Below, in pieces: positions 1-64,000 of a stretch of 64,000 nt of DNA (the stretch's first letter is position 1; each line of letters opens with the position of its first letter). The stretch is from Rhodoferax sp. Its GTDB lineage: Bacteria; Pseudomonadota; Gammaproteobacteria; Burkholderiales; Burkholderiaceae_C. Both the position numbers and the translations under genes were made by a program. Location of the stretch: contig NZ_JABBPD010000003.1 in NCBI RefSeq assembly GCF_012927445.1, forward strand, positions 183,973 to 247,972. The letters run 5' to 3'. The notes under the pieces are model-generated. The model was not told the origin of the DNA. It was given only the letters and a program-made list of their open reading frames with translations, and made no database searches.

Positions 1-560
1 GACATGGCAGACGGATTTGCATAAGCCTGTTGCGCCATGGGTGCAGACAAGGGTTTTTTACGCGTCAAAAAGAGAGCAAGCGCAATCGCACCACCTCCCA
101 GTGCCAAAGCCAATGGCCAAGGAAAAGACGAAGCCGGGGCCGCAGGTGCTGAATACGCAGCAGGTGCGGCCGTCGCATTTGCCCGGTTGGGAGTGGCATT
201 GTTGGCGGGTGCGTTGCTTTTGGCGGCCAGCTGGGTACGCAGCGCTTGCACCGCTTCAGGTTTGGCAAAAGGCAGGGCCGGAGCCAGCTTTTCGGCCATC
301 GCCAGCGATTCACGCGCATGGCTTACCTTGCCTTGGCGCGCGAACAGTTCGGCCTGGACAAAATGGGCCTTGGCACTGCCCGGATGGGCGACCAGCACTT
401 GTTGCATCATGACCTGCGCCTGCTCCAAGCGCCCGGCCTGGGCCTCCGCGTAGACCTGTTTCAGGGTGGGTTCTGACTGCGCCATGGCGAAGCCAGCGCC
501 CAGCAATGCGCCGACCAGCAGCCATTTGCCCAAGCGCTGCTTGATTGATCCGTTGAACAT
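1..560 (-). CDS. Membrane-anchored TPR-like protein (partial, runs off window)
   Basis: This reading frame is open to the window edge and is absent from the ORF track. The product starts MFNGSIKQRLGKWLL with a signal-peptide-like hydrophobic stretch ending near AMAQ. A helical region of about 75 residues follows, with a TPR-like pattern (QAGRLEQAQ, HPGSAKAHF, ARQGKVSHA). Next comes an Ala/Asn/Pro-rich linker and a second hydrophobic segment at about residues 145-165, followed by basic RKK. That suggests a tethered periplasmic helper domain of an unknown complex. The C-terminus lies outside the window, so the family cannot be fixed. Confidence 0.6.
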   Translation of the reverse strand, partial: MFNGSIKQRLGKWLLVGALLGAGFAMAQSEPTLKQVYAEAQAGRLEQAQVMMQQVLVAHPGSAKAHFVQAELFARQGKVSHARESLAMAEKLAPALPFAKPEAVQALRTQLAAKSNAPANNATPNRANATAAPAAYSAPAAPASSFPWPLALALGGGAIALALFLTRKKPLSAPMAQQAYANPSAM

Positions 561-670
561 AACGTTTTAGCCCTTAAAAGGAAGTTAACTGACTTGGCCG
601 AGATGGTGGCACTTGTTCGAAAAACAAGTGTGCGAGTGACGTTGCTTAATCAAAACCTGAAGCCAAACAG

Positions 671-724
671 GCCTCCAGCCCTCAGTCAGATTGCGCAATG
701 CGCTATTGTTTATATAGCAAACTC
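671..724 (-). repeat. Dispersed Comamonadaceae-type repeat, copy 1
   Basis: Read on the minus strand it has TTGCTATATAAACAATAGC, then GCGCAAT, then GGGCTGGAGGCC. This is the layout shared by about ten copies in the window: a small GCTAT/ATAGC hairpin, a CGC-centred hairpin, then GGGCTxxAGGCC. It abuts and slightly overlaps the stop codon of the aldo/keto reductase gene. Confidence 0.75.
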
Positions 725-1727
725 AAAACTCTTCGGTATCGACTTCGCTGTTACCCAGCGCGTTGTAGCGGCTGCCGACCACCGTGTTTTGATTGATCAA
801 CGCGTCCAGCTTGGCCAGCGTGGCCGGGCTTAGGCGCACATCCGCCGCCGCCAGGTCTTCGCCCAAGTGCGACAAACTGGTGGTGCCGGGGATAGGAATG
901 ATGTGCGCCGCTTTGTGCAGCAACCAGGCCAGCGCCAACTGCGAGGGGCTGCATCCAACGTCTTTCGCCACGGCGTTGTAAGCAGGCAATAGCTTGAGAT
1001 TGGCTGCGTAGTTGCCAGGCGCAAAACGCGGCATGGTGCGACGGATATCTTTGGCATCCAGCGTGCTCACGTCGTGCAACTGACCACACAGGAAGCCACG
1101 CGCCACCGGGCTGAAGGCCACAAAGGCCACGCCGAGTTCTTTGCAGGCGTCAAGCACGGCAATTTCGGGGTTACGTGTCCACAGCGAATACTCAGTTTGC
1201 AGCGCCGCAATCGGGTGAACGGCATGCGCTTTGCGCAGGGTCGCGGCCGACACTTCGCTCAGGCCAATGCTCTGGATGTAGCCTTTACGTACCAGGTCAC
1301 TCAACGCGCCCACACTGTCTTCAATCGGTACTTTTTTGTCCCAGCGGTGCAGGTAATACAGGTCAATCACATTGGTCTGCAGGCGGCGCAGGCTGTCTTC
1401 GCAAGACTTTCGGATGACATCCGGGCGACCGTCGATGACGCGCACCAGTTTGCCGTCGCCGTTCAAGTCCAGCCCCTGCATGCCGCATTTGCTGGCCAGA
1501 GTGAACTTCTGCCGGTGCGGCTTCAAGACCTTGCCGACCAGCGTTTCATTGGCGCCAAAACCGTAAAGCGTGGCGGTGTCGAACAGCGTCACTCCGGCGT
1601 CGAGTGCGGTCAGCAGCACGCGCTCGCCCTGCTCTGCCGACACCGGCGCGCCGTAGGCATGGCTCAGGTTCATGCAGCCCAGGCCGATGGCAGAGACTTG
1701 GAAGGGGCCGAGTTTTCTTGTTTGCAT
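723..1727 (-). CDS. Aldo/keto reductase
   Basis: This is a 334-aa NAD(P)H-dependent oxidoreductase of the AKR superfamily with a TIM-barrel fold. The catalytic tetrad is visible as D and Y in FDTATLYG, K in LASKCG and H in YYLHRWD. The GLGCMNL motif near the N-terminus and SIGLSE/FSPVARGFL in the barrel are typical of the YhdN/Tas-like subgroup that reduces aldehydes or ketones; the substrate is unknown. The annotated ORF extends upstream, but ATG at 1727 is preceded by AAGGAAT at good spacing and begins with the usual beta-strand MQTRKLGPF. It is a single gene, divergent from the toxin-antitoxin pair. Confidence 0.9.
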   Translation of the reverse strand: MQTRKLGPFQVSAIGLGCMNLSHAYGAPVSAEQGERVLLTALDAGVTLFDTATLYGFGANETLVGKVLKPHRQKFTLASKCGMQGLDLNGDGKLVRVIDGRPDVIRKSCEDSLRRLQTNVIDLYYLHRWDKKVPIEDSVGALSDLVRKGYIQSIGLSEVSAATLRKAHAVHPIAALQTEYSLWTRNPEIAVLDACKELGVAFVAFSPVARGFLCGQLHDVSTLDAKDIRRTMPRFAPGNYAANLKLLPAYNAVAKDVGCSPSQLALAWLLHKAAHIIPIPGTTSLSHLGEDLAAADVRLSPATLAKLDALINQNTVVGSRYNALGNSEVDTEEF

Positions 1728-1845
1728 ACTTATTCCTTGAGAGGGTTTGCCCGAGAGTTTAGGGGCGCTCACCCTGAATATCTGCCATAAATCCGGTTAA
1801 TATGAACAATATTTAGCACACTTATCTGTACAAAGGAGATTGATC

Positions 1846-2163
1846 ATGGGAATTGCCGTCCGCGACATCGTCGCTTTTTCAGAAGCCCGCACCCATTTTT
1901 CCCGCCTGGTGGACGAGGTGTGCCAGGGGGCTGAAAAAATCATCACCAGAAACGGCGAACCCGCTGTCGCCATGATCGACGCCAAACGGCTCGACTACTA
2001 CCACCAACTGGAGCGTGACCGGGGCCACCTGATGCTGATTGACGAGGTGGAGAAAGGCTTGGCCGACATTGCTGCGGGGCGTACGGGTGATGCCGAGGAG
2101 TATCTGGCCGCAATCAAGACGCGCCGCGCCAACCGGAATCTTCCAGCCAAGACCGGCTCTTGA
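1846..2163 (+). CDS. Type II antitoxin, Phd/YefM family
   Basis: This is a 105-aa protein starting MGIAVRDIVAFSEARTHF, the Phd/YefM N-terminal DNA-binding fold, with the family phrase ITRNGEPAVAMIDA at about residues 37-50. The charged C-terminal tail would wrap the toxin. The ATG at 1846 sits 8 nt behind AAGGAG. The stop overlaps the toxin start by one base (TGATG), giving translational coupling. Such antitoxins normally repress their own promoter; the AT-rich imperfect palindrome AATATgaacAATATT just upstream (about 1799-1813) is a candidate operator. Confidence 0.85.
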   Translation: MGIAVRDIVAFSEARTHFSRLVDEVCQGAEKIITRNGEPAVAMIDAKRLDYYHQLERDRGHLMLIDEVEKGLADIAAGRTGDAEEYLAAIKTRRANRNLPAKTGS

Positions 2164-2549
2164 TGCAAATCCGCTACACCAACAACCTCACGGCCAATCT
2201 GCAAGGCATTGAAGCTTTTTGGGACGAATGCCAGTTTCCCAACGGCTTTGACCGATTGGTCAATGAACTTAGCGAGCCGGTTATTGCCAACCTGAAGCGC
2301 CACCCGCGTCTGGGCCGCAACTTTTTGCAGCGTCAAACCAAGTCCATTGAGACCCAGGCGCGGCTGCAAAAGCTCGATGCGCTGCTGAGCACCTTGAACA
2401 CCGACATAAAAGCCGCCGAAATCCGTGAGTACGTGATGACGGACTACCTGCTGCTGTATGCACTGGTGAGTGACGTGATTTACCTGCTGGCGATCAAGCG
2501 TCAAAAGCAACTGTCGTTTGCATTGGACGACGTTTTATCTGAAACGTGA
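2163..2549 (+). CDS. Type II toxin, RelE/ParE-like
   Basis: This 128-aa protein is coupled to the antitoxin gene by a one-base overlap. The C-terminal pattern IREYVMTDYLLLYALVSDVIYLLAIKRQ matches the RelE/ParE beta-sheet core, in which a hydrophobic strand holding Y(x)LLYA precedes the VIYLLAIKR strand. At 128 aa it is longer than typical RelE or ParE (90-105 aa) because of a helical insert around residues 60-90. RelE-type toxins cleave mRNA on the ribosome and ParE-type toxins poison gyrase; the sequence does not separate the two. The family call comes from context and the C-terminal pattern. Confidence 0.75.
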   Translation: MQIRYTNNLTANLQGIEAFWDECQFPNGFDRLVNELSEPVIANLKRHPRLGRNFLQRQTKSIETQARLQKLDALLSTLNTDIKAAEIREYVMTDYLLLYALVSDVIYLLAIKRQKQLSFALDDVLSET

Positions 2550-2554
2550 TTCAA

Positions 2555-2603
2555 AAACGATAGCAGCTTACGCAAAGCGCATAAGGGCTAGAGGCCTAAA
2601 ACA
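2555..2603 (+). repeat. Dispersed repeat, copy 2 (short form)
   Basis: It reads GATAGCAGCTTACGCAAAGCGC then ATAAGGGCTAGAGGCC. It lies between the toxin stop and the 3' end of ligC and lacks the first half of the leading GCTAT hairpin. Confidence 0.7.
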
Positions 2604-2675
2604 CTCGCAAAAATTGCAACACTGGCCGATGTTCATGCGCAAAAGGTGTTCACTGAACAAGGGCATTTAGTCGCG

Positions 2676-3635
2676 TCAGCCCGCGTTGAGTTGCTGCGCC
2701 AGATCGTGCAGCACCTGGTAGCACGGCAGCACATTGGCGACGCTGCTGTTGGGCTCACGGCCTTCGCGGATGGCCGCAAAAAACTCGCGGTCTTGCAGCT
2801 CAATGCCGTTCATGGAGACATCGACCTGGCTGACGTCGATTTTTTCGTCCTTGCCGTTGAACAGGTCGTCGTAGCGGGCCAGGTAGGTGGCGGTGTCGCC
2901 GATGTAGCGGAAGAAGGTGCCGAGCGGGCCGTCATTGTTAAACGACAGGCTCAAGGTGCAGATCGCGCCATTGGCGGCCTTGAGTTGAATGCTCATGTCC
3001 ATCGCAATGCCCAGAACCGGGTGAATCGGACCCTGCATGGCATTGGCCTTGACGATCGGGCTGCCGCACTGGTAGGCGAACAAATCCACGGTGTGCGCCG
3101 CGTGGTGCCACAGCAGGTGATCGGTCCATGAGCGGGCCTGGCCAAGCGCGTTCATGTTGCTGCGGCGAAAAAAGTAGGTTTGTACATCCATTTGCTGGAT
3201 GTTGAAGCGGCCGGCCGCGATTTCTTGGTGCACGTACTGATGGCTGGGGTTGAAGCGGCGGGTGTGGCCGCACATCGCCACCAGACCGCTGGTCTTGGCG
3301 AGCGCTGCCACGTCTTGCGCACCTTGCAGCGTATCGGCCAGGGGAATTTCAACTTGCACATGCTTGCCGGCCTTCAGGCAGGCGATGCTTTGCGCGGCGT
3401 GCATTTGGGTTGGTGTGCACAAGATGACAGCATCCACCTCTTTCAACGCCAGACTGTCTTCGAGCTGGGTGGTGACGTGGCCGATGCCGTATTGGGCCGC
3501 GATTTGCAGGGTCTTTTCCAGATCGCGGCTGATCAGCGAGACGACCTCGACACCGTCAATTTTTTGGATACCGTCGAGGTGTTTGATGCCGAAGGCACCG
3601 GCGCCCGCGAGGGCGACTTTGATGGTTTTGCTCAT
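2676..3635 (-). CDS. ligC: 4-carboxy-2-hydroxymuconate-6-semialdehyde dehydrogenase
   Basis: This 319-aa enzyme of the Gfo/Idh/MocA family oxidises the ring-cleavage product of protocatechuate (as its hemiacetal) to 2-pyrone-4,6-dicarboxylate using NAD(P). The N-terminal Rossmann motif is VALAGAGAFG. The dinucleotide-binding domain runs to about residue 120 and includes ILCTPTQMHA and the conserved VQVEIPLADT, where E-x-P replaces the common E-K-P. The SWTDHLLWHHAAHTVDLF segment carries the catalytic histidines of LigC/PmdC. It is the last gene of the lig operon and starts directly at the ligB stop with no spacer, implying tight coupling. Confidence 0.92.
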   Translation of the reverse strand: MSKTIKVALAGAGAFGIKHLDGIQKIDGVEVVSLISRDLEKTLQIAAQYGIGHVTTQLEDSLALKEVDAVILCTPTQMHAAQSIACLKAGKHVQVEIPLADTLQGAQDVAALAKTSGLVAMCGHTRRFNPSHQYVHQEIAAGRFNIQQMDVQTYFFRRSNMNALGQARSWTDHLLWHHAAHTVDLFAYQCGSPIVKANAMQGPIHPVLGIAMDMSIQLKAANGAICTLSLSFNNDGPLGTFFRYIGDTATYLARYDDLFNGKDEKIDVSQVDVSMNGIELQDREFFAAIREGREPNSSVANVLPCYQVLHDLAQQLNAG

Positions 3636-4935
<1,300 letters not shown>

Positions 4936-4944
4936 GGAGCATCC

Positions 4945-5907
4945 TTAATCAGTTGAGGACCGAGCTTGCACTGCGTGCTGCGGTCCGTCCCGCAAGGCCT
5001 CATCATTCCAGTACAGACGCGTTGGATTGTCGACCAGCAGTTTTTGCTGCAACTCGGGCGTGGTGGCGATGTGGGGGATGAAGTCCACCAGCAGGCCGTC
5101 GTCGGGCATGTGGTCTTTCAGATTCGGGTGTGGCCAGTCGGTGCCCCACAACACGCGATCGGGAAAGGTTTCGACCAGACGCTTGGCAAAAGGCACCACA
5201 TCAGCGTAAGCGTTTTGTTCGCCATTCAGGGCTTTGGGGCCACTCAGGCTCAGGCGCTCGGGACAGCTGACCTTGCTCCAGATGTTGCCGTGTTCGCGCA
5301 TCATCTTGACGAACAACTCAAACTCGGGGCCGTCCACCGGCTTGCTCACATCGGGGCGACCCATGTGGTCCACCACCACGGTGGTGGGCAGCGCGGTGAA
5401 GAAATCGTACAACTCGGGCAGGTCTTGCGCCTCAAAGTAGACCACCACATGCCAGCCCAGCGGCGCGATGCGGTTGGCAATCTCCAGCAACACCTCACGC
5501 GGCGTGAAGTCGGCCAGCCGTTTGACGAAGTTGAAGCGCGTGCCGCGCACCCCGGCGGCGTGCATGGCTTGCAGCTCGGCATCGGTCACCTGGCGGTTGA
5601 CGGTGGCGACGCCGCGCGCCTTGTTGTTGGAAGCTTTCAACGCATCGACCAGGGCCCGGTTGTCGCTGCCGTGGCAGGTGGCCTGCACGATCACGTTCTT
5701 GTCAAAGCCCAGGTGGTCGCGCAAGGCGAACAGTTGTTCTTTGGATGCATCGCAGGGCGTGTACTTGCGCTCCGGTGCGTAGGGGAACTGGTCACCGGGG
5801 CCAAACACGTGGCAGTGCGCATCAACCGCGCCGGCAGGCAGGTTGAAGCGGGGTTGGCTCGGGCCGGCATACCAGTCCAGCCAGCCGGGGGTTTTCGTGA
5901 ATTCCAT
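4945..5907 (-). CDS. ligI: 2-pyrone-4,6-dicarboxylate hydrolase
   Basis: This 320-aa protein of the amidohydrolase superfamily hydrolyses the lactone 2-pyrone-4,6-dicarboxylate to 4-oxalomesaconate/4-carboxy-2-hydroxymuconate. The metal-type motif DAHCHVFGP sits at about residues 29-37. ATCHGSDNRALV, RGTRFNFVKR, VVVDHMGRPD and LWGTDWPHPN follow in the order seen in LigI/PmdD, which is metal-independent despite the fold. The gene sits between ligK and ligA. A 173-nt gap upstream of its start carries a repeat and a long inverted repeat, unusual in an otherwise compact operon. Confidence 0.94.
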   Translation of the reverse strand: MEFTKTPGWLDWYAGPSQPRFNLPAGAVDAHCHVFGPGDQFPYAPERKYTPCDASKEQLFALRDHLGFDKNVIVQATCHGSDNRALVDALKASNNKARGVATVNRQVTDAELQAMHAAGVRGTRFNFVKRLADFTPREVLLEIANRIAPLGWHVVVYFEAQDLPELYDFFTALPTTVVVDHMGRPDVSKPVDGPEFELFVKMMREHGNIWSKVSCPERLSLSGPKALNGEQNAYADVVPFAKRLVETFPDRVLWGTDWPHPNLKDHMPDDGLLVDFIPHIATTPELQQKLLVDNPTRLYWNDEALRDGPQHAVQARSSTD

Positions 5908-5920
5908 GTGTTTTCTGAAT

Positions 5921-5977
5921 TATTGCTATCAAATAAATAGCTTCTTACGCAATATTTGCGGGGGCTATAGGCTTATT
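5921..5977 (+). repeat. Dispersed repeat, copy 3 (full form)
   Basis: TTGCTATCAAATAAATAGC forms the first hairpin, CGCAATATTTGCG the second, then GGGGCTATAGGC. It is the cleanest copy in the window. It lies in the ligK-ligI gap and is antisense to the operon. Confidence 0.8.
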
Positions 5978-5993
5978 TGTTCAAATGCCATGA

Positions 5994-6078
5994 GCCTGGG
6001 CGGTAGAGCGTTCTGTGCAGGTAAAAGGAGAAGGCCACAGGCCGGGGGACACGGAACAGAACGCTCTGCCGCCCAGGC
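5994..6078. repeat. 23-bp inverted repeat with 39-nt loop (hairpin or MITE-like)
   Basis: The left arm GCCTGGGCGGTAGAGCGTTC (continuing TGT) is the reverse complement of the right arm at 6056-6078 except for one base. The structure begins two bases beyond the ligK stop codon, so in the operon mRNA it forms a very stable intercistronic hairpin between ligK and ligI. It has no T-run, so it is not a typical intrinsic terminator. It could act as an mRNA processing or stability element, or be a small non-autonomous mobile element. Confidence 0.8.
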
Positions 6079-6080
6079 GC

Positions 6081-6776
6081 TTAGTCAACATAACGCAGCC
6101 CGGCTTTCTCCAGGCCTTCACGCATCTTGTAGTAATCCAGCCCCAGCACGCCGGAGGCAAAGATGGCGCGCTTGTCGCCTTCGAAGCTCTCCCGTTTTTC
6201 AGCCGCATCGGCCACTTGCTGGGCAATGGCGGCAGGCACCACAACCACACCGTCCACATCGGCAATCACCACATCACCAGGGTTGACGATGGCGCCCGCG
6301 CACACGATCTGGATGTTGACCGAGCCCAAGGTGGCCTTGATCGTGCCTTTGGCGTGAATGGCTTTGCTGAACACCGGGAAACCCATCTTTTCCAGGTCCG
6401 CCACATCGCGCACGCCTGCGTCAATGATCAAACCCATGGCGCCACGCGCCTGAAAACTGGTGGCCAGCAGGTCGCCAAAGAAACCATCTTCGTTGTCGGT
6501 GGTGCAGGCGGCCACGGCCACGTCACCGGGCTGCAGTTGTTCGGCCGCGACGTGCATCATCCAGTTGTCGCCAGGTTGCAGCAGGATGGTGACCGCGGTG
6601 CCACAGATTTTGGCGCCGCTGTAAATCGGGCGCATACAGGGCTTCATCAGCCCGACGCGGCCCATGGCCTCGTGGATGGTGGCCACGCCAAAGCGGGAGA
6701 GTTTTTCCACCGCTGCTTTGTCGGCGCGGACGATCTTGCGGTTGACGATACCGAGGTTGTTCATGGGGGTGCTCAT
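6081..6776 (-). CDS. ligK: 4-carboxy-4-hydroxy-2-oxoadipate aldolase
   Basis: This 231-aa RraA-like class II aldolase is the last step of the pathway, splitting 4-carboxy-4-hydroxy-2-oxoadipate into pyruvate and oxaloacetate; family members also decarboxylate oxaloacetate. RraA-fold signatures are [15 protein letters not shown], the substrate loop [12 protein letters not shown], the metal-binding [11 protein letters not shown] and the C-terminal [14 protein letters not shown]. It has the usual length for HMG/CHA aldolases. It lies 30 bp downstream of ligJ, with a GGAAA site before the start. Confidence 0.93.
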
Positions 6777-6806
6777 GGTGATTTCCAGCTGGTCGGATTG
6801 AATAGA

Positions 6807-7853
6807 TTACTTGTTTTTCGCCTTCAGCGCCGCATCCAGACGCGGGAACACGCGGCGCGCGTTGCCTTCGTAAATCTGGAAACGGTCTGCGTCGCTCAGA
6901 ATTTTGGACGCTTCGATGTAGCGCTTGGTGTCATCAAAGTAATGGCCGGTTTCCGGGTCAATGCCGCGCACCGCACCAATCATCTCGCTGGCAAACAACA
7001 CGTTTTTCACCGGGATCACGGTGTTGAGCAAGTCGATACCGGGCTGGTGGTAAACGCAGGTGTCAAAAAAGATATTGTTCAGCAGGTGGTCTTGCAACAG
7101 CGGCTTTTTCAGCTCTTGCGCCAGGCCGCGGAAGCGACCCCAGTGGTAAGGCACGGCGCCGCCGCCATGCGGGATCAGGAACTTGAGCGTCGGAAATTCC
7201 TTGAACAAATCACTGGTCAGGCACTGCATGAAGGCCGTCGTGTCGGCATTCAGGTAATGGGCGCCGGTGGTATGAAAGCAGCTGTTGCAGCTGGTGCTGA
7301 CGTGAATCATGGCCGGGATGTCGTACTCCACCATCTTCTCGTAAATCGGGTACCAAGCCTTGTCGCTCAGCGGCGGCGAGGTCCAGTGGCCACCGCTCGG
7401 GTCCGGGTTCAGGTTGATGCCGACGTTGCCGTATTCCTTGACGCATTTTTCCAGCTCGGGGATGCAAGTGGCGGGGTCCACGCCGGGACTCTGCGGCAGC
7501 ATGGCGGCGGGCACGAAGTTGTCGGGGAACAGCTGCGCCACGCGGTAGCACAACTCGTTGCAGATCGCCGCCCAGGTGCTGGAGACATTGAAGTCGCCGA
7601 TGTGGTGCGCCATGAAGCTGGCACGCGGGCTGAAGATGGTGAGGTCGCTGCCACGCTCTTTCATCAGGCGCAACTGGTTGAGTTCGATGGTCTCAATCAG
7701 CTCGTCGTCGCTGATTTTGAGGTCCGCCACCTTGGGCATCAGGGCGGCGTCCTTGATGCCGGCAATCTGCTGGTTGCGCCAGTTTTCCAGCGACTTGGGG
7801 GCGGTGGTGTAGTGGCCGTGGCAATCGATGATGAGGGGCTTGGCTTGGCTCAT
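6807..7853 (-). CDS. ligJ: 4-oxalomesaconate hydratase
   Basis: This 348-aa amidohydrolase-superfamily hydratase adds water to the 4-oxalomesaconate tautomer to give 4-carboxy-4-hydroxy-2-oxoadipate. Zinc-site motifs are IDCHGHYTT at the N-terminus, MIHVSTSCN, LIPHGGGAVPYH and the late NVLFASEMIGAVRGID, all as in LigJ/PmdE. The ORF track begins seven codons upstream, but ATG at 7853 has GGAG at 6-nt spacing and gives the usual MSQAKPLIIDCHGH start. It lies between ligU and ligK in the operon. Confidence 0.94.
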   Translation of the reverse strand: MSQAKPLIIDCHGHYTTAPKSLENWRNQQIAGIKDAALMPKVADLKISDDELIETIELNQLRLMKERGSDLTIFSPRASFMAHHIGDFNVSSTWAAICNELCYRVAQLFPDNFVPAAMLPQSPGVDPATCIPELEKCVKEYGNVGINLNPDPSGGHWTSPPLSDKAWYPIYEKMVEYDIPAMIHVSTSCNSCFHTTGAHYLNADTTAFMQCLTSDLFKEFPTLKFLIPHGGGAVPYHWGRFRGLAQELKKPLLQDHLLNNIFFDTCVYHQPGIDLLNTVIPVKNVLFASEMIGAVRGIDPETGHYFDDTKRYIEASKILSDADRFQIYEGNARRVFPRLDAALKAKNK

Positions 7854-7895
7854 GGGGGTCTCCGAAATGTTCATGTGACGTCAAAATTTATAAGA

Positions 7896-7945
7896 AATAG
7901 GGCTCTAGCTCTTATGGACAGTGCGCATACAGCTATCATTTTTGA
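7896..7945 (-). repeat. Dispersed repeat, copy 4 overlapping the ligU stop
   Basis: On the minus strand it reads CAAAAATGATAGCTGTATGCGC, then AAGAGCTAGAGCCC. The TGA in AAATGATAGC is the stop codon of ligU, so the element forms the 3' end of that gene and its junction with ligJ. Confidence 0.7.
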
Positions 7946-9060
7946 GTAAACACAGCGCTGGGTACCATCACTTCACCCCGCATGATCAGGCGTGCGGTGC
8001 GCAGCAGCGCAGCGCGCGTCACCTTTTGCGGATCGGCCGGGTCCAAGCCCAGCTCGACGCTGAATTCCCCGCTGGGGTGCTCCACCGACACGACCTTGGT
8101 GTCGCCTGCGTTGATCACCGCCACACCGTCGCAGACCGAGCCCGTGAGCACGCAAGCCGTGCCCACGGTGACAGCCGCCAACACGCCAATGGCGTCATGG
8201 CACACATGCGGAATGAAGCTGCGGGTACACAAACTGCCGCCTTCGCGCGGCGCAGCAATCAGCGTCATCTTGGGGTAATTCTTGGTAGTCACATCGCCCA
8301 GGCCCATCAAATGCCCGGTTTGGATGCGCAGCGCTTCGATGCGGGTTTTGAGTGCCATGTCGGCATTCAACTCGGCCACCGTCTCGTAGCCGGTGCGCCC
8401 CACATCGCTGGCTTTGAACATCACCAAAGGCATGCCGTTGTCGATGCAGGTCACGGGCAAAGTAAACGGCTCAAAGCCGTCGCCCGCCACCGTCACCACA
8501 TCCAGCACCTTGCCCGTCGGCAGCAAGCCGGCGCACACCGAGCCGGCGGTGTCCAGAAAATTGATGGTGATGGGTGCCGCAGTGCCGGGCACGCCGTCAA
8601 TTTTGGCGTCGCCGTCGTACCGCACCTGGCGGCCACTTGGGGTCATGGGGGTTTGCACCGTCACGTCGCATTGCATGTCGGTGTTCAGCGTCAGCACGCG
8701 CACCGTGGTGGTGTCGCCTTGTGCCTCAATCAAGCCGCGCTCCAGCGCAAACGGCACCACGGCCGCCAGCATGTTGCCGCAGTTGGGGGTGGTGTCCACG
8801 GTCGCCTTGTCGGGCTGCAACTGCGCAAACAAGAAATCCAGCGCCACACCAGGCACCTTGCTGCGGCTCACAATACCGACCTTGCTGGTCAGGGGGTGGG
8901 CACCGCCCAAACCGTCTATTTGCCGCTTGTCGGGCGAGCCCATGACGGCCAGCAGAACGCGGTCACGGGTGGCGATGTCAGCCGGCAGGTCCGAGGCTAA
9001 AAAGAAGGGGCCGCGCGAACTGCCGCCGCGCATGAATAAGGTGGGGATTGCGGTTTGCAT
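7936..9060 (-). CDS. ligU: 4-oxalomesaconate tautomerase (PrpF family)
   Basis: This 374-aa PrpF/GalD-type isomerase has two related diaminopimelate-epimerase-like halves. It shifts the double bond or tautomer of 4-oxalomesaconate so that LigJ can hydrate it. The N-terminus MQTAIPTLFMRGGSSRGPFF is diagnostic of the family. DGLGGAHPLTSKVGIV and TPNCGNMLAAVVPFA (with the conserved Cys) follow, and GSLCTRSFIPH lies in the second half. Counterparts are galD in Pseudomonas and pmdU in Comamonas. It is the first catabolic gene after the liv genes, and its start codon lies inside a duplicated control region. Confidence 0.92.
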   Translation of the reverse strand: MQTAIPTLFMRGGSSRGPFFLASDLPADIATRDRVLLAVMGSPDKRQIDGLGGAHPLTSKVGIVSRSKVPGVALDFLFAQLQPDKATVDTTPNCGNMLAAVVPFALERGLIEAQGDTTTVRVLTLNTDMQCDVTVQTPMTPSGRQVRYDGDAKIDGVPGTAAPITINFLDTAGSVCAGLLPTGKVLDVVTVAGDGFEPFTLPVTCIDNGMPLVMFKASDVGRTGYETVAELNADMALKTRIEALRIQTGHLMGLGDVTTKNYPKMTLIAAPREGGSLCTRSFIPHVCHDAIGVLAAVTVGTACVLTGSVCDGVAVINAGDTKVVSVEHPSGEFSVELGLDPADPQKVTRAALLRTARLIMRGEVMVPSAVFTQK

Positions 9061-9151
9061 GGCGGTATTTTGTCCAGAAGGGCTACCGCTGTTAAGCCAG
9101 TGAAGCGACTAGCAGTTATCTCAAATCGACATAACGATGAATAAGCTATTC
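9050..9151 (-). promoter_or_regulatory. Control region copy A, upstream of ligU (duplicate of 13988-14090)
   Basis: About 100 bp starting at the ligU start codon (GCGGTTTGCATGG on plus) align with 13988-14090. Shared blocks are GGCGGTATTTTGTC, GTTAAG, ACTAGCAGTTAT and CATAA...TATTC. The AT-rich ATAACGATGAATAAGCTATTC end resembles LysR-type T-N11-A sites. I infer that this is the promoter/operator of the lig operon recognised by the LysR protein at 14105. The rest of the gap (9152-9203) shows nothing further. Confidence 0.6.
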
Positions 9152-9203
9152 AATCCAAGAGTGATATTGCCGATTGAATACATTCGTGTCTATTTCAGAT
9201 GCA

Positions 9204-9911
9204 TCAGTGCGCCGTCACGCCCAGCCAACTGTCGAGCAAGGCTCGATCATTGAGCAAGGTGTCGCTGCTCCCCTGGAAAACGCCCTTGCCTCGTTCCAGC
9301 ACCAAGGCCTGGCGCGTCAGCGGCAGAATCTGACGGGCATGCTGCTCCACCAGAATGACCGCCATGCCACTTTCCTCGGTCAGCCGCTTGATGATGGACA
9401 GCAATTCCTGCACGATCAGCGGCGCCAGGCCTTCCAGCGGCTCATCCAGCAGCAGCAGTTTGGGGTTCAGCATCAAGGCCCGCCCAATGGCCAGCATCTG
9501 CTGCTCGCCACCGGAGAGCTGGTTGCCCATGTTCTTGCGCCGCTCGTTCAGGCGCGGGAACATCGCATAGATTTTTTCCAGGTTCCAGGCACCCTTGGTG
9601 GCCACCACGGTCAGGTTCTCTTCGACCGAGAGCGAGGGGAAGATGTCTCTTTCTTGCGGCACCCAGCCCAGGCCCAGGTGCGCCCGGGCGTGAGCCGGCA
9701 CTTTGCTGAGGTCTTGCCCAGCAAAGCGCATGCTCCCGGATTTGTAGTGGGTCGCGCCCATCAGGGTGGACAGCAAGGTGGTCTTGCCCATGCCGTTGCG
9801 GCCCAGCAGGGAGAGACTGTCGCCCTCCTCCAGCGTGAACGAAATGCCTTCCAGCACCACGGCCTCACCGTAGCCGGCCCACACGTTGTCAAGTCGCAGT
9901 AATTCAGCCAC
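9204..9911 (-). CDS. livF: Branched-chain-type ABC transporter ATP-binding protein LivF
   Basis: This 235-aa ABC ATPase has Walker A GRNGMGKTT, signature LSGGEQQMLAIGRAL and Walker B LLLLDEPLEGLAP, and the C-terminal LVEQHARQ characteristic of LivF. It powers import together with LivG, two permeases and LivK. It is the last gene of livKHMGF, and its start overlaps the end of livG by 8 bp. Location next to the lig operon suggests the substrate is an aromatic acid such as protocatechuate or 4-hydroxybenzoate rather than an amino acid. Confidence 0.93.
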   Translation of the reverse strand: MAELLRLDNVWAGYGEAVVLEGISFTLEEGDSLSLLGRNGMGKTTLLSTLMGATHYKSGSMRFAGQDLSKVPAHARAHLGLGWVPQERDIFPSLSVEENLTVVATKGAWNLEKIYAMFPRLNERRKNMGNQLSGGEQQMLAIGRALMLNPKLLLLDEPLEGLAPLIVQELLSIIKRLTEESGMAVILVEQHARQILPLTRQALVLERGKGVFQGSSDTLLNDRALLDSWLGVTAH

Positions 9912-10656
9912 AAACGGCCTCCCCTAAATAAACTTCTTTCACCTTGGGATCATTGGCAATGGCCTCGGGCGTGCCCTGTGTCAGCAAGGCGCCGTTGACC
10001 AGCACCGAGATTTGATCGGCAAAGCGGAACACCAAGTCCATGTCATGCTCAATCAGCAAAATGGTCACCTCGCGCGGCAAAGCGGCGATGGACTCAAACA
10101 GCTCCCGGCTTTCAGACGTCGGCACACCGGCGGCGGGTTCATCCAGTAGCAGTACTTGCGGTTTGGCCGCCAGGGCCAGGGCAATTTCAATCAGACGTTG
10201 CTTGCCATAGGCCAGGCTACGGGTTGGCGCATGCGCCACATCCAACAGACGCAGTTGCTCCAGCAGCTTGACGGCCTCGTCAATCGCGTCCGGATAGGCG
10301 CCCACCGGTTTCCAGAAACGGGCACCCAGTCCCAGCCGCTCATTGACCGCCATGATCACGGACTCCAGCACGGTCAGGTCGGCAAACAGCCGGTTGATCT
10401 GGAAGGTGCGCGCCAGACCCCGCTTGACGCGTTGGTGCTGGCCGAGCTGCGTGACATCGTCACCTTTCAGGATGACTTGCCCGCTGGTCGGTTCCAGAAA
10501 CCCGGTCAACAGGTTGATCAGTGTCGTCTTGCCGGCACCGTTGGGGCCGATCAAGGCGTGTCGCGCGCCCGCCTCGACATTCAGGTTGACCTCGTTGGTG
10601 GCAACGAAGCCGCCAAATTTTTTGATCAGGTTGCGGGTCTGCAGGGCGTAGTTCAT
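9904..10656 (-). CDS. livG: Branched-chain-type ABC transporter ATP-binding protein LivG
   Basis: This 250-aa ABC ATPase has Walker A GPNGAGKTT, Q-loop region ARTFQINRLF, the LivG-type signature LAYGKQRLIEIALAL (not LSGGQ) and Walker B VLLLDEPAAGVP. The ORF track extends 160 codons upstream through livM in another frame. The real start is ATG 10656, which overlaps the livM stop as ATGA, and the protein then begins MNYALQTRNLIKKFGGF. It pairs with LivF as the second nucleotide-binding subunit. Confidence 0.93.
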   Translation of the reverse strand: MNYALQTRNLIKKFGGFVATNEVNLNVEAGARHALIGPNGAGKTTLINLLTGFLEPTSGQVILKGDDVTQLGQHQRVKRGLARTFQINRLFADLTVLESVIMAVNERLGLGARFWKPVGAYPDAIDEAVKLLEQLRLLDVAHAPTRSLAYGKQRLIEIALALAAKPQVLLLDEPAAGVPTSESRELFESIAALPREVTILLIEHDMDLVFRFADQISVLVNGALLTQGTPEAIANDPKVKEVYLGEAVCG

Positions 10657-11651
10657 TGGGCGGCCTCCACTTGGTTGCGGGACAGCCGCGTCATCAGGCG
10701 CTGCAGTCCGCCCATCACGCCGTCGCGGGCAAACAGCACGATCAGCACCAGCAAGGCACCGAGCCAGAACTGCCAGTACTCTGGATTGATGTCTGACAGC
10801 AGGTGGTGCGCCGTCATAAAGACGATGGTGCCGACCAAAGCGCCATACAGCCTGCCGGAGCCGCCCAGAACGAGGATCAACATCAGCTCGGCCGAACGAT
10901 TGAAAGACAACACATCGAGGGCCACAAACTGGGTGGTTTGCGCCAGCAGTGCACCCGCCACCCCGGCGTAAGCGGCTCCGATCGTGTAGACGGCCGAGAG
11001 CCGGGCATTGACCGGCGCCCCAATCGCCGGCATGCGGCCGACGTTGAGCCGGATGCCCTTGAGACTGAGGCCAAACGGGCTGTGCACCAGTTTGCGCGCC
11101 ACCCAGAAGAGACCGAACAAGATCACCAGGACATACCAATAAGCGGTTTTTCCGTAAAGGTCAAAGCGGAACTGGCCCAGGATTGGCTTCATCTCGATGC
11201 CTTGCAGGCCATCGACGCCGCCAGTGATAAAGGTGAGTTTGTTGGCCACCTCGTACAGCATCATCGCCACGCCGAGGGTCACCATCAAACGCGTCAGGTC
11301 GGTGCCGCGCAGCACCAAAAAGCTGCAAACAAAACCCAGCACGGCACTGACCAAGGCCGCCACCAGCAACCCCATGAGCGGGTCACCAAAACCCTGGGAC
11401 GCCAGCAGCCCGGCAGCGTAAGCGCCGACCCCGAAGAAGGCGGCATGCCCGAGGGAAACGATGCCCGCGTAGCCCAGAATCAAGTCCAGCGACAAACAGA
11501 ACAGCGCCATGATGGCGATCTGCGACAACAGCACCAGATTTTCTGGAAAAACAAAGTAAGCCAGCACCGGCAAGAGCCAGAACGCCAGTTCGGCAGGCTG
11601 CCAGCGATCAGCGCGCTTGAGCGGGGACAGGTCAATAGTTGGAAGACTCAT
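10653..11651 (-). CDS. livM: Branched-chain-type ABC transporter permease LivM
   Basis: This 332-aa integral membrane protein has about eight to nine hydrophobic helices. LivM signatures are SLDLILGYAGIVSLGHAAFFGVGAY and LVLGGSGRLYGALVGTIVF. It starts MSLPTIDLSPL at ATG 11651 behind AAGGAC. The longer track start would read through the livH-livM spacer. It forms the translocation pore with LivH. The livG start overlaps its stop. Confidence 0.92.
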   Translation of the reverse strand: MSLPTIDLSPLKRADRWQPAELAFWLLPVLAYFVFPENLVLLSQIAIMALFCLSLDLILGYAGIVSLGHAAFFGVGAYAAGLLASQGFGDPLMGLLVAALVSAVLGFVCSFLVLRGTDLTRLMVTLGVAMMLYEVANKLTFITGGVDGLQGIEMKPILGQFRFDLYGKTAYWYVLVILFGLFWVARKLVHSPFGLSLKGIRLNVGRMPAIGAPVNARLSAVYTIGAAYAGVAGALLAQTTQFVALDVLSFNRSAELMLILVLGGSGRLYGALVGTIVFMTAHHLLSDINPEYWQFWLGALLVLIVLFARDGVMGGLQRLMTRLSRNQVEAAQ

Positions 11652-11661
11652 GTTGATGTCC

Positions 11662-12519
11662 TTAATGGGCCGCACGGCGGCCAAACAGGCCTTGCGGGCG
11701 CAACACCAGCATCACCACCATGACGGCGTAAATAACGAAGGCGCCAACCTGGGGCACGTAATATTTGCCGACCACATCGACCACCCCTAACACCAGCGAC
11801 GCCACCAACGAACCGGTGATGCTGCCACTGCCCCCGACCGCGACAACGATCAAAAAGTAAACAAGGTACTTGACCGGAAAACCGGGATCGAGGCCCAACA
11901 TTTCCACGCCCAATGCGCCACCCAGCCCGGCTAAGCCCGAACCCAGCGCGAAGGTCAGGGTAAAGATGCGCTCCACGTTGATGCCAACGCCACGGGCCGC
12001 ACGCGGGTTATCCACCGAGGCCCGCAACTGGGCGCCAAAACGCGTGCCGCTCACCATGCGTTGCAGGCCAAAAGCAATGGCCAGACTGAGAACAATCAGG
12101 AACAGGCGGTACACCCCCATGTCCAGCCCGGGTAATTTGATTTGTCCGCGCAGGAAGTCAGGCAGGGTCAGGGGCTGCTGCTGTGGTCCAAAAAAGTAAT
12201 GGGCGGTCGCCATCGACATGAACACCAGGCCGATGGAAAACAGCACCTGATCGAGGTGCGTGGCCGAATAGAGCCGACGGTACAAGGTGCGTTCGAAGAT
12301 CACGCCGACCAGCGCCGTCAGCAGACCGGCCAGCGGCAAGGAAAGCAGAAAAGGCACGCCAAGCTGGTTGAGCAAGGTGACGCAGACATAGCCCCCCACC
12401 ATGGCAAAGGCGCCGTGAGCGAGGTTGACGAAATTCATCAGACCGAGGGTGACCGAAAGGCCCACGCTGATCAGGAATAACAACATCCCCGAGGCGATGC
12501 CGTCGAACAGAATAGTCAT
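11662..12519 (-). CDS. livH: Branched-chain-type ABC transporter permease LivH
   Basis: This 285-aa permease has about eight membrane helices. The LivH hallmark SVGLSVTLGLMNFVNLAHGAF lies near the N-terminus, with VAVGGSGSITGSLVASLVLG near the C-terminus. It lies 10 bp upstream of livM. An 83-nt gap with a strong hairpin separates it from livK, consistent with higher expression of the binding protein than of the membrane components. Confidence 0.93.
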   Translation of the reverse strand: MTILFDGIASGMLLFLISVGLSVTLGLMNFVNLAHGAFAMVGGYVCVTLLNQLGVPFLLSLPLAGLLTALVGVIFERTLYRRLYSATHLDQVLFSIGLVFMSMATAHYFFGPQQQPLTLPDFLRGQIKLPGLDMGVYRLFLIVLSLAIAFGLQRMVSGTRFGAQLRASVDNPRAARGVGINVERIFTLTFALGSGLAGLGGALGVEMLGLDPGFPVKYLVYFLIVVAVGGSGSITGSLVASLVLGVVDVVGKYYVPQVGAFVIYAVMVVMLVLRPQGLFGRRAAH

Positions 12520-12556
12520 GGTGATTACCTATGGCTGGGAAACATGAATAGATCAC

Positions 12557-12584
12557 GCCGGGAGATGGTGGGCACCTCCCGGGC
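12557..12584. terminator. Intercistronic hairpin between livK and livH
   Basis: CCGGGAG-AT-GGTGggCACC-TCCCGGG forms a GC-rich stem without a following U-run. This position, after a periplasmic binding-protein gene and before its permease genes, commonly holds a partial attenuator or mRNA-stabilising stem. Confidence 0.6.
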
Positions 12585-12602
12585 AAGGCTGACAAAACCG
12601 GT

Positions 12603-13775
12603 TTAAGGCTTGCCAGGGTCTCTGAAATTGGCAGTCTGCTCAAACTCGACGTTTTGCAGTTTGTCCGCCACCTTCTCCACCTTGCGGATGTAAATAGTCT
12701 GGACGATGTCGCGCGTCACAGGGTCGATGCTGATGGGGCCGCGCGGGCTGGTCCAGCCCAGGCCTTTGGCGGCGGCCATGAATTTGTCGCCACTGGCATC
12801 ACCACCGGTTTTTTCCAGCGTCTTGGCAATCAGCTGCATGCCGTCATACCCGCTGACCGCCATGAAATTGGGCCGATCCTTGGGGTAAGCCTTGTAATAG
12901 GCTTGCACGAAAGTCTTGTTCTCGGGCGAGTTGTGCGCTTCGGAGTAATGGAAGGAATTGACAATGCCCAACGCGTTGTCGCCCACGCCGTCCAGCACGT
13001 CTTCAGAGGTCAGGTCACCGGTGGCAATGATGCGAATGCCTGCCTTGGCCAGATCACGCTCGACAAACCCCTTGATGAACGCGATGGTTTGCTCGCCGGG
13101 TGGCACAAACAGGAACACGGCTTCGGGTTTGGCATCCTTGATTTTTTGCAGGAAAGGGGCAAAGTCCGGGCTCTTCACCGGGGTGCGCACTTCGCCGACG
13201 ATCTCACCGCCGGCGGCGGTGAATGTCTTCTTGAACTGGGCTTCGGCATCATGGCCAGGGCCATAGTCGGCCACCAGGGTGTACACCTTCTTGATCTTGT
13301 TTTTGGCGGCCCAGCTGGCCACCGGTGCGGTCACCTGCGGCAGCGTGTGCGAGACGCGCAGGATGTAGTCGGATTTGGTGGTGATCGACGAGGTGGCCGC
13401 GTTCATGACGATCATCGGCGTGTGCGACTCGCTGGCGATGGGGGCTGCAGCAAAGGCCGAGGGGGTCAAGCCGAAGCCGCCGAGCACATGCACCTTGTCT
13501 TTGACGACCAGTTCCTGCGCGGCGCGCTTGCTGATTTCAGGCGCAACACCGGTGTCGTCCTTGATGATCAGCTCGACCTTGCGGCCAGAGAATGTGCCAC
13601 CGGACTGTTCCAAATAGAGCCGCGCACCGTGTTCGATCTGCTTGCCATAAGAGGCAAACGGGCCGGACATCGGCAACACCAGTCCAATTTTCAGGGGTTC
13701 AGCGGCGGATGCCGCCAGACTGAGCGCGCATGCGCCCAGTGCGGCGAGCCAGACTTTGGATTTCTTGATTTGCAT
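12603..13775 (-). CDS. livK: ABC transporter periplasmic substrate-binding protein (LivK-type)
   Basis: This 390-aa type I periplasmic binding protein has a signal peptide (MQIKKSKVWLAALGACALSL..ASAAEP). The mature protein starts EPLKIGLVLPMSGPFASYG, the Peripla_BP_6 opening. It also has GGRKVEL-like SGRKVELIIKDD and LVADYGPGHDAEAQFKKTF. It captures ligand in the periplasm for LivHMGF. Binding proteins of this subgroup next to aromatic catabolic genes often bind benzoate-type acids. RBS AGGAGACAAAC precedes ATG 13775. It is the first gene of the long minus-strand block. Confidence 0.92.
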   Translation of the reverse strand: MQIKKSKVWLAALGACALSLAASAAEPLKIGLVLPMSGPFASYGKQIEHGARLYLEQSGGTFSGRKVELIIKDDTGVAPEISKRAAQELVVKDKVHVLGGFGLTPSAFAAAPIASESHTPMIVMNAATSSITTKSDYILRVSHTLPQVTAPVASWAAKNKIKKVYTLVADYGPGHDAEAQFKKTFTAAGGEIVGEVRTPVKSPDFAPFLQKIKDAKPEAVFLFVPPGEQTIAFIKGFVERDLAKAGIRIIATGDLTSEDVLDGVGDNALGIVNSFHYSEAHNSPENKTFVQAYYKAYPKDRPNFMAVSGYDGMQLIAKTLEKTGGDASGDKFMAAAKGLGWTSPRGPISIDPVTRDIVQTIYIRKVEKVADKLQNVEFEQTANFRDPGKP

Positions 13776-13987
13776 GTTTGTCTCCTATTCACTCGAGGGC
13801 CTGGCGCGGCAAAATTACCACGTCAGTGGGGAAATTTTTATTGTTGACGATGAAACTGGCGTGAGGGCGCGAATCGTAGAAGCAGACCAAATTACTGTAA
13901 ATGCATCGAAACCAATATGAGGTATTTGAAATTCGCATAGTGCAGTCATACAGCGATTATGAGCAGCATCTCCAGACAGTCGTTCCA

Positions 13988-14090
13988 GCGGTTTGCATGG
14001 GCGGTATTTTGTCTAGAACTCCCCCTGTTGTTAAGTCGGGGAAACTACTAGCAGTTATTGCAAGTTGGCATAATTGATAACTAGATATTC
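13988..14090 (+). promoter_or_regulatory. Control region copy B, upstream of the LysR gene
   Basis: It is homologous to 9050-9151, including a vestigial copy of the ligU start (minus ATGCAAACCGC) that here opens no gene. Its end ATAATTGATAACTAGATATTC lies 15 nt before the LysR start. I read it as an autoregulatory site and a relic of an earlier arrangement in which lysR and ligU shared one divergent promoter. The adjoining 13776-13987 stretch holds the livK leader and promoter; no gene is visible there. Confidence 0.6.
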
Positions 14091-14104
14091 ACTTGTGGTA
14101 AAAA

Positions 14105-15016
14105 ATGGACCTCAAACAACTGGAATACTTTGTGCGTGTCGCCGAACTGGGTAGTTTTACCCGCGCCTCCATTGCCCTGGACATCGCGCAACCCGCGCTG
14201 AGCCGTCAGGTGCGGCTGCTGGAGGTGGAGTTGCATCAAAGCCTGCTGACGCGCAATGGTCGCGGCGCCGTGCCCACGGAAGCAGGCAAGCTGTTGCTGG
14301 CGCATGGGCGCGGCATTTTGCACCAGGTTGAACGGGCCCGGGAGGAACTGGGGCGGGTGCGGGGTTCGCTTGCCGGGCGCGTTGCCGTGGGTTTGCCCAC
14401 CAGCCTGGCACGCGTGCTCACCGTACCGCTGACCAAGGCTTTTCGTCAGCAAATGCCGGATGCAACCATCTCCATCAGCGAAGGCTTGTCCGTGCCCATG
14501 CAAGAGTCGCTGGTGAATGGGCGACTGGACATTGCGGTGCTGTACAACACCCAGCCCAGCCATGAGATTGAAATCTCGCCCTTGCCGGATGAAGACTTGC
14601 TGCTGGTGCAGGCGCGTCCGCCGGGTTTACAGGAAGAACCGCCGCCCGGACCGATCTCACTGAAAGAAGTCGCGCAATTGTCTTTGGTGATTCCGAGTCG
14701 GCCTAATGCTATTCGGATGCAAGTCGAGTCAGAAATGGCGAACATTGGCTGCCGCCTGAAAATTGCGCTCGAAATCGACGGCGTATTCGCCATTCTTGAT
14801 CTGGTGGCTGACGGCGCAGGCAGTGCCGTGTTGTCGCGCAACGCGGTCGCCACCTCGGTCAGACCTTCGGCGTTTTCGGTGCGCACGATCAATGCACCGG
14901 AACTGCGCACCAAGGTGTCACTCGCTACCAGCTCGTTGCGCCCGGCCACGCTGACACAGCAGGCCACCCTGACACTGATTCGCCAAACCATGGCAAAGCT
15001 TGCGAAACCCGACTAA
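14105..15016 (+). CDS. LysR-family regulator, probable activator of the lig operon
   Basis: This 303-aa LysR-type regulator starts MDLKQLEYFVRVAELGSFTRA and has the N-terminal winged helix-turn-helix (IAQPALSRQVRLLE). The effector domain after residue 90 begins LAGRVAVGLPTSLARVL, which places it in the Nac/CbbR-like subgroup. It lies directly upstream of the liv-lig block on the opposite strand and shares its promoter sequence with ligU, so it most likely senses a pathway intermediate and controls both. PmdR-like regulators play this role in Comamonas. This is inference from position and shared DNA. Confidence 0.88.
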   Translation: MDLKQLEYFVRVAELGSFTRASIALDIAQPALSRQVRLLEVELHQSLLTRNGRGAVPTEAGKLLLAHGRGILHQVERAREELGRVRGSLAGRVAVGLPTSLARVLTVPLTKAFRQQMPDATISISEGLSVPMQESLVNGRLDIAVLYNTQPSHEIEISPLPDEDLLLVQARPPGLQEEPPPGPISLKEVAQLSLVIPSRPNAIRMQVESEMANIGCRLKIALEIDGVFAILDLVADGAGSAVLSRNAVATSVRPSAFSVRTINAPELRTKVSLATSSLRPATLTQQATLTLIRQTMAKLAKPD

Positions 15017-15049
15017 GTGACCGCTCGCCCGGCACTGATAACTTGCTGC

Positions 15050-15100
15050 AATATTGATAGCTTATTACGCATATTTCATGCGGGCTAGAGGCCAAAAACA
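15050..15100 (+). repeat. Dispersed repeat, copy 5
   Basis: It reads ATATTGATAGCTTATTACGC, then ATGCGGGCTAGAGGCC. It lies between the LysR gene and the next gene on the same strand. Confidence 0.78.
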
Positions 15101-15130
15101 CTACTTTTTTACTTACAAAGAGACAAGCGA

Positions 15131-16039
15131 ATGAAACTTGAACATATTGGCATGGTGGGCTACGGCGAGGTTGGTAAAATTTTCACTGAGGGGCTCAAAA
15201 GTAAGGTGATTGACGTCAGCGCATGGGATCTCAAGTTCGACGCCACCATCACCCCCGCTATGGCGCGTGATGCCGAGCTGGCCCATGCGGCGCAAGCCGG
15301 CGTGCTGGCAAGGGACTCAATGAAAGCGCTGTGCGAAAAAGCTGACTTTTTGATTTCTGCCGTGACGGCCTCCAACACGCTGGCGGTGGCGCAGGCGGCC
15401 GCGTTGCACATTCGCCCGGGTGCCATTTTTCTGGATCTCAATTCAGCGTCACCGGGGACCAAACAGCAGGCGGCGCAGGTCATTGAGGCGGCCGGGGCGC
15501 ACTACGTGGAGGCCGGTGTCATGACCTCGGTGCCACCCTATGGCATTCGGGTGCCGATGCTGCTGGGCGGGGCCCAAGCGCAGGCACTGGCTGAAAAATT
15601 AGCCGCCTTCGGCATGGACGCCAAAGCCGTGGCGACCGAGATCGGGATGGCCTCCGCGATCAAAATGTGCCGCAGCGTGATGATCAAGGGACTGGAAGCG
15701 CTGGTGATTGAGAGCTACACCACCGCCCGAAAATACGGCGTCGAAAGCCACATGATCCCGACCTTGGCCGAGACGTTCCCATCTATCGACTGGGAAGCGA
15801 CCGGCGCTTACTTCTTCAGCCGCGTGGCGCAGCATGGCAAGCGCCGGGCCGAGGAAATGCGCGAAGCCGCCAATACGGTACAAGAGGCCGGCTTTGAACC
15901 CTGGATGTCAACCGCTATCGCCGGGAAACACGATTGGATGGCGCAACAAACCCGTGATGGCGTGTTTGACGACTTGCCCAAAGGCGCTCGTTGGGAAGAG
16001 TTTGCAGACCGGCTGATTGCCGGCACAAACCATAGGTAA
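15131..16039 (+). CDS. NAD(P)-dependent oxidoreductase (6PGDH-like, DUF1932)
   Basis: This 302-aa protein has an N-terminal Rossmann domain (IGMVGYGEVGKIF) related to beta-hydroxyacid dehydrogenases and a C-terminal helical DUF1932 domain (about 190-290). The substrate-loop motif DLNSASPGTKQQ and the Lys in MASAIKMCRSVMIKG match the catalytic Lys of the family. It probably oxidises or reduces a hydroxy or oxo acid. It sits in the same orientation as the LysR gene and close to pob genes, so a side role in aromatic acid breakdown is plausible but unproven. ATG 15131 has AAAGAGAC upstream. Confidence 0.85.
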   Translation: MKLEHIGMVGYGEVGKIFTEGLKSKVIDVSAWDLKFDATITPAMARDAELAHAAQAGVLARDSMKALCEKADFLISAVTASNTLAVAQAAALHIRPGAIFLDLNSASPGTKQQAAQVIEAAGAHYVEAGVMTSVPPYGIRVPMLLGGAQAQALAEKLAAFGMDAKAVATEIGMASAIKMCRSVMIKGLEALVIESYTTARKYGVESHMIPTLAETFPSIDWEATGAYFFSRVAQHGKRRAEEMREAANTVQEAGFEPWMSTAIAGKHDWMAQQTRDGVFDDLPKGARWEEFADRLIAGTNHR

Positions 16040-16045
16040 AACAAT

Positions 16046-16831
16046 CTACAACAGCGGACGCAGCTCCCGGGCCGCTTCAAACAGTAAAGGAAGCAAGTCC
16101 CGTTGCATCGCCAATGTTGACAAGCGATCGTGGGATGCCACCACGTTAAGCGCCGCGACCGTCACCCCTTTGGTATTGCGCAACGGCACCGCCAAGGCGT
16201 GAACGCCCAGTTCGTGTTCTTCGCTGGACAGGCAAAAATCATCTTGGCGAACTTTTTCGATGAGCGCGCGAAATTCCTTGGTGTCCGTGGTGGTCATGGG
16301 CGTCATGCGGGCCAGGTTGCGCCCCTTCATCCATGCACTGAACGCCGCTTTGGTTTTAGCGGCCAGCAACACCCGCCCGGTAGATGTGACATGGGCCGGT
16401 AACCTCGCCCCCATGTGCAGTCCGTAGGCAATCACGCGCCCCGTCCCGGTGGCCGATGAGGTGCGGTCATTGCCGCTGCGCGCCACGATCACCACCTCGT
16501 CAGCGTCCAGCACCACTGCCGAGAAAGATTCTTGCGCCTGCACGGCGAGCCGGTTCAACGTGGGTTGTATCGCACGAGGCAAGCGAGAGGATGCCAGATA
16601 GCTGCCCGAAAAACGCAACACTTTGCTGGACAACCAAAAATAGCTGCCATCCGTCTCCAGGTAGCCGAGGTGCGCCAGTGTCAGTAAATGGCGCCGCGCC
16701 GCCGCCCGCGTGATGCCGGCCCGTGCCGCGGCGAGTGTGGCGTTCAGGCGCTGGCGTTCGGTGTCAAAACTTTCCAGCACCGCCATGCCCTTGGCCATGC
16801 CCTCGATGAAATCTGCTTTGGCGATGGTCAT
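16046..16831 (-). CDS. pobR: IclR-family regulator, probable PobR
   Basis: This 261-aa IclR-type regulator has an N-terminal winged helix (MAVLESFDTER, ITRAAARRHLLTLAHLGYL) and a GAF-like effector domain (SSATGTGRVIAYGLHMGARLPAHVTSTGRVLL). It is divergent from pobA with a perfect palindrome in between, the arrangement of PobR, which activates 4-hydroxybenzoate hydroxylase in response to 4-hydroxybenzoate. The track start lies in the palindrome. ATG 16831 (MTIAKADFIEGM) is the better start and leaves the operator non-coding. The gene name rests on position. Confidence 0.82.
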   Translation of the reverse strand: MTIAKADFIEGMAKGMAVLESFDTERQRLNATLAAARAGITRAAARRHLLTLAHLGYLETDGSYFWLSSKVLRFSGSYLASSRLPRAIQPTLNRLAVQAQESFSAVVLDADEVVIVARSGNDRTSSATGTGRVIAYGLHMGARLPAHVTSTGRVLLAAKTKAAFSAWMKGRNLARMTPMTTTDTKEFRALIEKVRQDDFCLSSEEHELGVHALAVPLRNTKGVTVAALNVVASHDRLSTLAMQRDLLPLLFEAARELRPLL

Positions 16832-16848
16832 CCCATAAATCCGATATG

Positions 16849-16890
16849 TTGCGCGACTATCGCGCAATGGGTGCAATCATCGCACAAATA
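16849..16890. promoter_or_regulatory. Palindromic operator between pobR and pobA
   Basis: TTGCGCGA-CTA-TCGCGCAA is a perfect 8-bp inverted repeat (16849-16867). It is followed by an imperfect second copy, GTGCAATCATCGCAC. This tandem dyad in a divergent intergenic region is the expected IclR/PobR binding site. Confidence 0.65.
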
Positions 16891-16894
16891 TTGA

Positions 16895-18142
<1,248 letters not shown>

Positions 18143-18240
18143 GCGCCTCGACATGCCGCCAGATGCTGCGTATTGGGTCGCTTGAATCAGGTGGTTTTAG
18201 TTATCATCTGTCACTACTTTTAAAACAGGGGAGACGCATC

Positions 18241-18822
18241 ATGGCGCACGAAAGCATTCGAATTATTCACGACGAGCACGCTGCGTTGGCGGCGATGTTG
18301 CGTTCCATTGGCATGATGGTTGAACGTGGTCCTGGCAACGAGCCTGAAAGTTTTTTTGATGTATTGCGGGCCATGCTGTTCTACATTGACGAGTTTCCGG
18401 AACGGCTGCATCACCCCAAGGAATCAGAACTGCTCTTCCCCCGCGTCGCCCGATTGGCGCCCGAGACCACGGAGGCCATTGACCGACTGGAAAATGACCA
18501 TGTCAAGGGCGAATCGGCAGTGCGCGAGTTACAGCATTTGTTGTTGGCGTGGGAGTTGGTTGGTGAATCCAGACGTGTCGCTTTTGAGAAAGCGGCAAAA
18601 CAGTATCTTGCTTTTTATCTGGAACACATGCGGCTGGAAGAGACCGTGATTCTGCCCGCAGCCCAAAAGGTATTGAGCGACGCCGACTGGAAAGAACTCG
18701 ATGCCGCATTTGCCACCAATTGCGATCCCCTCACCGGCAAGTACCCGCGTGACCCGGTGTACGACCGGCTGTTCACGCGTATTGTGTCGCGCGCGCCCGC
18801 ACCAATTGGCTTGGGGGATTAA
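18241..18822 (+). CDS. Hemerythrin-like HHE domain protein
   Basis: This 193-aa four-helix protein has the hemerythrin HHE metal-binding pattern: HDEHAALAAML, LHHPKESELLF, ENDHVKGE and YLEHMRLEETVILP, giving the His and Glu/Asp ligands of a diiron centre. HHE proteins bind O2, NO or iron, or sense redox state. ATG 18241 follows GGGGAGACGCATC and is preferred over the upstream track start. It stands alone, followed by a GC hairpin at 18811-18830. Cytoplasmic. Confidence 0.87.
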   Translation: MAHESIRIIHDEHAALAAMLRSIGMMVERGPGNEPESFFDVLRAMLFYIDEFPERLHHPKESELLFPRVARLAPETTEAIDRLENDHVKGESAVRELQHLLLAWELVGESRRVAFEKAAKQYLAFYLEHMRLEETVILPAAQKVLSDADWKELDAAFATNCDPLTGKYPRDPVYDRLFTRIVSRAPAPIGLGD

Positions 18823-18830
18823 CCCCCCAA
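18811..18830. terminator. Hairpin between the hemerythrin gene and the thiolase remnant
   Basis: TTGGGGG-ATTAAC-CCCCCAA is a 7-bp perfect stem that overlaps the hemerythrin stop codon. It could end transcription from either side, although there is no long T-run. Confidence 0.5.
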
Positions 18831-18832
18831 TA

Positions 18833-18950
18833 TCAGACGCGTTCGATGATCACCGCAATGCCTTGGCCGACGCCAATGCACATGGTGCACAGCGCGTAGC
18901 GGCCGCCAATGCGGTGCAATTGATTGATGGCCGTCGTTACCTGCGCCTGC
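18833..18950 (-). pseudogene. C-terminal remnant of a PcaF-type thiolase
   Basis: Only about 37 codons remain, ending GGRYALCTMCIGVGQG then IAVIIERV and a stop. That is the extreme C-terminus of beta-ketoadipyl-CoA/acetyl-CoA thiolases and includes the catalytic Cys of the CxxCIGVGQG motif. Upstream the thiolase frame runs into IS30 transposase sequence read antisense. The rest of the gene has been lost, probably by an IS-mediated deletion. The junction is only approximate. Confidence 0.8.
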
Positions 18951-19686
18951 ACCTCTCGCCCCAGCAGTGCAGTGGGCGACTCAGGCTGGAGAAAGCCATC
19001 AGCATCAGTGCCGAGTGCATTTACCAACACGCCTACCAAGACAAGGCGACAGGCGGGGACTTGGTGAGTTACCTGCGCTGTCAAAAGGTACGCCGCAAAC
19101 GCTACGCCAGTGGCCAGGAGCGCCGAGGCGTGCTGAAGAATCGCATCGGTATTGAGCAGCGTCCCACCGTGGTGGACAAACGCAGCCGTATTGGCGACTG
19201 GGAGGGGGACACCGTCATTGGCAAAGGGCACCAGGGTGTGCTGGTCACGCTGGTGGGGCGAAAATCTCGCTATACCCTGGCCTGCCAGTTGGACTCGCGC
19301 CACAGCGCGAAGGTCACACCGGCCATCATCGCGCTGCTACGGCCCCACAAGGCCAAGTGCAAGACCTTGACCTTTGACAATGGCAAAGAGTTCTCCGAGC
19401 ATGAATTCATCGCCCAGTGCTTGAAGGCCCGGGTGTACTTTGCGCATCCGTACTGCTCCTGGGAGCATGGGCTCAATGAAAACCACAATGGCTTGTTGCG
19501 CCAGTTCTTTCCCAAGCAGACCAACCTGCTCAAGGTGAGCCAGGATGAGGTCAATGAGGCGGTGTATCGGCTTAACCACCGACCTCGCAAGTGCCTGGGC
19601 TATCGCACCCCGCATGAGGTCTTTTATCGCTTGAAAATGACTCCGCTTAAACTTCCTACTGATGCACTTTGTAGTTGAATCTGCGA
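18951..19686 (+). pseudogene. IS30-family transposase, 5'-truncated
   Basis: The homologous part begins LSPQQCSGRLRLEKAISIS, so roughly the first 100 residues with the N-terminal HTH are missing. The DDE core is present: D in RSRIGDWEGDTVIG, D in LTFDNGKEF and E in HGLNENHNGLLRQFFP. The reading frame is intact to the stop at 19678, and the right end, with ACTTTGTAGTTGAATC, resembles an IS30-type terminus. The missing left end abuts the thiolase remnant. It cannot transpose on its own. Confidence 0.85.
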
Positions 19687-19689
19687 CGT

Positions 19690-19746
19690 TTTAGGCCTCT
19701 AGCCCCCGTACAACATGCGCATGAGGCTATGTATTTTATAGCGATT
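19690..19746 (-). repeat. Dispersed repeat, copy 6
   Basis: On the minus strand it reads TCGCTATAAAATACATAGCC, TGCGCATG, then GGGGGCTAGAGGCCTAAAAC. It lies directly beside the IS30 right end. Confidence 0.78.
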
Positions 19747-19777
19747 CAATGGCTGTCCATTGGAACCGGTCGGTCCC

Positions 19778-20044
19778 TTAGCTCTCGAGGAAGTAAATGT
19801 CTGGCTTGTCGACCACCCCAACTTCTTGCATCTTCTCGCGTAGGTCTGCGGAAGCTGCAAACGCCTTCGCTCGATTGATATCTTGCACTTCAAAAAGAAT
19901 AACAACCTCGTTGGCATCGTCCGAGTTTCGAAGTAGATATTTCTCTGTGAGACCTGCTTCGGTGCGTTTTGACTGGTGGCCGTCGTAACCAGTCTTCCAA
20001 GTCTTGAATTCCTTGACTTTGTGCCTTATCAGCAAGAATGCCAT
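19778..20044 (-). CDS. Small ferredoxin-like-fold protein (ABM/Dabb-like)
   Basis: This 88-aa protein starts MAFLLIRHKVKEFKTWKTGYD and includes LLRNSDDANEVVILFEVQD and INRAKAFAASADLREKM. The pattern of one strand, one helix, two strands and one helix is that of dimeric alpha-beta barrel proteins in the antibiotic-biosynthesis-monooxygenase-like group. No catalytic role can be assigned. RBS AAAAGGAG lies 7 nt before ATG 20044. It is a solitary gene in the accessory region. Confidence 0.7.
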   Translation of the reverse strand: MAFLLIRHKVKEFKTWKTGYDGHQSKRTEAGLTEKYLLRNSDDANEVVILFEVQDINRAKAFAASADLREKMQEVGVVDKPDIYFLES

Positions 20045-20216
20045 GAGGTACTCCTTTTGTAGCGGGTGCCAGCAGATTACGGGTGTCCAGGCGTTGCTGA
20101 CAAATGCCTAGGCTGTTAAATCCTGAACCAATTGAAGACGAATCGCTTGATAAATCTCATAGGAACGAAGTGAGTGGCAAACAAAAAATACGTAACGCAC
20201 GTCGCTTGAATGACTG

Positions 20217-20310
20217 CAACCGTTTAGGTTTGTGGAATGCCAGCCCGTAACCACTGACCGGAGCGACTCAGCCCAAGCCTGAGGGCAGGCGTCGTAAAAC
20301 CTAAACGGAA
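20217..20310. repeat. Long imperfect palindrome with 12-bp perfect ends
   Basis: The ends CCGTTTAGGTTT and AAACCTAAACGG are perfect inverted repeats. Inner pieces TGCCAGCCC/GGGCAGGC and CTCAG/CTGAG extend the pairing into a cruciform of about 90 bp. Part of it (GCGACTC.GCCCAAGCCTGAG) resembles 21061-21095. The 20045-20216 stretch before it shows no gene. The 20311-20527 stretch is AT-rich without a convincing gene. Confidence 0.6.
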
Positions 20311-20527
20311 GCGGTCAGTCGAAGTGCTCCTCCAATTTCAAAATTGGCTTGTTTGAAGCCTAGAATCAAAAAAGAACAATCTGCGGGGTTTGTCGAAATT
20401 TTTATATCTGCAAATAATCCGAGAAAACCACTAAAACCAAGGCTAAAAGCCACTCTCAGGGGAAATTCATGACCAGTATATGGAGCAAGGTTCAGTATAT
20501 ATAGCATGTTTTTCTCTATACATTACG

Positions 20528-21013
20528 TTAGAACTGGAGAAATAATGCACTGTGATCTTGTAGTTAGTACATCAATCGCTCCAAAAACTATATCAGCTAC
20601 AAATATTGATGATTTCAAAGCCCAACTTGAAGCGTTGTTAATAGAATCAAAGCAACAAAGGGGAATTGTGTACATATGGAAAACACAATCTGATATACCA
20701 AGATTAAAAGGGAAAAACCCCATTATTTATATCGGGAAAGCTGATGGAAGCTTGTACGATCGCTATATAAATAAAATTACCCATGAGGCAAATGAGTACT
20801 GGGACAGGTACCATCAAATAATATCCGCCTACGGAAATATATATATAGAAATATTTGAGTCAAAAGATCCAAAAAAAACTGAAAACAATTTCTTATACCA
20901 ATATCATCAGCAATTTATGGAGTTGCCGCCTATCAATTTGCAAAGTTACAAATATGGCCTGCTCTAACCCATCATTCAAGCGGGACGCCTAACGGCGCCC
21001 CTTAATTCAAACG
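20528..21013 (+). mobile_element. Solitary integron-type gene cassette
   Basis: The proposed cassette starts after the G of CATTACG^TTAGAAC and ends after the G of CAAACG^TTAACG. If it is circularised, TTAGAA joins the final G to give GTTAGAA, whose first six bases (GTTAGA) are exactly complementary to TCTAAC in the R'' box at 20962-20968. It holds one gene with a tight leader, and its stop codon lies in R'', as in ordinary cassettes. No integrase gene is visible in the window. Confidence 0.7.
20545..20967 (+). CDS. GIY-YIG domain protein (cassette gene)
   Basis: This 140-aa protein has a central GIY-YIG-like core: GIVYIWK, then PIIYIGKADGSLYDRY, the two-strand motif with Arg in the following helix. 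Further on are NIYIEIFES and KKTENNFLYQYHQQF, where a Glu could be the metal ligand. The core is that of small nucleases, but the family also includes non-catalytic members. ATG 20545 follows GGAG at 5-nt spacing. Base composition is strongly AT-rich compared with flanking genes. The stop codon lies in the attC. Confidence 0.75.
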   Translation: MHCDLVVSTSIAPKTISATNIDDFKAQLEALLIESKQQRGIVYIWKTQSDIPRLKGKNPIIYIGKADGSLYDRYINKITHEANEYWDRYHQIISAYGNIYIEIFESKDPKKTENNFLYQYHQQFMELPPINLQSYKYGLL

Positions 21014-21019
21014 TTAACG
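20962..21019 (+). repeat. attC-like recombination site
   Basis: R'' CTCTAAC, L'' ATTCAAGCGGG, a short loop ACGCCTAACGGCGC, L' CCCTTAATTCAAAC and R' GTTAACG occur in the order and spacing of class 1 integron aadA-type attC sites (compare TTCAAGCCGACGCC...GGCTTAATTCAAGCGTTA). The arms pair imperfectly with the usual extrahelical bases. It directly follows, and overlaps by the stop codon, the GIY-YIG gene. Confidence 0.75.
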
Positions 21020-21286
21020 ACTGCTTAGTAGCGAAGTGAATGGCTGCAATCAGTCTACTAAAGTCAGTGCCCGAAGCGGTCGGCCATAAGCCTGAGTCTG
21101 AGTGTCGGCAATGGAATGTAAAGCCGACTGCCAGTTCCCTCTGATGAGGTTTGCTTGCCGAGCAGAAGCAACCTAACAGCGTGAATGAAGTATTCGGTTT
21201 TTGATAAAAATCACCCCACAGGCGACACATCTCATCGCAGTGTTGATCCATAGTCTTCTCTTATCAAATTAATCAGAGAACTCACA
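21020..21286. other. Non-coding stretch with short inverted repeats
   Basis: TTAGTAG...CTACTAA (about 21025-21061) is an inverted pair, followed by a segment resembling part of the 20217-20310 palindrome. No convincing gene is seen. The end serves as leader of the next gene. Confidence 0.4.
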
Positions 21287-21640
21287 ATGAATCGCCGCCT
21301 TTGCATTCACACACTCATGTCAGTCACGGTCTGTGCATTGCTACCTAGTGCAACATTTTTTGCTGAACGGCAACCGCTTGCAGCCTCATTGCCACGCACC
21401 TCCAACGAACCCACTGAACCGGGCGCGCAAGAAATTGCGCCAGACCCGTTGTACGCCCAAGCAGTGGCTGTGGTGATGATCAATCAAAAGGCCAGTATTG
21501 GCCTGGTTCAGCGCCACCTCAAGTTGGGCTACAACCATGCAGCCCGCTTGCTTGAGGCGATGGAACAAGCCGGACTGATTGGTTCAAGGTATGTGAATGG
21601 TTATCGCCAAATTTTGGACTGTGGCATCCGGGAAACTTAA
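21287..21640 (+). CDS. Free-standing FtsK gamma-like winged-helix protein
   Basis: This 117-aa protein has residues 52-105 (DPLYAQAVAVVMINQKASIG, then LVQRHLKLGYNHAARLLEAM, EQAGLIG) that closely resemble the C-terminal gamma domain of FtsK/SpoIIIE, the winged helix that reads KOPS/SRS DNA. The rest of FtsK (membrane domain, motor) is absent. Instead a hydrophobic leader (MSVTVCALLPSATFFAE) precedes the domain. A DNA-binding domain behind a signal-like segment is odd, so either the real start is internal or the protein is membrane-tethered. Its stop overlaps that of the convergent gene by 4 bp. Confidence 0.7.
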   Translation: MNRRLCIHTLMSVTVCALLPSATFFAERQPLAASLPRTSNEPTEPGAQEIAPDPLYAQAVAVVMINQKASIGLVQRHLKLGYNHAARLLEAMEQAGLIGSRYVNGYRQILDCGIRET

Positions 21641-22467
21641 CCGTACTCAGCGACACACGCCAGCATCGTATTGCGGTGAATTTCCAGCACGCGGGCCAAT
21701 GGCTCTTGATAGCCACCGGCCAGATTCCACACCACCGGGATGCCGATTGACTTTGCCACAGAAAAAACGATACGGTCACGCACGGCCAATTCGTTGGTGG
21801 TAAGAAAACCGCCCAGCGGGTCATTGATGTGCGGGTCAGAACCTGCCTGGTAAATCAGCAAGTCGCAGTCAGCAAAGCTGCGTACCACTTGGGGCAACTG
21901 ATCAATGAATGGCTCCGCGTCAGTTGGACTCCAGTGTTCTTGCGAAACAAGTCGAATCCAATCAATATTCAGCACAGCCATGATTTCAGCCGTGCCATCG
22001 CCATAGTGTTGGTCGCAGTCAAGAATGCCGACGCGTTGAACTTTTCCCTCCAGCTTTAAGGCCAATGCCGTCACCATCAGCCCATTGAAGGTGCAGTAAC
22101 CGTAGCCGGTTTCATACCCCGCATGATGAAACCCTGAAGTTGGGGAACAGGTGACCAGTCCATTGTTCAAGGCACCACGTGCGGCTGACAGCAGTGATCC
22201 GCAAGTCCAGGGTAACGAGTCCGCCACGTCCCGCTGACGGCCACGAAATCCATTCATCAGTTCGCAATTCAGGATGCCATCCACGTACTCGTGTGAATGG
22301 GCCAGCGCAATCTGATCGCGACTGGTCGGCAGGGGCTCCACGATGTGGATAGGTAAACCTTGCTCGATCCAGTTCGCCACCACCAAAGCCGGTTTACGTG
22401 GGCTGGGGGACGAACTGTCCGGGCAGGATACCTGTTTAGGTGAGTAATAGACGTCGATGCAATCCAT
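21637..22467 (-). CDS. Histone-deacetylase-fold amidohydrolase
   Basis: This 276-aa arginase/deacetylase-fold enzyme has family motifs SGFHHAGYETGYGYCTFNGL (tandem His and the GFC-like loop), GILDCDQHYGDGT (zinc-binding Asp and His) and YQAGSDPHINDPLGG (second zinc Asp), then WNLAGGYQ where most HDACs have a Tyr-containing G-G-Y loop. Bacterial members deacetylate acetylpolyamines or other small amides. The substrate is unknown. ATG 22467 is preferred because ACGAGG lies 6-7 nt upstream. Confidence 0.85.
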   Translation of the reverse strand: MDCIDVYYSPKQVSCPDSSSPSPRKPALVVANWIEQGLPIHIVEPLPTSRDQIALAHSHEYVDGILNCELMNGFRGRQRDVADSLPWTCGSLLSAARGALNNGLVTCSPTSGFHHAGYETGYGYCTFNGLMVTALALKLEGKVQRVGILDCDQHYGDGTAEIMAVLNIDWIRLVSQEHWSPTDAEPFIDQLPQVVRSFADCDLLIYQAGSDPHINDPLGGFLTTNELAVRDRIVFSVAKSIGIPVVWNLAGGYQEPLARVLEIHRNTMLACVAEYG

Positions 22468-22571
22468 AAGTGCCTCGTTGTGTTGGGTCAATGTGCCAAG
22501 TATTCACAGACGTACGACACAGTGTGACGCACCCATCCTGACAATGACGTCAATCTCTCAAAACCATCGCC

Positions 22572-22817
22572 ATGACAAACCACCCCACATCCAGCTGGTC
22601 TGAAAGACTGCAACAACAAACCCGTGACGCTCTTGAACAACTGCCCGTCACTGCGGACGGCGGTCTGCACTTCAAGCACATAACACTGGGCGGTGCTTAT
22701 GCGACTTACGACGATCTTTGCAATGACCGTCTGATATTGCTCGCCCAAAAAGGAGGCAATGCATACCGTTTTGCAGAGGTAGATGCCCTGCTGCAGGCGG
22801 GCTGGGCGTTAGACTGA
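22572..22817 (+). CDS. Hypothetical 81-aa protein upstream of the DUF2779 gene
   Basis: I do not recognise it. It starts MTNHPTSSWSERLQQQTRDAL and ends VDALLQAGWALD, with a central ITLGGAYATYDDL. It has no membrane segment, Cys pairs or catalytic motif. It lies 26 bp upstream of the DUF2779 gene on the same strand, so it may belong to one operon with that gene and the WYL regulator. Confidence 0.6.
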   Translation: MTNHPTSSWSERLQQQTRDALEQLPVTADGGLHFKHITLGGAYATYDDLCNDRLILLAQKGGNAYRFAEVDALLQAGWALD

Positions 22818-22843
22818 CAAAAAAAAACAGGGAGGTGCGCACT

Positions 22844-24340
22844 ATGCGCAATTTTTCAAAATCAAAACTGCTGGCGCTACGCCAGTGTCCCAAGCGTCTG
22901 TGGCTGGAAATTCATCGTCCGGATCTGCGCGAGGACTCTGATGCCACGCAGGCGAGCTTTCAGATCGGCTACCAGGTGGGCGACATCGCCCATCAAATTT
23001 ACGACCCAGAAAATCTGGGTGCGCTCATTGACGTGCAAAGCGAGGGGTTCCCTCGTGCGTTCGAGCGCACCACGGAACTGCTTGGCACCCCACAGCCCAT
23101 CTTTGAAGCCGGTTTCTGTGCCGGTGGCGCACTGGCCTTTGCTGACGTCATGCTGCCTGAACAACAAGATGGCCAACAGGTCTGGCGCATGGTCGAAGTC
23201 AAATCCTCCACCAGCGTCAAGGACTACCACCGCGACGACGTGGCGGTACAAGCTTTCATCGCCAAGTCAGCCGGCGTGCTATTGCAGTCCATCGCCCTGG
23301 CGCACATTGACAGTTCGTGGACCTATCCGGGTAATGGGGACTACAGTGGGCTTTTGGTCGAGGCCGACCTTACGGCAGAAGCCTTCTCCCGCACCGACGA
23401 AGTCAAAGGCTGGATTGCGCAGGCGCAAAGCGTGGACGCCATGCCATCCGAGCCAGTCATCGACATTGGTGCCCATTGCGAAACGCCTTTTTCCTGTGGC
23501 TTTTATGACTATTGCAGCCGCGACGAACCGAAAGCACAATATCCAGTCTATTGGCTGCCTTACTTTGGCGCCAAAGCACAGCAGTTAGCCGCCCAGTGTG
23601 TGATTGAGCTGGCAGACGTGTCCGACGATCTGCTCAACGCCAGGCAACTACGGGTGAAGACCCATACCTTGGCCAACACCGTGTTCTTCGATGCGGATGG
23701 CGCCGCCGCCGAGTTGGCGATTCATTGCCTGCCCGCATATTTTCTGGACTTCGAGACCATTCAGTTTGCCGTGCCCATCTGGCAAGGCACGCGCCCTTAC
23801 CAACAAAACACCTTTCAGTTCAGCCTACACACCTTGTCGGAAGCGGGCCAGCTTGAGCACACCGAGTTTCTTGATATTTCTGGCGGCGACCCGGCCGAGC
23901 CATTCGCCCAAGCTTTAATCGCTGCCTGCGGTGAAAGCGGGCCAGTGTATGTGTACAACGCCGGGTTTGAAACATCGCGCATGAGTGAGCTGGCCACGCG
24001 CTATCCGCAATTCAGCGCATCGCTGCTGGCCATTAACGCCCGCGTCGTGGACTTGCTGCCCATTGCCCGTGAGCGCTACTACCACCCGAGCCAGCAAGGC
24101 AGTTGGAGCATCAAGAAAGTGCTGCCTGCCGTGGTACCAGAACTGCGTTATGACGCTCTCGATGGAGTGCAAGACGGCGGCATGGCGATGGAGGCTTTTC
24201 TGGAAGCGATTCACCCCGACACCCCAGCCGAACGCAAAAACCAGATCGAGCAACAACTGCTGGCCTATTGCAAGCTCGATACCTACGCCATGGTGCGCCT
24301 GTGGCAGGTGTTTGCTGGTCGCACTGACCTGAAACTGTAG
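22844..24340 (+). CDS. DUF2779 protein: Cas4-like nuclease plus RNase H-fold domain
   Basis: This 498-aa protein has an N-terminal part (MRNFSKSKLLALRQCPKRLW) like the Cas4/PD-(D/E)XK opening. FADVML and MVEVKSSTSVKDYH (about residues 100-125) supply the D...ExK catalytic pattern, and late cysteines (CETPFSCGFYDYC) resemble a Cas4-type iron-sulfur or zinc cluster. The C-terminal half has YFLDFET, YNAGFETSRM and CKLDTYAMVRLW, a DEDD-type 3'-5' exonuclease arrangement. Together this suggests a two-nuclease protein of unknown role. GGAGG 8 nt before ATG 22844 sets the start. Confidence 0.8.
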   Translation: MRNFSKSKLLALRQCPKRLWLEIHRPDLREDSDATQASFQIGYQVGDIAHQIYDPENLGALIDVQSEGFPRAFERTTELLGTPQPIFEAGFCAGGALAFADVMLPEQQDGQQVWRMVEVKSSTSVKDYHRDDVAVQAFIAKSAGVLLQSIALAHIDSSWTYPGNGDYSGLLVEADLTAEAFSRTDEVKGWIAQAQSVDAMPSEPVIDIGAHCETPFSCGFYDYCSRDEPKAQYPVYWLPYFGAKAQQLAAQCVIELADVSDDLLNARQLRVKTHTLANTVFFDADGAAAELAIHCLPAYFLDFETIQFAVPIWQGTRPYQQNTFQFSLHTLSEAGQLEHTEFLDISGGDPAEPFAQALIAACGESGPVYVYNAGFETSRMSELATRYPQFSASLLAINARVVDLLPIARERYYHPSQQGSWSIKKVLPAVVPELRYDALDGVQDGGMAMEAFLEAIHPDTPAERKNQIEQQLLAYCKLDTYAMVRLWQVFAGRTDLKL

Positions 24341-24353
24341 GCCCTACATCTGT

Positions 24354-25325
24354 ATGTCCAAACGACCGAGCCCCCACGAAACATTGCAGCTTTCAATCGA
24401 ACTGCTGCATTCCATCCCCAAGCGCGGAACCATCACCGCCACTGAGCTACAGAAGAAACTGGCGAATGATGGCTTTGCCCGCGAGCCGAGAACGATTCAG
24501 CGTCTGCTCGAAAGCCTGTGCGATGCTGACCTGTACGGCATCGAGCGGGACATGAGCAGCAAACCCTACCGTTACCGCTGGAAAGAGTCAGCCAGGGGCT
24601 TGACCATTGGCAGCCTGAGCCCGCAGGAATGCCTATTACTCACGCTGGCTGAGCAACAACTGGGCAGCTTGCTGCCGACCAAGTTGGTGAAGTCGATGGA
24701 CGGGTTTTTTGATCAGGCCCGCAGCCAGTTGGGCGAGACGACCAAAACCCAGCGCGAACGCGAATGGCTGGACAAAGTGCGCGTGGTCAGCACCAGCCAG
24801 CCGCTGCTGCCGCCCAAAATTGACCACGACGTGTTTGAGCAAGTCAGCAATGCGCTGTACGGCAACCAGTGGCTGGACGTGGATTACCAAAATGCGGCGG
24901 GTAATAAGACCAATTCCAAGGTCATGCCGTTGGGTCTGGCACAACAGGGGCCGCGGATGTACCTGGTTTGCCGGTTTGATGGCTACGACGATGAACGCTG
25001 CCTGGCGCTGCACCGCATGATTTCGGCCAAGGCATCTACCCTGACGTTCGAGCGGCCCAAGGATTTCGACCTCAAACACTTCGATGACGATGGTCACTTT
25101 GGTTATGGCGATGGCACACAGATTCGCCTGAGTTTTCGGATTGAGAAAAGCGCAGGGCTACACATCGTGGAATGCCCGCTGTCTGTTGATCAGCAGGTGG
25201 TGGAACTGGATGACGCTTACGAGATCACGGCAACGGTGGTGGACTCGGATATGTTGGACTGGTGGTTGCTGGGGTTTGGGGATGCAATGTGCAAGGTCTC
25301 ACGGAGTTCGTTGACGGGTCAATAG
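24354..25325 (+). CDS. WYL-domain transcriptional regulator
   Basis: This 323-aa protein has an N-terminal winged helix (ITATELQKKLANDGFAREPR, TIQRLLESL) followed by a WYL domain (about 140-230: LDVDYQNAAGNK, MPLGLAQQGPRMYLVCRFDG, ALHRMISAKAS) and a C-terminal WCX extension (DWWLLGFGDAMCKV). WYL regulators sense nucleic-acid or nucleotide ligands and often control DNA repair or phage-defence genes. It starts 13 bp after the DUF2779 gene, so it probably controls that unit. Confidence 0.85.
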   Translation: MSKRPSPHETLQLSIELLHSIPKRGTITATELQKKLANDGFAREPRTIQRLLESLCDADLYGIERDMSSKPYRYRWKESARGLTIGSLSPQECLLLTLAEQQLGSLLPTKLVKSMDGFFDQARSQLGETTKTQREREWLDKVRVVSTSQPLLPPKIDHDVFEQVSNALYGNQWLDVDYQNAAGNKTNSKVMPLGLAQQGPRMYLVCRFDGYDDERCLALHRMISAKASTLTFERPKDFDLKHFDDDGHFGYGDGTQIRLSFRIEKSAGLHIVECPLSVDQQVVELDDAYEITATVVDSDMLDWWLLGFGDAMCKVSRSSLTGQ

Positions 25326-25371
25326 ATTCCGGAGTTAGATGTTTGATTAGCAATAGTTACTGGAGACATAA

Positions 25372-25815
25372 ATGGCACGATTCACGCGTGAAGAATTACA
25401 AAAACGAGCTTTTTTTCGGACTGCTTGGGTTTTACAGAATTTTTGGGAAGAGCAACAAGATGAGAATCCGCGGGGAACGAAGGCAGATGTGCATTCGCGT
25501 TTATTTGACACGTTGGTTCATGAACCTTTAATTCTGATCGGGAAATCAACAAAGGGCGGTGGTCATAAAGAGCATCTTGTTCCGTGTGCACTAATACGCA
25601 ACCGTGCCTTTGAAATGTTTCACGATGGGAAGCAAGTAGAAGATGTCGCTGAAATGATTGGTACGTTCTTACGAATAGCTCACATCTCTCCAGATGAGGC
25701 GCGTTTACTTGACATTGAACTTAAATTAAAAACAACAATGCCAGTTGACTGGAGTTTCGAGACTGGGTCCGTTTTGAGTCGACTGGAAAAGGCTGGCATT
25801 AAGCTGGTCGAATGA
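25372..25815 (+). CDS. Hypothetical protein with a possible HNH-type motif
   Basis: This 147-aa protein starts MARFTREELQKRAFFRTAW. I do not recognise the family. The segment GGGHKEHLVPCALIRNRAFE resembles the start of an HNH fold (His-x-x-His followed by a Pro), but the later Asn/His positions are not clear. It is a single gene after the WYL regulator with codon use slightly AT-richer than its neighbours. Function unknown. Confidence 0.6.
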   Translation: MARFTREELQKRAFFRTAWVLQNFWEEQQDENPRGTKADVHSRLFDTLVHEPLILIGKSTKGGGHKEHLVPCALIRNRAFEMFHDGKQVEDVAEMIGTFLRIAHISPDEARLLDIELKLKTTMPVDWSFETGSVLSRLEKAGIKLVE

Positions 25816-25966
25816 CCCAAACTAATATGAATAGCCACTTCATGGATTGCGCAATGCAGTTCTCAGCCTTGATTCGGCGCTGGCATCTAAGCTGTGACAA
25901 AAACATCAGCATGATTCCTAGGTCAAGTGAAGCGTTAATCTGGAATCAACATTAAGGAGATTTGAA

Positions 25967-26236
25967 ATGGGAACTAAATGTAAGTTTTGCGGTTCGTCAA
26001 GTTTTGGAACTACATCCAACTCTGGTCATCCTCATGGATGCCATGAACATACAGGCGTAGATTTGAAGCACTGCGTATTCTGCAACTCAACCAGTTACGG
26101 AACCACGTCAAACTCGGGTCATCCCGATGGATGCCACAAACATGGAAGTGATGGTCAACATTGCATCTATTGTGGATCGACAAGCACCGGTACAACCTCC
26201 AGCTCAGGTCATCCAAATCGGTGTCATGAAAGATAG
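25967..26236 (+). CDS. Small protein of three tandem CxxC...HxxxCH zinc-finger-like repeats
   Basis: This 89-aa protein is made almost entirely of three repeats of about 29 residues, each of the form C-x2-C-x12-H-x3-C-H, with the invariant core GTTSNSGHP (SSSGHP in the third). The four Cys/His of each unit look like a tetrahedral zinc site, giving three small knuckles in a row. The loop is rich in Gly, Ser and Thr. AAGGAG lies 9 nt before ATG 25967. I do not recognise a named family. Nucleic-acid binding or metal storage are both possible. Confidence 0.7.
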   Translation: MGTKCKFCGSSSFGTTSNSGHPHGCHEHTGVDLKHCVFCNSTSYGTTSNSGHPDGCHKHGSDGQHCIYCGSTSTGTTSSSGHPNRCHER

Positions 26237-26297
26237 CCCTTGTATATGGGGCAACTAAGCTCGTCTGCGTCATTTATTGATAAACCGGAGCAAAGCG

Positions 26298-26741
26298 ATG
26301 CAAGCTCAATTTCAGACGGAATTTCTCCAGCGGTATCCAAATTTTTTCCGCTCACCGGGAATGCGTTTGGTTGACCCTGATGTCATTCCCGGTCTTTTGG
26401 TGGATGACCTGGCCCCGTTTGATCAGCGTGGCATCGAATGCGAAGACGGCTGGTTCGACTTGATTGATCGGTTGAGTCGTGCCTGTGAAAACGAAATCGG
26501 AATGCTTATTGCGAAGGACGTGCCCAAGGAGCGCTGGCCGCGCGTCGCTCAGATCAAAGAAAAAATGGGTGGCTTGCGTTTTTACGTCAATGGCCCACTC
26601 TCTGACGAATTACGGACGCTGATTTTGCAGGTCGAAAATATTGATAGCCTTTGCACATGCGAACGCTGTGGCGCACCTGGCAAATTACGTGAAGGCCGGT
26701 GGCGGCACACTCATTGCGACAACTGCGCCGCTACAGAATAG
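26298..26741 (+). CDS. Hypothetical protein with C-terminal zinc ribbon
   Basis: This 147-aa protein starts MQAQFQTEFLQRYPNFF at ATG 26298 behind CGGAG. The middle part (GWFDLIDRLSRACENEI, IKEKMGGLRFYVNG) is a conserved hypothetical domain. The C-terminus holds two Cys pairs, CERCGAPGK and HCDNCAATE, forming a zinc ribbon. Proteins of this build occur as isolated genes in many proteobacterial accessory regions, and no function is known to me. Confidence 0.65.
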   Translation: MQAQFQTEFLQRYPNFFRSPGMRLVDPDVIPGLLVDDLAPFDQRGIECEDGWFDLIDRLSRACENEIGMLIAKDVPKERWPRVAQIKEKMGGLRFYVNGPLSDELRTLILQVENIDSLCTCERCGAPGKLREGRWRHTHCDNCAATE

Positions 26742-27020
26742 GCGACCCTTCGTTTCGGTGCCGACCATTTGCCGCAGGTCGGCGTCGGCTTTGAGGTGTA
26801 GACCGGACTTTCAATGGAACCATCGTGGATTACTGGAGTTGGTCGAGTCCGGATACCTAATTGGTTGAAATCGTGGCGACACAGCTGACTGTCGGGCTAC
26901 TGATGGCAACGTCAGGTCTCGGGCGGGAATTTTGAATTTCTGTAGACCCGCTAACGCTACAAACCTGTCCTTCACTTCTTGCAGGTAACTGATATGTAAT
27001 CTGCCAAGACTAAGCATGAA
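26742..27020. other. Gene-free stretch
   Basis: No convincing coding frame, RNA gene or clear repeat is seen. The minus-strand ORF at 26811-27017 has no ribosome site or recognisable content. Confidence 0.4.
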
Positions 27021-27078
27021 ATAGGCCTCCAGCCCCCGTGTATTCTACGCAATACGCTATTAATTAAATAGCAAACTC
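27021..27078 (-). repeat. Dispersed repeat, copy 7
   Basis: On the minus strand it reads TTGCTATTTAATTAATAGCG, TTGCGTAGAATAC, then GGGGGCTGGAGGCC. It lies at the end of the accessory region, 80 bp before the MipA/OmpV gene. Confidence 0.78.
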
Positions 27079-27156
27079 TCCTAGACAGGAATAGGCCCGG
27101 CGTGATGCATGATCTGCCCATTGATTTCCCCAACCATTCGCCCCTCGGAGTTTTCT

Positions 27157-27963
27157 GTGACCCTTGCCAATCGTTCTCTCAAAATGGCGGCGCTCGCCGC
27201 CGGTTTGACCCTGACCACCCCTCTGGTGTTCGCCCAGGCCTTTGACGCCGTGCGTCTTTACGGTGCCGCACCCGGTAGCGACGGTGGCACCGTGGGCGCC
27301 GCCGTGCTCGCCACCCGCCAATACCAGGGCTCCGACGAGCACCGCAACCTGCTTGTTCCGCTGCTGGACTACCAGTGGAAGAATGGCTGGTTTGCCGGCA
27401 CAACCAACGGCATCGGCGTCAACTTGTCCAGCCGCCCGGACCTGGACTATGGCTTGCGCGTAACCGCCGATTTGGGCCGCGCACAAAGCCGCTCCAGCGC
27501 GCTCAACGGCATGGGTGACATTGATGCCAAGCCGGAGTTGGGTGGCTTCTTCAACTACGCCATCAATCCCCAGATGGTGCTGACCTCATCGCTGCGCTAT
27601 GGCGCGGGCAATAACAGTCGGGGCATGTTGCTCGATCTGGGTGCGGCTTACGCCCGGGCGCTGGCGCCGCAGTGGCGCCTGGGCCTGGGCGTGGCCGCCA
27701 CTTTTGCCAACGCCGAATACCAGCAGTCCTACTTCGGGGTCGATGCGGTGCAAAGCCTGAGCAGCGGCTACGCCGTCTACACCCCTGGCGCCGGTCTGCG
27801 CGATGTGCATGCCAACGTGTCCGTGACCTACCAGCTGAACCCCCGCACGGCGATTACGACGGCCGTATCGGCCAGCAGCCTTCAGGGCGATGCCCAGAAC
27901 AGTCCACTGACGCGCCAGCGCGATAGCGCCACCGGCATCGTGGCTGTTTCCTACGGTTTCTAG
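27157..27963 (+). CDS. MipA/OmpV-family outer membrane protein
   Basis: This 268-aa protein has a signal peptide (SLKMAALAAGLTLTTPLVFAQA) and a beta-barrel with alternating pattern (GGTVGAAVLATRQYQGSDEH, FAGTTNGIGVNLSSRPDLDY) ending in aromatic SYGF, the usual outer-membrane C-terminus. MipA/OmpV members interact with murein enzymes or act as small porins. GTG 27157, with CGGAG 6 nt upstream, gives a compact signal peptide; ATG 27109 in the track is the alternative. It lies just before the gentisate cluster and could serve uptake, which is inference. Confidence 0.8.
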   Translation: MTLANRSLKMAALAAGLTLTTPLVFAQAFDAVRLYGAAPGSDGGTVGAAVLATRQYQGSDEHRNLLVPLLDYQWKNGWFAGTTNGIGVNLSSRPDLDYGLRVTADLGRAQSRSSALNGMGDIDAKPELGGFFNYAINPQMVLTSSLRYGAGNNSRGMLLDLGAAYARALAPQWRLGLGVAATFANAEYQQSYFGVDAVQSLSSGYAVYTPGAGLRDVHANVSVTYQLNPRTAITTAVSASSLQGDAQNSPLTRQRDSATGIVAVSYGF

Positions 27964-27976
27964 CGCAACGGGGCCT

Positions 27977-28876
27977 TCAGGCGGCGTCAGACAACAGCTC
28001 TGAAATCACGCCCCGCAACCAGCGCGATCCCGGGTCGTGGTGGTAGCGCTCATGCCAGTGTTGCTTAACCGCGTAATCGGGCAGCGCAAACGGCACCGGC
28101 AGAATCCGGAACGCACCGCGTCCCTGCAGCACATCACCCAGACGCTTGGGGATGGTGATGAGGAGATCGGTGTGTTCCACCACGAACGCCGCGCCGAGAA
28201 AATTCGGGATTTGCAGCGCAATTCGCCGCTTGATGCCTTGCCGCGTAATTTCGCGGTCGACGATCAAGGGCGCTGACCCCGATGAGCTGATCACCACATG
28301 GTCCTCCGCTTCGTACTGTTGCAGGCTGAGTTGATCGGTGATGCGGGGATGATCCGCGCCCAGCATGCAGACAAAACTCTGCCTGAACAGCAGTTGCTGA
28401 TAAAAACCGGCTTCCAATTGCGGCATGAGTCCGAGCGCCAGATCGGCCTCGCCGCTCTGCAGCATACGTGCTGTGTCTTTGGACAGCGGAAAAATCTCGA
28501 TGCGGATGGCCGGGGCCGCCACCCGCAGCTTTTCCCACAACTTGCGCAGCAGCACCAGCTGGCTGATGTCGGTCATGCAGATGCGAAAAATTCGCTCCGA
28601 TGATTGCGGGTCAAAGTCATCGCGGTGACCGAGCACCACGTCGAGTGCGTCCAGCACCGCGCGCACCGGCCGCACCAGCCCCTCGCCAAACGGTGTGGGC
28701 TCCATGCCGCTGGCGGTGCGCACAAACAGCGGGTCACCAAACTGATGACGCAACTTGGACAGGGCGACACTGGCCGCCGGCTGGCCCAGTTCAAGCGCTT
28801 CCGCCGCCCCCGAGACGCTGCGGGTCTTGTAGATTTCATCAAACACGGACAACAGGCGGATATCGATGGAGTTCAT
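27977..28876 (-). CDS. LysR-family regulator of the gentisate operon
   Basis: This 299-aa protein is of the NodD/SyrM/NahR-like branch: MNSIDIRLLSVFDEIYKTRS, ELGQPAASVALSKLRHQFGD PLFVRT (the HTH). The effector domain follows residue 90. It is divergent from the gentisate 1,2-dioxygenase gene with a 107-bp spacer, so it very likely controls that operon, with gentisate or 3-hydroxybenzoate as possible inducer. The track adds about 200 spurious N-terminal codons; ATG 28876 is the family start. Confidence 0.9.
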   Translation of the reverse strand: MNSIDIRLLSVFDEIYKTRSVSGAAEALELGQPAASVALSKLRHQFGDPLFVRTASGMEPTPFGEGLVRPVRAVLDALDVVLGHRDDFDPQSSERIFRICMTDISQLVLLRKLWEKLRVAAPAIRIEIFPLSKDTARMLQSGEADLALGLMPQLEAGFYQQLLFRQSFVCMLGADHPRITDQLSLQQYEAEDHVVISSSGSAPLIVDREITRQGIKRRIALQIPNFLGAAFVVEHTDLLITIPKRLGDVLQGRGAFRILPVPFALPDYAVKQHWHERYHHDPGSRWLRGVISELLSDAA

Positions 28877-28983
28877 GGTGGCAGCACTATGCGAATTTTG
28901 AATACGACATATTAACTTCATTGGATTTACAGTAATTTGGTCCGCTTCTACGATCCACTCCATCACACAATGAAGGAGACAAC
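28877..28983. promoter_or_regulatory. Divergent promoter region of the gentisate operon
   Basis: The AT-rich stretch GAATACGACATATTAACTTC contains LysR-type T-N11-A spacing between two divergent starts. A GAAGGAG ribosome site precedes the dioxygenase start. Exact promoter elements cannot be fixed by eye. Confidence 0.4.
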
Positions 28984-30021
28984 ATGCAGGAACTTGGTCG
29001 TCTGGAAGACCTCCCCGAGGCCTATCGCGCGGCGCTGACCGAGCAGAACCTGGTGCCGCTGTGGCCCAGCTTGCGTGCGGTTTTGCCACCGGGCAAGCCG
29101 ATTCCGCGCACCCGTCCGATTTGCTGGCCCTACCAGGGCTTGCGCTCGCTCTTGCTCCAGGCGGGCGAACTGACCCCGATTGAAAAAGCGGAACGCCGCG
29201 TGCTGGTGCTGGCCAACCCGGGCCATGGCCTGGAAAAGATGCAGGCCAGCGCCACCATTTATCTCGGCATGCAACTGTTGTTGCCCGGCGAATGGGCGCC
29301 CGCCCACCGGCACACGCCGAACGCCGTGCGCATGATCGTGGAAGGTGATGGCGCCTACACCACGGTCGAAGGCGAAAAGTGCCCGATGAGCCGCGGCGAC
29401 CTGATTCTGACCCCGACCGGCCTCTGGCACGAGCATGGTCACGATGGCGACCAACCCGTGGTCTGGCTTGATGTGCTGGATCTGCCACTGGTCTATTACA
29501 TGGAGGCCTCCTATGTGACCGAAGGCAAGGCGCAAACCGTCACCTCAGAGGCTAACGATCAGGCTTACCAGCGTGGCGGTGTGGTGCCGACGCCGATGTT
29601 CAACCGCGCTGGCCAACCGTTCCCGATGCTGCGCTATCCGTGGGTGGATGTTCGCGCGGTGCTTGAAGCGCTGGCACTCAGTCAACCAGACATCGAAGCG
29701 GTTCAGGTGGCTTATGTGAACCCGGAAACCGGTGCCGACTGCCAGAAGATTCTGGGTTTCTCGGCCCTGATGCTGCGCCCCGGTGAGCGGCTGCAACTGC
29801 CCGCCCGCTCCTGCGCGATGGTGTTTCATCAAATAGAGGGCGGCGCCGATGTCAGCCTGGAGGGGCATCAGTTCAGCCTGGCGGAAGCCGACACCTGCTG
29901 TATTCCCGGCTACACGCCGGTGACCTTGGCCAACCGTTCCAAAGACCACGCCGCCTTTGTCTTCATCGCCGATGACGCGCCGCTGCAGAAGAAGCTCGGC
30001 CTGTACGAAGTACGCACTTAA
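28984..30021 (+). CDS. gtdA: Gentisate 1,2-dioxygenase
   Basis: This 345-aa bicupin Fe(II) enzyme cleaves gentisate to maleylpyruvate. The N-terminal cupin has the iron-binding pattern AHRHTPNAVRMIVEGDGAYT and GLWHEHGHDGDQPVVWLD, and a degenerate second cupin follows in the C-terminal half. ICWPYQGLRSLLLQAGELTP is typical of the family. It is the first gene of a four-gene operon with the hydrolase, hydroxylase and isomerase. AATGAAGGAG precedes ATG 28984. Confidence 0.95.
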   Translation: MQELGRLEDLPEAYRAALTEQNLVPLWPSLRAVLPPGKPIPRTRPICWPYQGLRSLLLQAGELTPIEKAERRVLVLANPGHGLEKMQASATIYLGMQLLLPGEWAPAHRHTPNAVRMIVEGDGAYTTVEGEKCPMSRGDLILTPTGLWHEHGHDGDQPVVWLDVLDLPLVYYMEASYVTEGKAQTVTSEANDQAYQRGGVVPTPMFNRAGQPFPMLRYPWVDVRAVLEALALSQPDIEAVQVAYVNPETGADCQKILGFSALMLRPGERLQLPARSCAMVFHQIEGGADVSLEGHQFSLAEADTCCIPGYTPVTLANRSKDHAAFVFIADDAPLQKKLGLYEVRT

Positions 30022-30042
30022 TTTAATTTCAGGACAGAAAAA

Positions 30043-30753
30043 ATGACTCAAACCAACTTTTTATGGAACCCTCCGCTCGTCAACTCACTGCCGGTGCAAG
30101 GCAGCGATGCGCGTTTTCCGGTCAATCGCATCTTCTGCGTTGGCCGCAATTACCACGCGCACGCCATCGAGATGGGTCGCCCGGTGGACAAGACCACGGC
30201 CCGGCCTTTTTACTTCACAAAAACGCCCTCCGCGTTGGTGGAGTCGGGTGCGACCGTGCCTTATCCGGCCGGCACCAGCAACTACCACTTCGAGATGGAA
30301 CTGGTGGTCGCCATCGGCGCGCCTGGTTTTCGGGTGAAGGAAGCGGATGCGCAGCGCCTGATTTACGGCTACGCCGCCGGCCTAGACATGACACGTCGCG
30401 ACCTGCAACTGGTGGCCCGCGATCAGGGCCGTCCTTGGGATCTGGGCAAGGATTTTGAGAAGTCTGCCGTCTGCACCGAGATCGTGCCCATCGGCAATCT
30501 CGGCGTATTGAGCAAGGGTGCCATCAACCTGCAGGTCAATGGTGAAACCAAACAAACCGGCGATCTCAGCCAGTTGATCTGGAATATCCCGGAACTGCTG
30601 GTTGACCTGTCCCAGTTCTATCACTTGGTGCCGGGCGACCTGATCTACACCGGCACGCCCGAAGGTGTGGGCGCCGTTAAGAGCGGCGACAAGATCACCG
30701 GCCATATCGATGGCGTGGGTGATGTGGCCCTCACCATCGGCGAAGCCGAATAA
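30043..30753 (+). CDS. nagK: Fumarylpyruvate hydrolase (FAH family)
   Basis: This 236-aa fumarylacetoacetase-fold hydrolase splits fumarylpyruvate into fumarate and pyruvate. Motifs are IFCVGRNYHAHAIEMG, the metal Glu pair in YHFEMELVVAIG, YAAGLDMTRRDLQ and LIYTGTPEGVGAV near the C-terminus. It lies 21 bp after gtdA. Length fits NagK-type enzymes (about 230 aa). The position in the operon distinguishes it from other FAH-family members. Confidence 0.92.
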   Translation: MTQTNFLWNPPLVNSLPVQGSDARFPVNRIFCVGRNYHAHAIEMGRPVDKTTARPFYFTKTPSALVESGATVPYPAGTSNYHFEMELVVAIGAPGFRVKEADAQRLIYGYAAGLDMTRRDLQLVARDQGRPWDLGKDFEKSAVCTEIVPIGNLGVLSKGAINLQVNGETKQTGDLSQLIWNIPELLVDLSQFYHLVPGDLIYTGTPEGVGAVKSGDKITGHIDGVGDVALTIGEAE

Positions 30754-30772
30754 GAACGAGAGAGACAAAAAA

Positions 30773-31966
30773 ATGACCGAACAACTTCCCGTTATCGTCG
30801 CCGGCGGCGGCATCGGTGGCCTGGCCGCCGCGCTGGCATTGGTCCGGCAGGGCTTTACCGTCAAAGTGCTGGAGCAGGCGCCCGAGATTGGTGAAATCGG
30901 AGCCGGCATCCAGCTTGGCCCCAACGCCTTTCACGCTTTTGATGCCCTGGGTGTGGGCGACAAGACCCGCAGCCGCTCGGTCTTCACCGACGAGATGGTG
31001 ATGCATGACGCACTCGACGAAACCCTGGTCGGGCGCATCCCGACGGGCGAAGCTTTCCGCCAGCGCTTCGGCAATCCCTATGCCGTGATCCATCGGGTCG
31101 ATGTGCACCTGTCGCTGCTGGAAGGCGCGCAGGAAACCGGCAAGGTCGAGTTCCTGACCTCGACCCGGGTAGAACGCATCGAGCAAGACGCGGACAGCGT
31201 GACGGTTTATGACCAGCATGGCACGGCCCACCGTGGTGTTGCCCTGATCGGCGCCGACGGCGTGAAGTCGGTGGTGCGCCAGCACTACGTGAACGACCCG
31301 CCGCGCGTCACCGGCCACGTGGTGTACCGCTCGGTGATTGACAAAAAAGACTTTCCGCAAGACTTGCAGTGGAACGCGGCCAGCATCTGGGTCGGCCCCA
31401 ACTGTCACCTGGTGCATTACCCCTTGCGCGGCGGCGAGCAGTACAACGTGGTGGTGACCTTTCATAGCCGCAAACAGGAAGAATGGGGTGTCACCGAAGG
31501 CAGCGCGGAAGAAGTGCAAAGCTACTTCCAGGGCATCTGCCCCAAAGCACGCCAACTGATCGATCTGCCCAAGCAATGGAAACGCTGGGCCACCGCCGAC
31601 CGCGAGCCGATTGGCCAGTGGTCTTTTGGCCGCGCCACCTTGCTCGGCGATGCCGCGCACCCGACCACGCAATACATGGCGCAAGGCGCCTGCATGGCGC
31701 TGGAAGACGCGGTGACACTGGGTGAAGCGCTGCGCGTTTGCAACAACGACTTCGTCAAAGCCTTCGATCTGTATCAGCGTTCACGCATCACCCGCACCGC
31801 ACGCATCGTGCTCTCCGGTCGCGAGATGGGCCGTATCTACCACGCCAAGGGCGTCGAGCGACTGGTGCGCAACTCCCTGTGGAAGGGCCGTACCCCCGAG
31901 CGTTTTTATGATGCGATGGAATGGTTGTACGGCTGGAATGTCGGCAACTGCCTGGCGACAGACTGA
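30773..31966 (+). CDS. 3-hydroxybenzoate 6-monooxygenase
   Basis: This 397-aa class A FAD monooxygenase is expected to convert 3-hydroxybenzoate to gentisate with NADH. FAD motifs are VIVAGGGIGGLAAALALV, the DG motif LIGADGVKSVVR and ATLLGDAAHPTTQYMAQGAC. EIGAGIQLGPNAFHAFDALG matches 3HB6H/NagX proteins. It is encoded between the hydrolase and isomerase genes, so its product goes straight to GtdA. A salicylate 5-hydroxylase-like role is less likely because those are Rieske systems. ATG 30773 corrects the longer track start. Confidence 0.88.
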   Translation: MTEQLPVIVAGGGIGGLAAALALVRQGFTVKVLEQAPEIGEIGAGIQLGPNAFHAFDALGVGDKTRSRSVFTDEMVMHDALDETLVGRIPTGEAFRQRFGNPYAVIHRVDVHLSLLEGAQETGKVEFLTSTRVERIEQDADSVTVYDQHGTAHRGVALIGADGVKSVVRQHYVNDPPRVTGHVVYRSVIDKKDFPQDLQWNAASIWVGPNCHLVHYPLRGGEQYNVVVTFHSRKQEEWGVTEGSAEEVQSYFQGICPKARQLIDLPKQWKRWATADREPIGQWSFGRATLLGDAAHPTTQYMAQGACMALEDAVTLGEALRVCNNDFVKAFDLYQRSRITRTARIVLSGREMGRIYHAKGVERLVRNSLWKGRTPERFYDAMEWLYGWNVGNCLATD

Positions 31967-31980
31967 CAAGGAAAGCATTT

Positions 31981-32616
31981 ATGCAGCTCTACAATTTTTT
32001 CCGCAGCGGCACCTCGCACCGCTTGCGCATCGCACTCAACCTGAAAGGGCTTGACTACGCGTACGTGGCGGTTGACCTGCGCACTGAAGAACACCTCGGT
32101 GCCGCGTTCAAGGCACTGAATCCGCAAGGGCTGGTGCCCGCCTTGGTGAACGGCGACCTGACCCTGACACAGTCTCCCGCCATCATCGAGTGGCTGGAGG
32201 AACGCTACCCCACTTCGCCGCTTCTCCCCGCTGACCTCAATGACCGCGCCAAAGTACGGGCCATGGCGGCGCTCATCGGTTGCGACATCCATCCCATCAA
32301 CAACCGCCGCATTTTGGAGTACCTGCGCAAGGTCTTGGGCTGCGATGAGGCCGCCGTTCTTGCCTGGTGCAGCACCTGGATTCAGGATGGGTTTCAGGCG
32401 CTGGAAGTCATGCTGGCTGCGGACCCACAACGCGGCAACTTCTGCTTTGGTCACAGTCCAACGCTGGCCGATGCCTATCTGGTGCCGCAGGTGGAAAGCG
32501 CACGGCGCTTTAAAGTCGACCTGACCCCGTATCCGCTCATTGTGGCCATTGACCAGGCTTGTGCCGAACTGGACGCCTTCAAACGTGCCGCCCCTGCGGC
32601 ACAGCCGGACGCATAA
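31981..32616 (+). CDS. nagL: Maleylpyruvate isomerase (zeta-class GST-like)
   Basis: This 211-aa glutathione-S-transferase-fold enzyme isomerises maleylpyruvate to fumarylpyruvate using glutathione. The zeta-class N-terminal motif FFRSGTSHRLRIALNLKGL contains the catalytic Ser. NPQGLVPAL and LTQSPAIIEWLEERYP form the glutathione site, and the all-helical C-terminal domain follows. It is the last gene of the gentisate operon, 14 bp after the monooxygenase. Context favours this over maleylacetoacetate isomerase. Confidence 0.92.
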   Translation: MQLYNFFRSGTSHRLRIALNLKGLDYAYVAVDLRTEEHLGAAFKALNPQGLVPALVNGDLTLTQSPAIIEWLEERYPTSPLLPADLNDRAKVRAMAALIGCDIHPINNRRILEYLRKVLGCDEAAVLAWCSTWIQDGFQALEVMLAADPQRGNFCFGHSPTLADAYLVPQVESARRFKVDLTPYPLIVAIDQACAELDAFKRAAPAAQPDA

Positions 32617-32646
32617 CGCTCCGGGCCTGAGCAATCAACCGTCACC

Positions 32647-35600
32647 TCACCCTAACTGCGCCCACGCCTTCTCCAGCCGCTTCACACTCACCGGCTGCGG
32701 CGTGCGCAGCTCTTGCGCGAAGAAGCTGACGCGCAGCTCTTCCAGCAGCCAGCGGAACTCCTGCATGCGCTCATCAACCACGCCTTTGCGCTCGGCCACC
32801 AGACGCCAGTAGCGTTGCTCCAGCGGGCGCAACTCGGCCAGACGGGCGGCGTCGCGGGCCGGGTCGGCGCGGTATTTTTCCAGCCGGGCAGTGATGGCTT
32901 TCTGGTAGCGGGCAAAGTGCTGCAACGGACCCCACGGCGAAGTGGCCAAAAAGCGTTTGGGCATCAGGCGCGCCAGTTGTTGGGCCGCATCCGTAGTGGC
33001 ATCCGGCGCGTTCTTGGTGTCCTTGATTTTGCGCGCGGCAGTGGCGTATTCAGCCAGGATGATGGCGGCCAGGCGCGCCACTTCATTGGCAATCAGGGTC
33101 AGGCGCCCCCTGCCCTCGTCCACCCGGCGTTTGAAGTCGAATTCATTGGTCGGCAACGGGTCCAGCAGAAAAGCCCGGTCCAGCGCCACGGCAATGATTT
33201 GTTCTCGTAACTCTTCAATAGTGCCGCCGCCGCTGCCGTCGGCGCTTTTGCCGACTTGCATGAAGGTGACCGCCATTTTTTGCAGGTCAGGAATATTCTT
33301 TTCCAGGTACTTGAGCGCGTCCTTGATCTGCAGCGAGAACAGGCGACGCAAGCCAGCGCGGTGTTTGGCGGTGGCAACATCGGGTTCGTCAAACACCTCA
33401 ATCGTAACGGCGTCACCGACATCGATCAGACCGGGATAGCCAATCAGCGTTTGGCCGCCTTTCTGGATTTCGAGCAGCTCGGGCAGCTCGCCAAAGGTCC
33501 AAGCGGTGTAGCGCTGGCCGGCGGGCGTGGCGGGATTTGCTACGTTTTTTATAGCTTCTTTCGAACTATTGACGCGGGCTACAGGCTGATTTTCCTTGAA
33601 AATTGGCAAGGCAGCGGCGTCCTTTGCCATCTTGAGTCCAGCCAACGCCTGAAAGGCGCCGCGCGCTTGCGCGCCCAATTCGGACTTCAAAGCACCCAGA
33701 TTGCGCCCGGTGCCGAGCTGACGGCCATGTTCGTCCACCACGCGGAAGTTCATGAAGAAGTGCGGGCTCAGCATGTCGGCTTTGATGTCGGCGCGCACCA
33801 CGTCAATGGAGGTCGCCAGGCGCACCAGTTTCAGCACCGCATCCAGCAGTGAGCCGTGGCCAAAGACCTCGGGCGCGTTCAGCGTCTCGGCCATTTTGCT
33901 GGCGGACTCCGGCAGCGGCACCAGCCGCGAGCGCGGGCGCTGGTGCAAGGTCTTGATCAGCGCCTGAATTTTGTCTTTCAGCATGCCGGGCACCAGCCAT
34001 TCGCAGCGCTCTTCGTTGACCTGGTTCAGCACGAACAGCGGCACCGTCACGGTCAGGCCGTCTTTGGCATCGCCCGGTTCGTGCAGGTAGATGGCGGCGC
34101 AGTCCACGCCGCCGAGGCGGATATTTTTCGGAAAGGACTGGGTGGTGATGCCGGCCGCCTCGTGGCGCATCAACTCTTCGCGCGTCAGCAGCAAGAGCTG
34201 CGGATTTTTTTTGATTTCCTCGCGGTACCAGTTCTCAAAGCTGAAACCACTGCACACATCGGCGGGCAACTGCTGGTCGTAAAAGGCAAAGATCAACTCT
34301 TCGTCCACCAGCACGTCTTGCCGGCGCGCCTTGTGCTCCAGGTCTTCCACTTGCTTGATGAGTTTCTGGTTGGCTTCCAGAAATGGCAGTTTGGTTTCCC
34401 ATTGCCCGTCCACCAAGGCTTGGCGAATGAAAATCTCACGCGCCGCCACCATGTCCACCCGGCCAAAGTTGACCCGGCGACCGCTGTAAATAACGATGCC
34501 GTAGAGCGTGGCGCGCTCCAGCGCCGTGACCTCGGCCACTTTCTTTTCCCAATGCGGATCGAGCAGTTGCTTTTTCAACAGATGGCCGGCCACCTGTTCC
34601 AGCCATTGCGGCTCGATGGCAGCAACGCCGCGGCCAAACAGTCGCGTGGTCTCCACCAGCTCGGCGGCCACAATCCAGCGGCCCGGTTTTTTGACCAGAT
34701 GCGCGCCCGGATGCGGGTAAAACTTGATGCCGCGGGCGCCCAAGTACTCGCCGGAGGCGCCTTCGGTTTCCAGCTTGCAGCCGATGTTGCCCAGCAGGCC
34801 CGACAACATCGACAGGTGCAGTTGTTCGTAATTGGCGGGCAGCGTATTGAGCCGCCATTTGTGCTCGGCCACCACCGTGTGCAGCTGCGAATGAATATCA
34901 CGCCATTCGCGCACGCGCCGGATATTGACGAAATTCTGTCGCAGCAGTTGTTCGTATTGGCGGTTGGACAGTTTGTGCTGCCCTTCGCCGCCTTTGCCGT
35001 CATTGATCCACTTCCACAGCCTCAAATAGCCGCTGAATTCACTTTTCTCGTCATCAAACTTGACGTGCGCCGCATCGGCCTGTTGCTGCGCTTCCATCGG
35101 CCGGTCGCGCACATCCTGCACACTCAAAGCCGAGGCTATGACCAGCACTTCGTCCAGCGCGCCGCGTTCGCGCGCCTCCAGAATCATGCGACCGACCCGC
35201 GGATCGAGCGGCAGTTTGGCCAGTTCCTGGCCCATCGGCGTCAGCTCATTGGCGTCGTCCACGGCACCGAGTTCGTTGAGCAGCTGGTAACCGTCGGCAA
35301 TGGCGCGGCCGGACGGGCGTTCGATGAACGGAAAGTCCTCCACCAAACCCATGTGCAGCGACTTCATGCGCAATATCACGCCGGCCAGTGAGCTGCGCAG
35401 AATTTCGGGATCGGTAAAACGCGGTCGACCGTTGAAGTCTTTCTCGTCGTAGAGCCGGATACAAATACCGTTGGCGACCCGGCCGCAACGCCCGGCGCGC
35501 TGGTTGGCCGAACTCTGGCTGATCGGTTCCACCAGCAACTGCTCCACCTTGCTACGGAAACTGTAGCGCTTCATGCGCGCGGTACCGGCGTCTATGACGT

Positions 35601-36540
35601 AGCGAATGCCCGGCACGGTGAGCGAGGTTTCGGCCACGTTGGTGGCCAGGATGATGCGGCGCCCGGTGTGGCCGTCAAAAATACGGTCCTGCTCGGCTTG
35701 GCTCAAGCGCGCAAACAAAGGCAACACTTCGGCATTGCGAAATACGGGCTGGTGGCTCAAATGCTTGCGCAAATGGTCGGCCGCCTCGCGGATTTCACGC
35801 TCGCCGGGCAAGAACACCAGAATGTCGCCGCCGTTGTGCACGTCGCGCCACAACTCGTCCACGCCATCGGCAATCGCCGAATTCAGGTCATAGTCACGCG
35901 ACTCTTCAAACGGCCGGTAACGTTGCTCGACCGGGAACATGCGTCCCGACACCATGATGACCGGCGCGGGCCCGCTACGTGAGGCAAAGTGATCGGCAAA
36001 ACGCTGCGCATCGATGGTGGCCGAGGTCACCACGATTTTTAGATCGGGCCGACGCGGCAGGATCTGGCGCAGGTAGCCCAGCAAAAAGTCAATATTGAGC
36101 GATCGCTCATGCGCCTCGTCAATGATGATGGTGTCGTAGGCTTTGAGCAGCGGATCGGTTTGTGTTTCGGCCAGCAAAATGCCGTCCGTCATCAACTTGA
36201 CCGAGGTGTCGCGGCTCAGGCGGTCCTGAAACCGCACCTTGAAGCCCACCACATCGCCCAGCGTCGTTTTCAACTCTTCGGCAATGCGCTTGGCCACGCT
36301 GCTGGCGGCGATGCGGCGCGGCTGGGTATGACCAATCAGCTTGCCCTTGCCGGGCGGGTAGTTCAGCTTGCCGCGCCCCATGGCAAGGGCGATTTTGGGC
36401 AGCTGAGTGGTTTTGCCGGACCCGGTCTCCCCGCAGACGATGATGACCTGATGCGCTTCAAGCGCGGCCATGATTTCGTCGCGTTTGCCCGACACGGGCA
36501 GGGATTCGGGAAACTCGATTTGTAAGGGCTGAACTGTCAA
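32647..36540 (-). CDS. hrpA: ATP-dependent RNA helicase HrpA
   Basis: This 1297-aa DEAH-box helicase of the HrpA type acts on structured RNA and stalled ribosomes. Motifs in order are I GETGSGKTTQ, II IIIDEAHERSLN, III VTSATIDAQRF, V ATNVAETSLTVPGI and VI SANQRAGRCGR. The HA2/OB-fold region and the long C-terminal DUF3418 follow. A dispersed repeat (copy 8) lies inside the gene at 33538-33592 and is translated in frame as about 18 residues around VARVNSSKEAIKNVAN, in the C-terminal region. It is convergent with nagL and divergent from argA. Confidence 0.96.
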   Translation of the reverse strand: MTVQPLQIEFPESLPVSGKRDEIMAALEAHQVIIVCGETGSGKTTQLPKIALAMGRGKLNYPPGKGKLIGHTQPRRIAASSVAKRIAEELKTTLGDVVGFKVRFQDRLSRDTSVKLMTDGILLAETQTDPLLKAYDTIIIDEAHERSLNIDFLLGYLRQILPRRPDLKIVVTSATIDAQRFADHFASRSGPAPVIMVSGRMFPVEQRYRPFEESRDYDLNSAIADGVDELWRDVHNGGDILVFLPGEREIREAADHLRKHLSHQPVFRNAEVLPLFARLSQAEQDRIFDGHTGRRIILATNVAETSLTVPGIRYVIDAGTARMKRYSFRSKVEQLLVEPISQSSANQRAGRCGRVANGICIRLYDEKDFNGRPRFTDPEILRSSLAGVILRMKSLHMGLVEDFPFIERPSGRAIADGYQLLNELGAVDDANELTPMGQELAKLPLDPRVGRMILEARERGALDEVLVIASALSVQDVRDRPMEAQQQADAAHVKFDDEKSEFSGYLRLWKWINDGKGGEGQHKLSNRQYEQLLRQNFVNIRRVREWRDIHSQLHTVVAEHKWRLNTLPANYEQLHLSMLSGLLGNIGCKLETEGASGEYLGARGIKFYPHPGAHLVKKPGRWIVAAELVETTRLFGRGVAAIEPQWLEQVAGHLLKKQLLDPHWEKKVAEVTALERATLYGIVIYSGRRVNFGRVDMVAAREIFIRQALVDGQWETKLPFLEANQKLIKQVEDLEHKARRQDVLVDEELIFAFYDQQLPADVCSGFSFENWYREEIKKNPQLLLLTREELMRHEAAGITTQSFPKNIRLGGVDCAAIYLHEPGDAKDGLTVTVPLFVLNQVNEERCEWLVPGMLKDKIQALIKTLHQRPRSRLVPLPESASKMAETLNAPEVFGHGSLLDAVLKLVRLATSIDVVRADIKADMLSPHFFMNFRVVDEHGRQLGTGRNLGALKSELGAQARGAFQALAGLKMAKDAAALPIFKENQPVARVNSSKEAIKNVANPATPAGQRYTAWTFGELPELLEIQKGGQTLIGYPGLIDVGDAVTIEVFDEPDVATAKHRAGLRRLFSLQIKDALKYLEKNIPDLQKMAVTFMQVGKSADGSGGGTIEELREQIIAVALDRAFLLDPLPTNEFDFKRRVDEGRGRLTLIANEVARLAAIILAEYATAARKIKDTKNAPDATTDAAQQLARLMPKRFLATSPWGPLQHFARYQKAITARLEKYRADPARDAARLAELRPLEQRYWRLVAERKGVVDERMQEFRWLLEELRVSFFAQELRTPQPVSVKRLEKAWAQLG
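33538..33592 (+). repeat. Dispersed repeat, copy 8, inside hrpA
   Basis: It reads TTTTATAGCTTCTTTCGAAC, then GACGCGGGCTACAGGC. It is antisense to hrpA and translated in frame as part of the C-terminal domain without interrupting it. Confidence 0.7.
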
Positions 36541-36607
36541 AGCAATAACTTCGTAGAGAATCGGAGATTATCCCAGTCCCAGCACTCTTAATTCAATCTA
36601 CGTCCGC

Positions 36608-37957
36608 ATGTCCGCAGTTTTCAACTTCACCTTTGTTCCCTGGTTCCGTTCGGTGGCGCCTTACATCCACAAATTTCGCAACCAGACTTTTGTGGTTGGC
36701 ATTGCCGGCGAGGCCATTGCGGCCGGCAAGTTGCAGCACCTGGCGCAAGACCTGGCCATGATCCAGAGCATGGGGGTGAAAGTGGTGCTGGTGCACGGTT
36801 TTCGACCGCAAGTGAATGAGCAACTCAAGGCCAAGGGCCATACACCGCGTTATTCGCATGGCATGCGGATCACCGACGAAGTCGCGCTGGACTGCGCCCA
36901 GGAAGCGGCAGGCCAGCTGCGCTACGAAATTGAGGCTGCGTTCAGCCAGGGCCTGCCCAACACGCCGATGGCCGACTCCACGGTACGGGTGATTTCGGGC
37001 AATTTCATTACAGCGCGGCCGGTGGGGATTGTGGACGGTGTTGATTTTCAGCACTCCGGTTTGGTGCGCAAGGTCGATACGGCGGGCATCTTGCGCACGC
37101 TGGACTTTGGCGCCATGCTGCTGTTGTCGCCCTTTGGTTTTTCGCCGACCGGCGAAGCTTTCAACCTGACGATGGAAGAGGTGGCCACTTCAGTAGCCGT
37201 GGCGTTGCAAGCCGACAAGCTTATTTTTGTCACTGAAATACCGGGCATTCGTGTGCACCCCACCGAACCGGAACACGAAGAAAACCCAATTGATACCGAG
37301 CTGCCCCTGGCGGCGGCCGAGAAGCTGCTGGCCGAGTTGCCCGCGGCCAACCACCCGACAGACACGGCGTTTTACCTGCAGCACTGCGTCAAGGCCTGCA
37401 AACATGGGGTGGAACGCAGCCACATCATTCCCTTTGCGGTCGACGGCGCCATCCTGCTGGAGGTGTACGTGCACGATGGCATTGGCACCATGGTGGTGGA
37501 CGAAAAGCTGGAAAGTCTGCGCGAAGCGACAGTGGACGACGTGGGCGGTATTCTGCAATTGATTGAACCGTTTGAGAAAGACGGCACACTGGTCAAACGC
37601 AGCCGCACCGAGATCGAACGCGATGTGGGTCTCTACACGGTGATCGAGCACGACGGCGTTATTTTTGCCTGTGCCGCACTTTATTCTTACCCGGAAGCGC
37701 GCACCGCCGAAATGGCCGCGCTTACCGTGTCGCCGCAGGTGCAAGGCCAAGGCGATGGAGAACGGGTCTTGAAACGCATTGAACAACGTGCCAGAGCCGC
37801 TGGACTGGACAGTATTTTTGTACTGACAACCCGCACCACCCACTGGTTTCTCAAACGGGGCTTCGTGCTGGTCGACCCGGAATGGCTGCCCGAGGCCCGC
37901 AAGCGCAAATACAACTGGGATCGAAAAAGCCAGGTGCTGGTGAAAAAGATCGGCTAG
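36608..37957 (+). CDS. argA: Amino-acid N-acetyltransferase (N-acetylglutamate synthase)
   Basis: This 449-aa protein has an N-terminal amino-acid-kinase fold (VVGIAGEAIAAGKLQHLAQD, VVLVHGFRPQVNEQL) that senses arginine and a C-terminal GNAT domain (about 300-449: MAALTVSPQVQGQGDGERVL, the acetyl-CoA loop, and HWFLKRGF). It makes N-acetylglutamate, the first step of arginine synthesis. Length is that of classical bacterial ArgA. It is divergent from hrpA; the start ATG 36608 is the first in frame and gives the family N-terminus. Confidence 0.95.
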   Translation: MSAVFNFTFVPWFRSVAPYIHKFRNQTFVVGIAGEAIAAGKLQHLAQDLAMIQSMGVKVVLVHGFRPQVNEQLKAKGHTPRYSHGMRITDEVALDCAQEAAGQLRYEIEAAFSQGLPNTPMADSTVRVISGNFITARPVGIVDGVDFQHSGLVRKVDTAGILRTLDFGAMLLLSPFGFSPTGEAFNLTMEEVATSVAVALQADKLIFVTEIPGIRVHPTEPEHEENPIDTELPLAAAEKLLAELPAANHPTDTAFYLQHCVKACKHGVERSHIIPFAVDGAILLEVYVHDGIGTMVVDEKLESLREATVDDVGGILQLIEPFEKDGTLVKRSRTEIERDVGLYTVIEHDGVIFACAALYSYPEARTAEMAALTVSPQVQGQGDGERVLKRIEQRARAAGLDSIFVLTTRTTHWFLKRGFVLVDPEWLPEARKRKYNWDRKSQVLVKKIG

Positions 37958-38071
37958 GACGCCAACGCAACTTCCTGCCGTGTCGATTGCCACCTGTAAC
38001 TGCTTGATGTGCATCAAGATTTATCATGCTGATCAGGTACAAAATACGACTTTGACAAGCAGGAAGTGTTC

Positions 38072-39301
38072 ATGAGCGAGAAAATTCAAGCACCGCGGGC
38101 GCCCGAAACCGTTTCGGTGCCAGTGACAACCCCCAAGGCCATTGCGCCCCAGCTAAAGGCAGCACCCCAAGCCCCTGTCAATCGCGCCAAAACGTCACCC
38201 CGCAAGTCCACCGTTGTTACGCCACGCCGTGTGGCGCAAGGCGATACCACCGGGGCAAAAACCGTCAGCGGCATTGCAAAAAAAGTAGCCAAAACCAAGC
38301 TGGATGCTGCGCAAGGCGCGCAACAGAGTGCCTTGAAAGATATCCTGAAGCAGACGGATGACAAGGTTTCTGCGCTCAAGGCCTTGCTGGCGGGCAGTTC
38401 TCCCGATGATGTAACCGCCATTCGCAATATGCTGCTGGACGACCAGAATCTGGCCAACGATAAAGTGGGCAAGCCGGACGAAGAACTCGCCGGTGACTGG
38501 CGCACAGGCGCTTACCCGTACAAGAACCTGATGTCTCGCAAACGATACGAGACACAAAAATACCAACTGCAGGTTGAATTGCTCAAGTTGCAAAATTGGG
38601 CCAAGGAAACCGGGCAACGCATCGTGATCCTGTTTGAAGGGCGCGACGCGGCTGGCAAGGGCGGCGCGATCAAGCGCTTTATGGAGCACCTGAATCCGCG
38701 CGGTGCACGCTTGGTGGCGCTGGAAAAGCCCACCGATACCGAGCGCGGTCAATGGTATTTTCAGCGCTACGTGCAGCACCTCCCCACTTCCGGTGAAATC
38801 GTCATGTTTGACCGTTCCTGGTACAACCGCGCCGGGGTGGAACGGGTAATGGGGTTTTGCAGCGAGGTGGAATACCAGGAATTCATCCGCCAGGCCCCGC
38901 TGTTTGAGCGCCAGTTGGTGAGCAGTGGCGTGCACCTGATCAAGTTCTGGTTCTCCGTCAGTAGCAAAGAGCAACGTCGTCGTTTCAAGGAACGCGAACT
39001 GCATCCCTTGAAACAATGGAAACTCAGTCCGATTGATTTGGCCTCGCTGGACAAATGGAATGACTACACCAAGGCCAAAGAAGCCATGTTTTTTGAAACC
39101 GACACGGCCGATGCACCTTGGACCGTCATCAAATCGGATTGCAAGAAACGGGCGCGCCTGAACGCCATGCGCTACGTTTTACACAAACTGCCTTATGCCA
39201 ACAAGGATTTGGCCAATATTGGCACGCTGGATAACTTGCTGGTAGGCCGCGCGCATGTGGTGTATGAGCGGGGTGAACACCCAGGTAGCGCGATTTTGTA
39301 G
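38072..39301 (+). CDS. ppk2: Polyphosphate kinase 2
   Basis: This 409-aa protein has a PPK2 core in residues about 150-400: Walker A FEGRDAAGKGGAIKRF, Walker B/lid FDRSWYNRAGVERVMGFC and IKFWFSVSSKEQRRRF. It moves phosphate between polyphosphate and nucleotides. The first 130 residues are a low-complexity Ala/Pro/Lys-rich extension with a charged helical part, longer than usual for single-domain PPK2 (about 270-300 aa). ATG 38072 follows AGGAAG at 5-nt spacing. Confidence 0.93.
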   Translation: MSEKIQAPRAPETVSVPVTTPKAIAPQLKAAPQAPVNRAKTSPRKSTVVTPRRVAQGDTTGAKTVSGIAKKVAKTKLDAAQGAQQSALKDILKQTDDKVSALKALLAGSSPDDVTAIRNMLLDDQNLANDKVGKPDEELAGDWRTGAYPYKNLMSRKRYETQKYQLQVELLKLQNWAKETGQRIVILFEGRDAAGKGGAIKRFMEHLNPRGARLVALEKPTDTERGQWYFQRYVQHLPTSGEIVMFDRSWYNRAGVERVMGFCSEVEYQEFIRQAPLFERQLVSSGVHLIKFWFSVSSKEQRRRFKERELHPLKQWKLSPIDLASLDKWNDYTKAKEAMFFETDTADAPWTVIKSDCKKRARLNAMRYVLHKLPYANKDLANIGTLDNLLVGRAHVVYERGEHPGSAIL

Positions 39302-39312
39302 AGCGACTGGGC

Positions 39313-39831
39313 TCAGCGGCGTTTGATCAATCCTAAGATCAGCGCCAGTGCCAGCACGGCAATGCCGCTGAAACACAAAAATGACCAATTGGCGATAGAG
39401 CCACCAAGGAAAGTCCAGTCGACCTTGCTGCAATCGCCACCGCCCTTGAAGATCATGGGAATGACGCGCTGCAGCGGAAAAGTCTCGATCATTCCGTAAA
39501 AGTCACGCCCACAAGACACAACTTCAGGCGGATACCATTGCAACCAGCTTTGCCGAGCCGCCACATAGGCGCCGAAACCGGCCGTAACCAGCAACAGCAC
39601 AGCGCCACCAATATGGATGCCTTTTTTGTTGCTAGTCGCCGTCAAACCTGCGATCAATGCTATCAAAACAAGAGCATAGCGCTGAACGATGCACATGGGA
39701 CAGGGCACCAGTCCCACTGCATGTTGCAAATACAGGCCAAACGCCAGCAAACCAAGACAAACTACGCTGAGCAGTACAAAGATGCGGCGCGCAGAGTTAC
39801 CCGGCCAGCCCCGCGGAGCCTGGGAAAACAT
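39313..39831 (-). CDS. dsbB: Disulfide bond formation protein B
   Basis: This 172-aa inner-membrane protein has four helices and reoxidises DsbA using quinone. The first periplasmic Cys pair is in VPCPMCIVQRYALVLIAL. The second region has Cys in EVVSCGRDF and GGDCSKVDWTFLGG. It starts MFSQAPRGWPGNSARRIF. It is convergent with ppk2, and the small zinc-type gene lies 3 bp upstream of its start on the same strand. Confidence 0.93.
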   Translation of the reverse strand: MFSQAPRGWPGNSARRIFVLLSVVCLGLLAFGLYLQHAVGLVPCPMCIVQRYALVLIALIAGLTATSNKKGIHIGGAVLLLVTAGFGAYVAARQSWLQWYPPEVVSCGRDFYGMIETFPLQRVIPMIFKGGGDCSKVDWTFLGGSIANWSFLCFSGIAVLALALILGLIKRR

Positions 39832-39834
39832 GGA

Positions 39835-40068
39835 TTAGCCTGCGGCTGCCTCGTCCGCCGCCTTGCAGGACGGTGAACACACGGCTTGGGATTTGCCGAG
39901 AATTTTGCGCGTGACCATCTGTGAGCGAGCGCGATGCTTGCCACACAGAAAACACGACATGGTCGCGGCCCCAAACGACGTTGCCGCCGTGAAGGGTGAT
40001 CCGGATACTTTGGATTTGTAACGCAGGCCGTCGGCCAACATTTTGGTTTTTGTGTCTGCTTTTGCCAT
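39835..40068 (-). CDS. Hypothetical small protein with two Cys pairs
   Basis: This 77-aa protein starts MAKADTKTKMLADGLRYKSK. CFLCGKHRARSQ and VCSPSCK give CxxC and CxxxC pairs that could bind zinc. It is basic in its first half. I do not recognise a family. It sits 3 bp before dsbB and may be co-transcribed with it. Confidence 0.6.
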   Translation of the reverse strand: MAKADTKTKMLADGLRYKSKVSGSPFTAATSFGAATMSCFLCGKHRARSQMVTRKILGKSQAVCSPSCKAADEAAAG

Positions 40069-40308
40069 AAACTACATTTTACTTCAGTGCGCACAAGCCG
40101 GTATTGATAGATGCTTACTTTGCAGCCCCGAATGCTGCCGGCGGCAAAGCTGCATGGGCGATCAACAGCATGTTCTGGGTTAAATCAATTCCCCCTTTAT
40201 ATTGGGCCGCACCGTAAAAATGCAAGTCCTCCCTGACCCTGCCCGCCCGACGGCCACTGAAAGCTTGCTAAAGTTACGCCCTTTATAAGAATTCGGAAAA
40301 GGCTTCAA
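40069..40308. other. Intergenic region with divergent promoters
   Basis: It separates the small Cys-pair gene from yggX. No gene or clear repeat is seen apart from an expected promoter for each side. Confidence 0.4.
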
Positions 40309-40581
40309 ATGGCACGCACTGTAAATTGCATCAAACTCGGTAAAGAAGCGGAAGGCCTGGACTTTCCGCCCTATCCCGGCGAACTCGGCAAGCGTATCTG
40401 GGAGAGCGTGAGCAAAGAAGCATGGGCCGCCTGGCTCAAGCATCAGACCATGCTGGTCAATGAAAACCGCCTGAATCTGGCTGACGCGCGCGCGCGCCAG
40501 TACCTGGCCCGCCAGATGGAAAACCACTTTTTTGGCTCTGGCGCCGACGCTGCCCAGGGCTACGTGCCTCCCAGCCCTTAA
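40309..40581 (+). CDS. yggX: Fe(2+)-trafficking/oxidative protection protein YggX
   Basis: This 90-aa protein matches YggX throughout: [20 protein letters not shown] with the conserved Cys7, [19 protein letters not shown] and [19 protein letters not shown]. It protects iron-sulfur clusters and links to MutY and glutathione metabolism in enterics. It lies 12 bp upstream of mnmC and could be co-transcribed with it. Confidence 0.95.
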
Positions 40582-40593
40582 TGTTTCTGACGC

Positions 40594-42441
40594 ATGGTTG
40601 AACCGGCAACAGCCGTGTTGTGGCAGCAGGGGGGGTTACCGCAAGCTTGGGCTGGGCAGACGGCTTGGCGCATTCTGGACACCCATTTTTCTCTGGGTTT
40701 CAATTTTTTGAGCACCTGGCAGGCCTGGAAAAGCGACCGCTTGCGACCGCACATGCTGCACTATGTGTCGCTGACTTCAGCGCCGCCCTCGCTGGATGAC
40801 TTACGGGCCTCTGCAGAGAATTTTCCCGAACTGCGGGAGTTGCTGCAAGAGCTGGCACCCCAATGGTTCGGGTTGCTGCCCGGCTTTCATCGTTTCACGC
40901 TCGACAACGGGCGGGTGTTGTTGACGCTGTGCGTGGGCGACTTGACGGCCATGCTGCGGCAACAGCAATTTAATGCCGATACGGTTTACCTGGATCCAGG
41001 TCAAGCGGCCCCGTTAGACCGCACGGCGGCTTCGACCTGGGATATCTGGGCGGTCAAAGCCTTGGCACGCTGCTGCCGCCGAGGCACGGGTCTGGTCACT
41101 GCGACCGATGCTTCTGACTTGTTGGCTAATTTGACGCAATGCGGCTTTGAGTTGCAGCCCAGCGAGACCCCGCCCCAAAGTGGTCTACTGAGCGGCCACT
41201 TCAATCCGCGCTGGACTATCAAGAACTCACGAGAACAGTCGGTGGCGCCTTCGGTGCCGGTTGAAACTTGTGCCGTTATTGGCGCCGGACTGGCGGGCGC
41301 CAGTGTTGCCGCCGCGCTGGCCAGGCGTGGCTGGCAGGTGCGGGTGCTCGACCAGGGCGACGCGCCCGCCGCCGGTGCTTCCGGACTGCCCGTGGGCTTG
41401 GTGGTGCCGCATGTCTCTGCCGACGATTGTCCGCTGTCGCGCTTGTCACGCAGTGGCGTGCGGTTGATGCTGCAGCAGGCCCGCAGCCTGCTTGAACAAG
41501 GCCAGGACTGGGAGGCCACAGGCACGCTGGAACACCGGGTCGATGGCACGCCGGGGCTCCCCGCCAACTGGCCGGTGCCGGGCCTGGACTGGTCGCAAAT
41601 GACAACACCAGATAAAGCCACGCAGCAACTCGCCGACACGACATGGAATCATGGGATTGCCGCAGACGACCCGACCATCTGGCACGCCCAGGCGGCGTGG
41701 CTCAAGCCAGTCCAATTGGTGCGGGCCTGGCTGTCGCAGCCCGGCGTCACTTTTCAGGGCGGCGCCCGGGTGGCCGCCCTTCGGCAAAACGGGGATCAAT
41801 GGGAACTGCTGGACGCACAGGGCCAGGTTCTCACCAGCGCCAGCCGGGTGGTTTTTGCCAATGCCAGCGGCGCGAAGCCGTTGATTGAAAGCCTGCAAAC
41901 CGTCTTGCCGTCTTTGGGCATTTGCGTCCAGCAGTTGTCCGGCATGCACGGTTTACTGGGGCAGTTGTCGTGGTCCCTGCACCGAGGGGCCGCAGACGCC
42001 GCCTCCCCGCCCTTTCCGGTCAACGGGGCGGGCAGCGTGGTACCTATGGTGCCCGTTGAAGGGGGCGCCGCCTGGTTCATTGGTTCGAGCTACCAACCCG
42101 ATAACAAACCAGCCCTGCCGGATGATAAAAACCACGCTGCCAACCTCGGCCGGCTGAACAAGTTAATCCCCCAATTGGGGCAGGCCTTGGCTGCACAGTT
42201 TGATGCCGGCGACATTAACGGCTGGAAAAACACCCGCTGTGTCACGGCTGACCGTCTGCCGATGGTGGGGCCCTTGTACAAAGCAGACAACCCCAGTTTG
42301 TGGATTTGTGCTGGCATGGGGTCACGCGGCATGAGCTTTTCGGTCCTGTGCGCCGAATTGCTGGCGGCCCGCTGGGGTGCCGAGCCGCTGGCGGTGGAAG
42401 CCAGTTTGGCGCAGTCTGTTTACGCCCTGCGCGGCACTTAG
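40594..42441 (+). CDS. mnmC: Bifunctional tRNA wobble-uridine modification enzyme MnmC
   Basis: This 615-aa protein has an N-terminal SAM-dependent methyltransferase (about 1-220, FSLGFNFLSTWQAWK, VYLDPGQAAP) and a C-terminal FAD-dependent oxidoreductase (CAVIGAGLAGASVAAALA, then GASGLPVGLVVPH). It removes the carboxymethyl group from cmnm5s2U34 and then methylates to mnm5s2U in tRNA. The N-terminal sequence is shorter than in E. coli (668 aa in total) but both domains are recognisable. Start is ATG 40594. Confidence 0.92.
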   Translation: MVEPATAVLWQQGGLPQAWAGQTAWRILDTHFSLGFNFLSTWQAWKSDRLRPHMLHYVSLTSAPPSLDDLRASAENFPELRELLQELAPQWFGLLPGFHRFTLDNGRVLLTLCVGDLTAMLRQQQFNADTVYLDPGQAAPLDRTAASTWDIWAVKALARCCRRGTGLVTATDASDLLANLTQCGFELQPSETPPQSGLLSGHFNPRWTIKNSREQSVAPSVPVETCAVIGAGLAGASVAAALARRGWQVRVLDQGDAPAAGASGLPVGLVVPHVSADDCPLSRLSRSGVRLMLQQARSLLEQGQDWEATGTLEHRVDGTPGLPANWPVPGLDWSQMTTPDKATQQLADTTWNHGIAADDPTIWHAQAAWLKPVQLVRAWLSQPGVTFQGGARVAALRQNGDQWELLDAQGQVLTSASRVVFANASGAKPLIESLQTVLPSLGICVQQLSGMHGLLGQLSWSLHRGAADAASPPFPVNGAGSVVPMVPVEGGAAWFIGSSYQPDNKPALPDDKNHAANLGRLNKLIPQLGQALAAQFDAGDINGWKNTRCVTADRLPMVGPLYKADNPSLWICAGMGSRGMSFSVLCAELLAARWGAEPLAVEASLAQSVYALRGT

Positions 42442-42524
42442 CTGCCCTGGCTGGATTACCGCATCATTGCGGCCAGGCGCGGTCATTCACATCGTGCCAT
42501 CGTTACTCTTTTTGGGACTTCGCC

Positions 42525-43472
42525 ATGATCCTTGTTGCCGGTTCTGCCAATCTCGACTTTGTCGTTCGCGCCCCGCACATTCCAGCGCCGGGTGAAACCG
42601 TGTTGGGACGGGATTTCAAAACATTCCCCGGCGGCAAAGGGGCCAATCAGGCGGTGGCATGCGCCCGCGCAGGTGGCGCAACCACACACATGCTGCTTGC
42701 GCTGGGCGAAGATACCTTTGCGGCTCCGCTGGAAGCCTCCCTGCATGCGGCCGGCGTGCAGATGCACCTCGTGCGCGTCAAAGACCAGGCCACCGGCACC
42801 GCCTTTATCTGCGTATCGGATGACGCAGAAAACGCCATCACGGTCGCGCCGGGCGCCAACCATGCATTGCGCGCGGCAGACTTGCCACCCTTGACGGGCT
42901 TCACCCACTTGTTGCTGCAACTCGAAATACCGCTGGAAAGCGTCATGGCGTATGCCCACACCGCCCGACAAAGCGGCGTCAAGGTGATTCTCAATGCCGC
43001 GCCGGCGCAAGCCTTGCCCCCAGAATTGCTGGCATTGCTTGATGTGCTGATCGTCAACGAGGGGGAACTGGCCGTTGTTGCCCAACATGCAGGAAGCATG
43101 GCCCAGTGTCTGGCCCGTCTCGAGGTGCCGTGCGTGGTGGTGACATTGGGGCATCGTGGCTGTTGTGCCCGCCTGGACGGTGTGTTTTCATACCAACCGG
43201 CGTTCAAAGTCACACCGATCGACAGCACCGGCGCCGGAGACACTTTCTGTGGCGTGCTGGTCGCCGCGCTCAGTCTGGGACACACCTTGCCGCAGGCCCT
43301 GCAACTGGGCAGCGCCGCAGGCGCCCTGGCCTGCACCCGGCTCGGCGCCCAGTCCAGTATTCCCAATCAGGCTGAAGTGACGGCCTTTTTAGCCACCCAG
43401 CCAAAAACTAGCGAAACCCAAAACGCAGAACTCCGGCGATTTTGTGGTTTCGACATGCCGACACAACTCTGA
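42525..43472 (+). CDS. rbsK: Ribokinase-like PfkB sugar kinase
   Basis: This 315-aa PfkB-family kinase starts MILVAGSANLDFVVRAPHIP. GETVLGRDFKTFPGGKGANQ is the first PfkB signature and DSTGAGDTFCGVLVAAL the second, with the catalytic Asp. Next to a nucleoside hydrolase on the same strand (13 bp apart), it plausibly phosphorylates the ribose released by that enzyme. The track starts 75 codons upstream inside mnmC; ATG 42525 is the right start. Confidence 0.9.
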   Translation: MILVAGSANLDFVVRAPHIPAPGETVLGRDFKTFPGGKGANQAVACARAGGATTHMLLALGEDTFAAPLEASLHAAGVQMHLVRVKDQATGTAFICVSDDAENAITVAPGANHALRAADLPPLTGFTHLLLQLEIPLESVMAYAHTARQSGVKVILNAAPAQALPPELLALLDVLIVNEGELAVVAQHAGSMAQCLARLEVPCVVVTLGHRGCCARLDGVFSYQPAFKVTPIDSTGAGDTFCGVLVAALSLGHTLPQALQLGSAAGALACTRLGAQSSIPNQAEVTAFLATQPKTSETQNAELRRFCGFDMPTQL

Positions 43473-43485
43473 GCCCTCAAATTCC

Positions 43486-44478
43486 ATGCCGACACCCCAC
43501 CCCCACAAAGTTATTTACGACACCGACCCCGGCGTGGATGACGCCATGGCGCTTTACTTTGCCTTGGCGCACCCGGCGATTGACGTGCTGGGCATCACCA
43601 CCACTTTTGGCAATGTCACCGTAGAGCAGGCAGCCATCAATGCCCTCTATTTGACTTCCATCGCGGGCAAAAATGTTCCGGTTACCCAAGGCGTGGCGAC
43701 GCCCTGGTGCAAGCCCGCCGAAGCCCCGCCCGCCCATATTCATGGCGCCGATGGACTGGGTAACCTACCCGTGCGGCTGCCGAGCAAGGCCCAGCTTGAT
43801 CCCCGGTCTTCCGCGCAATTCATCGTCGACATGGCATGCGCCCAACCGGGCGAAATCACGCTGGTGGCGGTGGGCCCGTTGGGCAACCTGAGCCTGGCGC
43901 TCAAGCTCGAACCCAAGCTGCCGCAACTGCTGCGCCAGGTCATCCTCATGGGCGGTACGATCCTGGAGTCCGGCAACGTCTCGCCGGTGGCCGAGGCCAA
44001 TGTCTGGAACGACCCGCACGCCGCCGATCAGGTGTTCACTGCCGGCTGGAAGCTCACCATGGTTGGCCTGGATGTCACCCACCGCGTTATCCTGCCGGTC
44101 GCCTTGTTCAAAAAAATTGCCGCGCAACACCAGCATGTAGCCACCGACACGCTGCTTCATGCCGTTGAGTTTTACGCCCAACATTACAGCGGGCTCTATC
44201 CCCATGTGGCCGAAATTCACGGCTGTTTTGCCCATGACCTGCTGGCGTTCATTTTTTTGGTCAACCCTGAACTGTTCACCCTGGAGCACGGCCGCATCCG
44301 CGTGGCCACCGAAGGACTGGCCCAAGGCCAGACCATCATGAAGCGCAAGGACTTCATCGACTACCCGCACGCGGGCTGGGGCCAGGAGCAACCCGTCACC
44401 CAGGTCTGCATGCAGGTCCAGGCGCAAGCCTGCAATGCCGTGCTGGAGAACACCCTGATGGGATCGTGGCTGAAATGA
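43486..44478 (+). CDS. Nucleoside hydrolase
   Basis: This 330-aa inosine/uridine-preferring nucleoside hydrolase cleaves the N-glycosidic bond to give ribose and base. The Ca-binding signature VIYDTDPGVDDAMALYFAL lies at the N-terminus, with GPLGNLSLALKLEP, ILMGGTI and ANVWNDPHAADQVF further on. The start at ATG 43486 (MPTPHPHKVIYD) is chosen over the longer track frame. It probably forms a salvage pair with the preceding ribokinase. Confidence 0.92.
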   Translation: MPTPHPHKVIYDTDPGVDDAMALYFALAHPAIDVLGITTTFGNVTVEQAAINALYLTSIAGKNVPVTQGVATPWCKPAEAPPAHIHGADGLGNLPVRLPSKAQLDPRSSAQFIVDMACAQPGEITLVAVGPLGNLSLALKLEPKLPQLLRQVILMGGTILESGNVSPVAEANVWNDPHAADQVFTAGWKLTMVGLDVTHRVILPVALFKKIAAQHQHVATDTLLHAVEFYAQHYSGLYPHVAEIHGCFAHDLLAFIFLVNPELFTLEHGRIRVATEGLAQGQTIMKRKDFIDYPHAGWGQEQPVTQVCMQVQAQACNAVLENTLMGSWLK

Positions 44479-44540
44479 ACACAGGGCGCGAAAAAGACGG
44501 ATGACAACGGGACAGTGCCACGCCGGCTCTCTATATAGCC

Positions 44541-44580
44541 ATATTGCATATAGATCAAATAAAAATATATTTAGCAATAT
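44541..44580 (+). promoter_or_regulatory. AT-rich inverted repeat before the sulfur operon
   Basis: ATATTGC and GCAATAT flank a 26-nt AT-rich stretch (ATATAGATCAAATAAAAATA...). It lies 28 nt before the TauE-type gene. It is a candidate CysB-type activator site and promoter for the sulfate-assimilation genes; this is inference. Confidence 0.45.
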
Positions 44581-44607
44581 AACGATGCACCTTTACAGTC
44601 TGCATCC

Positions 44608-45399
44608 ATGCATGACTTAGCGTTTATCTTTGCCGGTTTTTTTGTCGGCCTTGTCATCGGTCTCACCGGTGTCGGGGGCGGCTCGCTCATGACGCCGATC
44701 CTGATTTTCTTTTTTGGCGTCAAGCCGTATCTGGCGGTGGGCACCGACCTGCTGTTCGCCGCCTTCACCAAAATGGGCGGCACCGTCAAGCTGGCACGCG
44801 CTCACGTAGTGGATTGGCGTGTGGTGCTTCATCTGTCGGCCGGCAGCATTCCGGCCGCCCTGATCACCTTGTTTTTACTTAAACAGGTGGGGGCCGCCAG
44901 TGCCACGGTGCAAAGTCTGATGACCACCACCCTGGGTGTTGCCCTGCTGCTGACGGCGGTGGCCACTTTGTATAAGGCCCTGCGCGGCAAAGCGGCACCG
45001 ACTTCGGTGGCACGCGGCCAGGAAGCCAAGGCGGCCACAGCGCGCCACTGGAGCCTGCCACTGCTGTTTGGCGCAGTCATCGGCTCTCTGGTCACGCTGA
45101 CCTCTGTTGGCGCCGGGGCGATTGGTGTCACCGTGCTGATGATCTTGTACCCTCTGCTGCCCTTGCCCCGCATCGTGGCCGCCGATATTGCCTACGCCGT
45201 GCCGTTGACGCTGGTGGCGGGACTGGGCCACGCCTCGATGGGTTCCGTGGATTGGCCTTTGCTGGCCAAACTGCTGGCCGGTTCGCTGCCCGGCATCTGG
45301 GTCGGTTCGCACTTGATGTCACGCATTCCGGAACGCGTCATCCGCTCCCTTCTTTCCGTGCTGCTGGCCTATGCCGGCATCAAATTAATTGCTTTATAA
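44608..45399 (+). CDS. TauE/SafE (TSUP) membrane carrier
   Basis: This 263-aa integral membrane protein has about eight helices. TSUP signatures are FFVGLVIGLTGVGGGSLMTP (first repeat) and IGSLVTLTSVGAGAIGVTVL (second repeat). The family moves sulfite, sulfoacetate or related sulfur anions. Placed directly before cysI, it could import sulfate or export sulfite; no cysTWA transporter is seen in the window. It starts at ATG 44608. Confidence 0.88.
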   Translation: MHDLAFIFAGFFVGLVIGLTGVGGGSLMTPILIFFFGVKPYLAVGTDLLFAAFTKMGGTVKLARAHVVDWRVVLHLSAGSIPAALITLFLLKQVGAASATVQSLMTTTLGVALLLTAVATLYKALRGKAAPTSVARGQEAKAATARHWSLPLLFGAVIGSLVTLTSVGAGAIGVTVLMILYPLLPLPRIVAADIAYAVPLTLVAGLGHASMGSVDWPLLAKLLAGSLPGIWVGSHLMSRIPERVIRSLLSVLLAYAGIKLIAL

Positions 45400-45420
45400 A
45401 TCCTTGCGGCCTAATTAACC

Positions 45421-47238
45421 ATGTACCAATACACCGACTTCGACCGCCAGTTCGTGCGCGCCCGCGCCGATCAATACCGCGACCAGCTTGAGCGCAACTT
45501 GGCCGGCACGCTCACCGACGATGATTTCCGCCCGCTGCGCCTGCAAAACGGCTGGTATGTGCAACGCTACGCGCCGATGCTGCGCGTGGCGGTACCGTAC
45601 GGCGAATTGGCCAGCAACCAGCTGCGCGTGCTGGCCAAAATCGCCCGCGACTACGACCAGCCCAGCGCCGAGGTTTACGAGAAAGCACAAAGCACCCAGG
45701 CCGGTTTCGGCACCGGCAAAATGCCCACCGGCTACGGTCACTTCACCACGCGCCAGAACGTGCAATTCAACTGGATTCCGCTGGACAAGAGCGCCGATGT
45801 GATGGACTTGCTGGCGACGGTCAACATGCACGGCATCCAGACCAGCGGCAACTGCATTCGCAACATCACCAGCGACGAGCGCGCCGGCATTGCGGCCGAT
45901 GAGCTGGTCGACCCGCGCCCATTTGCCGAAATCATGCGCCAGTGGAGCACGCTGCAGCCCGAGTTCGCGTTTTTGCCGCGCAAGTTCAAGATTGCCATCT
46001 CGGGCGCGCTGGAAGACCGTGCCGCCACCCATTGGCATGACGTCGGCCTGCATGTGCAGCGCAATGCCGAGGGCGAGATTGGCTTCAAGGTGCTGGTTGG
46101 CGGCGGCATGGGCCGCACCCCGGTGATTGCCAGCACCATCCGCGACTTTTTGCCCTGGAACCAGATCCTGAATTTCCTGGAAGCCGTGGTGCGCGTTTAC
46201 AACCGCTGGGGTCGTCGCGACAACATGTACAAGGCGCGCATCAAGATTCTGGTCAAGGCCGAAGGCCAGCGCTTTATTGACGAAGTGGAAGCCGAGTACC
46301 AGCAAATCCTCACACTGGACGGCGCACCGCACACCATCACGCAAGCCGAGTTGGACCGGGTTACTGCCTCATTTGTGCCGCCAGCCCTTTCTGCACCGGC
46401 GCAAGAAGCTATTAAATCAGCAGCACCCAGCTTGACTGCCGCGCAAGAGATCGACTACGCCCGCTGGCTGAAGCAGAACGTGGCTGAGCACAAAAACCCG
46501 GAGTTGCGTGCCGTTACCCTGTCGTTCAAGCGCCTGGGCTATGCCCCCGGCGACGCCACCGCCGAACAACTCGACATCGCCGCCGACCTGGCCGACCAAT
46601 TCTCCGCCGGTGAGGCCCGGGTCTCGCACGACCAGAACCTGGTGTTGCCCTGGGTCCGTGCCGACCAGTTGCCCGCTTTGTGGCAAGCGGCGCGCCAAGC
46701 CGGTTTTGCCAAGTCCAACATCCGGCTGCTGACCGACATGATCGCCTGCCCCGGCGGCGACTTTTGCGCCCTGGCCAACGCCCGCTCGATCCCGATCGCC
46801 GAAGCCATCAGCGAGCGCTACCAGGACATGGACGAGCTGCACGACCTGGGTGAAATCGACCTGCACATCAGCGGTTGCATCAACTCCTGCGGCCACCACC
46901 ACAGCGGCCACATTGGCATTTTGGGCGTCGACAAGGACGGCCGCGAGTGGTACCAGGTGTCGCTCGGCGGTTCCGACGGCTCCACGCTGAGCGGCACGCC
47001 CGTGGCCGGCAAGGTGATTGGGCCCTCATTTGCCGCGGCTGAAGTGCCCGACGTGGTGGAGGCCCTGCTGGACACCTACCGGGAACTGCGCCAATCCGGT
47101 GAAACCTTCATCAGCGCCGTGCGCCGTATCGGTGCGCAGCCGTTTAAAGACGCCGCCAATCGGGCGCGGTCGGAGACCGGCAATGCGGCGGCCCCGCACA
47201 ACATCCACCTCAAAACCGCTGATGCATTGACTGACTGA
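45421..47238 (+). CDS. cysI: Sulfite/nitrite reductase hemoprotein CysI
   Basis: This 605-aa sulfite reductase reduces sulfite to sulfide. It is a duplicated ferredoxin-like/sirohaem fold. The Cys motifs binding the [4Fe-4S]-sirohaem centre are MIACPGGDFCALANA and HISGCINSCGHHHSGHIGIL. TSGNCIRNIT lies in the first half. Linkage to cysH, cysD and cysN makes sulfite rather than nitrite the likely substrate. A short AAGCTATTAAATCAGC stretch near 46404 faintly resembles the dispersed repeat. Next gene in the operon is 11 bp away. Confidence 0.94.
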   Translation: MYQYTDFDRQFVRARADQYRDQLERNLAGTLTDDDFRPLRLQNGWYVQRYAPMLRVAVPYGELASNQLRVLAKIARDYDQPSAEVYEKAQSTQAGFGTGKMPTGYGHFTTRQNVQFNWIPLDKSADVMDLLATVNMHGIQTSGNCIRNITSDERAGIAADELVDPRPFAEIMRQWSTLQPEFAFLPRKFKIAISGALEDRAATHWHDVGLHVQRNAEGEIGFKVLVGGGMGRTPVIASTIRDFLPWNQILNFLEAVVRVYNRWGRRDNMYKARIKILVKAEGQRFIDEVEAEYQQILTLDGAPHTITQAELDRVTASFVPPALSAPAQEAIKSAAPSLTAAQEIDYARWLKQNVAEHKNPELRAVTLSFKRLGYAPGDATAEQLDIAADLADQFSAGEARVSHDQNLVLPWVRADQLPALWQAARQAGFAKSNIRLLTDMIACPGGDFCALANARSIPIAEAISERYQDMDELHDLGEIDLHISGCINSCGHHHSGHIGILGVDKDGREWYQVSLGGSDGSTLSGTPVAGKVIGPSFAAAEVPDVVEALLDTYRELRQSGETFISAVRRIGAQPFKDAANRARSETGNAAAPHNIHLKTADALTD

Positions 47239-47249
47239 GCCTGACGACC

Positions 47250-47648
47250 ATGCAAACTACTCTTAAATTAATAGCTGCTCACGCCCATTCCACGGGGGCT
47301 ACGGACCTAAATGTCATTGAACTGGCGAATGATGCCGATCCCCGCACGCTCAAGCTGGAAGGGATTGAGCGCATCGACCTGAATTTTCCGAAATTCACCG
47401 ATGGTCGCGCCTACAGCCAGGCCTTTTTGCTGCGCCGCCGTCTCGGTTTCAAGGGTGAAATTCGCGCCACCGGCGACGTGCTGATTGACCAGCTGGTGCA
47501 AATGCAGCGCAGCGGTTTTGATGTCGCCGTGTTGCGCGCAGACCAGAACCTGGACTTTGCCCAACGCCAGTTTGACCGTTTCCAGGCGTTTTACCAAGGC
47601 GACGCGGTCACCGTGCAACCCCATTTCCTGACAGGAGTCGCCGCATGA
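47250..47648 (+). CDS. DUF934 protein of the sulfate-assimilation operon
   Basis: This 132-aa DUF934-family protein is regularly found between cysI and cysH in betaproteobacteria and is probably a small electron-transfer or assembly partner of the reductase. Conserved parts are ERIDLNFPKFTDGRAYSQA, LLRRRLGFKGEIRATGDVL and LIDQLVQMQRSGFD. The first 25 residues (MQTTLKLIAAHAHSTGATD) are encoded by dispersed repeat copy 9, so its N-terminus is not ancestral. The stop overlaps the cysH start as ATGA. Confidence 0.85.
   Translation: MQTTLKLIAAHAHSTGATDLNVIELANDADPRTLKLEGIERIDLNFPKFTDGRAYSQAFLLRRRLGFKGEIRATGDVLIDQLVQMQRSGFDVAVLRADQNLDFAQRQFDRFQAFYQGDAVTVQPHFLTGVAA
47264..47312 (+). repeat. Dispersed repeat, copy 9, forming a gene start
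   Basis: It reads TTAAATTAATAGCTGCTCAC, then CACGGGGGCTACGGACC. It begins 14 nt after the ATG of the DUF934 gene and is translated as its N-terminal residues. Confidence 0.72.
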
Positions 47649-48406
47649 ACGCCATTGAACTGAACGCCCACGCCTCCAACGACTTTGACGCCAAGCTGGC
47701 AGAGACCACCGCCTTGCTGCAACAAGCCGCCCGTGACTATGCGCCGCTGAGTGCCGGTGGCGCCCTGCGCATCACCCAGGCCTCCAGTCTGGGGGCGGAA
47801 GATGTGGTGGTCAGCCACCTGATCAATGCCTTGCAGTTGGACATCGGCATCTTTGTGCTGGAAACCGGCATGCTGCATCCCGAAACGCTGGACTTGCTGG
47901 CCCGCTTGAAAGCCACCTCCCGCGCCCCGGTGGAGGTCTTCACGCCGGTCAACGAATCGGTGGTGCATTTCGTGGCGCGCGAAGGCAAAGACGCGATGTA
48001 CAAAAGCATCGAGCTGCGCAAAGCCTGCTGCCACATTCGTAAAATGGAGCCTTTATCGCGGGCACTGGCCGGCAAGGACGCCTGGATCACCGGCCTGCGC
48101 CGCGAACAGTCGGGCGCCCGCGCCGAGGTGCCCTTGATCGACAAATCGGACGCCAGCCGCGTCAAACTCAACCCCCTGGCCAACTGGACTTGGGGCGATG
48201 TCTGGCACTTTATTGCCTTGCATAAAATTGACTACAACCCCTTGCATGACCAGTTTTACCCCAGCATCGGCTGCGCCCCCTGCACCCGGGCTGTGTCCGC
48301 GGGCGAAGACTTTCGCGCTGGCCGCTGGTGGTGGGAGAACGAGACGGCCAAAGAATGTGGCCTGCACGTGACTCAGTCCAGCCCCCTTGAGAAAGCGCCC
48401 GGATGA
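47645..48406 (+). CDS. cysH: Adenylylsulfate (APS) reductase
   Basis: This 253-aa protein has two Cys pairs, KACCHIRKM and GCAPCTRAV, that bind a [4Fe-4S] cluster in assimilatory APS reductases and are absent from enterobacterial PAPS reductases. ITQASSLGAEDVVVSHLI is the PP-loop-like substrate site. It reduces APS to sulfite with thioredoxin. No APS kinase (cysC) is seen in the operon, which agrees with direct APS reduction. It overlaps both neighbours by 4 bp. Confidence 0.93.
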   Translation: MNAIELNAHASNDFDAKLAETTALLQQAARDYAPLSAGGALRITQASSLGAEDVVVSHLINALQLDIGIFVLETGMLHPETLDLLARLKATSRAPVEVFTPVNESVVHFVAREGKDAMYKSIELRKACCHIRKMEPLSRALAGKDAWITGLRREQSGARAEVPLIDKSDASRVKLNPLANWTWGDVWHFIALHKIDYNPLHDQFYPSIGCAPCTRAVSAGEDFRAGRWWWENETAKECGLHVTQSSPLEKAPG

Positions 48407-49383
48407 ACGCCCGAACCCCTCCCGAACAACTTGAACCCATGACCCATACGCATCGCCCCGATCATTTAAGCAACGCGCATCTGGACGCGCTGGAGGAAGA
48501 AACCATCTTCATCCTGCGCGAAGTAGCGGCTGCGTTCGAACGCCCCACCCTGCTGTTTTCGGGTGGCAAAGACTCGCTGGTCATGCTGAAGTGCGCCGAA
48601 AAGGCCTTTGGGGGCCGGGACGGCACCTCCGGTGCTGGCCGCATTCCCTACCCGCTGCTGATGATCGACACCGGCCACAACTTCAAGGAAGTGACCGATT
48701 TCCGCGATTCACGCGCCAAGGAGCTGGGCGCGGAACTGATCGTGCGCAGTGTCGAAGACTCGATGAAACGCGGCACCGTGCGGCTGGCGCACCCCGGCGA
48801 ATCGCGCAACGTGCACCAGTCAGTCACCTTGCTGGAAGCGATTGAAGAGTTTCGCTTTGACGCGCTGATTGGCGGCGCCCGCCGTGACGAAGAGAAAGCC
48901 CGCGCCAAAGAGCGCATCTTCTCGCACCGCGACAGCTTTGGTCAGTGGCAACCAAAGGCGCAGCGCCCCGAGCTGTGGACGCTGTTCAACACCCGGTTGC
49001 AACCGGGCGAACATTTCCGAGTCTTCCCGATCTCCAACTGGACCGAACTCGACGTCTGGCAATACATCGATCGCGAACAAATCGCCCTGCCCTCGCTCTA
49101 CTACACGCACAAGCGTGAGGTGGTCGAGCGTAAGGGTCTGCTGGTGCCGGTGACCGAACTGACGCCGGCCAAAGAAGGTGAAAAAGTCGAATCCCGCGAC
49201 GTGCGTTTTCGCACCGTGGGCGACATCACCTGCACCTGCCCGGTGGAAAGCACCGCCGCCACGGCGGCTGAGATCGTGATCGAAACGCTGGCGGCTGACG
49301 TGAGCGAACGCGGCGCCACCCGCATGGACGACAAAACCTCCGAGGCTTCGATGGAGAAGCGCAAGAAAGATGGGTACTTCTAG
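48403..49383 (+). CDS. cysD: Sulfate adenylyltransferase subunit 2
   Basis: This 326-aa subunit, with CysN, makes APS from sulfate and ATP. The PP-loop LLFSGGKDSLVMLKCAEKAF is at about residues 48-67. YPLLMIDTGHNFKEVTDFRD, GARRDEEKARAKERIFSHRD and FRTVGDITCTCPVESTA are family blocks. ATG 48403 overlaps the cysH stop (ATGA); the alternative ATG 48439 (MTHTHRPDHL) gives the more usual N-terminus. The stop TAG is directly followed by the cysN start. Confidence 0.95.
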   Translation: MNARTPPEQLEPMTHTHRPDHLSNAHLDALEEETIFILREVAAAFERPTLLFSGGKDSLVMLKCAEKAFGGRDGTSGAGRIPYPLLMIDTGHNFKEVTDFRDSRAKELGAELIVRSVEDSMKRGTVRLAHPGESRNVHQSVTLLEAIEEFRFDALIGGARRDEEKARAKERIFSHRDSFGQWQPKAQRPELWTLFNTRLQPGEHFRVFPISNWTELDVWQYIDREQIALPSLYYTHKREVVERKGLLVPVTELTPAKEGEKVESRDVRFRTVGDITCTCPVESTAATAAEIVIETLAADVSERGATRMDDKTSEASMEKRKKDGYF

Positions 49384-50781
49384 ATGAACGCTACAACTTC
49401 TATAGCTACTCCCGTAGGTGATACGGGGGCTACAGGTCAAATTGATACAAAATCGGCACTGAAGTTCATCACCTGCGGCTCCGTCGATGATGGCAAAAGC
49501 ACGCTGATTGGCCGCCTGCTGATCGACAGCCGCTCGGTGCTGCTGGACCAGTTGGCCAACGTCTCCAAAAGCGGCGAGGCCGACTTGGCGCTGTTCACCG
49601 ACGGCCTCTCTGCCGAACGCGAGCAAGGCATCACCATCGACGTGGCCTACCGCTACTTCAACACGGCCGAGCGCAAGTTCATCATTGGCGATGCGCCGGG
49701 CCACGAGCAGTACACCCGCAACATGGTGACCGCCGCCTCCAGCGCCGATGCTGCCGTGGTGCTGGTCGATGCCACCAAACTGCAATGGCAAAGCACCGCG
49801 CTGGAGTTGTTGCCGCAAACCCGGCGCCATTCGCTGCTGGTAAACCTGCTGCGCGTGCCGTCCATCGTGTTTGCCGTCAACAAGCTGGACGCGCTGGAAG
49901 ATGCCGCCAAGCCCGAGACCGCCGGTCGAGCGGCACTGGCCTTTGCCAACATCAGCCATGCGTTGCAGGCGTTTGCCCAAGCCGCCGGCATCAACGTGAC
50001 CGCCATCGTGCCGATCTCGGCGCTCAAGGGCCACAACGTGGTCGAGCCGGCTGCCGGTTGGTGTGGCTACCAAGGCCCGAGCCTGCTGGACATTCTGGAA
50101 CTGCTGCCCGCCACGCCGGCCGAAACCGAGATTCCTTTTGCCTTCCCGGTGCAGTGGGTGGAGAAATTCTCCTCGTCCAGCGACACCTCGCAAGGTCGCC
50201 GCATTTTCTGGGGCCGCGTCGCCACCGGTGGCGTACAGATCGGTCAACAAGTCTCGATCCTGCCCAGCGGCCAGACCGCCACGGTGGCCCAGGTACTGAG
50301 CGCAACGCGTCAACCCGGCCCGGTGCAAGCCGGCCACAGTGCCGGTATCGTGCTGGACCGCGAGGTCGATGTCTCGCGTGGTGACTGGTTGCTGGCCGTG
50401 GCGCCAAAGGCCGAAGCCCAAGCGGACGCCGACGAGTTTGATACCGAAGTCAAGCCCGGCATCTTCAACCCGAGCCGTGAGTTGAAAGCCACGGTCGCCT
50501 GGATGGACGACGAACCGCTGGTGGCGGGTCGCGTCTACTGGGCACTGCACGGGCACCGCTGGATCAAAGCCAAAATCAAACGCATTGTTCACAAGCTTGA
50601 CATCAATACCCTGGCGGAAGAAGATGCCACCCAGTTGGATGCCAATGCCATCGGCCACGTTGAATTGACGCTGCAAGAAGCCATCGCGACCTTGCCTTAC
50701 CAGCAGTCGCGCGTCCTTGGATCGTTGATTTTGGTGGACACCGCATCGCATAAAACAGCAGGTGCCGTGCTGATCAATTGA
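49384..50781 (+). CDS. cysN: Sulfate adenylyltransferase subunit 1 (GTPase)
   Basis: This 465-aa EF-Tu-like GTPase drives APS synthesis. G1 is ITCGSVDDGKSTLIGRLL, G2/switch REQGITIDVAYRYF, G3 GDAPGHEQYTRNM and G4 AVNKLDALED, followed by two beta-barrel domains. The first 20 residues (MNATTSIATPVGDTGATGQI) come from dispersed repeat copy 10 and precede the ancestral start near SALKFITCGS. It has no CysC kinase fusion. It is the last gene of the sulfur operon. Confidence 0.95.
   Translation: MNATTSIATPVGDTGATGQIDTKSALKFITCGSVDDGKSTLIGRLLIDSRSVLLDQLANVSKSGEADLALFTDGLSAEREQGITIDVAYRYFNTAERKFIIGDAPGHEQYTRNMVTAASSADAAVVLVDATKLQWQSTALELLPQTRRHSLLVNLLRVPSIVFAVNKLDALEDAAKPETAGRAALAFANISHALQAFAQAAGINVTAIVPISALKGHNVVEPAAGWCGYQGPSLLDILELLPATPAETEIPFAFPVQWVEKFSSSSDTSQGRRIFWGRVATGGVQIGQQVSILPSGQTATVAQVLSATRQPGPVQAGHSAGIVLDREVDVSRGDWLLAVAPKAEAQADADEFDTEVKPGIFNPSRELKATVAWMDDEPLVAGRVYWALHGHRWIKAKIKRIVHKLDINTLAEEDATQLDANAIGHVELTLQEAIATLPYQQSRVLGSLILVDTASHKTAGAVLIN
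49394..49440 (+). repeat. Dispersed repeat, copy 10, inside the 5' end of cysN
   Basis: It reads CTTCTATAGCTACTCCCGTA, then ATACGGGGGCTACAGGTC. It is translated in frame as the N-terminal extension of CysN. Confidence 0.72.
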
Positions 50782-50835
50782 CCCACCTCAATCAACACCG
50801 CTAGCCTTGAAGGTTAATTTGAACCAAAGGGATTT

Positions 50836-50862
50836 GGAAACCCAATAAAATCTAGGGTTTCC
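50836..50862. terminator. Hairpin between cysN and fdxA
   Basis: GGAAACCC and GGGTTTCC form a perfect 8-bp stem with an 11-nt AT-rich loop. It lies 55 nt after cysN and 23 nt before fdxA. It could end the cys transcript or act in the fdxA leader. Confidence 0.5.
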
Positions 50863-50885
50863 ACCCACTCGTCGAAAACCACAAA

Positions 50886-51215
50886 ATGACCCATACCGTT
50901 ACAGAAGCCTGCATCAAATGCAAGTACACCGATTGCGTCGACGTTTGCCCCGTGGACTGCTTCCGCGAAGGCCCCAACTTTTTGACCATCGATCCCGATG
51001 AGTGCATTGACTGCGCTGTGTGCATTCCCGAGTGCCCCGTGAACGCCATCTACGCCGAAGAAGATGTGCCGGCCGACCAGCAGCACATGACCAAGCTCAA
51101 TGCCGAGTTGGCCAAGTTGCCTACCTGGAAAAGCATTACCAAACGCAAAGCGCCGTTGCCGGACGCCGAAGAATGGAAAGACAAGACGGGCAAGCTCTCG
51201 ATGCTTGTCAAATAA
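50886..51215 (+). CDS. fdxA: 7Fe ferredoxin FdxA
   Basis: This 109-aa ferredoxin has a first Cys cluster, [17 protein letters not shown], and a second, [14 protein letters not shown], giving one [3Fe-4S] and one [4Fe-4S] centre. The C-terminal extension ([20 protein letters not shown]) is typical of FdxA from Azotobacter-type proteins. It sits 15 bp before a ferredoxin-NADP reductase gene, its natural partner, and close to the sulfite reductase that needs low-potential electrons. Confidence 0.95.
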
Positions 51216-51230
51216 ATTCCAAACAGAGTT

Positions 51231-52331
51231 ATGGAACCTCAATTGAACCAAGAAGTGATCAACACCGCACTAGCCCACCAAGGCCCCATTGAAACCGACG
51301 CTGTCATCGTGGGCGCTGGCCCGGTGGGACTGTTCCAGGTTTTCGAACTCGGTCTGCTGGAAATCAAGGCCCACGTCATCGATTCACTCGCCCACCCCGG
51401 TGGTCAGTGCGTTGAGTTGTACCCGGACAAGCCGATTTACGACATTCCCGCCGTACCGGTCTGTACCGGCCAGGAGCTGACAGACAACCTGCTCAAGCAG
51501 ATTGAGCCGTTTGGCGCCACTTTTCATTACGGCCAGGAAGTGACCGTTGTGCAAAAACAGGACGATGGCCGTTTCTTTGTTGAAACGTCAAAGGGTACCC
51601 AGTTTCTGACCAAAACCATTTTCATTGCCGCTGGCGTGGGTGCTTTCCAGCCCCGTACGCTCAAGGTTGAGGGTCTGGATGCCTTTGATGGCACGCAGCT
51701 GTTCTACAGCGTCAAAAACCCGGATGACTTTGCAGGTAAAAACCTGGTCATCGTCGGCGGTGGTGACTCGGCATTGGACTGGGCACTGGACTTTGTCAAG
51801 GAAGGCCCGCACAAGGCTGAAAGCGTGATCCTGATTCACCGCCGTGACGGCTTCAAAGCGGCCCCGGCGAACGTGGCCAAGATGCGTGAGTTGTGCGAAG
51901 CCTACGAGATGCAATTCATCGTCGGCCAAGTGACCGGCTATGACGAAAAAGACGGCAAGCTCTCTGGTGTCAAAGTCACCGGCGCCGATGGCGTAACCCG
52001 CGTTGTGCCCTTGGATGTGTTGCTGGTGTTCTTTGGCCTGAGCCCGAAACTCGGACCGATTGCCCTGTGGGGTCTGGACATTGAACGCAAACAGCTCAAG
52101 GTCGACACCGAGAAATTCTCAACCAGTGTGCCGGGCATTTTTGCGGTGGGTGATATCAACATTTACCCCGGCAAAAAGAAACTGATTTTGAGTGGTTTCC
52201 ATGAATGCGCCTTGGCGGCTTTTGGCGCCATGCCCATCATCTCGCCTGAGAAAAAGGTCTTTTTGCAGTACACGACTACCAGTCCCAAACTGCACAAGGT
52301 ACTGGGTGTTGATACACCCGTGTTTGACTAA
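51231..52331 (+). CDS. Ferredoxin/flavodoxin-NADP reductase (thioredoxin-reductase-like)
   Basis: This 366-aa FAD enzyme has the YumC/TrxR-like fold. FAD motif [42 protein letters not shown] motif [18 protein letters not shown] and C-terminal [21 protein letters not shown] lie in that order. The redox Cys pair of thioredoxin reductase is absent, as expected for FNR-type members. It probably reduces the neighbouring FdxA, or takes electrons from it. A long N-terminal segment ([20 protein letters not shown]) precedes the FAD motif. Confidence 0.92.
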
Positions 52332-52361
52332 GTAAAATTACAAACTGTGCTCATCTGAGCA

Positions 52362-52458
52362 CATTCGCTAGGGGTGTTGCCCGGCTTCTTATGGAGGCCT
52401 GGCGACTGAGAAAGTCCCTTTGAACCTGATTGAGGTAATCCTCGCGCAGGGAAGCATG
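52362..52458 (+). promoter_or_regulatory. TPP riboswitch upstream of cytX
   Basis: The conserved THI-element pieces are present in order: TTCGCTAGGGGTG (P1/P2), CTGAGAAAG then CCCTTTGAACCTGATTGAGG (thi box, P4/P5) and CGCGCAGGGAAGC (P3'/P1'). A short GTGCTC/GAGCAC stem lies directly upstream. It should shut off the cytX-thiOSG unit when thiamine pyrophosphate is bound. The platform between 52459 and the cytX start is about 90 nt. Confidence 0.93.
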
Positions 52459-52549
52459 TCCGGTTTGGGGGCGCCGCCGAATTTTTTGGTAGCGCATCTC
52501 CCCGTCCAGATCAAGCCCACCTGCCAACTCTTTTGCTTGGAGCAAATGG

Positions 52550-53833
52550 ATGGCACACACAAACAGTCCCAACGCCCAAAACAAGGCCTTGACGCCGGTG
52601 GCTGACTTTGAGCGGGTTTTTCGCTGGCATGAGCATGCCTCGCTCTGGTTCAGCCTGGGTGTCGGTTTGCTGGTCATGCAAATTGGCGCTTACCTTGTCC
52701 CCGCCGTGGGCAGCCGAGATGCCGTGATCGCCATCGTGCTGGGTTCGTTGCTGGGCTCTGGCCTGCTGGCCTGGACCGCCAAACTGGGGTGCGATAGCGG
52801 CCTGACCAGCGCCGGGTTGATGCACACCACCTATGGCAGCTACTTTGCACGGCTGCCGGTGCTGTTGAACATTGCGCAGCTGATCGGCTGGACCACGTTC
52901 GAGCTGGTGATCATGCGCGACGGCACCGCGGCCATCGGCAAACAGTCGTTTGGGCTGGCGCTTGACGGCCCGGGCGGCATCGCCATCACCACCCTGTTGT
53001 GGGGTGCCGTGCTGACCTTGTTGCTGGCCGGCTCCATGACGCAACTGGTGCGCAAAATCATCAGCCGCTTCGGCTTGCCACTGGTGATTGCCTCACTCTT
53101 GTGGCTCACCTGGCAATTTGGGGGGCAACTGCACACTACCGGCCTGGACGCTTTCTGGGCCAGGGAAGGTGACGGCAGCATGAGCCTGTTGTCTGCCATG
53201 GACCTGGTGATCGCGATGCCGGTGTCGTGGTTGCCGCTGGTGGCCGACTATGCCCGTCACGGCCGCTCGGGTCGCAGTGCCATGAGCGGCACCTGGCTGG
53301 GCTACGCCATGGCCAACATCTGGTGTTACGCCCTCGGTGTGATGGTGGTCAGCGTGGCGCAGCCGGATGCCAATCTGGTCAGCGCCCTGCTGCTGGCGCA
53401 AGGCGGCCTGATCGCCCTAAGCCTGATCCTTATTGATGAAATTGACAACGCTTATGGCGATGTTTATTCGGGTGCGGTGTCGGCGCACAGCATCAAGCCG
53501 TCCTGGACCATCCGGCAATGGGGGTTGGCACTGGCGGTGCTGTGCACCGGGCTGGCACTGGTGCTGCCGATGCACAGTCTGGAGCCATTTTTGCTCTTGT
53601 TGAGCTCGGTTTTTGTCCCTCTGTATGGGGTCATTCTGGGCCGATTGGGTGTCGGCCAGCCCAGCTTCGCGCCACCCCAACGCAAGATTGACCTCACGGC
53701 GGCGCTGCTGTGGCTGGGCGGCGTGGCAACCTATCACGTTATCGCCAAATGGGCGCCCCAATGGGGGGCAGCCCTGCCAACGCTTGCGCTGACTTTCACA
53801 CTAGCTTGGCTCACGCGTCCCAAGCACTCGTAA
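52550..53833 (+). CDS. cytX: Putative hydroxymethylpyrimidine transporter CytX
   Basis: This 427-aa NCS1-type permease has about twelve membrane helices. It starts MAHTNSPNAQNKALTPVADF and has WFSLGVGLLVMQIGAYLVPA in the first helix. CytX proteins behind TPP riboswitches import the thiamine pyrimidine precursor. RBS GGAG is 7 nt before ATG 52550. It is the first gene of the plus-strand thiamine unit, 21 bp upstream of thiO. Confidence 0.9.
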   Translation: MAHTNSPNAQNKALTPVADFERVFRWHEHASLWFSLGVGLLVMQIGAYLVPAVGSRDAVIAIVLGSLLGSGLLAWTAKLGCDSGLTSAGLMHTTYGSYFARLPVLLNIAQLIGWTTFELVIMRDGTAAIGKQSFGLALDGPGGIAITTLLWGAVLTLLLAGSMTQLVRKIISRFGLPLVIASLLWLTWQFGGQLHTTGLDAFWAREGDGSMSLLSAMDLVIAMPVSWLPLVADYARHGRSGRSAMSGTWLGYAMANIWCYALGVMVVSVAQPDANLVSALLLAQGGLIALSLILIDEIDNAYGDVYSGAVSAHSIKPSWTIRQWGLALAVLCTGLALVLPMHSLEPFLLLLSSVFVPLYGVILGRLGVGQPSFAPPQRKIDLTAALLWLGGVATYHVIAKWAPQWGAALPTLALTFTLAWLTRPKHS

Positions 53834-53854
53834 AACCATCAACGGAGAATGAAT

Positions 53855-54934
53855 ATGAATATCGTTATTTTGGGCGCAGGCCTGATGGGGCGACTGCTGG
53901 CATGCCAGTTGGCGCGTGCGGGTCACAGCCTTGAATTGTTTGAGTCCGGTGGTCCCGATGCACAAACCTCGGCCGCCCGCGCGGCGGCGGCCATGTTGGC
54001 GCCATTGGCCGAATCGGCCATCACCGAGACCCCTGTGGTGCAAATGGGCATGCACGCGTTACAACGCTGGCCTGAACTGATTGCGCAACTTGATGAACCA
54101 GTCTTTTTTCAGCAGGAAGGAACGATGGTTTTGTGGCATCGGCAGGATGCGGCGGAGGCCGACCGGTTTTCACGTCTGTTGGATGCCACAACTTTGAAGC
54201 TGCCCGCCCTGCCGAAGGCGCAACGACTGGATGCCAACGGCTTGGCACAGCTTGAGCCTTCCTTGGGCGCACGCTTTGCCCAAGGTCTCTATTTGCCGGG
54301 CGAGGGGCAACTGGACAATCACCAGCTGTTGGCCGCCATGCTGCACCAGCTACAGAGTCGGGGTGCCAAGCTGCACTGGAACAGCCCACGTTCCCCCGGT
54401 GACTTTGCACCTGGCAATCCAGGGCAACCGGACTGGGTGTTTGACTGTCGCGGGCTGGGTGCACGCGAACAATGGCCCGCCCTGCGCGGGGTACGCGGTG
54501 AAGTCATCATGCTGCATGCCCCAGAGGTGAAGTTGAGCCGCCCCACCCGTCTGATCCACCCCCGCTACCCGATCTACATCGCGCCCAAAGAAAATGGCAT
54601 TTTTCGAATCGGCGCCACTGAAATTGAATCCGATGACCTGTCACCGGCCAGTGTGCGCTCCACCCTGGAATTGCTGAGTGCCGCTTATTCGGTCGACAGT
54701 GGCTTTGCAGAAGCACGGATTCTGGATCTGGTGACACAATGTCGCCCTACTTTGCCGGACAACCTGCCGTCCATCCGTCGGCTCGGCGACCGCGTGCTGC
54801 AAATCAACGGGCTGTATCGTCACGGTTTTCTCATTGCACCGGCCATGCTGGATGTGGTGATGGAGCTGTTTAATCAGCAAACATCGCCACTGGCGAGTAC
54901 TTTTTCTTTGACCATCCAGAATGCACAAGACTGA
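53855..54934 (+). CDS. thiO: Glycine oxidase ThiO
   Basis: This 359-aa FAD-dependent D-amino-acid/glycine oxidase makes dehydroglycine for the thiazole ring. The FAD motif MNIVILGAGLMGRLLACQLA is at the N-terminus. AARAAAAMLAPLAES and the C-terminal LQINGLYRHGFLIAPAML are family blocks. The second of two ATGs, at 53855, is chosen because GGAG is 7 nt upstream of it; the first is only one base from GGAG. Lies between cytX and thiS. Confidence 0.93.
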   Translation: MNIVILGAGLMGRLLACQLARAGHSLELFESGGPDAQTSAARAAAAMLAPLAESAITETPVVQMGMHALQRWPELIAQLDEPVFFQQEGTMVLWHRQDAAEADRFSRLLDATTLKLPALPKAQRLDANGLAQLEPSLGARFAQGLYLPGEGQLDNHQLLAAMLHQLQSRGAKLHWNSPRSPGDFAPGNPGQPDWVFDCRGLGAREQWPALRGVRGEVIMLHAPEVKLSRPTRLIHPRYPIYIAPKENGIFRIGATEIESDDLSPASVRSTLELLSAAYSVDSGFAEARILDLVTQCRPTLPDNLPSIRRLGDRVLQINGLYRHGFLIAPAMLDVVMELFNQQTSPLASTFSLTIQNAQD

Positions 54935-54938
54935 TTCC

Positions 54939-55136
54939 ATGCACGTCTTCATCAACCAGGTTGAACAAGAACTGCCGGTCGGGGCGACGCTGGCAGATGC
55001 GATTGCCCTGTTGCAAGCGCGGCTCCCGTTTGCGGCGGCCGTGAACCTGCAGTTCGTCCCCAACACCCAGTACACCCAAAAACTGCTCCAGCCAGACGAC
55101 CGCATTGACATCATTGCGCCGGTCACTGGCGGTTAA
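54939..55136 (+). CDS. thiS: Sulfur-carrier protein ThiS
   Basis: This 65-aa ubiquitin-like protein ends VTGG. The C-terminal Gly-Gly is thiocarboxylated and donates sulfur to ThiG. MHVFINQVEQELPVGATLAD and DRIDIIAPVTGG are typical. ATG 54939 is 4 bp after thiO; the track start extends into thiO. No thiF or thiI is seen nearby. Confidence 0.94.
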   Translation: MHVFINQVEQELPVGATLADAIALLQARLPFAAAVNLQFVPNTQYTQKLLQPDDRIDIIAPVTGG

Positions 55137-55148
55137 CTGCTTCATATC

Positions 55149-55964
55149 ATGACCACTGCACCTTCCACCGTCACGTCTGTCGACCCACTGATTCTGTACG
55201 GAGAGACCTTCTCAAGCCGCCTGCTGCTGGGCACCTCCCGTTACCCGTCACCCCGTATTCTGGAAGATGCGGTGCGCAAGGCGCAACCCGCCATGCTGAC
55301 CGCGTCGCTGCGCCGACAGAATGTGAGCACCAATGACAGCCCTAACCGTTTCTGGGACATGCTGCGACAGCTTGATGTGCCGGTGCTACCCAACACGGCC
55401 GGTTGTCACAGCGTTCAGGAGGTCATCACCACGGCCCAAATGGCACGCGAGGTGTTTGAAACCTCCTGGATCAAGCTGGAGCTGATTGGTGACGACTACA
55501 CCTTGCAGCCTGACACGCTCAACCTGGTGGACGCAGCCAGCCGTCTGATCAAGGATGGGTTCAAGGTACTGCCCTATTGCACCGAAGATCTTGTTTTGTG
55601 CCAACGACTGGTCGATGTTGGCTGCCAGGCCATCATGCCGTGGGCGGCTCCCATCGGCACCGGCAAAGGCCCCATCAACCCCTACGCCCTGAGAACCTTG
55701 CGCGAACGACTGTCGGTTCCCATGATCGTGGATGCTGGCCTGGGATTGCCCTCGCACGCCTGCCAGGTGATGGAATGGGGTTTTGATGGGGTGTTGCTCA
55801 ACACGGCGGTTGCCTTGGCGCAAGACCCGATCCGCATGGCCGGCGCTTTCGCCAGTGCGACGCAGGCAGGCCGCGACGCCTATCGGAGCGGCACCATGAC
55901 CGAGCAGCACGCCGCGCAACCCAGCACCCCGGTGCTGGGCACCCCTTTTTGGCATCAGGCTTGA
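55149..55964 (+). CDS. thiG: Thiazole synthase ThiG
   Basis: This 271-aa TIM-barrel enzyme condenses deoxyxylulose-5-phosphate, dehydroglycine and ThiS thiocarboxylate to the thiazole. LLGTSRYPSP, the Schiff-base Lys in WIKLELIGDDYTLQPD, PWAAPIGTGKGPINPYALR and DAGLGLPSHACQVMEWGFDG are present. It is 12 bp after thiS. Length is usual, with a short N-terminal extension. Confidence 0.96.
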   Translation: MTTAPSTVTSVDPLILYGETFSSRLLLGTSRYPSPRILEDAVRKAQPAMLTASLRRQNVSTNDSPNRFWDMLRQLDVPVLPNTAGCHSVQEVITTAQMAREVFETSWIKLELIGDDYTLQPDTLNLVDAASRLIKDGFKVLPYCTEDLVLCQRLVDVGCQAIMPWAAPIGTGKGPINPYALRTLRERLSVPMIVDAGLGLPSHACQVMEWGFDGVLLNTAVALAQDPIRMAGAFASATQAGRDAYRSGTMTEQHAAQPSTPVLGTPFWHQA

Positions 55965-55972
55965 GCAGGTCC

Positions 55973-56875
55973 ATGCACATGATCACGCACAACCTCATGG
56001 TGAACGCCATCATCGCGGCCCATCCAGGCCTGGCGCTGACGGCTGACACCACCCAGCCGGAAGTCTTCCATAGCGACGCCCCGGTTTACCGCGCCGCCAA
56101 ACAGGCCTGCCTGGCCCTGGGCTTCATCGAGCCTGACGCCGAATGCCTGGCCAACGCGTGGCAAGCCATGACCGAACGCACCGGCCACGTCAACGCCAGC
56201 GCCTGGCCGGACGATCCTGCCGACTTCGGCATGCGACCGTGGCCACGGCAAGATGCGTTCGCCGCTTGTCCCCACAAACTGGGTTTGTATGCGGTGCTGC
56301 CTGATGCGGCGTGGGTGGCGCGCATGGCGCGGGCCGGTGTGCCGACGGTGCAACTGCGCTTCAAGTCGGACGACACGCGGGCCATTGAACGGGAGGTCAG
56401 CGCTGCCGTGCAAGCCGTGCAAGGGACGGACGCCTTGCTCTTTATCAACGACCATTGGCAAGCGGCTATTGCCGCAGGCGCATATGGCGTGCATTTGGGG
56501 CAGGAAGACCTTGAACTGGCGGATTTGCAAGCCATCCGTGCCGCCGGGTTACGTCTGGGTCTGAGCAGTCATGGCTATGCCGAGATGCTGCGTGCCGACC
56601 GCTTCAGTCCCAGCTACCTGGCCATGGGGGCCGTATTTCCCACCACCCTCAAGCGCATGGTGACCGCCCCACAGGGCACGGGACGACTGAGTGCCTATGC
56701 CCGCCTGATGCGCGACTGTCCACTGGTCGCCATCGGCGGCATTGACCACAGCACACTGCCGGATGTACTCGTCAGCGGCGTGGGCTCGGTGGCCGTGGTG
56801 CGTGCCTTGGTCGCCGCTGAGCAGCCGGAGGCCATGGCAGCCAGCCTGCAAGCGGCGATCAACGCAGCGGTATAA
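55973..56875 (+). CDS. ThiE-like protein with N-terminal extension
   Basis: This 300-aa protein has residues about 110-300 that follow the thiamine-phosphate-synthase barrel: VPTVQLRFK, LLFINDHWQAAIAAGAYGVH, LGQEDLELADLQAIR, LAMGAVFPTT and [10 protein letters not shown]. The canonical QLREK is changed to QLRFK, and the [11 protein letters not shown] loop is replaced by MGAVFPTTLK. About 90 extra N-terminal residues have no named domain. It is the last gene of the cytX unit and overlaps thiD at the 3' ends by 17 bp. It is a second ThiE homologue; it may be an active synthase or a salvage variant. Confidence 0.8.
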   Translation: MHMITHNLMVNAIIAAHPGLALTADTTQPEVFHSDAPVYRAAKQACLALGFIEPDAECLANAWQAMTERTGHVNASAWPDDPADFGMRPWPRQDAFAACPHKLGLYAVLPDAAWVARMARAGVPTVQLRFKSDDTRAIEREVSAAVQAVQGTDALLFINDHWQAAIAAGAYGVHLGQEDLELADLQAIRAAGLRLGLSSHGYAEMLRADRFSPSYLAMGAVFPTTLKRMVTAPQGTGRLSAYARLMRDCPLVAIGGIDHSTLPDVLVSGVGSVAVVRALVAAEQPEAMAASLQAAINAAV

Positions 56876-57704
56876 GTCGCATCGCGACTGGGGCATGGCC
56901 GTGGTTCAGCGGACCACTGCCCTTGCCAGTGCGCACCTGTGCGCCAGCCTGCAAAGCCTCCCGTACAAAGGCACGGGCGTGCTGCACGGCCTCCACCAGC
57001 GAAGCACCCAAGGCCAGATGCGCCGCCATGGCACTGGAGAGCGTGCAGCCGGTGCCGTGGGTGTTGGGACTGTGAATGCGCGGCGCCTGCATCCAGAATT
57101 TTTCGCCACTCTTCATCACCAGCAAATCGATGACGGTGTCGCCCGGCAAATGGCCGCCTTTGATCAATACGGCACGCGCGCCTTTGTCCAGCAGGGTAAG
57201 TGCGGCCTGCTCCATATCTTGGGAAGTGGTTAAAGCTCGCCCCACCAGCAACGCGGCCTCATCCAGGTTGGGGGTAATCACCGTTGCACGCGGAAACAGC
57301 TCGCGCACCAACACATCCAAAGCTGTGTTGTCGATTAAAACCGCACCACTGGTAGCGACCATCACGGGGTCGAACACCACATTTGTCATTGCATACCGGT
57401 CAATCGCCTCGGCTACCGTCAGCACAATCTCCGGCGAGTGCAGCATGCCAATCTTGACGGCATCGGCGCCAATGTCTTCCATCACGGCATCAATCTGGTC
57501 GCGCAGCATCTGCGGCGGTACAGCGTGAATGGCGCGCACGCCGCAGGTGTTTTGCGCCGTGAGCGCGGTGATGGCGGTCATACCGAAGCAACCCAGCGCC
57601 GAAAAGGTTTTCAGATCGGCCTGTATGCCTGCACCGCCGCCGCTGTCCGAGCCGGCAATGGAAAGGACTCTAGGGTACTCAAATTTGAAAGAATCAACAG
57701 TCAT
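56859..57704 (-). CDS. thiD: Hydroxymethylpyrimidine/phosphomethylpyrimidine kinase
   Basis: This 281-aa ribokinase-fold enzyme phosphorylates HMP and [24 protein letters not shown] is the ThiD signature. [30 protein letters not shown] and [20 protein letters not shown] (anion hole and catalytic Cys/Asp region) follow. ATG 57704 is used; the track counts an upstream TTG. It is the last gene of the minus-strand thiamine unit. Confidence 0.95.
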
Positions 57705-57746
57705 CAATTTATCCTTGCGTAACGGGTCTGGTGAGAGTTTGAAATT

Positions 57747-58406
57747 TCATTGCGCGTCAATGAGTTTTCTAAGCGCCGCCGCCGCCGCGCAGGGGTCTTG
57801 CGCCGCACAGAGCGCGCTGACCACCGCCAGGCCGTCGGCCCCGGCCAACAACACAGCCCGCGCATTAGCGGCATGAATACCACCAATGGCCACCAGCGGC
57901 AAAGCGGTCGCGGACCGCACTTGACGCAAGCCCTCCAATCCCCAAGGTTTTTGGGTATCGATTTTGGTCGGCGTGGCGTGAATTGGGCTCACCCCGAGAT
58001 AGTCCACCGGAAGCGAGGCACTGCGGGCAACATCTTCCATTGTCTCCACCGACCATCCGATGAACACCTCCGGCGGCAACAGTTGACGCGCCTGCAATAC
58101 ATGCATATCACTCTGTCCCAGATGCACGCCTTGTGCGCCACAAGCCAGCGCCACGTCAATCCGGTCATTGATCACCAGTGGAATGTCATGGGGGGCCAGC
58201 AACGCTTTCAACATCATTGCCTGGGCCAAGAAATCGCGGGTGTTGAGCTGCTTCTCGCGCAACTGAACACAGGTCACGCCCCCCTGCACCGCAGCCGCCA
58301 CCACATCCATCAGCGTGCGCTCCCCGGCGCTGGACTGGTCGGTGACCAGATACAAGCGCAGGGCCTGCCGGGGCAGGCCCTGCGTCGAACGAATCGCGTT
58401 TACCAC
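57747..58406 (-). CDS. thiE: Thiamine-phosphate synthase
   Basis: This 219-aa TIM-barrel enzyme joins HMP-PP and thiazole phosphate. It has all classic motifs: [48 protein letters not shown] (pyrophosphate loop) and [11 protein letters not shown]. It overlaps thiM by 7 bp. This copy carries the complete active site, unlike the ThiE-like gene at 55973. Confidence 0.95.
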
Positions 58407-59242
58407 TCGGCGACTTCCAGCTTCAAGCGCTGCTCAAACGTGCCCGCATCCAGCAGCTGCAAGCCATCCAGCAAGGCCATCTGCATGCTGCCCACCCCGC
58501 AAGCACGCGCGATCACTTTTTCAGCGGCCACTTCGCCGACAACGCCCAGATAAGCCATGGCGGCGACCGTGGCCCGCCAGGCATCGGACTGAACCGCACA
58601 AAAAGCGCCAATGAGCGCCGTTGCAGAGCAACCCACCCCGGTGATACGGGTCATCCACTCATGTCCATTGGAGAGGCGTGCCCAACGACGATTGGCATCC
58701 AGTATGTGATCCGTTTGTCCGCTAACGCAGACAACGCCCTGGGTCCGCTGCGCAAGCGCCTGGGCTGCGCCCAGCGCATCGCTGACCACCGCACTGCTGT
58801 CCACGCCACGGGTTTGCACCGCCACGCCGGCCACGCCGGCCACGCTCATGATTTCCGAAGCGTTGCCCCGCACCACCGTCGGCAAAGCCGCCTTCAAGAG
58901 AAGCTCAATGCTCGCGTTTCGGTACGCCGTGGCGCCCGCGCCCACCGGGTCCAGCACCACCGGAATGCCTCGCTTGGAGGCCGCGATCAACGCCAACCGC
59001 ATGCTTTCGATCCAATAGGGATCCAGCGTGCCAATATTGAGTACCAGCGCCTGGGCAATACCCACCATGTCAGCCACTTCCTCGTGGGCATGCGCCATCA
59101 CCGGGGAAGCGCCGCAGGCCAGCAGCGTGTTGGCGTTGAAATTGATGACCACCAAATTCGTGATGTTGTGCACCAGTGGGGAGCGCTCGCGCACGGCGAT
59201 CACATCGGACCAAAGATCAGCAAAAGAGAGTTGTGTGGCCAT
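58400..59242 (-). CDS. thiM: Hydroxyethylthiazole kinase
   Basis: This 280-aa ribokinase-fold kinase salvages the thiazole alcohol. It starts [55 protein letters not shown] and [20 protein letters not shown] are the family blocks. It is the first gene of the thiM-thiE-thiD unit, preceded by a TPP riboswitch about 50 nt upstream. Confidence 0.95.
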
Positions 59243-59290
59243 GTAATTCCCAAATTAGTAAGACATGGGCCAGACAGGCGACAGAGGAAG

Positions 59291-59372
59291 AAGCTTCCCT
59301 CCGCTGGAACGACCCAGATCAGGTTCAAAGAGTATGTCTCAGTCACCCGAAGGCGACACCTCTAGCAATTGT
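59291..59372 (-). promoter_or_regulatory. TPP riboswitch upstream of thiM
   Basis: On the minus strand: GCTAGAGGTGTCGCC, GGTGACTGAGACATAC, CTCTTTGAACCTGATCTGGG and AGCGGAGGGAAGC, the full THI-element order. It sits about 50 nt upstream of the thiM start, so the switch probably sequesters the ribosome site. Confidence 0.93.
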
Positions 59373-59488
59373 GAATTATCCGGGAATTCATGTCTGAACA
59401 AATGATTGATTTTTGGCAAGCTTTTGATACGAATCGTTATAAGCGGGCAAAGAGAGCGAAACAAAGCACGCTATAATTTAAAGCTTAT

Positions 59489-59564
59489 TCCTCGATAGCT
59501 CAGTTGGTAGAGCGCCGGACTGTTAATCCGTAGGTCCCTGGTTCGAGCCCAGGTCGAGGAGCCA
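59489..59564 (+). tRNA. tRNA-Asn(GTT), copy 1
   Basis: The 76-nt cloverleaf has acceptor TCCTCGA/TCGAGGA, D arm GCTCAGTTGGTAGAGC, anticodon loop CTGTTAA with GTT, and T arm CCTGG-TTCGAGC-CCAGG, with encoded CCA. Confidence 0.97.
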
Positions 59565-59582
59565 AAATTTCAGCTTTATTTA

Positions 59583-59607
59583 AAAGACCTTCTTCACAAG
59601 GTCTTTA
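59583..59607 (+). terminator. Hairpin between the two tRNA-Asn genes
   Basis: AAAGACCTT-CTTCAC-AAGGTCTTT is a 9-bp stem followed by ATTTTT. It looks like an intrinsic terminator or a processing stem between the tandem tRNAs. Confidence 0.65.
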
Positions 59608-59617
59608 TTTTTAATAT

Positions 59618-59693
59618 TCCTCGATAGCTCAGTTGGTAGAGCGCCGGACTGTTAATCCGTAGGTCCCTGGTTCGAGCCCAGGTCGAGGAGCCA
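59618..59693 (+). tRNA. tRNA-Asn(GTT), copy 2
   Basis: It is identical to copy 1 over all 76 nt, including CCA, and lies 53 nt downstream. Confidence 0.97.
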
Positions 59694-59709
59694 AATATAG
59701 TAATGTATC

Positions 59710-59746
59710 AAGTACTTAGGTCTTACGACTTAGGTGCTTTTTTCAT
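59710..59746 (+). terminator. Terminator after the tRNA-Asn pair
   Basis: AAGTACTTAGGTC and CTTAGGTGCTT pair with several G-U contacts and are followed by a run of T (GCTTTTTTC). Confidence 0.6.
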
Positions 59747-59773
59747 TTCTGGGTTGAGCTAAACAACTCTTTA

Positions 59774-59796
59774 GGTTCTGCATTGGTTCGGTGGTG
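59774..59796 (+). repeat. Direct repeat, left copy (partner at 60461-60484)
   Basis: GGTTCTGCATTGGTTCGGTG (continuing GTGG) recurs at 60461 as GGCTCTGCATTGGTTCGGTA with two mismatches. The two copies flank the pair of small genes at 59899-60406, just downstream of the tRNA-Asn genes. Confidence 0.7.
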
Positions 59797-59898
59797 GTGG
59801 ATTCAGAAGTATGTCCCACCGCTGCCGATGGCTTGGACCGCTCAGCTTTGGCGGGTCGCCCCGCTAAACTAAAACACATTCAATTACCGAAAGAAAAC

Positions 59899-60141
59899 AT
59901 GTTTGATAAAAGCGGCCAATGGATTTACCTTGAAACGTTCGAAGATTTTGACAATGGCCTGTCAGACCTGATCGAACTCTGGTCAAGTACAGCTACCCAA
60001 GCGGTCAAAGAATCAGCACTCGCTCACTTTAAAGAAAACTTGGAGGGTGCCATGCTTAATTGGGCTGACAACCGAGCCAAGTTGAAAAAATACACAGCCA
60101 TTGGTAAAGAGTTGGCTGAGTTTGAAGAAGCACTGAAGTAA
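59899..60141 (+). CDS. Hypothetical 80-aa protein
   Basis: It starts MFDKSGQWIYLETFEDFDNG at ATG 59899. It is acidic and helical (LSDLIELWSSTATQAVKESA). I do not recognise the family. It lies in one unit with the next gene, 10 bp apart, between two 24-bp direct repeats. The track start further upstream is unlikely. Confidence 0.6.
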   Translation: MFDKSGQWIYLETFEDFDNGLSDLIELWSSTATQAVKESALAHFKENLEGAMLNWADNRAKLKKYTAIGKELAEFEEALK

Positions 60142-60151
60142 GGCTCACCCA

Positions 60152-60406
60152 ATGGAATCCACAAATGAAGCGATCGCTTGGGAGGCATTGAAAAGTCTTG
60201 GCGACACAGCTTTGGCGCGCGGTGGAATTCAAGGCGTTCTTCAGATGTTTGTCAGCGTGCTCACGTCAGCAGAACAAGTGGCGCGAGAAAGTGATGATGC
60301 AGGCCATCCTGAAGAGATGATTTCGGATGCTATATCCACCTGGATCACGTCGACTTATGTCCCTGAAATGCAGCAAGAGCTTTCAAACGGACCGGGTACA
60401 GCATAG
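60152..60406 (+). CDS. Hypothetical 84-aa protein
   Basis: It starts MESTNEAIAWEALKSLGDTA, is helical and acidic, and has no Cys or membrane segment. Function is unknown. It is probably co-transcribed with the gene before it. Confidence 0.55.
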   Translation: MESTNEAIAWEALKSLGDTALARGGIQGVLQMFVSVLTSAEQVARESDDAGHPEEMISDAISTWITSTYVPEMQQELSNGPGTA

Positions 60407-60460
60407 GGTCCCATTACGTTGCAATCGGGGTATCCGCAGGATTGCTCTGCACCCCATTGG

Positions 60461-60484
60461 GGCTCTGCATTGGTTCGGTAGTGG
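60461..60484 (+). repeat. Direct repeat, right copy
   Basis: It is the partner of 59774-59796 (two mismatches) and bounds the small-gene pair on its right side. Confidence 0.7.
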
Positions 60485-60517
60485 CAATCAGACGAATTTC
60501 ATCAATTTGCTGGAACA

Positions 60518-60673
60518 CTATTTAAGGTGAAGCGCCCCGAAGCCAAACATACCAATGAGTCCGATTGCGATCAGATAGATGGCCACAATGAAGTTCAAGA
60601 GCTTTGGCACGAGCAATATAAGAACCCCTGCAATGAGCGAGATCAGGGGCGTCAGATCAATGTGAATATTCAT
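60518..60673 (-). CDS. DUF3096 small membrane protein
   Basis: This 51-aa protein is missing from the ORF track because of its size. It starts MNIHIDLTPLISLIAGVLIL and has two hydrophobic stretches with a short KLLNFI link and GLIGMFGFG, which is the DUF3096 pattern of tiny two-helix inner-membrane proteins. Function is unknown. It is transcribed on its own between small orphan genes and the defence-type genes. Confidence 0.8.
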   Translation of the reverse strand: MNIHIDLTPLISLIAGVLILLVPKLLNFIVAIYLIAIGLIGMFGFGALHLK

Positions 60674-60756
60674 GAGATTTCCGAAGTTGTTGAGTCACAA
60701 CAGTAACTTTGAAACTTGAACCTGTGACTCAATGGAAGAAGTGCCACGGCTACATT

Positions 60757-61851
60757 TCACTTGACTAGTTTTTTAGCCAACGTAAAGAGGTCGTTTTGAG
60801 GATTTAGTTCGCCAGAGATGCGCTCTGGTAATTCAACGCTAAATCTCACGCTGTCAAACACCACATGGCTTCGACGCTTGATGTCGCTGCGCCTCAATAT
60901 TTGCACCGCCTCGTCGTTCATATCGTAAACACGTATAAAACCATGTTGCCAACTGGACTGATATTGGGACCAAGTTTGCATTTCGTCATGGATGTACCCG
61001 TGGCCAGCGTCACTTCCGTAGCAAGACAATTTTGATAAAAACAGACTCTGGAGTTCCGAACGTTCAGTGCTCGCTGGATTGCATCCAAGCCACTTAAGAA
61101 TTACTTCTACCTGGCTCGGCAATGTAATACCGATAACGTTGCCGTCAGTCTTCGGCGAAGGCTTAAATCCAAGGCTTAGCAGATCAAGTTGCTCTAGCGG
61201 CTCACTGGATTCAGAGCGTCTAGGGTCAACTTGCATGGGGCTATTTATGTGGTGTACCGATCTATCACCCCGCGTAGATTTAACCTCCACTGCGGCATTG
61301 CCAAAGACGAAATCACGCGATGCTTGCTCGTGCCCACGCCACGCATTCACCGCCAATGCTCTCTGTGTTGAATTTGAAGCGACGCTGAGTAGCACTTCAA
61401 GAAACCTCAATTCACCTATCAGGCCGAGAAGCTCATCTTCGCTCAATGCGGTTCTCCGTAGAATCATCTCAAGGAGGGGTTCCGTTTGTGAGAACCCATT
61501 TTGAAGAGACGCTATGACACCTTTGCGGAAAAGCTCTTCCGCCAAAAAGGCCGTCGCTGCGGTGAAATGCTCTTCGGCTGGCAATACCAATCGGTTTGCT
61601 TTAAACACATCACCTGTAGTCCGAGTCCATTGATCAAATCGTAAATATCGCCTTACCAATGGCGAACTCGCCCTTAATTCCTCGCCACAAAGGAATAACT
61701 CGATGTTGCCGCCTATCTGTCTTGAGAATCCAATCGTGTGGCTAGCTTCGCACCAATGTACCTCACGCTCATTTTCAAACTTTGGAAACGGCAACTCTTC
61801 CGCAAGTCGCAACAAATTTTCAAACGATGTAGTGTAATTATTTTTCAACAT
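60757..61851 (-). CDS. PD-(D/E)XK motif protein (DUF4420)
   Basis: This 364-aa protein has the nuclease core in the middle: GLIGELRFLEVLL, AWRGHEQASRDFVFGNAAVE, VKST, giving E...D...ExK. This is the DUF4420 family, known next to Z1-type helicases and MORC/MutL-like ATPases in restriction-like operons. It starts MLKNNYTTSFENLLRLAEEL, 8 bp after the Z1 gene. The expected next partner (AIPR family) is not found downstream, where a DUF3096 gene follows. Confidence 0.85.
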   Translation of the reverse strand: MLKNNYTTSFENLLRLAEELPFPKFENEREVHWCEASHTIGFSRQIGGNIELFLCGEELRASSPLVRRYLRFDQWTRTTGDVFKANRLVLPAEEHFTAATAFLAEELFRKGVIASLQNGFSQTEPLLEMILRRTALSEDELLGLIGELRFLEVLLSVASNSTQRALAVNAWRGHEQASRDFVFGNAAVEVKSTRGDRSVHHINSPMQVDPRRSESSEPLEQLDLLSLGFKPSPKTDGNVIGITLPSQVEVILKWLGCNPASTERSELQSLFLSKLSCYGSDAGHGYIHDEMQTWSQYQSSWQHGFIRVYDMNDEAVQILRRSDIKRRSHVVFDSVRFSVELPERISGELNPQNDLFTLAKKLVK

Positions 61852-61859
61852 TGATCCTC

Positions 61860-63896
61860 TTAAGAACCTGGCCTTAGCGCTGCAATATGGTCGGGACCGC
61901 CCAAAGGTAGTGCGAGGCCCACGGTAACAGCGTCTTGTTTCCCATCAATACCACGAATTACATGGAATAGGACCAATCCAGGAGAACCTCTTTTTCTCCA
62001 GATTGGTTCCCCTTCGGTTCGAGTAGGAGGAGTACCACTATGAACGTGATAGTCGAACAGTTGATCTCCGAGATAGGCATCATCACCGTGTCCAGGATTC
62101 CTACTACCCCAAGTAGAAACAAGCACGCCATCCCGAGACCCGCGATCCATCCGAAGTATTCCTTCAGCAGCCAGACGAGGGTCGTCACATTTTCCAGCAG
62201 AGCCGTATCTGATGCCAATATAGAATTTTGGTGCAGACGCAGCGTATTCTTTTAAATTGATCATGGACCATGGAGTAATTCGGTCATCAGTGGGAATAAT
62301 TCCTCTAGCCTTCCTGCTTAGTAATGCACTCCACAGTCGCAAATAAGCACCAACACTGTATGGGCAAGAAGGCGGACTAACAATTTCTGCTCCGCCCAAA
62401 ATATGACTAGGCGGACGGAACAAAGGAGCCTCAGGAAAAGTCAACCCGTTCTGCGCTTCCAATGCTCTCCAACGCTTGTGATTTTCTCCTTCGGGATTTG
62501 GTGAGTGACTTGAATACCTAAACGACTCAAGCAGTTCAGCAACTTGGACCAAACTCAGTTGACGTTGCATGGATTTTCCGCGCAACGTATTTCCAACGAC
62601 CACGTCGAACCATGTGTTACTTTCTAACAGCCTCGCCAAGACGCCAGTGTTGTTTGAGGAAAATGCTGATGTCTCAATAACTCTGATAAATGGATCTGCA
62701 CCTGGACAAAGTGGCAATGCCCTCAAATTTGCAATTTTTCCTGTGGCGCGAAAACCAAGTCCTTGTAAAACAGTCGGCTTGGGTGCAATACCTGGATTAG
62801 CATTCATTTCACCCAGAATTTCTTTGCGCAATGCTTCATCACCCTCGTGGTAAGCAAGAAATAAGTGATACTGGTCCGTGAACAAGAAAACTCTGCACAT
62901 GTTTAGGTAGGTTCCTCGATAACCGAACCAACGCTGCATCTGCATTTGAGTATCTGACGCTGGTTCGTCCGCACTACGTAGAAAGATCGTCGTAGTCAAT
63001 CCCTCTAGAGTAATGCCACGGGACATAACGTTTCCAGAGACAAAAATCGTGAAAATGTCTTTAGCTGCAACAAATAGATCATCGCCAACTTTCTCAGGCT
63101 CAAACTGTGGCCTTTCGTCGGCCCTTGGATTGCTATTTATCACCGTCAATCGCGTATGGGGAAAGACCTCATTCTTGAGTAGCCGCTTAATTTCAGGCCA
63201 ATCTGCATCATCCACTTTGGAACTCAAATTACCATTCGGTAAAAATGAAAGCGAATGCCGCGTTTCATCGAAAAGAGTTAACCATTTTCGCCATTTGCCA
63301 TCCTCAGCTTCCAGGCGATTTAGAAGTCCTTGAACACTCATGATGGATTGACTACTATAGTCAATGTCATCTGCCACGCTCTGAATAACATCAGACAAAA
63401 ATTCCTGTGTCCAATCGATAACTTCTCGCGCTGCTGTAAAGTGAGTATCAATACGAGCAGACGGATGAAAAAGCATCGTGTGCGGTTTGGGCGACCTCAA
63501 TCGAACTCTTTTTTCCGTATCAGACGCTGCATTGCGAGCGTCACAAAGACTTCGTTTAGACAAAAATAGACGAACAGCACCGCTGACAAAATATGACCGA
63601 AGTGCATCTCCTAGCAAATCGCTACGCTCCTTCTCCACTCGAAATCCAAAATCTACCAGAGACTCATTGGGTTCTTGCAACGGAAAATCGCGAGTAATAC
63701 AGGGAGCACCTTGCAATCCAGTAAGGCGCCTGTAAAACAATTCACCTCCCGTGTAGTAACTACTCAAGCCGAGCGGCTCAGTGAAGGTGGAGTCTCTCGG
63801 CGGTTCTATTGATCCAGAATCTAGTGGCACCCGCAGAGCGGCGACAAAATCCGTTGGACTCAATGGGTTGTGGTCAGACCCCTGATGGCCACCCAA
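61860..63896 (-). pseudogene. Z1-domain helicase-like protein, 5'-truncated
   Basis: A frame of 678 codons ends at 61860. The family is about 900-1000 aa, and the N-terminal Walker A/B half is missing. What remains includes YYTGGELFYRRL, FVSGNVMSRGITLEGLTTTI and TQMQMQRWFGYRGTYLNMCR, the motif V/VI-like region of the Z1 superfamily-2-like ATPases. The first codons (MGGHQGSD) derive from an insertion-sequence end at about 63880, so the intact gene is interrupted. Without Walker motifs it should not hydrolyse ATP. Confidence 0.8.
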
Positions 63897-64000
63897 ATTC
63901 CCCCACTTGTGGCCACCTCAAATTCCCCCACCCCGAGCGCAGCGAGATGACGGGTTAAATCCCGCTGTTTCACAGCCTCGGTCAGTACCAGGCAGGACGT
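63877..64000. mobile_element. Terminus of an IS21-like insertion sequence (continues outside)
   Basis: Tandem blocks TGGCCACCCAAATTCCCCCAC and TGGCCACCTCAAATTCCCCC resemble the multiple terminal repeats of IS21-family elements. It interrupts the Z1 gene. Only the end is in the window; no complete transposase gene is visible and the exact boundary is not certain. Confidence 0.6.

Follow-up and report, generated by a model that had tools for sequence, protein, structure and literature searches.

A three-gene unit and its surroundings

We have analyzed here a three-gene unit from Rhodoferax sp. that lies within a 64,000-nucleotide stretch of DNA, hereafter called the window. In order, it encodes an 81-aa protein (P0001), a 498-aa DUF2779 protein and a 323-aa WYL regulator (P0003). 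The features at the locus are as follows, in window coordinates:

21637-22491, reverse strand: deacetylase-like gene (Hist_deacetyl family, PF00850, 1.2e-28), predicted to share its operator with the operon
22499-22504, reverse strand: -10-like box AATACT for divergent transcription of the deacetylase-like gene, 8 nt from the palindrome (PWM 19.3 bits at 22497)
22513-22531, no strand assigned: operator palindrome, imperfect copy TACGACA-CAGTG-TGACGCA (PWM 40.6 bits)
22540-22545, forward strand: -10-like box GACAAT of the P0001-DUF2779-WYL operon, 8 nt past the palindrome
22572-22817, forward strand: P0001, 81 aa, first gene of the operon (four relatives, purifying selection, predicted alpha/beta fold)
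22844-24340, forward strand: DUF2779 two-nuclease protein (PF11074, PADLOC Cas4, conservation in 61 proteins, model and fold search)
24354-25325, forward strand: WYL/WCX transcription regulator P0003 (Pfam WYL, 2.9e-10, and WCX; profile match to DriD/PafBC)
25372-25815, forward strand: probable accessory gene, family c7, 46 nt past the WYL gene (relatives near DUF2779/WYL)
26277-26741, forward strand: possible accessory gene, family c20 (relatives in DUF2779 loci; own operator absent)

An earlier note on this DNA had placed the three genes at these coordinates, with 13 nt between the DUF2779 and WYL genes, and both the positions and the gap hold in the ORF coordinates. The DUF2779 protein is read from the ATG at 22844, which follows GGGAGGTG, with a GTG at 22835 as an alternative start. 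The true start of the deacetylase-like gene is probably the ATG at 22467. All three genes of the unit are under purifying selection, with Nei-Gojobori dN/dS values against relatives of ~0.06-0.10 for DUF2779, 0.10-0.18 for the WYL protein and 0.12-0.46 for the 81-aa protein.

Several other elements lie around the unit. An IS30-like transposase recognized by eye is located 5' of it at 18701-19678 and is a possible sign of mobility. The gene at 20506-20967 has a low GC content (0.34), is GIY-YIG-like by eye (YIW...YIGKA) and is without a Pfam match. At 21287-21640 an FtsK gamma winged helix, lacking the FtsK motor, stands alone after a signal-like N-terminus; in related cassettes the same domain is fused to SIR2 and to a PP2C-like protein (L003 6673-7671, L047 6544-7590, L159 5303-6412). 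The gene at 25967-26236 encodes a small protein in which a cysteine/histidine repeat is present in three near-identical copies, and which recurs 3' of related units (L033 12759-13028, L034 11934-12203). Near the end of the window, a tandem tRNA-Asn pair (59489-59564 and 59618-59693), together with lower-GC genes, is a possible integration site.

Two predicted nuclease halves in the DUF2779 protein

The DUF2779 protein matches PF11074 strongly (3.6e-42 across residues 299-422, scoring 144 bits where the cut-off is 23.3), and its N-terminal half matches the PADLOC Cas4 model weakly (7.5e-5). The earlier note had divided the protein into a Cas4-like PD-(D/E)XK half and a DEDD exonuclease half, a division that is sustained by complete sets of catalytic and Fe-S residues and by the fold of the predicted structure. 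The Cas4-like half (residues ~1-230) carries C15, E88, D101, E118-x-K120, Q136, C212, C218 and C224. The PD-(D/E)XK core residues E88, D101, E118, K120 and Q136 are invariant among 61 aligned relatives, as are the four cysteines C15, C212, C218 and C224 (61/61), which fit a predicted [4Fe-4S] cluster. The exonuclease half (residues ~295-490) contains D302-x-E304, E376, D403 and Y475...D479, providing a DxE motif I, an acidic motif II in which E376 replaces the usual D, and a Y475-x3-D479 motif III on a predicted RNase H-like fold. E304, E376, D403, Y475 and D479 are again invariant (61/61) and D302 is found in 60 of the 61, so that the check on catalytic residues suggested by the earlier note finds them present across the family. 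In one relative (L043 3149-4648) motif I carries D302V, with the remaining catalytic residues intact.

The AlphaFold model of the protein has a pLDDT of 95 and a pTM of 0.87. A fold search with this model relates one half to Cas4 of the type I-C adaptation complex (8d3l, E 1.2e-4), MGME1 and AddB, the Cas4 and MGME1 matches being significant at E about 1e-4, and the other half more weakly to E. coli exonuclease I (E 0.019, probability 0.98).

RNase H-like folds were surveyed in 2014, and the part of that survey that concerns this family lists DUF2779 as family F.17 together with DUF83 and predicts a 3'-5' exonuclease (PMC3985635). The earlier note knew of no described role for its combination of parts; the Cas4-like (DUF83) and DUF2779 pair had been noted in the survey with a predicted activity. 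In those parts of the literature on DUF2779, PF11074 or UU173 that we could draw on, no function is assigned past this predicted exonuclease. DUF2779 proteins are widespread, and the bacterial family includes a longer DUF2779-like branch of ~650-750 aa (for example G447:C1:98531-99055 and G753:C3:201-680). We rejected an identification of DUF2779 as a phage gene: 2.9 million viral contigs hold 24 relatives, mostly at 23-34% identity, and six phage records match in part only.

The small protein P0001

The 81-aa protein had been called an orphan, a description that has to be dropped, since four relatives of 56-60% identity each lie directly upstream of DUF2779 in other genomes. With the window counted, P0001 is present in 5 of 401 family genomes (G000, G581, G478, G710, G606) and nowhere else among them, and is restricted to one subclade; in G581 its domain forms a fusion with a longer N-terminal segment. 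It has no match in Pfam or PADLOC and belongs to no family known to them. The model (pLDDT 80) has a predicted alpha/beta fold, for which a search of the PDB gave no significant match. Two candidate identities were discarded: a remnant of an AAA+ ATPase, to which P0001 has no similarity, and a chance ORF, which is ruled out by conservation and dN/dS. As a guess, P0001 may serve as an adaptor or a restraint.

A WYL regulator close to DriD and PafBC

The earlier identification of P0003 as a WYL regulator stands, with both the WYL and the WCX domain above their Pfam cut-offs. Its HTH is without a Pfam match and gives a weak profile match to a repressor HTH (1p6r, E 0.1). A profile of the WYL family matches the DriD-type structures 7u02, 7tzv and 8tp8 and PafBC (6sj9) with E-values running from 1e-11 (DriD-type) to 2e-7 (PafBC), which establishes kinship of the WYL domain with these proteins; BrxR and CapW structures are unmatched by the profile up to E 0.5.

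Activation by ssDNA is known for both PafBC and DriD (PMC11804915; PMC12340889). DriD binds a 20-bp pseudo-palindrome that covers a poor -35 and keeps a fixed distance to the -10, also at a bidirectional promoter, and its regulon includes the exonuclease gene recJ and the endonuclease gene bapE (PMC12340889). WYL homologues are also known to co-locate with defence genes (PMC9122601).

A 19-bp operator in the window's clade

By eye we spotted a motif in compared upstream regions, which was then tested in other loci with controls. It is a 19-bp palindrome, TGCGACA-N5-TGTCGCA, lying 8-9 nt 5' of a -10-like box and without a recognizable -35. At the nine nearest loci the palindrome is found 8 nt before the -10-like box in every case (9/9), with the other upstream DNA differing. 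The promoter region in the window contains no sigma-70 type -35/-10 pair and no consensus -35. A scan of the 3.94-Mb window genome that allowed up to 2 mismatches finds one site, at 22513-22531.

Across 1.58 Mb of DUF2779 loci the palindrome occurs 19 times exactly, 48 times with at most 1 mismatch and 100 times with at most 2. The corresponding counts are 0, 0 and 5 in the reversed-sequence control and 0, 0 and 3 in random genome sequence of 400 kb. With the spacer changed from 5 to 4 or 6 nt, almost no sites are left. A PWM trained on the nine loci detects 40 sites of at least 18 bits in untrained loci and 0 in the reversed control. For sites with at most 1 mismatch, the -10-like hexamer is offset by 8 or 9 in 38 cases and by any other distance in 0-3. 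A named cassette gene begins within 160 nt of 70 of the 100 sites; by gene, the site counts are 28 for AAA+, 14 for DUF2779, 11 for WYL itself, 5 for PP2C, 4 each for P0001, HDAC-like and FtsZ-like genes and 3 for SIR2, with FtsH-like and other genes also represented. Sites are present at 45 of 58 loci with the WYL family and 8 of 53 without it (Fisher p=2e-11, to be taken as a guide only, because locus lengths differ and some loci are related). By genome, a hand tally of the 401 family genomes finds the exact palindrome in 7 of 23 with DUF2779 and 14 of 378 without (p=5e-5), an exact pattern that misses the imperfect site of the window itself; 8 of the 26 exact sites in family genomes are no more than 5 kb away from a DUF2779 gene.

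The palindrome could instead be the site of a host regulator unrelated to the unit, or a mobile-element repeat, with DUF2779 and WYL merely traveling together, as the 8 loci that have sites and no detected WYL relative might suggest. We regard this as very improbable: the spacing to the -10 is fixed, sites precede start codons and co-occur with WYL, and the motif is as rare in random sequence and in the window genome as the counts above indicate. In the literature, the palindrome is met only as chance strings. At distant (<45%) DUF2779 loci it is mostly missing, and the regulon describes the window's clade, not DUF2779 proteins at large.

The shared operator makes control of the unit by the WYL protein, as the earlier note had suggested, likely, and P0003 would be the protein that binds the palindrome. 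In the window the operator is predicted to form a bidirectional promoter with the deacetylase-like gene. The divergent deacetylase-like arrangement is also found in L151, L152, L154 and L035, where deacetylase-like relatives of 70-80% identity adjoin DUF2779, and the divergent pair recurs together with the operator in L151, L154 and L035. The unit in the window is one promoter's share of a larger regulon; in the window genome, with its one site, the 'regulon' amounts to one bidirectional promoter.

The main regulatory rival to DriD-like activation is repression of the CapW/BrxR type, in which the WYL protein would silence a harmful nuclease until infection as part of an abortive or restriction system. 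In CBASS and BREX, WYL repressors recognize promoter palindromes of 19-25 bp, the BrxR half-sites are 5 nt apart, as they are in this operator, and the co-location of WYL homologues with defence (PMC9122601) would also be in keeping with such a role. However, the WYL family profile matched DriD and PafBC and not the BrxR or CapW structures, and the missing consensus -35 better fits an activator-dependent promoter. On balance we think repression unlikely. Ligand-triggered activation is the most likely mode of control, given that the WYL protein is closest to DriD/PafBC and that the promoter has a DriD-like layout without a consensus -35; sequence alone is compatible with either mode, and P0003 may be an activator.

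Gene order and distribution in related genomes

The gene-order survey covered 80 genome loci found by profile, 12 plasmid loci and further same-family genomes; unannotated loci were read from mechanical ORF calls, so some neighbors may be spurious. The WYL gene lies 0-100 nt 3' of DUF2779 on the same strand at 26 of 116 loci and at 21 of the 47 with at least 50% identity. A double-AAA+ ATPase gene lies within 150 nt 5' of DUF2779 on the same strand at 15 loci, 14 of them among those 47, and is most often the gene before DUF2779 in related loci of 50-68% identity. Loci of the subclade closest to the window (75-90%) lack the ATPase at this position, which P0001 occupies in five genomes, that of the window included; a broken copy remains in L031. 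No AAA+ partner was found elsewhere in the window genome, which gave a generic AAA match only (E 3.9e-11). DUF2779-WYL is a more constant pair than the three-gene order: of the association that the earlier note had proposed, the adjacency of these two genes is kept and the order with the 81-aa gene is limited to the window's subclade. Distances between DUF2779 proteins and between their adjacent WYL proteins correlate (Mantel r 0.77, p 1e-4), with a contribution from host ancestry.

Relatives of the probable accessory gene c7 are found near DUF2779/WYL in L043, L048, L064, L072, L073 and L159, with an operator 5' of the L159 copy. Those of c20 occur in L002, L017, L089, L090, L093, L152 and L159, every one a DUF2779 locus. 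Beside DUF2779-WYL, FtsZ/tubulin-like GTPases recur (L002 6571-7680, L034 3658-4749, L033 7133-7714, L153, L154), and operators lie 5' of some FtsZ-like genes (L002, L045, L153, and on the reverse strand in L033). Within such a cassette, a gene for an FtsH-like protein with AAA and M41 peptidase domains (L152 8350-10335) has a strong copy of the operator to itself (36.9 bits).

The unit is patchy in distribution. Among the 401 family genomes, 55 have any DUF2779 match and ~23 have one at 55% identity or above; copies are broken in G714 and G646, and some units are carried on plasmids. Island borders could not be drawn from an empty site in relatives, where the pobA-like and gentisate dioxygenase-like flanks are not neighbors. 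McrBC, Gabija GajB, reverse transcriptase and candidate-defence genes are found near DUF2779 loci, and the PADLOC matches of neighbors are modestly more varied than those of 137 control genes (among the 25 of 77 and 25 of 52 families listed). An unsystematic look at annotated DUF2779 neighborhoods noticed no cas1 or cas2. In PADLOC-DB 2.0 the gene set of the unit corresponds to no described defence system, with only the generic Cas4 and WYL models matched.

These observations bear on whether the unit might instead be a host repair or recombination module, in which the WYL protein would sense ssDNA from damage and the nuclease would resect the host's own broken ends, phage protection not being its role. 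The nearest WYL relatives are DNA-damage activators, the DriD regulon contains recJ and bapE (PMC12340889), the predicted fold resembles the repair nucleases AddB and ExoI, and the deacetylase-like, SIR2 and PP2C partners fit a stress response. The patchiness of the unit, its broken copies, plasmid carriage, variable neighbors and proximity to defence genes are nevertheless unlike core repair, and repair as the primary function seems to us rather improbable. Defence is favored over repair by the patchiness, plasmid carriage and broken copies, and by the McrBC, Gabija, reverse transcriptase and candidate-defence neighbors; given that the excess of PADLOC matches among neighbors is modest, the unit may be described as a putative defence module.

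Relation to known systems

The kinds of parts in the unit are known already; no description of the module as assembled, or of its operator, appears to exist. The 2014 survey (PMC3985635) deals, in its part on F.17 and DUF83, with the same protein family and the same Cas4-like and RNase H-like pair. That part treats the domains, and the gene partners, operator, WYL control and ATPase belong to the present analysis.

DriD of Caulobacter and PafBC of mycobacteria have the closest WYL domains by sequence, and DriD shares with our system a pseudo-palindrome on a poor -35, a fixed -10 distance, a bidirectional promoter and nuclease targets. DriD is, however, a DNA-damage regulator with targets genome-wide, whereas here the targets cluster in a mobile set around the nuclease. 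CapW and BrxR, from CBASS and BREX, have the same wHTH-WYL-WCX build, promoter palindromes and control of defence operons, but they are repressors, their structures are unmatched by the WYL profile and their operons are without DUF2779.

Cas4 and the solo-Cas4/UvrD-Cas4 proteins share the PD-(D/E)XK fold and the four cysteines, and WYL regulators and defence genes also occur in some UvrD-Cas4 loci (PMC5704561). DUF2779 differs in its extra DEDD exonuclease and in that no Cas1/Cas2 partner was noticed in the annotated loci. COG2251/TM0106 proteins (RecB-like, RNase_H_2 and SF1 helicase) offer an analogous pairing of RecB-like and RNase H-like nucleases, although with another RNase H family (PF13482) and a fused helicase; their genes lie near DUF2779 in L005, L088, L099, L101 and L107.

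Proposed working of the module

We propose, at slightly better than even confidence, that a mobile regulon for DNA degradation and stress/defence is governed by a DriD-like WYL protein, whose signal is probably nucleic-acid fragments. In this model the unit would be the core of that regulon, which is patchy in distribution, and a homodimeric DriD/PafBC-type WYL protein would bind the 19-bp palindrome overlapping the -35 region. Its signal would most likely be ssDNA or other nucleic-acid fragments produced by an infecting phage, by DNA entering the cell or by DNA damage, and on sensing it the WYL protein would induce the operon together with the divergent deacetylase-like gene. The DUF2779 protein would then resect DNA through two active sites, one a Cas4/AddB-like PD-(D/E)XK nuclease in which the Fe-S cluster would hold the fold together, the other a DEDD (ExoI-like) 3'-5' exonuclease. 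In most relatives the same promoter would also give rise to a double-AAA+ ATPase that drives or loads the nuclease, and in the window's subclade the 81-aa protein would occupy the position of the ATPase. The WYL ligand, DNA substrate and protective role proposed here are predictions from the gene and protein sequences.

More tentatively, and as a possibility that we put at well short of even, the whole may be a hitherto undescribed, nucleic-acid-triggered defence regulon in which one WYL activator and the 19-bp operator wire together interchangeable cassette genes. The set would comprise the double-AAA+ ATPase, DUF2779, PP2C, SIR2, deacetylase-like, FtsZ-like and FtsH-like genes and others. 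If this is true, it would be an inducible response to foreign or broken DNA, and the operator would flag new defence genes. The operator is in any case a handle that names regulator, promoter and partner genes, and a DNA pattern for finding further members. Should ssDNA prove to be what the WYL protein senses, a DNA-damage-type sensor would be tied to mobile, defence-island nucleases, which would bear on how bacteria discriminate foreign or broken DNA from their own.
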